In this document: positions 1-30,859 of the stretch, in pieces
How positions within the stretch are numbered: the stretch's first letter is position 1
Layout: each line of letters opens with the position of its first letter
Virus record (IMG/VR): IMGVR_UViG_3300030389_001171
Coordinates: 1-30,859 of that record
Reading direction: 5' to 3' (one strand)
Source: a virus
Length of the DNA stretch: 30,859 nt
Translations under genes and position numbers: made by a program
Notes under the pieces: model-generated
The model's database searches: none
Told to the model about the DNA's origin: nothing
What the model saw: only the letters and a program-made list of their open reading frames with translations

Positions 1-231
1 CATGATCTTCTTTTCTGGGTCATTGAAGAGTGTCCACAACACAAACGCTCCAGTAATCCAACTTTTTCCGACTCCTCGGAAGGCTTGGATTTGTAGACGT
101 TTAGGTCCGTGTTGTAGGTAGTCTGCAATGGCATATTGCGCCCTAGTTGGTGAAGGGAGATCAAGCTGGTCCCATAATGCTTGCAGAAACAGCTTGAAAT
201 CGCCCTGTAAGGACGTTAAAACGTCTTTCAT
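1..231 (-). CDS. terL: Terminase large subunit (T7 gp19-like), N-terminal part, cut by window edge
   Basis: This is the ATPase and nuclease motor that pumps phage DNA into the prohead. Translation from the ATG at 231 gives 77 residues before the window ends. They follow T7 gp19 closely: a QGDFKLFLQALW segment matches the T7 QLKGDF..FL..LW stretch, and AFRGVGKSW is the Walker A (P-loop) region, where T7 has AFRGIGKSF. No stop is met, so the rest of the gene, including Walker B and the nuclease domain, lies beyond base 1. The start sits 17 bases past the upstream gene's stop and has no strong Shine-Dalgarno. Family assignment is secure. Confidence 0.93.
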   Translation of the reverse strand, partial: MKDVLTSLQGDFKLFLQALWDQLDLPSPTRAQYAIADYLQHGPKRLQIQAFRGVGKSWITGAFVLWTLFNDPEKKIM

Positions 232-248
232 GTACGAATGTGGATAAA

Positions 249-1256
249 TTACTTTTTCTTGCGCTTAGGAGGTCTTACATAACCCTTAAATTTCTTTTGT
301 CCTTTTAGTGGTCCTGATGTATGTCTTAGCTTTGGATATTTGCCAGCCATTATTTGACCGTAAATAAACTCGTCAATTTGATCTAGTAATGGTGCTATCT
401 CATCTATGAAACCAAAACGTTGTTTCATAGTTGCACCAGTAAAATCTATAGTTGAGTCATCTAATCCAGCCATGTCTATAAATTGGTGAACATCTACATG
501 TATAGGATGAAACTTTTTATCGCCCACCAAACCGATTAAATTTTCAGCTTCGTTTCCAATTTTTAAAGTAGACCAACGATTATTAGTATGTACATATTTA
601 AGGAATTTTCTTTTTTCCGTTGGGTTTAGACCAGCAGCAATTCTATCTATAAGACCTAATGGAGATTTATGGTGTACTAAAACACCTCTACCAGTCGGTC
701 CTAAAGTTTGTTCTTGTTCCCATTTTTGTCTTCTAGCTGTACGTGCATTTCTTTCAGACAACTTAACTGCTTTAACACGTAGAGAACCATCTTTATTAAA
801 TTCAGAATTACTTTTTAAATAATGAGTTGGTTCTCCAGTAGTTTTGTCTTTGTAAAAAGGATATCCTCCTAAACTTTTATGTTTAGCATAATAAGCTTGA
901 CCAGCTTTTTTATACTTAGCTGCTTCAACTGGGTCTTCAATTACGTTTCTAGCTTTAACAGGTTTTTTATTTAGAAACTGTGAATACTTATCTGAAACTT
1001 TATCTACATTAAAAGCTTGCGGTTCGTCTTTTAAACGTCGAGCGTTTTCACTTATTTGTTTTAACTTTTGTTTTACAGCTTGGTTTCTTGCTAGATCGCC
1101 AGCTTCTAGTTTTGGTCTTAACTTGACCCCTTTTGGTACTACTCCGTTTCTTATTACGCCCTTACCATTGCTGCCGTTTTTAAGCGCAGATTTGGCAGCA
1201 CGCTTTCCATTACTAAGCAGGGCATCGACGCCTGCCGCAATTATTCTGCTTGCCAT
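249..1256 (-). CDS. Lys/Arg-rich protein with an HNH-like C-terminal half, next to terminase
   Basis: This 335-residue, strongly basic protein is not a family I can name firmly. Residues 1-110 are low-complexity and rich in K, R, N and G, probably disordered and able to bind nucleic acid. The C-terminal half carries an HNH/endonuclease VII-like arrangement: HHK at 195-197, a GNEAENL segment at 234-240, then histidines at 250, 253 and 257. That spacing (HH, then GN..NL, then H..H) is typical of His-Me finger nucleases, but the match is by eye. It lies just upstream of the large terminase, where HNH nucleases are common in phages and can assist packaging. Its ATG lies one base after the T-run of an intrinsic terminator, so it has no Shine-Dalgarno. 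A non-catalytic DNA-binding or virion protein is the alternative. Confidence 0.6.
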   Translation of the reverse strand: MASRIIAAGVDALLSNGKRAAKSALKNGSNGKGVIRNGVVPKGVKLRPKLEAGDLARNQAVKQKLKQISENARRLKDEPQAFNVDKVSDKYSQFLNKKPVKARNVIEDPVEAAKYKKAGQAYYAKHKSLGGYPFYKDKTTGEPTHYLKSNSEFNKDGSLRVKAVKLSERNARTARRQKWEQEQTLGPTGRGVLVHHKSPLGLIDRIAAGLNPTEKRKFLKYVHTNNRWSTLKIGNEAENLIGLVGDKKFHPIHVDVHQFIDMAGLDDSTIDFTGATMKQRFGFIDEIAPLLDQIDEFIYGQIMAGKYPKLRHTSGPLKGQKKFKGYVRPPKRKKK

Positions 1257-1257
1257 T

Positions 1258-1277
1258 AAAAAAGCCCCTTACGGGGC
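1258..1277 (-). terminator. Intrinsic terminator upstream of the HNH-like gene and terL
   Basis: On the minus strand GCCCC-GTAA-GGGGC forms a perfect 5-bp GC stem with a tetraloop and is followed at once by six T residues. It lies between the stop of the 179-residue gene (1286) and the ATG at 1256, and the T-run ends one base before that ATG. terL expression must therefore rely on read-through or on a promoter I cannot see. Confidence 0.8.
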
Positions 1278-1285
1278 GGTTATTG

Positions 1286-1825
1286 TTATAGTCCTCTGGC
1301 TTTTTTTGCCGTTTGTGAGTTTGGGTATTTTTTAATAAATTCAGCTTTCGTCATTTTTTTCTTCTTCATTGCTTGGAAGTCTTTGTGTTTCTGACGTAAC
1401 TTGTCTACATGTGGCTTACCAAATCTGGCTTCGTTCTTTTCTCTAATTGATAAACGACCTGAACCAGCTTTAGGTGTATTGGTTTTAGTTGTTGAAGTAG
1501 TTGTATTTCTTTTACCTTTGTAAGTACCCATTTCTGGATACCTAGCTTTATTTATTCTTGCTGACTTTTTAGTAGCTGTTTTAGAAAGCTTTTCTTCTTG
1601 TTTTTTATAATCTGATCCGAGATTTGATAAACCACGAGATTTTTTATTTACAGGTGCTGATCTTTCTTGTACAGGAATGTTGGAAAGACCTGTTTTCTTT
1701 TTGGTTACTCTGCCTCTTTTATTTGTTTCCTGTAATTTTTTTATTTTTAATTTGTTAGAAATTCTTCTAAACAAATCAGTGCGTTTCTTCTTTTGGTCTT
1801 TTCCAGACCTACTTGGTCTTGCCAT
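1286..1825 (-). CDS. Highly basic hypothetical protein (179 aa)
   Basis: This is an unrecognised protein dominated by Lys, Arg, Ser and Thr, with almost no hydrophobic core in its first 120 residues, so much of it is probably disordered. The C-terminal 60 residues (from about KNEARFGKPHVDK) could form helices. It starts one base after the TAA of the HNH nuclease gene and is the last gene before the terminator at 1258-1277. The extreme charge and its place between the two terminase genes suggest a nucleic-acid-binding role in packaging or a virion component, which is inference only. No catalytic motif, signal peptide or membrane segment is visible. Confidence 0.6.
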   Translation of the reverse strand: MARPSRSGKDQKKKRTDLFRRISNKLKIKKLQETNKRGRVTKKKTGLSNIPVQERSAPVNKKSRGLSNLGSDYKKQEEKLSKTATKKSARINKARYPEMGTYKGKRNTTTSTTKTNTPKAGSGRLSIREKNEARFGKPHVDKLRQKHKDFQAMKKKKMTKAEFIKKYPNSQTAKKARGL

Positions 1826-1826
1826 C

Positions 1827-2156
1827 TTAATTAATATGTTGATGAATAATTAGCTCTCGCAGTGGCTGAAATCCAAATGCTTTTCGCATCCATTCGAGCC
1901 AATGACTACTACCTTTGTCCTGATTGCATTTCCTGCAAGCACACACCACATTTGATGTAAGATCTTGTCCACCTTTTGAACGAGGTTGAACATGATCGAG
2001 TGTAAGTTCTTTAAATTCATAAGTTTCTCCGCAATAAACACATGTACATTTGAAGTGCTCTTTTACAGCTCTTCTCCAGAGCCGTTTAGAATCTGAACTT
2101 GTCATGGTTATTAGGTTTTGTAAGTAATGTTTTGGACTAGGTAGTAGAGGGGTCAT
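1827..2156 (-). CDS. HNH endonuclease
   Basis: This is a small HNH-family nuclease with a complete zinc-finger-like core: C39-x-x-C42, the catalytic pair D54-H55 followed by QPRSKGG, N69, and C74-x-x-C77-N78 followed by QDKG. This is the McrA-like HNH pattern (CxxC, DHV.P.SKGG, N, CxxCN..K). Such genes commonly sit beside terminase genes in cyanophages and other tailed phages, and some HNH proteins stimulate the terminase. The ATG at 2156 overlaps the upstream stop as ATGA, which favours this start. A second ATG at 2105 would give a 92-residue protein with the whole HNH core, and neither has a good Shine-Dalgarno. Whether it is a packaging nuclease or a homing endonuclease cannot be decided from sequence. 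Confidence 0.88.
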   Translation of the reverse strand: MTPLLPSPKHYLQNLITMTSSDSKRLWRRAVKEHFKCTCVYCGETYEFKELTLDHVQPRSKGGQDLTSNVVCACRKCNQDKGSSHWLEWMRKAFGFQPLRELIIHQHIN

Positions 2157-2404
2157 TTACGTATTTTGAGTCGGCTTTTTCTGTTTTCTGATGGTTTCTG
2201 TAGTCTTCCCTTGGTAGTACTCCCCTTATAGTGAGCAGCGTCTTTGTTATCGCCATTTCCGTAGGTACCAAGTTGTCTATTAAGTCGATTTGCATTTACA
2301 CGTAGGGCTAATCCCTTTTTAGTTTTGTTGTATTTTTTTTGTTGCTTGAGTCGTTTTGCTCTAGCTTTTGGGTTGGATCTATAGTATTTAGCTGTTCCTG
2401 CCAT
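2153..2404 (-). CDS. Small basic hypothetical protein (83 aa)
   Basis: This Lys/Arg/Asn-rich protein starts MAGTAKYYRSNPKARAKRLK and contains a GTYGNGD turn near the middle. I recognise it as resembling short proteins that often sit beside the HNH gene in marine cyanophages, but no function is known to me. It overlaps the small terminase gene by 17 bases, and its stop overlaps the HNH start as ATGA, so the three are probably translated in a coupled chain. A helical, RNA- or DNA-binding protein is plausible from the charge. No enzyme motif is present. Confidence 0.65.
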   Translation of the reverse strand: MAGTAKYYRSNPKARAKRLKQQKKYNKTKKGLALRVNANRLNRQLGTYGNGDNKDAAHYKGSTTKGRLQKPSENRKSRLKIRK

Positions 2405-2633
2405 AGAGTTTCGCCTGTACTAATTCTGGATCAACAGTTGGCATAACCTGTGCAAGTTTTGACAGAGGGTTTCCGTCGTAAGCAACACCGCTAATATCAT
2501 TAGCTTTTAACCAATCGCAGGCTGCCTTTAAGTCTTGAGTAGTTGCCTCGCCTGATTTGATGCGAGCGAGGAACTCCTTAGTAACTAAGTTATGCAACTC
2601 GTTGAATTGATCTTCGGTTGCTTTCTTTTTCAT
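2388..2633 (-). CDS. terS: Terminase small subunit (T7 gp18-like DNA maturase A)
   Basis: This 81-residue protein recognises the packaging substrate and regulates the large terminase. Length and position match T7 gp18 (89 residues, just upstream of gp19). The segment ATTQDLKAACDWLKANDISG, followed by a GNPLSKL stretch, is the typical small-terminase pattern in T7-like marine phages. It is the only non-basic protein in its neighbourhood. The ATG at 2633 overlaps the preceding stop as ATGA. Unlike T7, where gp18, gp18.5 and gp18.7 lead into gp19, here an HNH gene and two basic proteins separate terS from terL. Confidence 0.82.
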   Translation of the reverse strand: MKKKATEDQFNELHNLVTKEFLARIKSGEATTQDLKAACDWLKANDISGVAYDGNPLSKLAQVMPTVDPELVQAKLYGRNS

Positions 2634-2785
2634 GCTGTCCTCTTTTTCTTTTTCTTCTTCAACTTTGCTTTTTCTATCTTTTTGATAGTTCTAAATTGGT
2701 CGCCATACCTTTCTTTATCTATGTTGTATAAATATTTAGGTACTCCACGAACAGTTCTTATTTTTAAGATGTTGTTGGCTGCCAT
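2630..2785 (-). CDS. Small basic protein (51 aa) with poly-lysine tail
   Basis: The reading frame gives 51 residues starting MAANNILKIRTVRGV, with a KLKKKKKKRTA end. It begins inside a TAATG overlap with the upstream 50-residue gene and ends in an ATGA overlap with terS, so both ends are tied to neighbouring genes. This supports it as a real coding sequence despite its size. The lysine-rich C-terminus suggests nucleic acid binding. No family is recognised. Confidence 0.6.
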   Translation of the reverse strand: MAANNILKIRTVRGVPKYLYNIDKERYGDQFRTIKKIEKAKLKKKKKKRTA

Positions 2786-2937
2786 TATCTTTTTTTAGCT
2801 GTCTTAGCTGCACGTTTAAAGTTTGCTTTTGTTGGAGCACCTTTAGCTCCGGGTTTTCTCATCTTTTCGCCAGATCCAGCAGCGATGCGTTTTCTTTTGG
2901 CGTGGATATTAGCGTATAGTCCTCTTTTAGCTGGCAT
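2785..2937 (-). CDS. Small basic protein (50 aa), cyanophage MPAKRGLYANI type
   Basis: The frame encodes 50 residues, MPAKRGLYANIHAKRKR and onward, with a GSGEKMRKPG motif and a lysine-rich tail ending TAKKR. I recognise this as a recurrent short protein of T7-like marine phages; its function is unknown to me. Both ends lie in TAATG overlaps with neighbouring small genes. Nearly a third of its residues are Lys or Arg and it has little hydrophobic content, so it may be a DNA- or RNA-binding peptide or a virion-associated polycation. Confidence 0.7.
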   Translation of the reverse strand: MPAKRGLYANIHAKRKRIAAGSGEKMRKPGAKGAPTKANFKRAAKTAKKR

Positions 2938-3002
2938 TATCTATACCCCTTTTTTGAACCTTTACCTTTAGATCCACAAGATCCTTTTCCTTTGTGTGCC
3001 AT
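2937..3002 (-). CDS. Very small Gly/Lys-rich peptide (21 aa)
   Basis: This 21-codon frame reads MAHKGKGSCGSKGKGSKKGY plus a final R. Glycine, lysine and serine make up most of it, with a single cysteine. TAATG overlaps join it to the genes on both sides, and all neighbours are similar small basic proteins, which argues for real translation. A spacer produced by the coupled-translation layout is the alternative. Confidence 0.5.
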   Translation of the reverse strand: MAHKGKGSCGSKGKGSKKGYR

Positions 3003-3148
3003 TATTTTTTCCTCATGTTTTTGGATATAGCTTTAGCTACAGCTTTAGGTAACTTTGGATTTTTAGCCATAAGTTTTTTAGCTGTACCATTTTTTTTGGC
3101 AGGTGGTCTGCCTCTTTTTGAACCATAGGTTCCTTTTCCCATTGGCAT
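3002..3148 (-). CDS. Small basic protein (48 aa)
   Basis: The frame starts MPMGKGTYGSKRGRPPAKKN and ends with a helical Lys/Ala-rich segment (KAVAKAISKNMRKK). The GRPPAKK stretch resembles AT-hook-like or histone-tail-like nucleic-acid-binding sequence, although one such motif proves nothing. A second ATG two codons downstream (3142) could also serve. Its start lies two bases after the stop of the 78-residue gene, and its stop overlaps the next start as TAATG. Confidence 0.6.
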   Translation of the reverse strand: MPMGKGTYGSKRGRPPAKKNGTAKKLMAKNPKLPKAVAKAISKNMRKK

Positions 3149-3150
3149 AA

Positions 3151-3387
3151 TTAACATTTCCATTTGCGAAGGGCTAAAGCCTTACGAGTAGGCTTGCCGT
3201 TTGGTTTTTTCATTGGTCCCTTGACTCCTGACATACGAGCACAAAAAGATCTTTTGCGAGGACCACCACCCGGTTGGGGTGCTTTTAGGTTTGAGCCTGT
3301 AGCTCTGTTGTATTTTTCTCTACCAGCTTTAGTCAGTCCGCCAGTACGACTTTTGTGTTTGCCGATTTTTAAACTGACGTTTGCCAT
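3151..3387 (-). CDS. DUF6321-like small basic protein (78 aa)
   Basis: This 78-residue protein contains the segment RKRSFCARMSGVKGPM followed by KKPNGKPTRKALALRKW. I recognise that as typical of a short phage family, DUF6321, of unknown function. The N-terminus (MANVSLKIGKHKSRTGGLTK) is also strongly basic, and the protein has cysteines at positions 49 and 78. It starts in a TAATG overlap with the upstream 52-residue gene. The family is found in many marine and enterobacterial tailed phages near the packaging genes. Function cannot be stated. Confidence 0.75.
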   Translation of the reverse strand: MANVSLKIGKHKSRTGGLTKAGREKYNRATGSNLKAPQPGGGPRKRSFCARMSGVKGPMKKPNGKPTRKALALRKWKC

Positions 3388-3545
3388 TATTTAATATCCA
3401 AACCTTTTTTAACTATCTGTAGTGCTCTATCATCAAGCTCGTTATCAGTTTGCTCTACTAATTTTTCAAGTAATTGAACAACAAATAATTTGAATTTTTC
3501 ACTTTTTAAAGAAGTTAAAACGAGAGGTTTTATTAGTGCTAACAT
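3387..3545 (-). CDS. Hypothetical helical protein (52 aa)
   Basis: This 52-residue frame (MLALIKPLVLTSLKSEKFKL and onward) has an amphipathic helix pattern followed by an acidic middle (EQTDNELDDRAL). It differs from its basic neighbours and may be a soluble helical hairpin. It overlaps the upstream secreted-protein gene by 47 bases in another frame, and its TAA overlaps the next start as TAATG. An AAAAGAAA purine run precedes the ATG. I have seen similar short proteins in cyanophages but know no function. Confidence 0.6.
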   Translation of the reverse strand: MLALIKPLVLTSLKSEKFKLFVVQLLEKLVEQTDNELDDRALQIVKKGLDIK

Positions 3546-4077
3546 TTTCTTTTGGTAATAATGATTGAATAGGAACTATGTCGTGACACATATGTTCGAC
3601 ACGACTTCCCGGTCTTAGGGTGAAACCCTTACTTTGTAATTCGGCACATTTCAATGCGCGAACAAGCTCGTAGTCGAGCCTTAATTTCTCTTCTTGTCTC
3701 TTTGCTATTTCTTTGCAGAGCTTGTATCCACTCTTATCTAGTGGAACCATAAAGTTAACTTGAAAACCCCAGTTCTCATTTAGTTGGTAGCTGGAAGGAT
3801 GTAACCCCTCCATATCCTCTTTTTCAGACCATGGCTTTGCATGGTTGCCCATATAAAATGGAGAGAATGTCATAGTACTTCCATTACACGAAACCCCCTG
3901 CGAATACTGCTGTCTCGAAGAAGCTCCATTGTTCTGGAATTGTATTGCGCTATTGGTGACATTGCCCGTCGCGGCTGCTACCGGATTGGAGGTGTTATTA
4001 ACTTCAGGTTCGTCTGCTAAAACAGGTGTTACTGTGAGAAGACAGAGAGCGAGGTAACAGTAGTGTTTATAGTCCAA
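3499..4077 (-). CDS. Probable secreted/periplasmic protein of unknown function (about 192 aa)
   Basis: The open frame extends up to 4464, but the upstream part looks like a shadow of the 118-residue gene in another frame. A TTG at 4077 gives a protein with a clear signal peptide: a short KH-containing N-end, the hydrophobic run YLALCLLTV, then TPVLADE as a likely signal peptidase site. The mature part has three or four cysteines, a SQGVSCNG segment, TMTFSPFYMGN and a helical Lys/Glu-rich C-terminus. The start overlaps the preceding gene by 49 bases. Two secreted proteins next to a holin recall lysis genes such as spanins, but no lipobox or membrane-spanning pair supports Rz/Rz1. No ATG exists near the signal peptide, so the start is uncertain. 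Confidence 0.6.
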   Translation of the reverse strand: MDYKHYCYLALCLLTVTPVLADEPEVNNTSNPVAAATGNVTNSAIQFQNNGASSRQQYSQGVSCNGSTMTFSPFYMGNHAKPWSEKEDMEGLHPSSYQLNENWGFQVNFMVPLDKSGYKLCKEIAKRQEEKLRLDYELVRALKCAELQSKGFTLRPGSRVEHMCHDIVPIQSLLPKENVSTNKTSRFNFFKK

Positions 4078-4385
4078 TCTGTTGTTGCGTCTATTTGTTC
4101 TACTAATCCTGCTGCTCTTGATGTTGTCTCTAGAAGCCAGTCTGCTGTTGGATCTGTTACTGAGAAGGTTGTAGCTGCGTCTGCAATGTCTCCAGAAGGA
4201 GTCACATTTGAGCCTGACCAGCTCTTTACCTCTGCTCCAAATACCTGTGTCTGCTTGACTTCTTGGACTGTTTGAGTTGTAGTTGTCGTACTGTTCATCG
4301 ACCCTTGTGTGAACTGAGGGGTCACAGTATTTGCTCTCGCTACTGCGGGTGACAACAGTGCTAAGAGAAGAATCCATTTCTTCAT
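4029..4385 (-). CDS. Secreted Thr/Ser-rich protein of unknown function (118 aa)
   Basis: The protein opens with a textbook signal peptide (MKKWILLLALLSPAVARA followed by NT), so the mature form is about 100 residues and exported to the periplasm or cell surface. The mature part is rich in Thr, Ser and Val (TTTTTQTVQEV, ATTFSVTD, TTDWTINTTV) and likely folds as beta-strands. The ATG overlaps the holin-like gene's stop as ATGA. I recognise the general pattern (NTVTPQFTQG near the N-terminus and LSVFSQ at the end) from cyanophage genomes, always without a known role. Position beside the holin suggests an envelope function during lysis, which is inference. Confidence 0.72.
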   Translation of the reverse strand: MKKWILLLALLSPAVARANTVTPQFTQGSMNSTTTTTQTVQEVKQTQVFGAEVKSWSGSNVTPSGDIADAATTFSVTDPTADWLLETTSRAAGLVEQIDATTDWTINTTVTSLSVFSQ

Positions 4386-4687
4386 ATTTTTGGTTTTGTT
4401 GGAGTTGTACTTGTGCCGTTACCATTCTTCTTACCGTTGCCCGTAGACAGCCCGAAAGTTGCAAGTGCGCCCGTAAAAATCGAGGCTACGAACGTGATGT
4501 CAGCGGATGCGTTAGATTTTTTTACCATTGGTAACTCAACATAATTAAGAGTGATAATAAATCCGCTCCATATGACAACACCCAAACGCACGGCTGCGCC
4601 AAGTATTGCCATCTGTTCTTCATGGTCATCTACGTTTTCTTTTAATTTGGTAAGGAGTCCTTTTTTTTCTGGCTTTTTTTCTTCCAT
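4382..4687 (-). CDS. Holin-like two-helix membrane protein (101 aa)
   Basis: This is a small membrane protein with two predicted transmembrane helices, about residues 28-50 and 63-82, a charged Lys/Glu-rich N-terminus and a hydrophilic Gly/Asn/Thr/Lys tail. The layout and length fit a class II holin, which makes the cytoplasmic membrane permeable at the end of infection. Position also fits: T7's holin gp17.5 lies between the tail fibre gene 17 and terminase gene 18, exactly as here. It overlaps the preceding proline-rich gene by 46 bases. No endolysin gene is present in this window. The assignment comes from topology and synteny, not from a residue signature. Confidence 0.65.
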   Translation of the reverse strand: MEEKKPEKKGLLTKLKENVDDHEEQMAILGAAVRLGVVIWSGFIITLNYVELPMVKKSNASADITFVASIFTGALATFGLSTGNGKKNGNGTSTTPTKPKI

Positions 4688-5055
4688 TTATCTATTTTTC
4701 CTTGTATTAACTTTTGCAGTTGCTTTTTAATAGTGTTAAAAAATGGTTGTGCAAATGTTGTTACTGCAACCGCACTTACCGCTGCATAAGTTGCAGCCAT
4801 AACCACTTCTGTTGTTGGTAAAGGTACTTCAAAATTAAAGTAAGGTACCTCAATCTTTGGAGGTGGTGGTGACTGTTCAGTTGTTTCCTTTGTTTTAGAT
4901 TTAGTCTTTTTAGGTTTACGTAAATCACTAGGAGGTACAACTAAAGGTTGGTAGGATGGAATATCAGCTGTAGGTAAATCTAATGCTGGGGTTGGATATT
5001 GTTGGTCGAGTGGTAAAGCTAATGTGGGTAGGTGGATAGGTTCACCTAGCTCCAA
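4642..5055 (-). CDS. Proline-rich membrane-associated protein (137 aa)
   Basis: The N-terminal 75 residues are rich in proline with little secondary structure (repeated LP, TP and PPP steps). A hydrophobic stretch at about residues 84-106 could cross the membrane, and the end is a Lys-rich amphipathic helix (KKQLQKLIQGKIDKWKKK). The likely start is the TTG at 5055, which overlaps the upstream gene by 10 bases; there is no better in-frame ATG before the hydrophobic part. The arrangement suggests a membrane protein with an extended arm, possibly another lysis or adsorption factor, but no family is recognised. Confidence 0.55.
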   Translation of the reverse strand: MELGEPIHLPTLALPLDQQYPTPALDLPTADIPSYQPLVVPPSDLRKPKKTKSKTKETTEQSPPPPKIEVPYFNFEVPLPTTEVVMAATYAAVSAVAVTTFAQPFFNTIKKQLQKLIQGKIDKWKKKSQKKKDSLPN

Positions 5056-5372
5056 GGCACACCAGTAGCCATTGTAGGTGTTTTCTGCTCTGTGACTTGT
5101 GCATCCAAAGCAGCTTCAATTTGTGCAATTGTAAGACCATTTTCAGAAGTAGCTATCTGTTCTATTTTTGCTTTTACCCAACCAATAACTTGATCGTGCG
5201 TTAGATCTTTATAAGGTATTAATGTTTCAGGTCTTTCTAAATCAACTTCTCCTGTAGCTCTTGTACTATAAGTTCCATCAGTTGCATCTACACGGTAAAT
5301 AACTTTACTGACGTAACCGTCCGCTGTTGCACGAACACATGTGTTTACTTCCCAAGTTTTTGTAATTGTCAT
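5046..5372 (-). CDS. DUF7936-like protein (108 aa) downstream of the tail fibre
   Basis: This is a soluble 108-residue protein with a beta-rich first half (TKTWEVNTCVRATADGYVSK, then VIYRVDATDGTYST) and a helical second half ending in a low-complexity tail. It resembles a short cyanophage family (DUF7936, by memory) regularly encoded right after the tail fibre gene. A fibre-associated or virion-assembly role is inferred from synteny only. It begins 15 bases after the tail fibre stop, and its end overlaps the next gene's TTG start. Confidence 0.65.
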   Translation of the reverse strand: MTITKTWEVNTCVRATADGYVSKVIYRVDATDGTYSTRATGEVDLERPETLIPYKDLTHDQVIGWVKAKIEQIATSENGLTIAQIEAALDAQVTEQKTPTMATGVPWS

Positions 5373-5387
5373 TTTTTTATTTAGTTT

Positions 5388-8300
5388 TTAATTTTTCGCT
5401 TCTAATACTGAAATTTTGTCAGATAGCTCTTTAATAGATTCAATCAAAGCACCAATCAAACCACTATACTGTAAAGATTTTTCACCTTCTTCACCATGTA
5501 CAAGTTCTGGAAATACTTTTTCTACATCTTGTGCAATAACTCCCATTGAATTATTGGTTGTATTTTTGAAGTTATATTTATAACCTGTTAGTTGTTTTAC
5601 CTTTTCAAGAACATTTGATAATGGTTGTATATTTTCTTTTAATGCAACATCAGAAGATTCTGTAACCGTTCCACTTACATTTATACCACTATTTGTTGTC
5701 ACTAACCTTTGAGTAGTAGTTCCACTTGTAGTTTCAAATAATCTAACCTGACCACCATCTTCATTCGGTTGAATTTTTATATCACCAACTTGACCAGCTA
5801 TTAAAGTATTGCCATCAGATGCACCGCTATGAAATATTTTTACAAGGTCAGCATTATTTGCTGAGTTTCTTAGTTTAAAATTACTACCAACAACATTAAA
5901 TCCTACATTAGTTGTTTGTGCAGCTATTGCTCCATCATAATATAGAGAAATTGCACCACCTTCAGAAGCTTGTAAAAGAAACTCATTACCAGCCTTATTT
6001 AATAAACGAATTGCGTCACCTTGGATATCTAAATTTCCTGTTTTGTTAGTAATTTTGGAATTTGATCCATCGTGAACAATAGATAAATCATTTCCAGTAC
6101 CAAAATTTACCTTGTCGCTATCAGGAATAAATATATTACCAATACCACCTATTCCTATGGAATTACTATAACTATTACCATCATTTGTACTTATCTGTAA
6201 TTGTAATGTACCACCGCCTGCGTTCCATCTGTATCTAGTATTTTGGTCAGTGGTAGTGTCTTCAAAATCAATTCCCGGTGAAGTAGATTTTATTAGCAAT
6301 CTATCTAAAACATCAAACCCTGTTGCAGAAGTTTCTGCTTTTTTTGTACCATCATAATTTAATTCAACTGAATCAGAATTAATTTCTAACTGAGTGTTTA
6401 ATGAGTCTGATGTAGTATCACGAATTAAAAATTGTAAATCGTTATGAGTGTTTCTGTATTTAATCTGTGAACTTTCTTCAGTAAGAGTATTACCAAAATT
6501 TATTCTTGAATTACCATTACCTTTACAGAAAATTGATATTCCAGAAGCGGAATTATCATTACTATCTAAAGCACCGGTAAAAACTGCTCTGGTAGAACTA
6601 CTTGGTGTAGGTAAATTAGTTTCAAATCCAGCTCTAAGTTTTCCAATGACTTGCAATCCATCTGTTACAGTAGTTGCTTTTCGAGCGTTATTAAAATAGA
6701 GATCAACATGTTCATCATTACTAGACGTACTTGTTGCACCTCCAAAGGTTGCAAAGATCTTTGATCCATCAGTATTGTTTAACCTTATAATTTCGCCATC
6801 AGCACAACTTACTCTTGTTTGACCAGTTAAATTTCTAAATTGTGCAACAGTTCCCGTATGATTAATTACTAAACCACCACCTGTTGCATCTGGATTATAT
6901 GTAGTATTTTTACCGCCCTCCAACCTTACATTACCAGTAAGAGTGCCACCTGCTAAAGGTAATTTATTTGTTATTGCTGCGTTAGAAGCATTTATAGCAT
7001 CAGATGGAATGCCATCAAGTTTTGTATGATCTGCGTCAGTAAACACGTTGCTGTCACTGGCACTCTCTACTAATGTTCTTATCTCTGCTGCTGTCTGATC
7101 TGCTGTTGCATTATCTTCTATACCATCAAGTTTTGTACCATCCGCAGAGATATCTCTACCATCAACTGTTTTTTCATCTTCTAAAGTTAGATTTTTCCAT
7201 ATCTTTACATCACCATTATCAAATATCCTCAGTCTTGGATTAGTTAAATCATTTTTAGAGTCTTCTATCTCAAAATTTCCGCTATTAATTTGTAATCTGT
7301 AATCATAATTACTCGGAGATCCTGTTCGTAATATTAATTTTGGATTTGATTTTTTCAGTACTACTTCGTCTTTTAACTCAACACTACGTTCATATACTGG
7401 ATCACCATTTCCATCTGTACCATTTTGCTTTCTTTGTATGTATATCCTATCGAAGGAAGGAGTGTCAGCACCATCAGTCTTTTCACTTATTTTAAGAACA
7501 CCTTCATTTAACTGAAGTAAATAGTCAGGTAAGTTAGTATTACCATTATTACTATCAACTAGGAGTAATCTAGGTAGATTATCTTGTAATTTTAAATTTC
7601 CAGTAAGTGTTCCACCCGCTAGTGGAAGTTTTGCGTCAATTGCAGTTTGTTGATCTGAAAATACATTTTTTGCAAATGCTGTCGTTGCTATTTTAGTAGA
7701 ACTATCAGTTGCAGCTTGTGTAGTAGCAGTAACACTACTATTTAATGTTCCGGCTATTGTTCCATTAGTAACCGTTAAGTCTCCATGGACCTCTGCACCA
7801 GATGTGTTAACAGTAAATCTTTTTGTGGTAGAATCACCAGTTTTAGTTCTAAGTACTATATGTCCACCACCAACGTCATTTTGTATATGTATATCACTAT
7901 CATCATAAAATGGTCCAATTTTTCCTAATTGAGTACCATTTCCATTTCGGAAAGCCATAGCAACTCTAGCTGCTGTAAGACTATTGCCACTATCATTATC
8001 AATTAAAATTATTTGATTATTTGTAGTAGTAGAAAATTGACCTTGTGCAACTTCTAAATTTCCAGTACCAGTAATTTTTTGATTAAAATTAGGATTTATT
8101 TTAGAACCATCTATATTTGCATCAGAAGCAATTTGAGCATTAACAAGTCCACTACCATTTAATAGAGTTTTTATTTCTTCTGCTGTTTGATCGTCTTTAG
8201 CATTATCATCAATACCAGCAAGTTTATTGTGATCTGTAACTGACATAACACCAGCACTAGTTCCACTTGCTTCAGGGATTACAGCATTAGTTCCATCACT

Positions 8301-8957
8301 ACTTACAATGGTGACTGCTGTCTCAGTAGTATTAGTAGAAAGGTTAGTTGTGACGTTTGTATTCTTTAATGAGTTAGCTGCTATTGCATTATTAATAGAA
8401 GTAGCAAGTTTAGCAGGAGTAACTTGATTATCAGCTATGTGCTCAGTATCAATACTGCCGTCTGCATAATTTCTTGAATCTATTGCATCATCAGCTATAT
8501 TAGCATTTGTAATAATATTATTTTCAAGCTTATTTGTAGTTATTGAATAATCTTGAATGTCTTCATTTTCAATAGGACGTGACTGTAATTCATGTATTGC
8601 ATATAACGCCTGTTCTGTGTTGGCATTTAAATCAACTGCACGAATTGACGATCCAGATGCAAATACAGCTTTTGGATCATCATCACCACTTGTTTTACCA
8701 ACGGTAGTTTCTCTGTAAACTCTTACGCGTACTCCTGTTTTTGGAGCACCTGTACTTGTTTGTACTGAACTTTCAGTAGTACTGTTAAAAGTTATTTTGG
8801 TGTTTGCAGTGTCGACTGCATATTTAGTTGTCGCTTGTGTTACTCCATTAAGAGCAACTTTTACATCTTCAGTTTGTAGGACTGGGAAGGTGTACGTAAA
8901 TTCCAACTTGGAACCATTAGGTGCACCTCCACCATTATCCGTATATGTAGTTGCCAT
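5388..8957 (-). CDS. Tail fibre (T7 gp17-like N-terminus, peptidase S74 chaperone C-terminus)
   Basis: This 1189-residue protein binds the host surface. Residues 1-140 match the T7 gp17 N-terminal domain that attaches the fibre to the tail (MATTYTDNGGG, FTYTFPVLQTEDVKVALNG, VRVYRETTV, then FASGSSIRAVDLN). The long middle has fibre-type repeats: LPLAGGTLTGN occurs twice, and HTKLDGI/HNKLAGI-DDNA..DQTA.EI units recur. The last 88 residues are a peptidase S74 intramolecular chaperone, with the S-D dyad at 1102-1103 in SDVALKENI, then GVIAQDVE and a C-terminal coiled coil (IKELSDKISVLEAK). In related proteins this domain trimerises the fibre and then cuts itself off just before that serine. T7 gp17 (553 residues) is half this size and has no S74 domain. 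Confidence 0.93.
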   Translation of the reverse strand: MATTYTDNGGGAPNGSKLEFTYTFPVLQTEDVKVALNGVTQATTKYAVDTANTKITFNSTTESSVQTSTGAPKTGVRVRVYRETTVGKTSGDDDPKAVFASGSSIRAVDLNANTEQALYAIHELQSRPIENEDIQDYSITTNKLENNIITNANIADDAIDSRNYADGSIDTEHIADNQVTPAKLATSINNAIAANSLKNTNVTTNLSTNTTETAVTIVSSDGTNAVIPEASGTSAGVMSVTDHNKLAGIDDNAKDDQTAEEIKTLLNGSGLVNAQIASDANIDGSKINPNFNQKITGTGNLEVAQGQFSTTTNNQIILIDNDSGNSLTAARVAMAFRNGNGTQLGKIGPFYDDSDIHIQNDVGGGHIVLRTKTGDSTTKRFTVNTSGAEVHGDLTVTNGTIAGTLNSSVTATTQAATDSSTKIATTAFAKNVFSDQQTAIDAKLPLAGGTLTGNLKLQDNLPRLLLVDSNNGNTNLPDYLLQLNEGVLKISEKTDGADTPSFDRIYIQRKQNGTDGNGDPVYERSVELKDEVVLKKSNPKLILRTGSPSNYDYRLQINSGNFEIEDSKNDLTNPRLRIFDNGDVKIWKNLTLEDEKTVDGRDISADGTKLDGIEDNATADQTAAEIRTLVESASDSNVFTDADHTKLDGIPSDAINASNAAITNKLPLAGGTLTGNVRLEGGKNTTYNPDATGGGLVINHTGTVAQFRNLTGQTRVSCADGEIIRLNNTDGSKIFATFGGATSTSSNDEHVDLYFNNARKATTVTDGLQVIGKLRAGFETNLPTPSSSTRAVFTGALDSNDNSASGISIFCKGNGNSRINFGNTLTEESSQIKYRNTHNDLQFLIRDTTSDSLNTQLEINSDSVELNYDGTKKAETSATGFDVLDRLLIKSTSPGIDFEDTTTDQNTRYRWNAGGGTLQLQISTNDGNSYSNSIGIGGIGNIFIPDSDKVNFGTGNDLSIVHDGSNSKITNKTGNLDIQGDAIRLLNKAGNEFLLQASEGGAISLYYDGAIAAQTTNVGFNVVGSNFKLRNSANNADLVKIFHSGASDGNTLIAGQVGDIKIQPNEDGGQVRLFETTSGTTTQRLVTTNSGINVSGTVTESSDVALKENIQPLSNVLEKVKQLTGYKYNFKNTTNNSMGVIAQDVEKVFPELVHGEEGEKSLQYSGLIGALIESIKELSDKISVLEAKN

Positions 8958-8998
8958 TTAGTATCTCTCTTGAGAATGTGTTTTTTTTGGCGGTGGGT

Positions 8999-11900
8999 TT
9001 ATTTTGGAATGTTTAGTATTCTGTCTATGGAATCTCGATTTGCTTTTCTGTTTTTTAGTTTTTGATCTCTTTCTTCAATAAGTAATTTTTGGACGTCGTT
9101 ATCTTTTTTAATACTTGCCCAAGCTCTTTTCTTAGCCTTGTCAAACTCTTTTGCGATTCGTTTGTAGTGTGGGAATGATTTAGGTTCAACATCTTTCATA
9201 CCATTTTTTTTATACCATTCCATCTCAGCAAGCGATGCTTGCATTGTTGGATCGTTAGCCATCGAATCAAATTTAGCTAATAAGTTTTGCTCACCTATAG
9301 CTTTTTGGAACATAGACCTTACCTTTGGACTGTCAGACAAATCTGTTCCATCTGGAGCTGAGTATGTAGAAGTTCTCATGTCATAACCACTGTTAAATAA
9401 CATTTGTCTTCCTTCGGAATAATCCAAATTAAAGTTCACAGGTGAAACAGCATTAAACATGCGAGTTATAAAGTCGTGATCTTTGATAGGTTTACCTGTA
9501 AGGATGTCGTATTTAATAGGTAGTGGATCTCCTGCAATATTTTCAGTTATTAAGTTTCTATTTCTAATAGAGTCTTCTATATCTGAACCTAGTTCTCTTG
9601 TGTAAGGAGTTAGCACTTTACCTATCTCATTTCTAAGACCAGATAAAGGAACTGTATTATTTAATAAGGATGCAATTATTCTTTGTTGTTGTCCGGGTTG
9701 ACCAGAAAATAAATCAACAAAGGATTGCATACCAGCCAAGTAAGATTTACTTGTAGCAGTACCAGCTAATGCCATAGATAGTTTTAATAATCTATCTTCT
9801 GCCCACTCTTCACCCATTAATTCTTGATGATCTCCTATATCTGCTACTAAAGCAAGTATTTGGTTGTATGGTTCAAAGGCATCATAGTTAACCCAGACGT
9901 CACCAAGTTTTATAGTTCTTGGTTTCCATCCCATGTCCATCCATGCTTGTCTTTGCTTTCTATCTGTTGGTCCATTACCATGTAATCCTCCGCTTAGATA
10001 TGCCATTGAAGCCATAAATATTGCGGCAGAACCTATAGCTAATCTTCCATTTTGAACAGCTTTAGCATTGATTAAATCTCTTGTACTTTCAATACCATAT
10101 TCTTTTAAATGTCCAAGATCCATTCCGGGTTGAGTTCTAGCTATTTGATTAAATTCATCAACTAAAAAATTAAATCCGGGAGTATGTTTAGCGGTTAGTT
10201 GTAAACCGTTAATTCCAGTTCGTGCAAACAAAAAGAATGGTCTAGCCCATGGTGTGGTATCAAAAGCAGTTGCTAACTGTTGAGCAAATCCTTTTAAAGG
10301 AGTTGTAAGAGTAGCTTCACTTCTAGCATATTTAGCAGCTTCGCTTGTTAGGTTTCCTTCAGAATCAAAGATTTTACTATTAAATATGTCTTCCTGATCT
10401 TTAAAAAATTTTGCATCAAAGTTTTGAAAATTTCCATCTGGTAACTTTGCAGCAGCTTCTAAAAATGCTTGTTCTCTTGCCTTACCTCTACCAATAATTA
10501 AATTGAAAGCATCATCAGTAGATGCCATGATTTTAGTTGAATAAGTAAGTAAATTACTATCATTCAATCCTCGAATCATATTAGCAACACGGAATAAAGC
10601 TTTATCTTTTTTATTACCTCTTTGCTCTGCCCATGTACCATACAATTTCCATTGATCTTCTAATTTACTTCTCTCAACATATCTAGTTTTAAGAGTTGAA
10701 AGTTCACCTGACCAATAACCATTTAGTCTTTTTCTAAATAATTTGAAAGCTTCTGGAACAGCTTCACGCATAGCATTTAAAGATGCCAATGCAGCTCTAG
10801 CTGTAACTGCATCTCCTTTCATCATTCCACCTATAGCCATTGCCATTGGTCTAGTGAAAGTTGCAGTACCTGTACCTAAAGTTGCTCGAACTGATGTTTT
10901 AGGTCCAGACAAAACACTATGAGTAAACATAGTTCCTGTCTCTCTTAGTAGAGCACCAGTTTTTTTCTTGTCACCAAAATATCCACCTCTCATTTTCTTA
11001 CGCATAAATACGTCAAGATCATCAAGGGTATGAACACCGTCTGCCATAGAAATACCTTCAAAGATAATTTTAAATAAATCATCACCACCATCTTCAGGTG
11101 TAAGTTCCATTGCCATTCGGAAGGCATCAATACTGTCTTGTACTTGCTTTTCGTTCGCTTCTCTAGCGGCGGCTTTAGCTTTAGCTACAGCTTTTTTAAA
11201 CTCTTTAAGAGTCTTAAAATCACCAGATACTTGTTTACCTCTCTTTATATTTTTTACACGACTTAAACCAAAGTCTGAAAGTTGTTCTGATACTAATGAA
11301 CTTGATTCTTTCCTAAGACGTAGACCAGCAATGAGCTTATCTACAAGATGGTGTACTGGTCCATCAATATCTTTTATGTCTGTGATGTCGGCTAATTCTC
11401 TACCAACTAAACTTTGTGCTTGAATATCATTAAACAAAGAGACATTTATCATGTCTAATGCTTTTATATATTGTGGCTTTACATAACTAACAATTGTTTC
11501 TTTTGTAATTTTTCCAGTTTTAGGATCTTTAAAAGCTGCATTAATATCTGTTTTATCCATTGTAATTCGTTCATAGAACTCCTTACTTGTTATGTTGCTT
11601 GTATTTCTACCTTCATAAATATCTTTAAAGATTGCCATGTTTTCAGCAATAACTTGGTTTAAAGTTCTCCCAGTTTCTCTAGCTGTTTGTTCTAAACCTT
11701 CTATATACTTCTCACCTTTAAAGTCACCCAATATTGCTTTTACTAGATCTGAAGGTTTTTTATTTCCTTTAGCTACGTCTTCTATTTGTTGGTTAGAAAC
11801 CATAGAACCTACATGACCGTCTTCATTCCCAAACTCAGTTTTCTTTTGTTTAATAGCTTTATCAACATCGGCTGCTGTGTGGTTAGAAGTAGAGTTTCCT

Positions 11901-12967
11901 AAATGTCTTTCACCGATTGGTTCATTCTTTGGAAAACGTACTCCGGGTTCTTTTACTTGTGCTTTAACACTTTCTCTAGTCTGTGCTTCTACACTGTTTC
12001 TTCTGGTTTGCGTGTATTCAGCAAAATCACTACGTAAGCTGTCAAAATCTATATCTAATACATTTCTAACTTGTTGACCAACTCCAGTTAAATCTTCTGG
12101 ATTTGCTGCAATCAGTTCATCTTTAATTTTTCCTAATCCTGTAGCAAGTTCTTTTGAACCTCCAACAACAGCATCAGTTCCTTTAACAGTTGCTTTTCCA
12201 ACTTGTTGTAAACCTCTTCCTGCTATAGGAAGCAGTCCAACTAAAGCTGCATCAAATACCATGCCAATGCCTATTTCTTCTAAAACAAACTTAAGCTTTC
12301 TCATTACAGGACCATCAACATCAGCAGTTGCTAATGGTGTACGTAGTTGTGGATATTTTTCTGCTATTTTTGCAAATATATTATTTGCTTGACCAGTTTC
12401 GTTTTGGTCAAATAACGAATAAGCACCACCAATTATGGCACCTCTTTTTAATTCTCTTTGTAAAAGTGTTCCTGTTAGTTTTTTTGCTCCAAGAACTTTT
12501 CCACCAACTCCAGCAGTTAAACCAGCAGTAGTTGCAAGTTCAGCAATACCTTCAACAAATTCACCCCAATCTGTTTTAGTAACAATAGGATCTCCATCAC
12601 CATACATGAAGTCATCCCATTCAGGTTCGTAAACCCCTGCTGCTTCTTCTTCTGCCATTTCGCCATTAAAATAATCAATGACTCTTTCAGGAGTTGTAAT
12701 TATATTTCCTACACCTTTTCTAAATCCAGATCCAGCACCAATTAAAGTATCGGCTGCATAATCTCCGAAGTTAGCTCCTTCTTCTTTTACTACTTCAGGT
12801 GTAGTTGCTTCTTTTGCTACTTCCTCTTTGCTTTCTTCAATTTCATTGTTGATAGCTTTTTGTTCATCAGCAGCTTGTATGTTTGCAACTGCTTCGGCAG
12901 TCTCTTCTTCTGACATTCCCATTCCAGAGATTCCTACCTCTATCGTGGGATCAAATTCTTCGTTCAT
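8999..12967 (-). CDS. Internal virion protein / ejectosome component (T7 gp16-like)
   Basis: Size (1322 residues) and position, last of the internal core genes and just before the tail fibre, match T7 gp16 (1318 residues), which is ejected into the host to form the DNA-translocating channel. The start chosen is the ATG at 12967 (MNEEFDPT), which has a GAGGT Shine-Dalgarno five bases upstream. A longer TTG-initiated frame up to 13003 is less likely. The N-terminus is acidic and low in complexity. I see no transglycosylase catalytic pattern like the one at the start of T7 gp16. A hydrophobic stretch ([14 protein letters not shown]) and many Ala-rich amphipathic helices are present. Residue-level similarity to T7 is low, so this rests on size and synteny. 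Confidence 0.8.
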
Positions 12968-13013
12968 TTTACCTCGGTAAATATTAGCTTTAAAGAAAGC
13001 CAATAAACCGTAG

Positions 13014-15092
13014 TTACTGGTCTTGTCTTATTAAAGCTTTTTTATTAAAAATGGATGTTTTAACGTTTTGTTCTTGATCTTTTAATTCATCAAGTATTCT
13101 TGCTCTTGTAATACGAGAGCGAGTAGGGAATTTATAAATAAGATTTAAAACTTCATTACTATGCTTCTGTTCTTCTGGTTTATCTGGAGTCTGTCCTTCT
13201 GAAGTCTCTCCTTCCATCAACTGACCTACTTGAGAGTTAGCTAAATCTATAGGATTAATACCCATTCTTAAAGCTACATCTTTGTAGTAGTCTGGTATGT
13301 CTTTTGATTGTTTTAATGGTGTCTTATACCAAGCTAATAATTCAGCTTGGCTTTTAGTATCAGCATTAATCTTCTGTGTTTTCCATTTACCACCAGCAGA
13401 TTGAGTCATACTTATTTGAACCTGTTTACTGTAAGCATTATCAGTAGGTTCAAGATCGTACTCTGTCAACTTGACTCGCATAATAGGATCATCTAAAACT
13501 TCTTCTACAGCTCTTCTGCCAGCTTTCATAGCTTCAGGAACTGTACTTACTACTTGACCATCACGCATTAATTCAGCGTTATAAGCTTTGTTAAATATTT
13601 CTTCTATGTTGCCATACGCATTTAACCATTCTATTGAAGCTGTTTCGGTTGACCCGAACGTGTCACCAGTTGCTCTATCTGTGTAAGCCTTTAATATTTT
13701 ACTAGCCTCTTCGTATTGTTGAGACCCGGGAAGCATTGTTCCTGTTGAAAGTATCTTATCCTTATGCTCATTAAACTTAGCTGTACTTACATTAGCCATC
13801 TCAAAATCATATACACCATTTTGGTAACGCATTGATTTTTCAATCATATCTTCAGCTTGCCAGTCTTCCATATGACCAGCTAAAGCATCAGATAATTCTG
13901 TAGGAACATAACCATCATATTTGTCTTTATAAATGGCATACATTTGTGCTTTTTCTTCGTTAGTCCAATCTTTTTTAGATTTAACAACTTGTAAATCACC
14001 AGCTATGTTATCTAACCTTTTGTCTTCTATTGCTTGATTTCCAAGTCTTGCAGCTCCAAACAATTCACTAGCTAGACTGCTCCACTCTTTCCATGATCCC
14101 ATTGTCTTAGTAGAACCATCACGAGCTGTTATTTCGTGATTAACTATAGACATAGCTTCTGTAAATGTAATTACATTCTGTTCAACCAAATCAATAAGGT
14201 TTTCTTTAAAAGCTACTCTCCCTGCGGAGATAGTAGTTCTATTTCTAGCTGCATATCTAGCTGCCCAATCGTGAGCAAGTTGATGACCATCAGCAGGGTT
14301 AGCTGTTGAGAATCCAACTGCAATCATTTTGCTATCAGATGCTTTTACTTGTGCCTGATAATTAGCTTCTCTTTCAGCAGCTTGTTTCTTACGTCTAGCA
14401 TCATCAAACTTATCTATCTCTGGTTTAACAACAGTAGCTACAAGAGCTTCGTTTAATCCTGCAAATTGTCTTGCATATTCAAACTTAATCTTTGTGTCTA
14501 AAGCTGCTTGTTCTGCTGGAGATAGGTTATCAAAATGTCCTACTGAAACCTCCTTACCATCTCTTACTACATCTATCTTTGTAGTTTCGTAAGCATCATA
14601 AACATACTGGTCATAGTCCTTAGCTTTTTGTAAAGCGTATTGTTCTGCAACCATATACTTTTCCCAGCCAGCCATGTTACGAAATTCTTGAGCGGTGATA
14701 CTGTCACCGGTTTCTTCTTCGTACTTAGAAGCAAACTCTTGTGTAGCTAAATCATCTTCAAATAACTTGTCACGTTCACCTCTAAATGTTGCTTCTAGTT
14801 CTGGACTAACACCTCTAGTTAATATGTCTAACTTAATCTGTGCTTCTCTGTCTGATCTATGTTTGTCTTGTTTTTTCTTTATTATGTCACCGATTGTAGA
14901 GGATAAAGAAGCTAATCCTTCATACATTCTTTCAGTATTTCTTACCTTATCAGCATTGTTCTTTTCTAGTTGCTGTAAGTATCTTTCTTCTGACGCTTGT
15001 ATAGCTCTGTCAGATGCTTCTTGTTCTGGGACTACATCTAATATCTCTTGAGGAGTTACTGACTGCCCAGTTATGTTGTAATTAGGAATCAT
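13014..15092 (-). CDS. Internal virion protein (T7 gp15-like)
   Basis: This 692-residue, mostly alpha-helical, charged protein lies between gp14- and gp16-like genes, which is the place of T7 gp15 (747 residues), a core protein ejected into the periplasm to bridge the envelope. No catalytic motif or membrane helix is seen. Long Glu/Lys/Ala-rich helices (for example KKQAAEREANYQAQVKAS) suggest extended bundles. The ATG at 15092 overlaps the previous stop as TAATG; a TTG four codons earlier is possible but not needed. Assignment rests on order, size and composition. Confidence 0.78.
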   Translation of the reverse strand: MIPNYNITGQSVTPQEILDVVPEQEASDRAIQASEERYLQQLEKNNADKVRNTERMYEGLASLSSTIGDIIKKKQDKHRSDREAQIKLDILTRGVSPELEATFRGERDKLFEDDLATQEFASKYEEETGDSITAQEFRNMAGWEKYMVAEQYALQKAKDYDQYVYDAYETTKIDVVRDGKEVSVGHFDNLSPAEQAALDTKIKFEYARQFAGLNEALVATVVKPEIDKFDDARRKKQAAEREANYQAQVKASDSKMIAVGFSTANPADGHQLAHDWAARYAARNRTTISAGRVAFKENLIDLVEQNVITFTEAMSIVNHEITARDGSTKTMGSWKEWSSLASELFGAARLGNQAIEDKRLDNIAGDLQVVKSKKDWTNEEKAQMYAIYKDKYDGYVPTELSDALAGHMEDWQAEDMIEKSMRYQNGVYDFEMANVSTAKFNEHKDKILSTGTMLPGSQQYEEASKILKAYTDRATGDTFGSTETASIEWLNAYGNIEEIFNKAYNAELMRDGQVVSTVPEAMKAGRRAVEEVLDDPIMRVKLTEYDLEPTDNAYSKQVQISMTQSAGGKWKTQKINADTKSQAELLAWYKTPLKQSKDIPDYYKDVALRMGINPIDLANSQVGQLMEGETSEGQTPDKPEEQKHSNEVLNLIYKFPTRSRITRARILDELKDQEQNVKTSIFNKKALIRQDQ

Positions 15093-15844
15093 TATTGGTA
15101 CCAATTAATATTAGGGCTGTAGTTTGTAGGCGCATTTACTAAAGGTGCAGAATTAAAACTTGTACTAAAAGTATTGCTGGTTGGAGATGATGAATTATTC
15201 ATCCAACTATTACTTCCACTATTAGCAGGCATACCTTCTATACCAGCACCTAACGCCTGACCCATGCCAAGCATTAAAGTCATACCTACGTTTTGCATTA
15301 CAGGAGGTGGTGGTGCTATGTCTTGTACTGGTTGAATAGCTACCTGACCAAAGGATCTATTAAGTGTTGATTTAAGTTGTCTTTTTACATCTTCTCTTAC
15401 ACCTTCAGCCTTATAACCAGCCATAGCTAATCCTCTAGATCTCAGAGCTTGACTCATACCAAAATTGGCATTGTTCATAACTAATTGTCTAGCTACTGAT
15501 GCACCTCTGACACCACGTTCTGCGGCTGAAGCTTCAATCATTCCTTCGTTAGCTAACATCTTTTTAAAGTCTTCTTGGTTCTCAAGTATGGCTAAAGATC
15601 TTGCATTATTTAATTGTATTTGTGTTCTTGAGTAAGCTCGTTGAGCTGCAATATTTGCTTGGTCAACTTCTTGCTCGAACTGAACTTTCTTAGTTGCATA
15701 AGTAGTTCTTGTTTGCATCCACTTCCGTTCTCTGACTTTAAGTTGCTGCTCATAATTTCTTTTAGCGGCTGCATTACTTGCTGACGCTGCTTGAGCACTT
15801 CCTATTGCTGAAAAGGCTGGACCTATTGCTGCTGGACTGCACAC
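15092..15844 (-). CDS. Internal virion protein (T7 gp14-like)
   Basis: T7 gp14 (196 residues) is ejected into the outer membrane at the start of infection. This 250-residue protein starts MCSPAAIGPAFSAIGSAQAA, a Gly/Ala-rich hydrophobic opening typical of gp14 proteins in T7-like phages. A long Gln/Arg/Ala coiled coil follows, then a Pro/Asn/Ser-rich tail. The best start is the GTG at 15844, overlapping the gp13-like gene by 71 bases; no in-frame ATG would keep the conserved N-terminus. The unusually long overlap suggests strict translational coupling between gp13 and gp14. Confidence 0.8.
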   Translation of the reverse strand: MCSPAAIGPAFSAIGSAQAASASNAAAKRNYEQQLKVRERKWMQTRTTYATKKVQFEQEVDQANIAAQRAYSRTQIQLNNARSLAILENQEDFKKMLANEGMIEASAAERGVRGASVARQLVMNNANFGMSQALRSRGLAMAGYKAEGVREDVKRQLKSTLNRSFGQVAIQPVQDIAPPPPVMQNVGMTLMLGMGQALGAGIEGMPANSGSNSWMNNSSSPTSNTFSTSFNSAPLVNAPTNYSPNINWYQ

Positions 15845-16268
15845 GGCAAAATTCTATAAAGGATAAATTGTTTGGTCCGTAGGGAAATTTCCTAAGAAAT
15901 TTAAAACCTAAAAACCTAAGTAACTTGATATGGACTTTGTTTCTTTCGTCAACAATGTTCCACAGTAACTTTTCTGTTCTTGCATTAACATACCGTTTTG
16001 CTTCTCTAACAAAGGTATGAGGATATTCGTAGATAGCTGGGGTGCAAAGCATCCAGATTTGTCCACCATTGTGAACTCCTGCCATGCCTGCTATCTCGCC
16101 ATTTGGCACTTCAAAATAAACTGAGTCGCAGTTTTGATAACCTACGACCAGTGCATTTAAAGGGTCATGTCCATGACCTTCTGTAACCTCCCGATAGTCA
16201 TCGGGTAATAAATTAGAAGCCACACGAAGTGCAGCTTCCAATGTTGCTGGGTGTATGTATTTAGACAC
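15774..16268 (-). CDS. T7 gp13-like protein (DUF2833, GNAT-like fold)
   Basis: This 164-residue protein aligns by eye with T7 gp13, needed for virion assembly. Here a GGQIWMLCTPAI segment stands for T7 DQVWRLSG, and the pattern EKLLWNIVDERNKVHIKLLR followed by FLGFKFL stands for T7 YDTLWNYVWVGNTSHIRFLK. The family is described as acetyltransferase-like (DUF2833), though an acetyl-CoA-binding loop is not convincing here. The likely start is the GTG at 16268, overlapping the end of gp12 by 8 bases. The Ser/Arg-rich C-terminal 25 residues overlap the start of gp14 and may be a poorly constrained extension. Confidence 0.82.
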   Translation of the reverse strand: MSKYIHPATLEAALRVASNLLPDDYREVTEGHGHDPLNALVVGYQNCDSVYFEVPNGEIAGMAGVHNGGQIWMLCTPAIYEYPHTFVREAKRYVNARTEKLLWNIVDERNKVHIKLLRFLGFKFLRKFPYGPNNLSFIEFCRVQSSSNRSSLFSNRKCSSSVSK

Positions 16269-19200
16269 GCTCGTAATTATTGTTTGTGTAAACTCCTTCC
16301 CATGTCATGTTATGGATTGTTGCGGGAGCTGGGTGTGTAGATTTAATTGATAAAGCTGTATTTATATTTCTGTCATAAATAGGAACTGTTCTTAAATTAT
16401 TGTCTTCAACTGTTGGACCAGTATTAGATATGTACTGATCAGCATTTGTTACTTCAAATAATTCTGTATAGTCAACTCTTCCTGTTCTACTTAATGTTGT
16501 TTCATATAAACCTATTGGACCAAAACCAAATTTAACTCTATGTAAAATAGTATTAGCTCTAGTATCTGCTCTCCAATTTTGACCTGATTGAGTTAAGTAG
16601 TAGATAGTAGGAAGTTTAACTTCCATAGTAAATTGATATCCAATTAAAAAAGATTCTCCTGACCAATTACCATCAAGTTCTAAGGTATTTCCATTAACTG
16701 TAATTTTTCCATATCTACCTAAATTAGTTGTACCTGTATTGTCATAAGCAACTAATTGATTAGAACTTTCTAGACCAACTGGTTTAGCAAATGTTGATTT
16801 ATTAGTTGTTGAATTATAAGTAACTGTAGGAGCTGTTGGAGAAGAACCAGCTATATTAATTGGTATCTCCATTAAATGATCTAAGTGAACTCTATTTTCT
16901 GCCAACATAAAAGTATCAGAATCAGCTTTTATCGCATACTTCAATAGTTGATATTTATTAGAACCATTTTTTACGACTACAAATAAAGAGTCATCAAGCA
17001 TACAGTGAAATATGATATCTCCCGTTAATTGCCATTTAAACCAAGAAGCTAATTTTCTTTCATTAATTTGGTCAAAATATCTGTAACCATAAAGTGTACT
17101 TGTATTTTTTGAACTAAAAAAGATAACTGAGTTTTCTCGAGAATTAGATATAAGCTCTAAATCTTTTTCAAATAATTTAGAAACTACAGCACTTTGTTCA
17201 ATTATTTCTGGTTCTCCTTCTCTTTGTACCCTAGCCATTTCAAAGAATCGAGAGTGTTTCCCTGCATTATCTAAAAAGCCTAGTGTTGTACCCAAAGAGA
17301 TAGGGTTAGTTGCAGGGTTAAAGTTATAAGTAGAAAGAGCATTAATTTTAGCGGTTAACGGTGAAAAAGCGTCACTATCAGTAGTGAGCATAAATTGCTG
17401 GTTTTTAGAAAATAAAACTAAACCTGTATTTACCTGAATGCCATCAAAAAGTATTGCAGGATATTCTGAACTAGCTGATATATCTACTGGATCACTTGCT
17501 ATAAGTTGTATAGCTGATTTAGCCCAGAAGTTAGTAAAGTCACCCGGACGTGAAAGCACTATATGTTCGTCAGCAAGTATTGCAAATCTGTTTCTAAAAA
17601 ACAGTAACTTATTAATTGTTCTTCCAACAAAAGAAGGTTCAGGATTAGTTACATCATCACCAACTAAACAGTCGTCCCATTGAGGAACTGAAAATCCCGG
17701 TCCAACTGTACAAGCTACGTCTGTATGATTACCTTCATTAGTTTGAGATTCATAACTAAAGTTATTTGCATCTATTTTCGTAATATTAAATTGCCCATTA
17801 GTTAAAAAATTATCACTTTCTATATTAAGAAAATCTCCAGTATCAAAACCATGGTTTGTTTTATTAATGGTTACTGTGTTGTTTGTAGTTGTGGAAGTAA
17901 AAGTAAATCCAGTAACTTGTAGAGAAGCTAATCCATATGTAGATCCATCTAATTGACTTAATCTAAACTTAGCATCAGCAGTTCTGATTAAAACAAGAGG
18001 CATAGTAGATTTATCAAACCTTATTTTTCTTCCCGGTTTAGCGCATTCTTCCCATATACCTTCACCATCTTTATCGTTATTTCCAAAGAACTTTACATAG
18101 TAATTATCTTTTTCAGCAGCACTATTAACTACTTCAACAACCATACCGTTTTTACATTGAGTAGGTAGATCACCTACATCATTTACTCTTCCTGCTACTA
18201 CGTTTAATAATTCACCTACTGGAGTTGAACCATTAAACTTTACTGTATGTTTTATATATAAACCACTACCTATAATTTCAATATCGTTTGCGGAAATATT
18301 ATTGTCAGCAATAATTGCAGATCTAATATCACCAAGAATACTTTCAGCAGTAATTGTTGTTTCTGTATCAAATGGTGTTGGTTGTGGTCTTGCTAAAGCT
18401 AAATCTGCTTGAACTTGTGACGTACTTATCTTTTCAATAGTTACTTTGTAGTAAGCATCTTTCATAAATACTGTAAAATTATCTCCTTGTTGCCAACCTT
18501 CTCCACCATGAAGTAAATCATGTGTTGTCGTATATCTAGCTTGGTAAATTGTAGTTATAGCACCATTAGCATCTGTTGAAGAATGTGGTACTGACTGACC
18601 AGTTGTTGCTATACGGAAATATAAATTTGTTCCTCTGTTAACTGAATTACCCTCATCATCTTTAACGTCAACTGTGTAGGTATGAGATCCAGAAATAGCT
18701 TCGTCTGTAAGTGAACCACCATCTGAAACACTAAAAATTTTAGTCCCAACATTAGGAGCAAAAGCATCCCTACCATCACCAGCAGTATGATTACATCTCG
18801 TATTGTCAGTTATTCTTTGTGTTCTAGATCTTAATGAACCATCAGTATGACAATAATTATTACTTGACTTTATAAGTTCAACGCTTATTCTTGTTGCTGT
18901 TTTGACAGTTTTAAGATCAGCCGGATCTGTACTAGTAAATAAATTTAAAGCATACTGTTTGGAGTAGGAAATACTTTTTAACTCCACATACATTTCTTTT
19001 TTAAAGTCTGTATCTGGTTCTGTAGTAGTATCCATTTTAACAGTTTCCGTTCTGTTGTTGATATAAGTAAAGTCGTTAAGAGTTAAGGTCTGTATATCTT
19101 CGTCGTTAGTATGAGATAAGTATTGCTGATTATGTGCCACAGTAGCATTAACTACATCAACTGGATCTCCAGCATTGTGTATTATATTTCCAGCAGGATC

Positions 19201-19500
19201 TTTAACTTCACTACAAGCCCACATTTTTATTTGACCATTCGGACGTACTTGTCCTATGTATTGTTCATTTTCATCTCTGTAATAGTGAAACCATTTTCCA
19301 TTAGTGACTGCATTGTGTGAACCATCACTGCTGTCACTTAAAGAAGCCACAAACTTTCCAGAAGGTCTTTTAAGTAATCCTTGTGTTACGTCAGGTATGG
19401 CGTTCACCATGTCTTTCACCTGACCGGGAATCTTTTGTTCATCAGGTTGTTGTGAAATGCCAGCCGTTAACGCTGGAATAGTTTGTGTAATGTTTGCCAT
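16261..19500 (-). CDS. Tail tubular protein B (T7 gp12-like nozzle)
   Basis: This 1079-residue protein forms the tail nozzle. The opening MANITQTIPALTAGISQQPD and the following IPGQVKDMVNAIPDVTQGLL are hallmark gp12 sequence; T7 gp12 has a similar GVSQQ motif near its N-terminus. A FFRNRFAILADEHIVLSRPG stretch followed by DFTNFW matches the conserved gp12 core. The protein is longer than T7 gp12 (794 residues), as usual in cyanophages, with added beta-rich insertions around residues 200-500. The ATG at 19500 overlaps the gp11 stop as TAATG, fitting the constant gp11-gp12 pairing. Confidence is high. Confidence 0.93.
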   Translation of the reverse strand: MANITQTIPALTAGISQQPDEQKIPGQVKDMVNAIPDVTQGLLKRPSGKFVASLSDSSDGSHNAVTNGKWFHYYRDENEQYIGQVRPNGQIKMWACSEVKDPAGNIIHNAGDPVDVVNATVAHNQQYLSHTNDEDIQTLTLNDFTYINNRTETVKMDTTTEPDTDFKKEMYVELKSISYSKQYALNLFTSTDPADLKTVKTATRISVELIKSSNNYCHTDGSLRSRTQRITDNTRCNHTAGDGRDAFAPNVGTKIFSVSDGGSLTDEAISGSHTYTVDVKDDEGNSVNRGTNLYFRIATTGQSVPHSSTDANGAITTIYQARYTTTHDLLHGGEGWQQGDNFTVFMKDAYYKVTIEKISTSQVQADLALARPQPTPFDTETTITAESILGDIRSAIIADNNISANDIEIIGSGLYIKHTVKFNGSTPVGELLNVVAGRVNDVGDLPTQCKNGMVVEVVNSAAEKDNYYVKFFGNNDKDGEGIWEECAKPGRKIRFDKSTMPLVLIRTADAKFRLSQLDGSTYGLASLQVTGFTFTSTTTNNTVTINKTNHGFDTGDFLNIESDNFLTNGQFNITKIDANNFSYESQTNEGNHTDVACTVGPGFSVPQWDDCLVGDDVTNPEPSFVGRTINKLLFFRNRFAILADEHIVLSRPGDFTNFWAKSAIQLIASDPVDISASSEYPAILFDGIQVNTGLVLFSKNQQFMLTTDSDAFSPLTAKINALSTYNFNPATNPISLGTTLGFLDNAGKHSRFFEMARVQREGEPEIIEQSAVVSKLFEKDLELISNSRENSVIFFSSKNTSTLYGYRYFDQINERKLASWFKWQLTGDIIFHCMLDDSLFVVVKNGSNKYQLLKYAIKADSDTFMLAENRVHLDHLMEIPINIAGSSPTAPTVTYNSTTNKSTFAKPVGLESSNQLVAYDNTGTTNLGRYGKITVNGNTLELDGNWSGESFLIGYQFTMEVKLPTIYYLTQSGQNWRADTRANTILHRVKFGFGPIGLYETTLSRTGRVDYTELFEVTNADQYISNTGPTVEDNNLRTVPIYDRNINTALSIKSTHPAPATIHNMTWEGVYTNNNYERV

Positions 19501-20156
19501 TATCTAATAAGTGCTTTATAAGGTTGATAAGATCTATAATTACTTTCAGAAGGAAATCCAAAGAATGTATGATCTCCTTGCTCACAGTCGTATTCCAAAG
19601 CAGTAGCTTTAGTTTGTGCTTCTTGTAGTTGTAAAAGTTTTACTAAATCTGGATTAGAAACTAATTGAGTTGCAGCTCTAACTGAAGCTCTAGCAATTAT
19701 GTATCTTTGTATTGCTGGTGGTACATCATTAAAAGCTAGTAAGTAAGTTATGTCCACATACATGTCTTCAGTAAAGACATCGGTATGTGTAACGTTGTCA
19801 TATAACTTTCCGTTCTTTCTTACTACGTCTCTGTTTCTGTCATACAGCCCACCATGTACATCATATCTAAGATAGTTAGTAGGTATTAAGAAATGACCAT
19901 TTTCATCAGGAGAGATTTTTACATTATCCTCCTTATTAAAATGCCATCCTTCATTTTGTATGTCTTTAGTAGCTTCCATCAATAAACCATGAATCATGGC
20001 AATTTGTGGGTTAGCAAATGTGTTAGCTACTTCTTGTCCTGTATTTGTTGTATCTGTAGTAACTGTTCCAAGAGTAGTTACTGGTGATTGTCCAATGCTA
20101 CCCAAGATAGAGTTAACTGCGGATAGTTCGGTATCGGTTGCTATTTGAGTAGTCAT
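19500..20156 (-). CDS. Tail tubular protein A (T7 gp11-like adaptor)
   Basis: This 218-residue adaptor connects portal and nozzle. The start MTTQIATDTELSAVNSILGS followed by IGQSPV is typical of T7 gp11 proteins (196 residues in T7), as are the WHFN segment near residue 70 and the RYIIARASVRAA helix. The frame stays open upstream to 20273, but that part only shadows the end of the capsid gene and the terminator. The true ATG at 20156 lies four bases after the terminator's T-run and has no Shine-Dalgarno, so how it is initiated is unclear. It is followed directly by gp12. Confidence 0.92.
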   Translation of the reverse strand: MTTQIATDTELSAVNSILGSIGQSPVTTLGTVTTDTTNTGQEVANTFANPQIAMIHGLLMEATKDIQNEGWHFNKEDNVKISPDENGHFLIPTNYLRYDVHGGLYDRNRDVVRKNGKLYDNVTHTDVFTEDMYVDITYLLAFNDVPPAIQRYIIARASVRAATQLVSNPDLVKLLQLQEAQTKATALEYDCEQGDHTFFGFPSESNYRSYQPYKALIR

Positions 20157-20160
20157 AAAT

Positions 20161-20185
20161 AAAAAAAAAGGGAGCCTAAGCTCCC
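20161..20185 (-). terminator. Intrinsic terminator after the capsid gene (T-phi equivalent)
   Basis: On the minus strand GGGAGC-TTAG-GCTCCC is a perfect 6-bp stem with a tetraloop followed by nine T residues. It lies 20 bases after the capsid stop, just where T7 carries its late terminator T-phi between genes 10 and 11. It would lower tail-gene transcription relative to capsid. The T-run ends four bases before the gp11 start codon. Confidence 0.9.
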
Positions 20186-20205
20186 GTATAAAAAATAAAA
20201 AAAGA

Positions 20206-21378
20206 TTAAGCGTTTGCAGGGTATGTAGTACCAAATGCACTTGGTGCAGTTGCAGTACCAGCATATAGTTCAACGCAAGCAGCAGGATTTAAGAAATCTG
20301 CTCCCATTGCTAAACGTCCAAGGATAACGTCACCTTGGTAAACCACTGAAACATCTCCAGAAGTTACCTGAACCTGAGGTCCGATAGCTTCAACAACACC
20401 AGCAGCTTCTTTTTGGAAGATAAGTCCACATGAGTTGTTGAAATTACTAGTATTACCATAGTTGTTGTTGATACCAGTAACACTAGCTCTACCATCTTCC
20501 ACTGTTTCACCAACAAAATCACCCTCGTTGCCGGGAGCAGTAATGCCGGGGTTTGTAGCTGATCCAGATCCAAACTTAGTACCATATTTACCAAAGAATG
20601 GTATGTTCATGGACTTGTAAACTTTAATGCCAGCAATCTCTACTATGCCTTGTCCTGACTGTAAAGCTGTTCCTTGTGCATCACGGTTTATTAGACCATT
20701 AGAAATAACACCAGAACTTACATCATTTATAAGTGCGTAGTATTGACGTGGGTTCATTACAGCTACTCTTCCTTCAGAAGAAATTCCTTTTTCATCTAGT
20801 GCTGCGGCAGCATCATAGAAAGCATTTACTAAATTACCAGCATTGTAAGCATCGGATGCATTGGCAGTGGATCCAACTCTAATTTGTGTTCCGCCGGGTT
20901 CTACAAAATTAGTTTTAGTAATTGGTGAAGCTTGACGTGCACCTTTAGCGATGGCACGGAAGATAAGTCTGTCATACTTTTGAGCTAGAGCATATCCAAT
21001 CTTCTTAGATATTTCTCCTCTCAATTCGTAGTGTGCAAGTGTCTCGTCTAATTCATAAACGAATGCACTTGAAATTAGAAGGTCATCACATGTGATAGTC
21101 TTCTCAGCTACTGGAGGTGCTCCATCGGAGTTACCTAGTATGCTGTTGCCGGGTGTGTGGAACTCGGCTGTTGTGTGTCCAGTGTAGATGAACTGTAAAG
21201 ATTTTCCATTCTTAAGAGTTCTCTTCATAACGAGATCTCTTGCGATTGCATTGTGCTGGAAGCCTTTAAACATTTCTCCACTGAACAGTTTAAGGTAGAG
21301 TGCTCTTGCATCACCTGTGCTATTGGATTGACCAGCACGGGTTAATGAAGAGGTCATACCTGTACTCTGTTGAGCCAT
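20206..21378 (-). CDS. Major capsid protein (T7 gp10-like)
   Basis: This 390-residue protein builds the icosahedral head. It has the T7 gp10/HK97-fold signature: N-terminal LYLKLFSGEMFKGFQ, then NAIARDLVMKRTLKNGKSLQ with FIYTGHTTAEFHTPG, and the P-domain region DRLIFRAIAKGARQ. Length is close to T7 gp10A (345 residues) and typical of cyanophages. Start is the ATG at 21378, with AGGA seven bases upstream. It follows the structured leader described at 21416-21690 and is followed by a strong terminator, so it probably has high, separately controlled expression. A T7-like gp10B frameshift product cannot be inferred from what I see. Confidence 0.95.
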   Translation of the reverse strand: MAQQSTGMTSSLTRAGQSNSTGDARALYLKLFSGEMFKGFQHNAIARDLVMKRTLKNGKSLQFIYTGHTTAEFHTPGNSILGNSDGAPPVAEKTITCDDLLISSAFVYELDETLAHYELRGEISKKIGYALAQKYDRLIFRAIAKGARQASPITKTNFVEPGGTQIRVGSTANASDAYNAGNLVNAFYDAAAALDEKGISSEGRVAVMNPRQYYALINDVSSGVISNGLINRDAQGTALQSGQGIVEIAGIKVYKSMNIPFFGKYGTKFGSGSATNPGITAPGNEGDFVGETVEDGRASVTGINNNYGNTSNFNNSCGLIFQKEAAGVVEAIGPQVQVTSGDVSVVYQGDVILGRLAMGADFLNPAACVELYAGTATAPSAFGTTYPANA

Positions 21379-21415
21379 TTTTATGTCCTATTTTGAGGGG
21401 TATATATTATCGTTC

Positions 21416-21425
21416 CTAACGTTAG
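21416..21425 (-). repeat. 10-bp palindrome CTAACGTTAG in the capsid leader
   Basis: CTAACGTTAG is a perfect inverted repeat about 40 bases upstream of the capsid ATG, just before an AT-rich stretch (GATAATATATA). It could be an operator or part of a promoter region. Nothing else supports a specific role, and a 10-bp palindrome can arise by chance. Confidence 0.35.
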
Positions 21426-21450
21426 AATGTTGTCAGTCTTAATTGGTCTA

Positions 21451-21467
21451 GCGTGAGACTGTCACGC
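21451..21467 (-). ncRNA. Stable hairpin in the capsid leader
   Basis: On the minus strand GCGTGA-CAGTC-TCACGC makes a perfect 6-bp stem with a 5-base loop, about 70 bases before the capsid start codon. It has no T-run and so is not an intrinsic terminator. It may stabilise the capsid mRNA 5' end or be part of a larger fold with the neighbouring hairpins. Confidence 0.5.
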
Positions 21468-21492
21468 TTTGTGGTCTTTTCCCACCGTCGAC

Positions 21493-21526
21493 GGCTTAAA
21501 GGTATCCTCCTCAGAGGGCTTTAGCC
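21493..21526 (-). ncRNA. Extended hairpin with inner stem-loop in the capsid leader
   Basis: GGCTAAAG pairs with CTTTAAGCC, leaving one bulged A, and the inner part folds as CCTC-TGAG-GAGG with a TGAG tetraloop. Its 3' strand overlaps the palindrome CCGTCGACGG (21485-21494), so two alternative folds compete for the same bases. Such competition can indicate a switch, but no ligand or known RNA class is recognised. Confidence 0.45.
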
Positions 21527-21531
21527 AGATT

Positions 21532-21578
21532 GAGTAGGGAGGAATTGAACCTCCCCAAGATCACCTATTTGATTACTC
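21532..21578 (-). ncRNA. Possible three-way junction overlapping the 17-aa ORF stop, with a T-arm-like hairpin
   Basis: Three helices fit together almost without gaps. P1 is GAGTA (21578-21574) with TACTC (21536-21532); P2 is ATCA with TGAT around a 6-base loop; P3 is GGGAGG with CCTCCC around the loop TTCAATT. Only four bases (CTTG) are unpaired at the junction. The loop TTCAATT matches the tRNA T-loop consensus. The peptide stop codon TAG (21567-21565) lies in the P2 loop, so ribosomes translating the peptide would open P1 and P2. It is not a full tRNA, since it lacks an anticodon arm and the 7-bp acceptor does not pair. P3 is convincing, P1 and P2 are less so. Confidence 0.45.
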
Positions 21579-21618
21579 TTGTGTAAGCAACGCCACGATA
21601 TACGAAAGTAACTTTCAT
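21565..21618 (-). CDS. 17-residue riboswitch-controlled peptide ORF
   Basis: The frame is MKVTFVYRGVAYTRVIK followed by TAG. It has a GGAG Shine-Dalgarno six bases before the ATG, directly after a glutamine-II riboswitch. Downstream-peptide RNAs are known to precede short ORFs of 17-100 codons in marine cyanobacteria, so the size and position fit exactly. The YRGVAY core resembles the start of cyanobacterial DUF4278 proteins (MKLTYRGV-type). The peptide's action is unknown. It could be functional, or its translation could serve to reshape the RNA structure over its stop codon. Confidence 0.75.
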   Translation of the reverse strand: MKVTFVYRGVAYTRVIK

Positions 21619-21633
21619 TGCTATCTCCATATA

Positions 21634-21690
21634 CCTAAGCCCCGTTCCATGCTTAGGAATCATGCGTCCCTTGTGGGATGAACGGACGTG
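21634..21690 (-). promoter_or_regulatory. Glutamine-II (downstream-peptide) riboswitch
   Basis: The RNA has the architecture of the downstream-peptide/glutamine-II class. P1 is CCGTTC (21685-21680) with GAACGG (21647-21642). Inside it lie a short TCCC-ACAA-GGGA hairpin, an ACGCATGATT linker, and CCTAAGC (21657-21651), which pairs as a pseudoknot with GCTTAGG (21640-21634) beyond P1. All 7 pseudoknot pairs are Watson-Crick. The conserved CGTTCA, GGGACGCATGATT and GGAACGG segments match the family as I remember it. The GGAG ribosome site of the 17-residue ORF begins five bases after the pseudoknot, so glutamine binding probably hinders translation initiation (inference). It lies between psbA and the capsid gene. 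Confidence 0.85.
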
Positions 21691-21728
21691 GTTGCCAATG
21701 TCTGGTTACACCAGAAATGATAAAGATG

Positions 21729-21827
21729 TTAGTTATCAGTGTTATCAGAGTCAGAAAGTTCTTTATTAGTTTCTTTCTTTTCTTCTTCTTGATTGCAAAA
21801 AGCATAACGGGTGACACTTGCTCTCAT
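21729..21827 (-). CDS. Small acidic ORF after psbA (32 aa)
   Basis: The frame begins MRASVTRYAFCNQEEEKKET and ends in an Asp/Asn/Ser-rich tail. It starts 17 bases after the psbA stop. Its ATG is not preceded by a clear Shine-Dalgarno, though translation could be coupled to psbA. No family is recognised. Biased composition and low length make it a candidate only; it could equally be non-coding spacer. Confidence 0.4.
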   Translation of the reverse strand: MRASVTRYAFCNQEEEKKETNKELSDSDNTDN

Positions 21828-21844
21828 TTTGTTTGATTGATGAC

Positions 21845-22924
21845 TCATGCTATTGAAGGTGCAGTGAGTGCAACTTGTGCTGACTCAGCTGAAGCCAAGT
21901 CAAGTGGGAAGTTGTGAGCGTTACGTTCGTGCATTACCTCAAAGCCAAGATTAGCTCTGTTAAGTACATCTGCCCAAGTAGGAATTATCTTTCCATTAAC
22001 ATCAACTACTGACTGGTTAAAGTTGAAACCATTGAGGTTGAAAGCCATAGTGCAGATTCCCATGGAGGTAAGCCATATGCCCACCACTGGGAAAGCACCA
22101 AGAAAGAAATGTAGAGCACGAGAATTATTGAAAGAAGCATATTGAAATATAAGTCTGCCAAAGTAACCGTGTGCAGCAACTATGTTATAAGTCTCGCCTT
22201 CCTGACCAAACTTATATCCATAATTCTGTGACTCAGTTTCCGTGGTCTCCCGAATGATTGAGGAAGTAACAAGGCTTCCGTGCATAGCAGCAAACAAAGC
22301 ACCGCCAAACACACCCGCAACTCCGAGCATATGAAAGGGGTGCATAAGGATGTTGTGCTCCGCTTGGAAGACAAACATGAAGTTAAATGTTCCACTTATT
22401 CCTAAAGGCATGCCGTCAGAGAATGATCCCTGACCGAATGGATAAACAAGAAATACTGCTAGAGCTGCTGAGACTGGAGCTGTGTATGCAACAAAGATCC
22501 ATGGTCTCATACCTAGTCTGTATGAAAGTTCCCACTGTCTTCCTGCATAAGCGAGTACTCCTATTAAGAAGTGAAAGACAATAAGTTGATATGGTCCGCC
22601 ATTATATAGCCACTCGTCCAGTGTGCCAGCTTCCCAGATTGGGTAAAAATGTAGTCCGATTGCGTTAGAGCTTGGGACGACAGCTCCTGATATTATGTTG
22701 TTTCCGTATAGTAACGAGCCGGAAACTGGCTCACGTATGCCATCTATATCTACAGGCGGTGCTGCGATAAAGGCGAGTATGAAACATGTGGTAGCAGCTA
22801 GTAAACATGGAATCATTAGCACACCAAACCAGCCTACGTATAGACGATTGTCTGTGCTAGTGACCCAGTTACAAAACTTCTCCCAGTTGGTTGTAGTGTC
22901 TCTTTGTAATGAGATTGCAGCCAT
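21845..22924 (-). CDS. psbA: Photosystem II D1 protein
   Basis: This full-length 359-residue D1 replaces damaged host D1 so that photosynthesis keeps powering infection. Numbering matches cyanobacterial D1 exactly. Present are TyrZ Y161; Mn-cluster ligands D170, E189, H332, E333, H337, D342 and A344; P680 ligand H198 region (MHPFHML); iron ligands H215 and H272; and QB-site H252, F255 and S264. Residue 130 is Gln, as in the standard D1:1 form, not Glu. The C-terminal extension after A344 ([15 protein letters not shown]) would be removed by host CtpA. No intron or frameshift is present. It sits between hli and the capsid gene, as in P-SSP7-type cyanophages, and is presumably transcribed with the structural genes. 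No Shine-Dalgarno precedes the ATG. Confidence 0.99.
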
Positions 22925-22938
22925 TTAATTAATTAGTT

Positions 22939-23070
22939 TTAATGTATGTTGTCGCATTCCTCTTGTACTTTTGTGAGGAATAATTGGATGATTTGCATCT
23001 TAGCTTGGTAAGGTAGCTCCTCATCCAGTATCACTTTGTATTTTGCTTTGTGAAATTCAAAGCAACTCAT
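22939..23070 (-). CDS. Small hypothetical protein between hli and psbA (43 aa)
   Basis: The open frame reaches back to 23202, but the upstream part only shadows hli in another frame. From the ATG at 23070 it gives MSCFEFHKAKYKVILDEELP and a helical, charged C-terminus (QAKMQIIQLFLTKVQEE). Codons from about 23100, just after the hli stop, also look coding (RVIDPYKWK), so a non-ATG start near 23100 is possible. It ends 14 bases before psbA. Function unknown; its place between two photosynthesis genes is the only hint. Confidence 0.55.
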   Translation of the reverse strand: MSCFEFHKAKYKVILDEELPYQAKMQIIQLFLTKVQEECDNIH

Positions 23071-23101
23071 TTTCCATTTGTAAGGATCGATAACCCTTGG
23101 T

Positions 23102-23308
23102 TTAGAAAACGCCGGGTATGATCTGACCTGTAGTAATGTAAGCACCAAGAGCAGCAACGAAACCGAGCATTGCAGCCCAGCCGTTAAAACGTTCTGCTTC
23201 ATAAGTAAAAATTGGGTTTGTGTTTTCTTTGTGGTGTGTCATAACTCTGATTGGTGGTTCGTAAGGGTATTCGTTATAAAGTAATGTGTCGAGATCTTTT
23301 GTTTTCAT
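23102..23308 (-). CDS. hli: High-light-inducible protein (HLIP)
   Basis: HLIPs are single-helix thylakoid membrane proteins of the chlorophyll a/b-binding superfamily that protect photosystems from excess light. This 68-residue protein ends with the signature helix: ERFNGWAAMLGFVAALGAYI, then TTGQIIPGVF. The Glu and Asn that ligate chlorophyll in the ExxNGxxAM motif are present. The N-terminal 38 residues are a hydrophilic leader. The gene starts 2 bases after the scaffold stop and is followed by a small ORF and psbA. This hli-psbA pairing next to the capsid gene is a hallmark of marine T7-like cyanophages and was acquired from the cyanobacterial host lineage. Confidence 0.97.
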   Translation of the reverse strand: MKTKDLDTLLYNEYPYEPPIRVMTHHKENTNPIFTYEAERFNGWAAMLGFVAALGAYITTGQIIPGVF

Positions 23309-23310
23309 AG

Positions 23311-24114
23311 TTAAAAATTAAGATCTGACTGGTTTAATTTTTGTACGACGTCAGCTCTATAAGCTGGGTCTGTGTCATAGCGTGGATCTCCCATCGCTGC
23401 TACAAGTTCTGCTTGCGATCTAAATACTTCTCCTCTAGATGAAGCAGGTTTGCCTTGTAGCATCCTTCCTTCGTATCCATTAAATTCGTTGTATTTTGAT
23501 TGCAATCCTTGAAAAGCTATATTGATTGCTGCTGGATTGCCAGAGTCTACTACTGAATCAAAAGCGTCGATTTGATTTTCAGGTAAGTTACTTGCAGCCC
23601 ATTCGATAACTCTGTTGTAATTAGCTTCTCCTCCTGCTGCATTCTGTACACTATTAACTTGTGATTCAGACATTTCTACAGCTTGTTGAGGAGCTTGTGG
23701 ATTGTTGGCTTGGATTTCTAAGTAAGCATTTACCAAATCTTGGCTGCTCATCTCGGAAAACTTAGAAATTGTTTCTTTACTAAGTTGACCATCATTTGCG
23801 TAGTACTCTGCTGAAGCTTCGTTAATTAAACTGACCGCAGGAGTTTCATCAGGTACCTCCTCATCACTTCCTTCTTCCTCTTCATATCCTTCGTCGCTTG
23901 TTTCGTAATCGACTTCTTCTTCTTGTTCTTCTTGTCCAAGTTTCTTTTGTAATGATAAGTATGCTGCTTCTAAATCTTCAGCACTTTTATATTTACCAGC
24001 TAATAGTTGTTCTTGTTCTGCTACTAACTTTTCTCCTACTTCTAAAGAGTTTTGCTCCTCTGCGGATAAAACCTCTGCATCAGGAGTATTATCATACGAT
24101 AAAGTTTCTGCCAT
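23311..24114 (-). CDS. Capsid assembly scaffolding protein (T7 gp9-like)
   Basis: This 267-residue, strongly acidic protein lies between portal and capsid genes, the place of T7 gp9 (307 residues), the internal scaffold that shapes the prohead and leaves before DNA packaging. The motif GKYKSAEDLEAAYLSLQKKL is typical of this family. A Glu/Asp-rich low-complexity region (EEQEEEVDYETSDEGYEEEE) follows. The C-terminal part (SRGEVFRSQAELVAAMGDPR and YRADVVQKLN) is the usual capsid-interacting end. The ATG overlaps the portal stop as TAATG. Confidence 0.92.
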   Translation of the reverse strand: MAETLSYDNTPDAEVLSAEEQNSLEVGEKLVAEQEQLLAGKYKSAEDLEAAYLSLQKKLGQEEQEEEVDYETSDEGYEEEEGSDEEVPDETPAVSLINEASAEYYANDGQLSKETISKFSEMSSQDLVNAYLEIQANNPQAPQQAVEMSESQVNSVQNAAGGEANYNRVIEWAASNLPENQIDAFDSVVDSGNPAAINIAFQGLQSKYNEFNGYEGRMLQGKPASSRGEVFRSQAELVAAMGDPRYDTDPAYRADVVQKLNQSDLNF

Positions 24115-25664
24115 TATTCAGGTTGTTCAATTGGTGGTTGTTGTTTACTTGGATCAGCCAAAGGAGCATTTGCAAACTGACCAGCTTGCTCGAGTAGAGT
24201 CTGGTTCTGTTTCTCTTGCATCATCATTTCCTTATCTTCAGATATCTGTGCTTCTGTCTTGACTAAGTTCAATACATCAATACCTTGTGCAGCAGCAAGA
24301 CGTTTAATAGCTTCTAGAGGATTAATAAATTTCATTAACATCTCTGGTCCTACTGTTCCTGCAACAGTTTGCATAAACATAGTTAAAGCTTCTCTATCTT
24401 GACCACGACCTAAAGCATTTACACCAGCTACGATTGTTGGTCTTACAACATCTTTAGGTAACTTAGGTAATTCGTTTGATCTTTGTAAAACTAATAAAGT
24501 TCTATCTAAATAAGGTATGAGAAAAGATGTGGTTAACAAACTGAAGATGCCACCTAGCTGTTGCTCTAGTTCTAATTGAGTTAGTCTGACTTCTTCTGCT
24601 GTTACTCTTTCAGCATTCCTTACATTCATAACAAGGAAAGCTTCAAGTAATCTTCTTTCTATAGACTGAGCCATTTGAGCAGCAGTACTAAAGTCTGCGG
24701 TCTTACCGACCTGAACTACTTGTACGTCTTCTGCTCGACCTTGTACTATCGCGCCGTTACCAGCTTTAGCGATAGTAGCTGGTTTTGTAGTAGAGGATGG
24801 TGATACTAGAAAAATTACTTTACTAGCTGCCGCAGCTCCCTCAACTAATGCCTGTGATAATCCTTCGAGAGATTTGAGATCACCAAGGAACTCTTCTACT
24901 CTGCCACGTCCGTACTGTTCTCCGTCTACTGAATTGAAAGTCAGGACTAACCATGGACTTGCATTCTTAGGTGCTGTACTACGTGATCCGGGAATTATCA
25001 TATCGTTCACTTCTTGATACCATAGCCATCTGCCGTTCTCTAGTTTCACGCACGTGTAAACTTCGACATCATCACTATTTGTACCATTTGTTTCGTCGAC
25101 AGGTGTGTTGGGTTGTTTGACTGGTAGGTCAAAACCGATTACATCTCGACTTATCAATTCCTTTGTAACTATTTCTAGGACGTTACCATTTCCATCTCTG
25201 TTGACGACATACCTATTAAGTGGATAGTTCTTAATACCATCTTTACCCATAAACAATAGTGCATTACCACCAACAATTAAATGTTTAAGTGCTTGGTGTA
25301 TAACTACTCTGTCATTAGATGCAGCGATGTAGTCCATGACCATTCGCTCCATTTTAGATAAAGAAAGATCAAGTTCTGATCTAGCTTCTGGTGGTAAATC
25401 TTCACCTAATTTATCCTCTCTTACCTGTAGCTTGAAGAAGGTTCCTTGTGGAGGTAGGGTTGCTAACATTAATTTTGCAGCAAGCCCTACTACACATTTG
25501 GATCCTACTGATTGCCAAGGAATATTTAGAGTTTCATGTGTAGGTCTTGAAGATGTATCGTCTTGTATTAAATAAGGTAACGTGAGTTTTGAACAATCAA
25601 CGGCTTTGTCTAGGAATTGTTGTCGATCTGTTACCAGTTGATTGTATCTTTCACGGGCTAACAT
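24114..25664 (-). CDS. Portal / head-tail connector protein (T7 gp8-like)
   Basis: This 516-residue protein forms the dodecameric portal vertex through which DNA enters and leaves. It aligns with T7 gp8 (536 residues) throughout: IPWQSVGSKCVVGLAAKLML for T7 TPWQAVGARGLNNLASKLML, DGEQYGRGRVEEFLGDLKSL for DGESYGRSYIEEYLGDLRSL, and ERVTAEEVR for ERVTAEEIR. The C-terminal tail is Gln/Pro-rich. The ATG at 25664 overlaps the preceding stop as TAATG and has GGAGG nine bases upstream, one of the best ribosome sites in the window. Confidence 0.96.
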   Translation of the reverse strand: MLARERYNQLVTDRQQFLDKAVDCSKLTLPYLIQDDTSSRPTHETLNIPWQSVGSKCVVGLAAKLMLATLPPQGTFFKLQVREDKLGEDLPPEARSELDLSLSKMERMVMDYIAASNDRVVIHQALKHLIVGGNALLFMGKDGIKNYPLNRYVVNRDGNGNVLEIVTKELISRDVIGFDLPVKQPNTPVDETNGTNSDDVEVYTCVKLENGRWLWYQEVNDMIIPGSRSTAPKNASPWLVLTFNSVDGEQYGRGRVEEFLGDLKSLEGLSQALVEGAAAASKVIFLVSPSSTTKPATIAKAGNGAIVQGRAEDVQVVQVGKTADFSTAAQMAQSIERRLLEAFLVMNVRNAERVTAEEVRLTQLELEQQLGGIFSLLTTSFLIPYLDRTLLVLQRSNELPKLPKDVVRPTIVAGVNALGRGQDREALTMFMQTVAGTVGPEMLMKFINPLEAIKRLAAAQGIDVLNLVKTEAQISEDKEMMMQEKQNQTLLEQAGQFANAPLADPSKQQPPIEQPE

Positions 25665-25921
25665 TAGTTAAGTCCTCCAGACGTCATGTCTGTACCTGTA
25701 TTTATTTTTGGGTTAAGTTTAATTCTTAAAGAACCTGTACCTTCTGAATACTGACTCTTTGATTTATTTCCACGATCTTTTTTAGCTCTTCTAATTTGTG
25801 GATCTACATCCTTCATAACTGGAGAAGGAGGATCGACAGGAGCTACAGGAGGTAATGGTGGTGGTGGAGCTGGTGGTAAAGGTTGTGGTGGTGGAGGGGT
25901 TGATTGCCTAAATAAACACAT
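25664..25921 (-). CDS. T7 gp7.3-like tail/virion protein (85 aa), proline-rich
   Basis: The frame starts in a TAATG overlap at 25921, giving MCLFRQS and then a long Pro-rich run (about residues 8-30 are mostly Pro). A basic segment (IRRAKKDRGNKSKSQ) and a SLRIKLNP...SGGLN end follow. T7 gp7.3, a small virion protein needed for adsorption and encoded just before the portal gene, ends similarly (KSLSVARSSGGGINI). The opening MC plus Pro-rich region is common in gp7.3-like proteins of cyanophages. The frame remains open to 26026, but that extension shadows the upstream gene. Confidence 0.7.
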   Translation of the reverse strand: MCLFRQSTPPPPQPLPPAPPPPLPPVAPVDPPSPVMKDVDPQIRRAKKDRGNKSKSQYSEGTGSLRIKLNPKINTGTDMTSGGLN

Positions 25922-26112
25922 TAAATTTCCTCGTCCATAATGGATCTTATATATTCGATAACGCTGGCTTGACCAGCTCTGTACATAATTACTTGTACAT
26001 CTTCTTTGGGATGGATTGGTTTCCAACCGAAGTTTTCCTCTAGCTTGACAAGTAACTTATCTAATCTTTCGTTGTGTAACTTAAGCGTAGCTAGGGAGAT
26101 TCCTGTTGTCAT
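25921..26112 (-). CDS. Small hypothetical protein (63 aa)
   Basis: From the ATG at 26112 the frame gives a 63-residue, mainly helical protein: MTTGISLATLKLHNERLDKL, then LVKLEENFGWKPIHPKEDVQ and IEYIRSIMDEEI. The first ATG of the open frame (26175) lies well inside the reductase small-subunit gene and is less likely. It overlaps that gene by 32 bases and the next by TAATG. The Trp-Lys-Pro turn and charged helices suggest a small soluble protein, but no family is recognised. Confidence 0.65.
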   Translation of the reverse strand: MTTGISLATLKLHNERLDKLLVKLEENFGWKPIHPKEDVQVIMYRAGQASVIEYIRSIMDEEI

Positions 26113-26797
26113 GTTCAAAAAATGCTGGCATACGAGCTGACTTGGTGGCGGCAAGCTGTGGTGCTTTGCCTTCATACATCAACCGATCACTCGCATCCAG
26201 CCAAAATTTTTTGTCCAAATATTTATCAGTTGTATTTTCTTTAAGGGGTTGCATTACCCATGCAATAGTTGCCTTCCGAAGCTTATCCAAGCTACTACTA
26301 GGACGAAGACCCAACTCAGCACAAACAAGGCTATTTGTTGCAACGTGGATTTGTTCATCTCTGGAAATATCAGCCGATACTGTTCGGATAGCAGCATCAC
26401 CAGTAAAGCGAAAGAAAGGAAGTAGAACAAAAAATACAGCTCGTTCTGCAACCAAGGCTTTTGTAATGGTGTGGTCGGGGTGTTGTATCCAAGCATCTCT
26501 TAATAGTTTCCCTTCGTTTTCTGCAGTTGGATTAGCACCACGGGATTTAACAATGAAATCCAAAGCAATATCATGCTTAACCTCATCTTTAACGTTCGAC
26601 TCAAGAAGTGTCCTCGCTGACTGCGGGACTTCCTTCTCCAAGCCTTGTGTAATAAATTCTCCAACTGGTAGCTCCATATGACGTATTGCGAGAGCACGCA
26701 GGATGGTTTCTTCAGCACCTTCTTTTACCTTTCCTTTTGTAGGTCGGACAGGTGTCCATGTTCGTTTTCTATTTAATAATTTTTCGTAGGGGTTCAT
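26081..26797 (-). CDS. nrdB: Ribonucleotide reductase small subunit-like diiron protein, tyrosine-less
   Basis: This 238-residue helical protein carries a ferritin-like dimetal site: E42 (with E47 nearby), E72-V-K-H75, E118 and E148-Q-I-H151. The order E, ExxH, E, ExxH is that of class I ribonucleotide reductase beta subunits. It directly follows, with an ATGA overlap, the catalytic subunit gene. In E. coli NrdB the radical Tyr122 lies four residues after the ExxH histidine; here that position is Leu79, so a stable tyrosyl radical at the usual place is impossible. The protein is also much shorter than typical NrdB (about 350). Cyanophage reductases once called class II have been re-annotated as class I with such a divergent small subunit, and this pair fits. 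A ferritin-like oxidase of other function is the alternative. Confidence 0.78.
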   Translation of the reverse strand: MNPYEKLLNRKRTWTPVRPTKGKVKEGAEETILRALAIRHMELPVGEFITQGLEKEVPQSARTLLESNVKDEVKHDIALDFIVKSRGANPTAENEGKLLRDAWIQHPDHTITKALVAERAVFFVLLPFFRFTGDAAIRTVSADISRDEQIHVATNSLVCAELGLRPSSSLDKLRKATIAWVMQPLKENTTDKYLDKKFWLDASDRLMYEGKAPQLAATKSARMPAFFEHDNRNLPSYA

Positions 26798-28200
26798 TGT
26801 TGACAGTCACAAGATATTTCGTCTGGTTTATTACTCATAATGTCTGCTAGATAATCTTCAACTGAGGTATCTTCCAATGCTGCATAAGCATCTGTCTTAT
26901 CCTGTGTGTCTCCCATTACTTGCAAGGCATAATATAAAGAAGTTTGTGGGCTGAGTAACCACTCTTCTATAAATGCCTCATCGTAAGTCACCATATCGCT
27001 CCAACTGTTGAAGCTATAGCCATGAAGCAAACCTGTTCGTTCGAGCATGATCATAATTTGATCAGCTACTAACTTATAACTCTCCCATCCAACTTCGGAT
27101 GCGATCTCTACGTTGCCATATTCAACTTTCTCTATTCCAAAAGTACCTGAATCTCTATCCACTATTCTTGAAATAGGTGGAGCAATTTCTGGTGTTGCAG
27201 TAAAGCCTTTAAGATCTTTACTTCTGTATGAACAACTGGCAGTTGGAGCTATGGCAAATGCTCTAACCATGTTGTTCTCTCTTGCTATGTTAGCTGCTTC
27301 TTGTATGCCGAGATAAAGTTCACGCGCAGCTAACCCTGCGTATCCTTCGTAAGGTTCAGCATTGTTAACTGCCTCTAGTGCCTTACCGAACTCGGCATAT
27401 GTGATGTTGTTGTTTGCTAAGAAGTTGGCTAAACCTAAAAGTCCGAATCCAACTTGCCTGTCGATATCTGGTGCAAGATATTCTCCAGATTCTTCAATCC
27501 CTGTCCTACTATGGAGCTTGCACAAATCTGACATACCTTCACGCATACCTTGTCGTATGTCGCCGATACGACAGGCTGACATATTGAGGTGCTGTAGGAG
27601 GCACGTTCCGCGTGAGGGCAAGTAAACCTCAAGACAGACGTTGCTCCAAATTCTGTTTCCGTCATTATCATATTTTATTTTATTGAGCCAAATGTCTCCT
27701 TTTGCAATTCCTCTAAGGATTGCTTCCTTTGTTTCAGGATTTGCTTTAGCCCACGTGGATTGGGTGAGGTCAACACATCGTTTAACCCATGGAAGCTCGT
27801 GTCTTTCTGCGAGCACGAACTCAAGAATATCGGCGTGGTCAATATCAAGATGGACAACGCACGCACCATTGCGGTAAGTACCGCCGCGTCTAAGTATTTC
27901 ATTTAATGTTGAGTAGATTTTTGCGAACGACACTGGTCCTGATGCAATGAGAGTATCAGGTCCTTTATTTGTTTTTGTTCCTCTTGGTCTAATTTTCGAC
28001 AAGTGGACTGCAACTCCTGCTCCAAAGCGGAGAGCATGGCTAACAAAACGCCAGCTTGCTTCAATTCCATTTGGTCCTTCCATAGAATCTTCAACTACGA
28101 AGATTGTGCATGATACTGGTAGACGTGATGTTGGATTATCAATCCATTGCTGGACTCGACCAGTCCTAGCTATGATGTTTGGTTCTGTATTCGATTTCAT
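26794..28200 (-). CDS. nrdA: Ribonucleotide reductase catalytic subunit (cyanophage type)
   Basis: The enzyme reduces ribonucleotides to deoxyribonucleotides for phage DNA synthesis. At 468 residues it is much smaller than standard NrdA (about 760) and lacks an ATP-cone. The finger-loop active site N187-V-C189-L-E191 gives the Asn, thiyl-radical Cys and Glu. C31 (in PVSCTIF) and C210 (in NMSAC) are the likely redox pair, and the C-terminal CDC (464-466) is the re-reducing tail. Such compact enzymes have been annotated as B12-dependent class II (NrdJ). The adjacent diiron-subunit gene argues for class I instead. It overlaps the DUF3310 gene by 35 bases and has no clear Shine-Dalgarno. Confidence 0.88.
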   Translation of the reverse strand: MKSNTEPNIIARTGRVQQWIDNPTSRLPVSCTIFVVEDSMEGPNGIEASWRFVSHALRFGAGVAVHLSKIRPRGTKTNKGPDTLIASGPVSFAKIYSTLNEILRRGGTYRNGACVVHLDIDHADILEFVLAERHELPWVKRCVDLTQSTWAKANPETKEAILRGIAKGDIWLNKIKYDNDGNRIWSNVCLEVYLPSRGTCLLQHLNMSACRIGDIRQGMREGMSDLCKLHSRTGIEESGEYLAPDIDRQVGFGLLGLANFLANNNITYAEFGKALEAVNNAEPYEGYAGLAARELYLGIQEAANIARENNMVRAFAIAPTASCSYRSKDLKGFTATPEIAPPISRIVDRDSGTFGIEKVEYGNVEIASEVGWESYKLVADQIMIMLERTGLLHGYSFNSWSDMVTYDEAFIEEWLLSPQTSLYYALQVMGDTQDKTDAYAALEDTSVEDYLADIMSNKPDEISCDCQQ

Positions 28201-28378
28201 TGAGTAAATAATGGGCAGCTTTTTTTAAATCTTTTAAGTCGTCGTCTTTATATCCAGCTCGACATACATATTTGACTACGTTTCCAAGGTGATAGTTCAG
28301 GGTTTGATCTCTTATGAAATCCCATACTTCTATGTTTCCTCTCTGGTAATAGTCAGGACCTTCGTTTTTTTGCTTCAT
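28166..28378 (-). CDS. DUF3310 protein (T7 gp1.7-related), 70 aa
   Basis: This short protein contains the DUF3310 core: a PDYYQRGNIEVWDFIRDQTL stretch, then LGNVVKYVCRAGYKDD and DLKKAAHYLLNEI. In T7, gp1.7 has such a domain and acts as a nucleotide kinase that phosphorylates dTMP and dGMP; whether the isolated domain does so is unknown. Its neighbours (reductase, exonuclease, polymerase) fit a role in nucleotide supply. It overlaps both neighbouring genes by 20-35 bases. The GNVVKYVCRAG helix also resembles MazG-like folds. Confidence 0.85.
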   Translation of the reverse strand: MKQKNEGPDYYQRGNIEVWDFIRDQTLNYHLGNVVKYVCRAGYKDDDLKDLKKAAHYLLNEIEYRTKHHS

Positions 28379-28493
28379 GTAACAGGGGTGAAATTAAGTT
28401 ACTTAATTTGAAAACTTGTTCTTGTAACCTCAAGTAAAGTTCCATCATTGTTTCTTTATCTATCTCATGTAGAGCTAACTGTATCTCTCTCAT
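28353..28493 (-). CDS. Small helical hypothetical protein (46 aa)
   Basis: The most likely start is the ATG at 28493, which has AGGA seven bases upstream. It gives MREIQLALHEIDKETMMELY, then a helical end (LQEQVFKLSNLISPLL). A longer frame from 28565 would overlap the exonuclease by 101 bases and is less likely. The protein looks like a single amphipathic helical hairpin and has no recognised family. Confidence 0.5.
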   Translation of the reverse strand: MREIQLALHEIDKETMMELYLRLQEQVFKLSNLISPLLHEAKKRRS

Positions 28494-29250
28494 TTCTAGA
28501 TCCTGATGGAGGGTCAATTTGGTACTGTCCCACAGGTTTCCAGAGGATCGGTTCTCTTTTGTCATGGTCGTAGTCGTCAGTAGTTAAAATTCTTGCAAGC
28601 CTTGCGTTAACAAGTGCATCTTCTTCAGTCATGTCCTTCTCTTCAAAGGTTTCAACGACTGCTTTCCATGTATATCCTTTCTCTGCAAAGATTTTCTCTG
28701 CTTTCTTAATACCTATTCCGGGAACACCTGAGTATCCGTCAGTGTTATCGCCTGCCATAGTTTGTATAAGATGCCATCTTGCTCCTTCTTCTGGAGAGAT
28801 GGTTACAGTTTCTTTGAAGTCATATAATTTACCGGGTATCTGTCTCATGTCCTTGTCTGGAGAGACAATAATATTTCCCGGGTACTTGGTTGCGTAAATC
28901 CCTAACGCATCGTCAGCTTCAAGTGTATCTTTAAGGATAACTTTATAAGTTTTTTTTAGCTCCTGTATCACACGTTTGAATCCACAGGGCTTTTTTCGTT
29001 GTCGATGACCCTTATATTCGGGCAGAATTTTTTTCCTAAAATTATTAGGGCTTGTAAAAAACAATATTAAATCTTCATCGAAAAACGAACCAAATTCTGT
29101 CTGTATTTTGGCTAAATCTCTTTTAACGCATTTCATAGCGTCAGAGAAATTAGAAGTAACTACTATAACGTCATCACCAAAATCCATTTCTGTCTCTGCT
29201 GCTGCACAACATTTGTAGACAATGTAGTCGCAGTCAATTAATAGTTTCAT
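28465..29250 (-). CDS. 5'-3' exonuclease (T7 gp6-like, FEN family)
   Basis: The enzyme removes RNA primers and degrades host DNA to supply nucleotides. Family motifs are clear over 261 residues: D6 and D8 at the N-terminus (LIDCDY), YKGHR at 79-83, the acidic set E111, D113, D114 (LEADDALG), D132 and D134 (SPDKDM), and D168/D171 in GDNTDGYSGVPGIGIKKA, which includes the helix-hairpin-helix DNA-binding loop. T7 gp6 is 300 residues. It starts in an ATGA overlap with the preceding nuclease gene. Confidence 0.95.
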   Translation of the reverse strand: MKLLIDCDYIVYKCCAAAETEMDFGDDVIVVTSNFSDAMKCVKRDLAKIQTEFGSFFDEDLILFFTSPNNFRKKILPEYKGHRQRKKPCGFKRVIQELKKTYKVILKDTLEADDALGIYATKYPGNIIVSPDKDMRQIPGKLYDFKETVTISPEEGARWHLIQTMAGDNTDGYSGVPGIGIKKAEKIFAEKGYTWKAVVETFEEKDMTEEDALVNARLARILTTDDYDHDKREPILWKPVGQYQIDPPSGSRNERDTVSST

Positions 29251-29633
29251 TCCCAGTAATTCTCTAAGCCTTTAGGTATTCTTTTCGTATGCCATGTAAT
29301 TTTTTTAGTTAATGGATGAAAACAAATCATATAAATACTTTCATCAGGTATCATTGTTATTGTTGGTTGGTAATAACCAAAATCGCCACTAGCAACTCTT
29401 TGTTGGGTCTTACATTTAACATCACAAAGTAAAACTTGATTATTTATTTTTAAAACTAAATCTATTAAACCAGTTTTACCTAGATTTTTGTAAACTTCTC
29501 CGCCTTTTTCCCAAACAGTTAAAGCAACAAAATATTCTGCATAATCTCCATCTCTGCTTTTATTAACGTTAATGCACTTCTGACCAATTTCTTCCTGACT
29601 TTGCTTCTGCCCCAATTGGGCATCTAAGTTCAT
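29247..29633 (-). CDS. PD-(D/E)XK superfamily nuclease-like protein (128 aa)
   Basis: From the ATG at 29633 this gives a protein with a PD-(D/E)XK-type layout: E33 in the helix DGDYAEYFVALTVWEKGG, D58 in KTGLIDLV, and D71-V-K73 on the next strand. That is the usual set of metal-binding residues in Holliday-junction resolvases and restriction-like enzymes. A frame to 29684 exists, but that extension overlaps the polymerase. It lies between polymerase and gp6-like exonuclease, so it may process recombination or replication intermediates. T7 gp3 endonuclease I belongs to the same superfamily but sits elsewhere, and I see no gp3-specific similarity. Confidence 0.72.
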   Translation of the reverse strand: MNLDAQLGQKQSQEEIGQKCINVNKSRDGDYAEYFVALTVWEKGGEVYKNLGKTGLIDLVLKINNQVLLCDVKCKTQQRVASGDFGYYQPTITMIPDESIYMICFHPLTKKITWHTKRIPKGLENYWE

Positions 29634-30859
29634 AATAATTTCCAGCTCTTTTTGCTGATCTTTCAAGGGTGTGTTTAATTCCATTTATATCGTGTGGTAA
29701 GCATTCGTACTGCAACTCGTCATGGACGAACGCTAGTTGTGATGCTTGTGAAAATTGTTTTTTTATTGATTCGTTTGCAATAATCATCCATCTCTTCGCT
29801 ACTATTCCTGCTGAGCATTGAAGGAGGTAATTTAATGCTTTGTGCGGGCTATCGACCAGCACCCTTCTTCCGTCACATGCCACGAGGTAACCCTTAGTAG
29901 CCTTATTTGCAACCGCTGCCAATAAGTCGGAGAGTCCTTCGATAGCAGCAACGTAAGCCTTTCGGATCTCGGATCCTTTTTTACTGGCTTCCTTGGGTTG
30001 TAAAGTGTTATCAAAACTTTGTCCTAATTTAATATTTCCCGCCCCGTACAAAAATGCGTAAGTAACGGTTTTTACTTGTCTTCGAGAAATACCTATCTTG
30101 TCAGCGTTAACTTGATGTATATCATCATTCAGTAATATGTCGGCATATCGACCTCCGTCATATCGTCCAAGGTAGTGAGCAAGCATTCTTAGTTCTATAC
30201 CTGATAGGTCAGCACCTACCATTACCATGTTTGGACTAGCTGTAAATAGTTCTCTAAATTCTTTATTCGCAGGAACTTGAGCTAGGTTTGGTTTACGATG
30301 AGCACATCTAAATGTGTTCGTACTAACCGAGCAGTGATGGTGTATGCGACCTTTAGTCGTAACAAGCTTGTTCCATGCGTTCACGCCTTCGGATATCATT
30401 CCAAGCTTCTTCTTTATCGTCAAACATTTCGCACATTGTTTCGAGAAGGGAATATCTATCTCCATCAATGTAATCTCGTCGATAATTGGTTTCCCAGTCG
30501 TGGTGGTCTTGCTCAATTTGACTTTGAAATGAGTCTTCAGAATCCATGCTATGTGGTCTCGTGATGTTGGGTTAAACTCCTTTATTCGTTGTATTTCACA
30601 TCCTTCTCTGTATCCTTGTGTTGCGTTATCTCGTTTAGGAGTGAACAACGATCCTGCAACGAAAGGGAATTGTCCTCGAAGTATGTCAACAGTTTCTTCC
30701 ATCTCTCGTCGGAGAGATGACTCAAGTTGCTGAGCTTTTGATTCATTAAATGTCCATCCATGAATTTCTTGTTCAGTCAATATTTCTGCGACGCGATGCT
30801 CTAATCTACACGCGTCAGATAAGGGCGGAAGTGCTCGCATAATTTTGTAGTTACTTTTA
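29569..30859 (-). CDS. DNA polymerase (family A, T7 gp5-like), 5' end outside the window
   Basis: This is the C-terminal 423 or more residues of the replicative polymerase. The frame stays open to the window edge beyond the ATG at 30840, and the start region (LEHRVAEILTEQEIHGWTF) aligns within the middle of T7 gp5. The gene therefore probably continues past the window, where the 3'-5' exonuclease domain would lie. Numbered from that ATG, motif A is D211-LSGIELR, motif B is R254-QVKTVTY261AFLYGAG, and motif C is VHDE at 372-375; the protein ends GRNWSEVH like T7 gp5 (GPNWAICH). The residue equivalent to E. coli Phe762 is Tyr261, as in T7 Tyr526. A split polymerase with a true start at 30840 cannot be excluded from this window. 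Confidence 0.95.
   Translation of the reverse strand, partial: KSNYKIMRALPPLSDACRLEHRVAEILTEQEIHGWTFNESKAQQLESSLRREMEETVDILRGQFPFVAGSLFTPKRDNATQGYREGCEIQRIKEFNPTSRDHIAWILKTHFKVKLSKTTTTGKPIIDEITLMEIDIPFSKQCAKCLTIKKKLGMISEGVNAWNKLVTTKGRIHHHCSVSTNTFRCAHRKPNLAQVPANKEFRELFTASPNMVMVGADLSGIELRMLAHYLGRYDGGRYADILLNDDIHQVNADKIGISRRQVKTVTYAFLYGAGNIKLGQSFDNTLQPKEASKKGSEIRKAYVAAIEGLSDLLAAVANKATKGYLVACDGRRVLVDSPHKALNYLLQCSAGIVAKRWMIIANESIKKQFSQASQLAFVHDELQYECLPHDINGIKHTLERSAKRAGNYYELRCPIGAEAKSGRNWSEVH

Follow-up and report, generated by a model that had tools for sequence, protein, structure and literature searches.

Why should a phage carry a sensor of a cellular metabolite upstream of the gene for its capsid? 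T7-like cyanophages rank among the most abundant viruses in the sea, and the control of their late genes is, to our knowledge, poorly known. The locus that raises the question lies in a viral sequence of 30,859 nucleotides (IMG/VR record IMGVR_UViG_3300030389_001171, positions 1 to 30,859), the whole of which we call the window; the features described here are on its minus strand. The window covers late genes of a T7-like cyanophage, namely scaffold, a small protein (relatives have hli in this slot), psbA, riboswitch, capsid, tail tubes and further genes. The psbA gene for the photosystem II D1 protein (21845-22924; PHROG 182, E = 2.7e-191) lies on one side of the riboswitch, and the major capsid protein gene (20206-21378; PHROG 27239/267 major head protein, P-GSP1 homologue 82% identical) on the other. 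Across the riboswitch region, P-GSP1 is the nearest record (88.5% over 96%). Placement in a late operon, with psbA and the capsid gene on either side, was proposed in a first-pass annotation of this DNA and is supported by these gene assignments and by relatives. A 39-codon ORF (21848-21729) overlaps the psbA stop codon; in other phages, small ORFs like it follow the riboswitch ORF, and these differing places indicate that the order of the small genes shuffles.

In an Rfam cmscan, the sole match within the window is to Glutamine-II (RF01704), aligned over the full model (1-60) at positions 21687-21634 with 46.8 bits (E = 1.5e-8; gathering cut-off 33 bits). The covariance-model search of the minus strand that the first-pass annotation had suggested as a check thus bears out the class that it had named. 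The aptamer comprises pseudoknot strands CGUUC and GAACG (21684-21680 and 21647-21643), P1 (UCCC/GGGA, 21678-21675 and 21670-21667), P2 (CCUAAG/CUUAGG, 21657-21652 and 21639-21634), and a CGC triplet (21666-21664). The pseudoknot had been described as a perfect 7-bp helix: its presence stands, but the count of seven includes flanking pairs, against 5 bp and a long-range C:G pair in the crystal structure of the class (PMC6698751), all of which the window sequence has. The window has the binding core CGUUC / CGC / AUGGAACGG(G) together with the pseudoknot, and neither varies among 51 phage sequences; the same invariance extends to every segment that contacts the ligand (contacts taken from PMC6698751).

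Across the 51 distinct phage aptamers, 97.7% of cells are paired, and the covariation score is reached by none of the shuffles (0/500). Two-sided changes occur at all 10 of the 10 P1 and P2 pairs, so the helices are kept by compensatory change. The pseudoknot pairs and the C:G pair never vary in this set, and covariation therefore neither supports nor refutes the pseudoknot pairs. Three things make the match more than chance: its E-value, a position conserved in relatives, and the P1/P2 covariation. Judged by its sequence, the window element is a true type 2 (Glutamine-II) riboswitch of the picocyanobacterial type. Binding of L-glutamine and activation of expression have been reported for cyanobacterial members of the class (PMC6698751, PMC6316151), and type 2 glutamine riboswitches, located on DUF4278 genes, switch expression on with glutamine (PMC6316151).

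Sixteen of 20 T7-like cyanophage genomes (fetched by similarity to the riboswitch region or to the capsid protein), P-SSP7 included, have RF01704 above the cut-off in the same late region. S-SBP1 has one degenerate copy, and RF01704 is absent from the three other genomes searched, S-B28, Syn5, and DSL-LC07. A pattern scan found at least 120 stretches in viral contigs that match the aptamer; the "few phage cases" of the first-pass annotation were an underestimate. In a sample fetched through the capsid protein alone, not the riboswitch, the aptamer pattern is present in 29 of the 33 viral contigs with at least 1.5 kb upstream. The remaining four comprise two with sub-cut-off matches (L412 and L427), one with none (L395), and one with an unusable capsid start (L360). 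Across the T7-like cyanophages, the riboswitch retains its place with psbA (or the scaffold gene) on one side and the capsid gene on the other, at 227-1440 nt and mostly <500 nt from the capsid start (111 viral loci with a capsid gene). On this comparative sequence evidence, this member of a known RNA class proves nearly universal in its place: a metabolite sensor upstream of the capsid gene, kept in nearly the whole T7-like cyanophage group. The methylophage Melnitz also carries a glutamine riboswitch, but that one was described as glnA (type 1) like and sits beside a tmRNA gene (PMC9004378).

What follows the aptamer, as had been read from the sequence at first pass, is a GGAG Shine-Dalgarno-like site (21625-21628) and a 17-codon ORF, MKVTFVYRGVAYTRVIK (21565-21618); an upstream in-frame ATG at 21630 would lengthen the ORF to 21 codons (21 aa). 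The downstream micropeptide holds up in the wider sample, where a short ORF follows the phage aptamer in all cases and a YRGxxY core is encoded in 128/128 complete phage ORFs. Codons for Y, R, and G of this core change synonymously among the 128 (R is CGT, CGC, CGA, or AGA; all four G codons are used), which indicates selection on the protein sequence. In P-SSP10, P-SSP6, R27W, and NATL1A-7 (L006-L009), the YRG ORF is followed by a gp222-like gene (product starting MKKLALALAA), not directly by the capsid leader.

The phage locus resembles Glutamine-II RNAs as described (PMC2864571, PMC6698751) in its full-length match, its invariant pseudoknot and binding segments, P1 and P2, and the short ORF downstream; the class, also called the Downstream-peptide motif, is known to precede ORFs of 17-100 aa (PMC2864571). 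It differs from the host cases in lying in a phage late operon and in encoding about one YRG repeat, 17 aa as against mostly 33-65 aa. YRG peptides are encoded at 114 of 119 aptamer-pattern matches in cellular genomes, nearly all picocyanobacterial, in agreement with the link to these bacteria drawn at first pass, and 12 host genomes checked have 1-6 riboswitch copies each. The host peptides usually have 2-3 repeats; common lengths are 33 aa, with two repeats, and 65 aa. By its repeat structure, the phage peptide is a one-repeat version of the Prochlorococcus/Synechococcus YRG peptides and no orphan. The same YRGxxY behind the same riboswitch class is seen in the Yfr6-associated 33-aa peptide (PMC2518516) and in DUF4278 proteins such as PMM1846 (PMC6316151), although host YRG/DUF4278 peptides have two or three repeats instead of one. 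The Yfr6 RNA of host Prochlorococcus codes for the 33-aa peptide, and its antisense partner Yfr14 goes up early in phage infection (PMC2518516).

Since longer phage relatives score below the Pfam cut-off for DUF4278 (PF14105; 14.1-21.6 bits against a gathering score of 25.3, with one giving no match), the phage peptide appears to resemble this family and is not classed as a member; the scan rests on these longer peptides, the 17-aa window peptide being too short for it. DUF4278 genes resemble the N-terminus of IF17, an inhibitor of glutamine synthetase, and this N-terminus is reportedly dispensable for the inhibition (PMC6316151). PirA was rejected as a relative of the peptide, as marine picocyanobacteria reportedly lack it.

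Downstream of the YRG ORF and ahead of the capsid start, the leader of the capsid gene contains a second conserved and covarying RNA structure (21578-21468). Its domain B (21468-21528) consists of a P1 helix, a tetraloop hairpin, a conserved AUACC-type strand, and a GUGG..CCAC hairpin. Domain B covaries across 35 loop-type leaders, and a covariance model (R1) built from these 35 alone, with the window sequence left out, finds it in the window with 61.9 bits (E = 5.6e-13). R1 detects exactly one copy in 17 of the 20 phage genomes (E < 1e-11), only weak matches in SS120-1 and S-TIP28, and none in Syn5; it has no match in four host loci scanned. Rfam offers no match to the leader RNA, either in the window at the gathering threshold or at that place in 20 related loci at E ≤ 1.

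The 5′ element of this leader differs by phage, being a hairpin with a 15-nt loop, a tRNA-like junction, or a true tRNA-Gly. The loop type has a near-invariant loop, CACCUCAG[A/U/C]GU[C/A]GGA, on a strongly covarying stem. The window has the tRNA-like type (21532-21578), with an acceptor-like helix (GAGTA/TACTC), a small hairpin (ATCA..TGAT) whose loop contains the stop codon of the YRG ORF, and a T-arm (GGGAGG-TTCAATT-CCTCCC); it is recognised from relatives and their folding and from comparison of the acceptor helix with shuffles. In tRNA-like types generally, the ORF ahead of the element tends to have its stop codon within it. In NATL1A-7 (L009, 3742-3812) and in another phage locus (L318, upstream of the capsid gene), the same slot is occupied by a true tRNA-Gly(UCC), which ends one base before a conserved UUGGC. 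The element is thus like a tRNA in its T-arm with T-loop, its acceptor-like helix, and the tRNA-Gly found in its place; it is unlike one in having no D or anticodon arm and in being part of an mRNA leader.

The T-arm is found in the window and in relatives. The MAFFT alignment of tRNA-type leaders misplaces the acceptor strand, its consensus fold showing only the T-arm and domain B, and the acceptor helix was assessed separately, against shuffles: at least five Watson-Crick pairs form in 76% of 29 distinct sequences, compared with 12% for shuffled upstream DNA and 22% for cross-pairings. The tRNA-like junction is not the minimum-energy fold in the window itself, and ARAGORN calls no tRNA gene there. 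In the window's close relatives, the acceptor-like GAGUA has an alternative partner in the GCUUAC codons of the YRG ORF, and the resulting hairpin (about 21590-21570 in the window) may compete with the junction.

All usable distinct capsid leaders that were classified have the T-arm, the 15-mer loop, or a close variant, most of these leaders having been fetched via the riboswitch or the 15-mer. The capsid-fetched sample (n = 69) contains 41 of loop type and 24 of T-arm type; the other four are three loop or T-arm variants by eye and one unusable sequence (L360, wrong capsid start). The loop was rejected as a phage promoter, since none of 20 phage genomes has more than one copy of it, and a host origin of the leader RNA was rejected because none of 12 host genomes contains the 15-mer.

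How, then, would the riboswitch work? We consider it probable (roughly two chances in three) that it is a host-type glutamine-ON switch controlling a trimmed YRG peptide. High glutamine in the infected cell would let the ligand stabilise the pseudoknot, making the ribosome site of the peptide ORF usable, as reported for a Prochlorococcus type 2 riboswitch, and the phage would produce the trimmed peptide late in infection. The peptide might act in trans on host nitrogen assimilation, as host riboswitch-controlled YRG/DUF4278 small proteins may do; given the sub-cut-off DUF4278 scores and the dispensable IF17 N-terminus, this action is only a guess. It is plausible from the arrangement of the locus that the phage senses the host's nitrogen state while its structural genes are expressed. 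Capsid expression would be mainly under the separate conserved leader RNA downstream, and since this leader, and often extra ORFs, intervene, direct riboswitch control of the capsid gene is doubtful. In thermodynamic folding of 66 sequences, the accessibility of the ribosome site did not shift between folds with the pseudoknot region free and blocked (mean 0.25 and 0.26, respectively). Ribosome-site switching by secondary structure was rejected on this ground, which leaves the expression platform unexplained by that kind of switching. The P-SSP7/MED4 pair allows a direct test of glutamine sensing during infection and of the role of the YRG peptide.

That the folding comparison revealed no clear anti-Shine-Dalgarno switch, and that S-TIP37 is among the relatives without an obvious GGAG before the ORF, would also suit an aptamer that acts on the transcription or stability of the late message, by premature termination or 5′-end protection, and not on translation of the peptide. 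We regard this as distinctly improbable: the coding strand has no intrinsic terminator in 21350-23400, for which reason terminator-based control was rejected, and it is the ORF start that forms the conserved feature adjoining the aptamer. Riboswitch and peptide could, on another account, be captured host material, recombined into the psbA region and functionless for the phage, as the host copies with their related peptides and the three phages without a riboswitch would allow. A neutral relic would decay, however, whereas this one keeps its place in 16 of 20 phages from many genera, its P1/P2 changes are compensatory, its binding core does not vary, and the peptide varies synonymously; the covariation and the synonymous variation make such a relic highly improbable.

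The overlap of ORF and leader gives some weight to an unlikely alternative in which the ORF is a cis-acting leader. Translation in response to glutamine would bring ribosomes to the stop codon within the tRNA-like hairpin, where they would open the acceptor-like strand and alter the processing or translation of capsid mRNA, and glutamine would tune capsid production. In the window, the tRNA-like hairpin indeed has the YRG stop codon (21567-21565) in its loop, and the ORF includes the acceptor-like strand (21578-21574), an overlap that recurs in relatives, and the short distance from riboswitch to capsid start would fit. Yet in many phages the YRG ORF and the leader RNA are separated by other ORFs, and S-B28 has the leader RNA without a riboswitch; conservation of YRGxxY at the amino acid level, with the same peptides in hosts, favours a function of the peptide itself.

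For the leader RNA, we tentatively propose, at somewhat below even odds, that a leader RNA of ∼110-130 nt is common to the capsid genes of T7-like marine cyanophages and that its interchangeable 5′ slot marks a processing site, a role suggested by the tRNA swap. Processing there (in the tRNA types by RNase P or as 3′ tRNA processing) would define the 5′ terminus of the capsid mRNA, which domain B would shield; in phages like that of the window, the glutamine-controlled YRG ORF would run into the leader element. We think that this RNA is the more novel part of the locus, compared with the riboswitch. Neither Rfam nor the open-access literature searched contained a description of it, and it would be a new RNA family. 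Its very wide conservation raises a question of its own, namely what makes the 5′ end of capsid mRNA. Upstream of the capsid start, at about 21427-21412, the window also contains a palindrome, TTCTAACGTTAGGAA, and relatives have other palindromes at the same place, for example TTCAGCTGAA and TCTGAACGTTCAGA.
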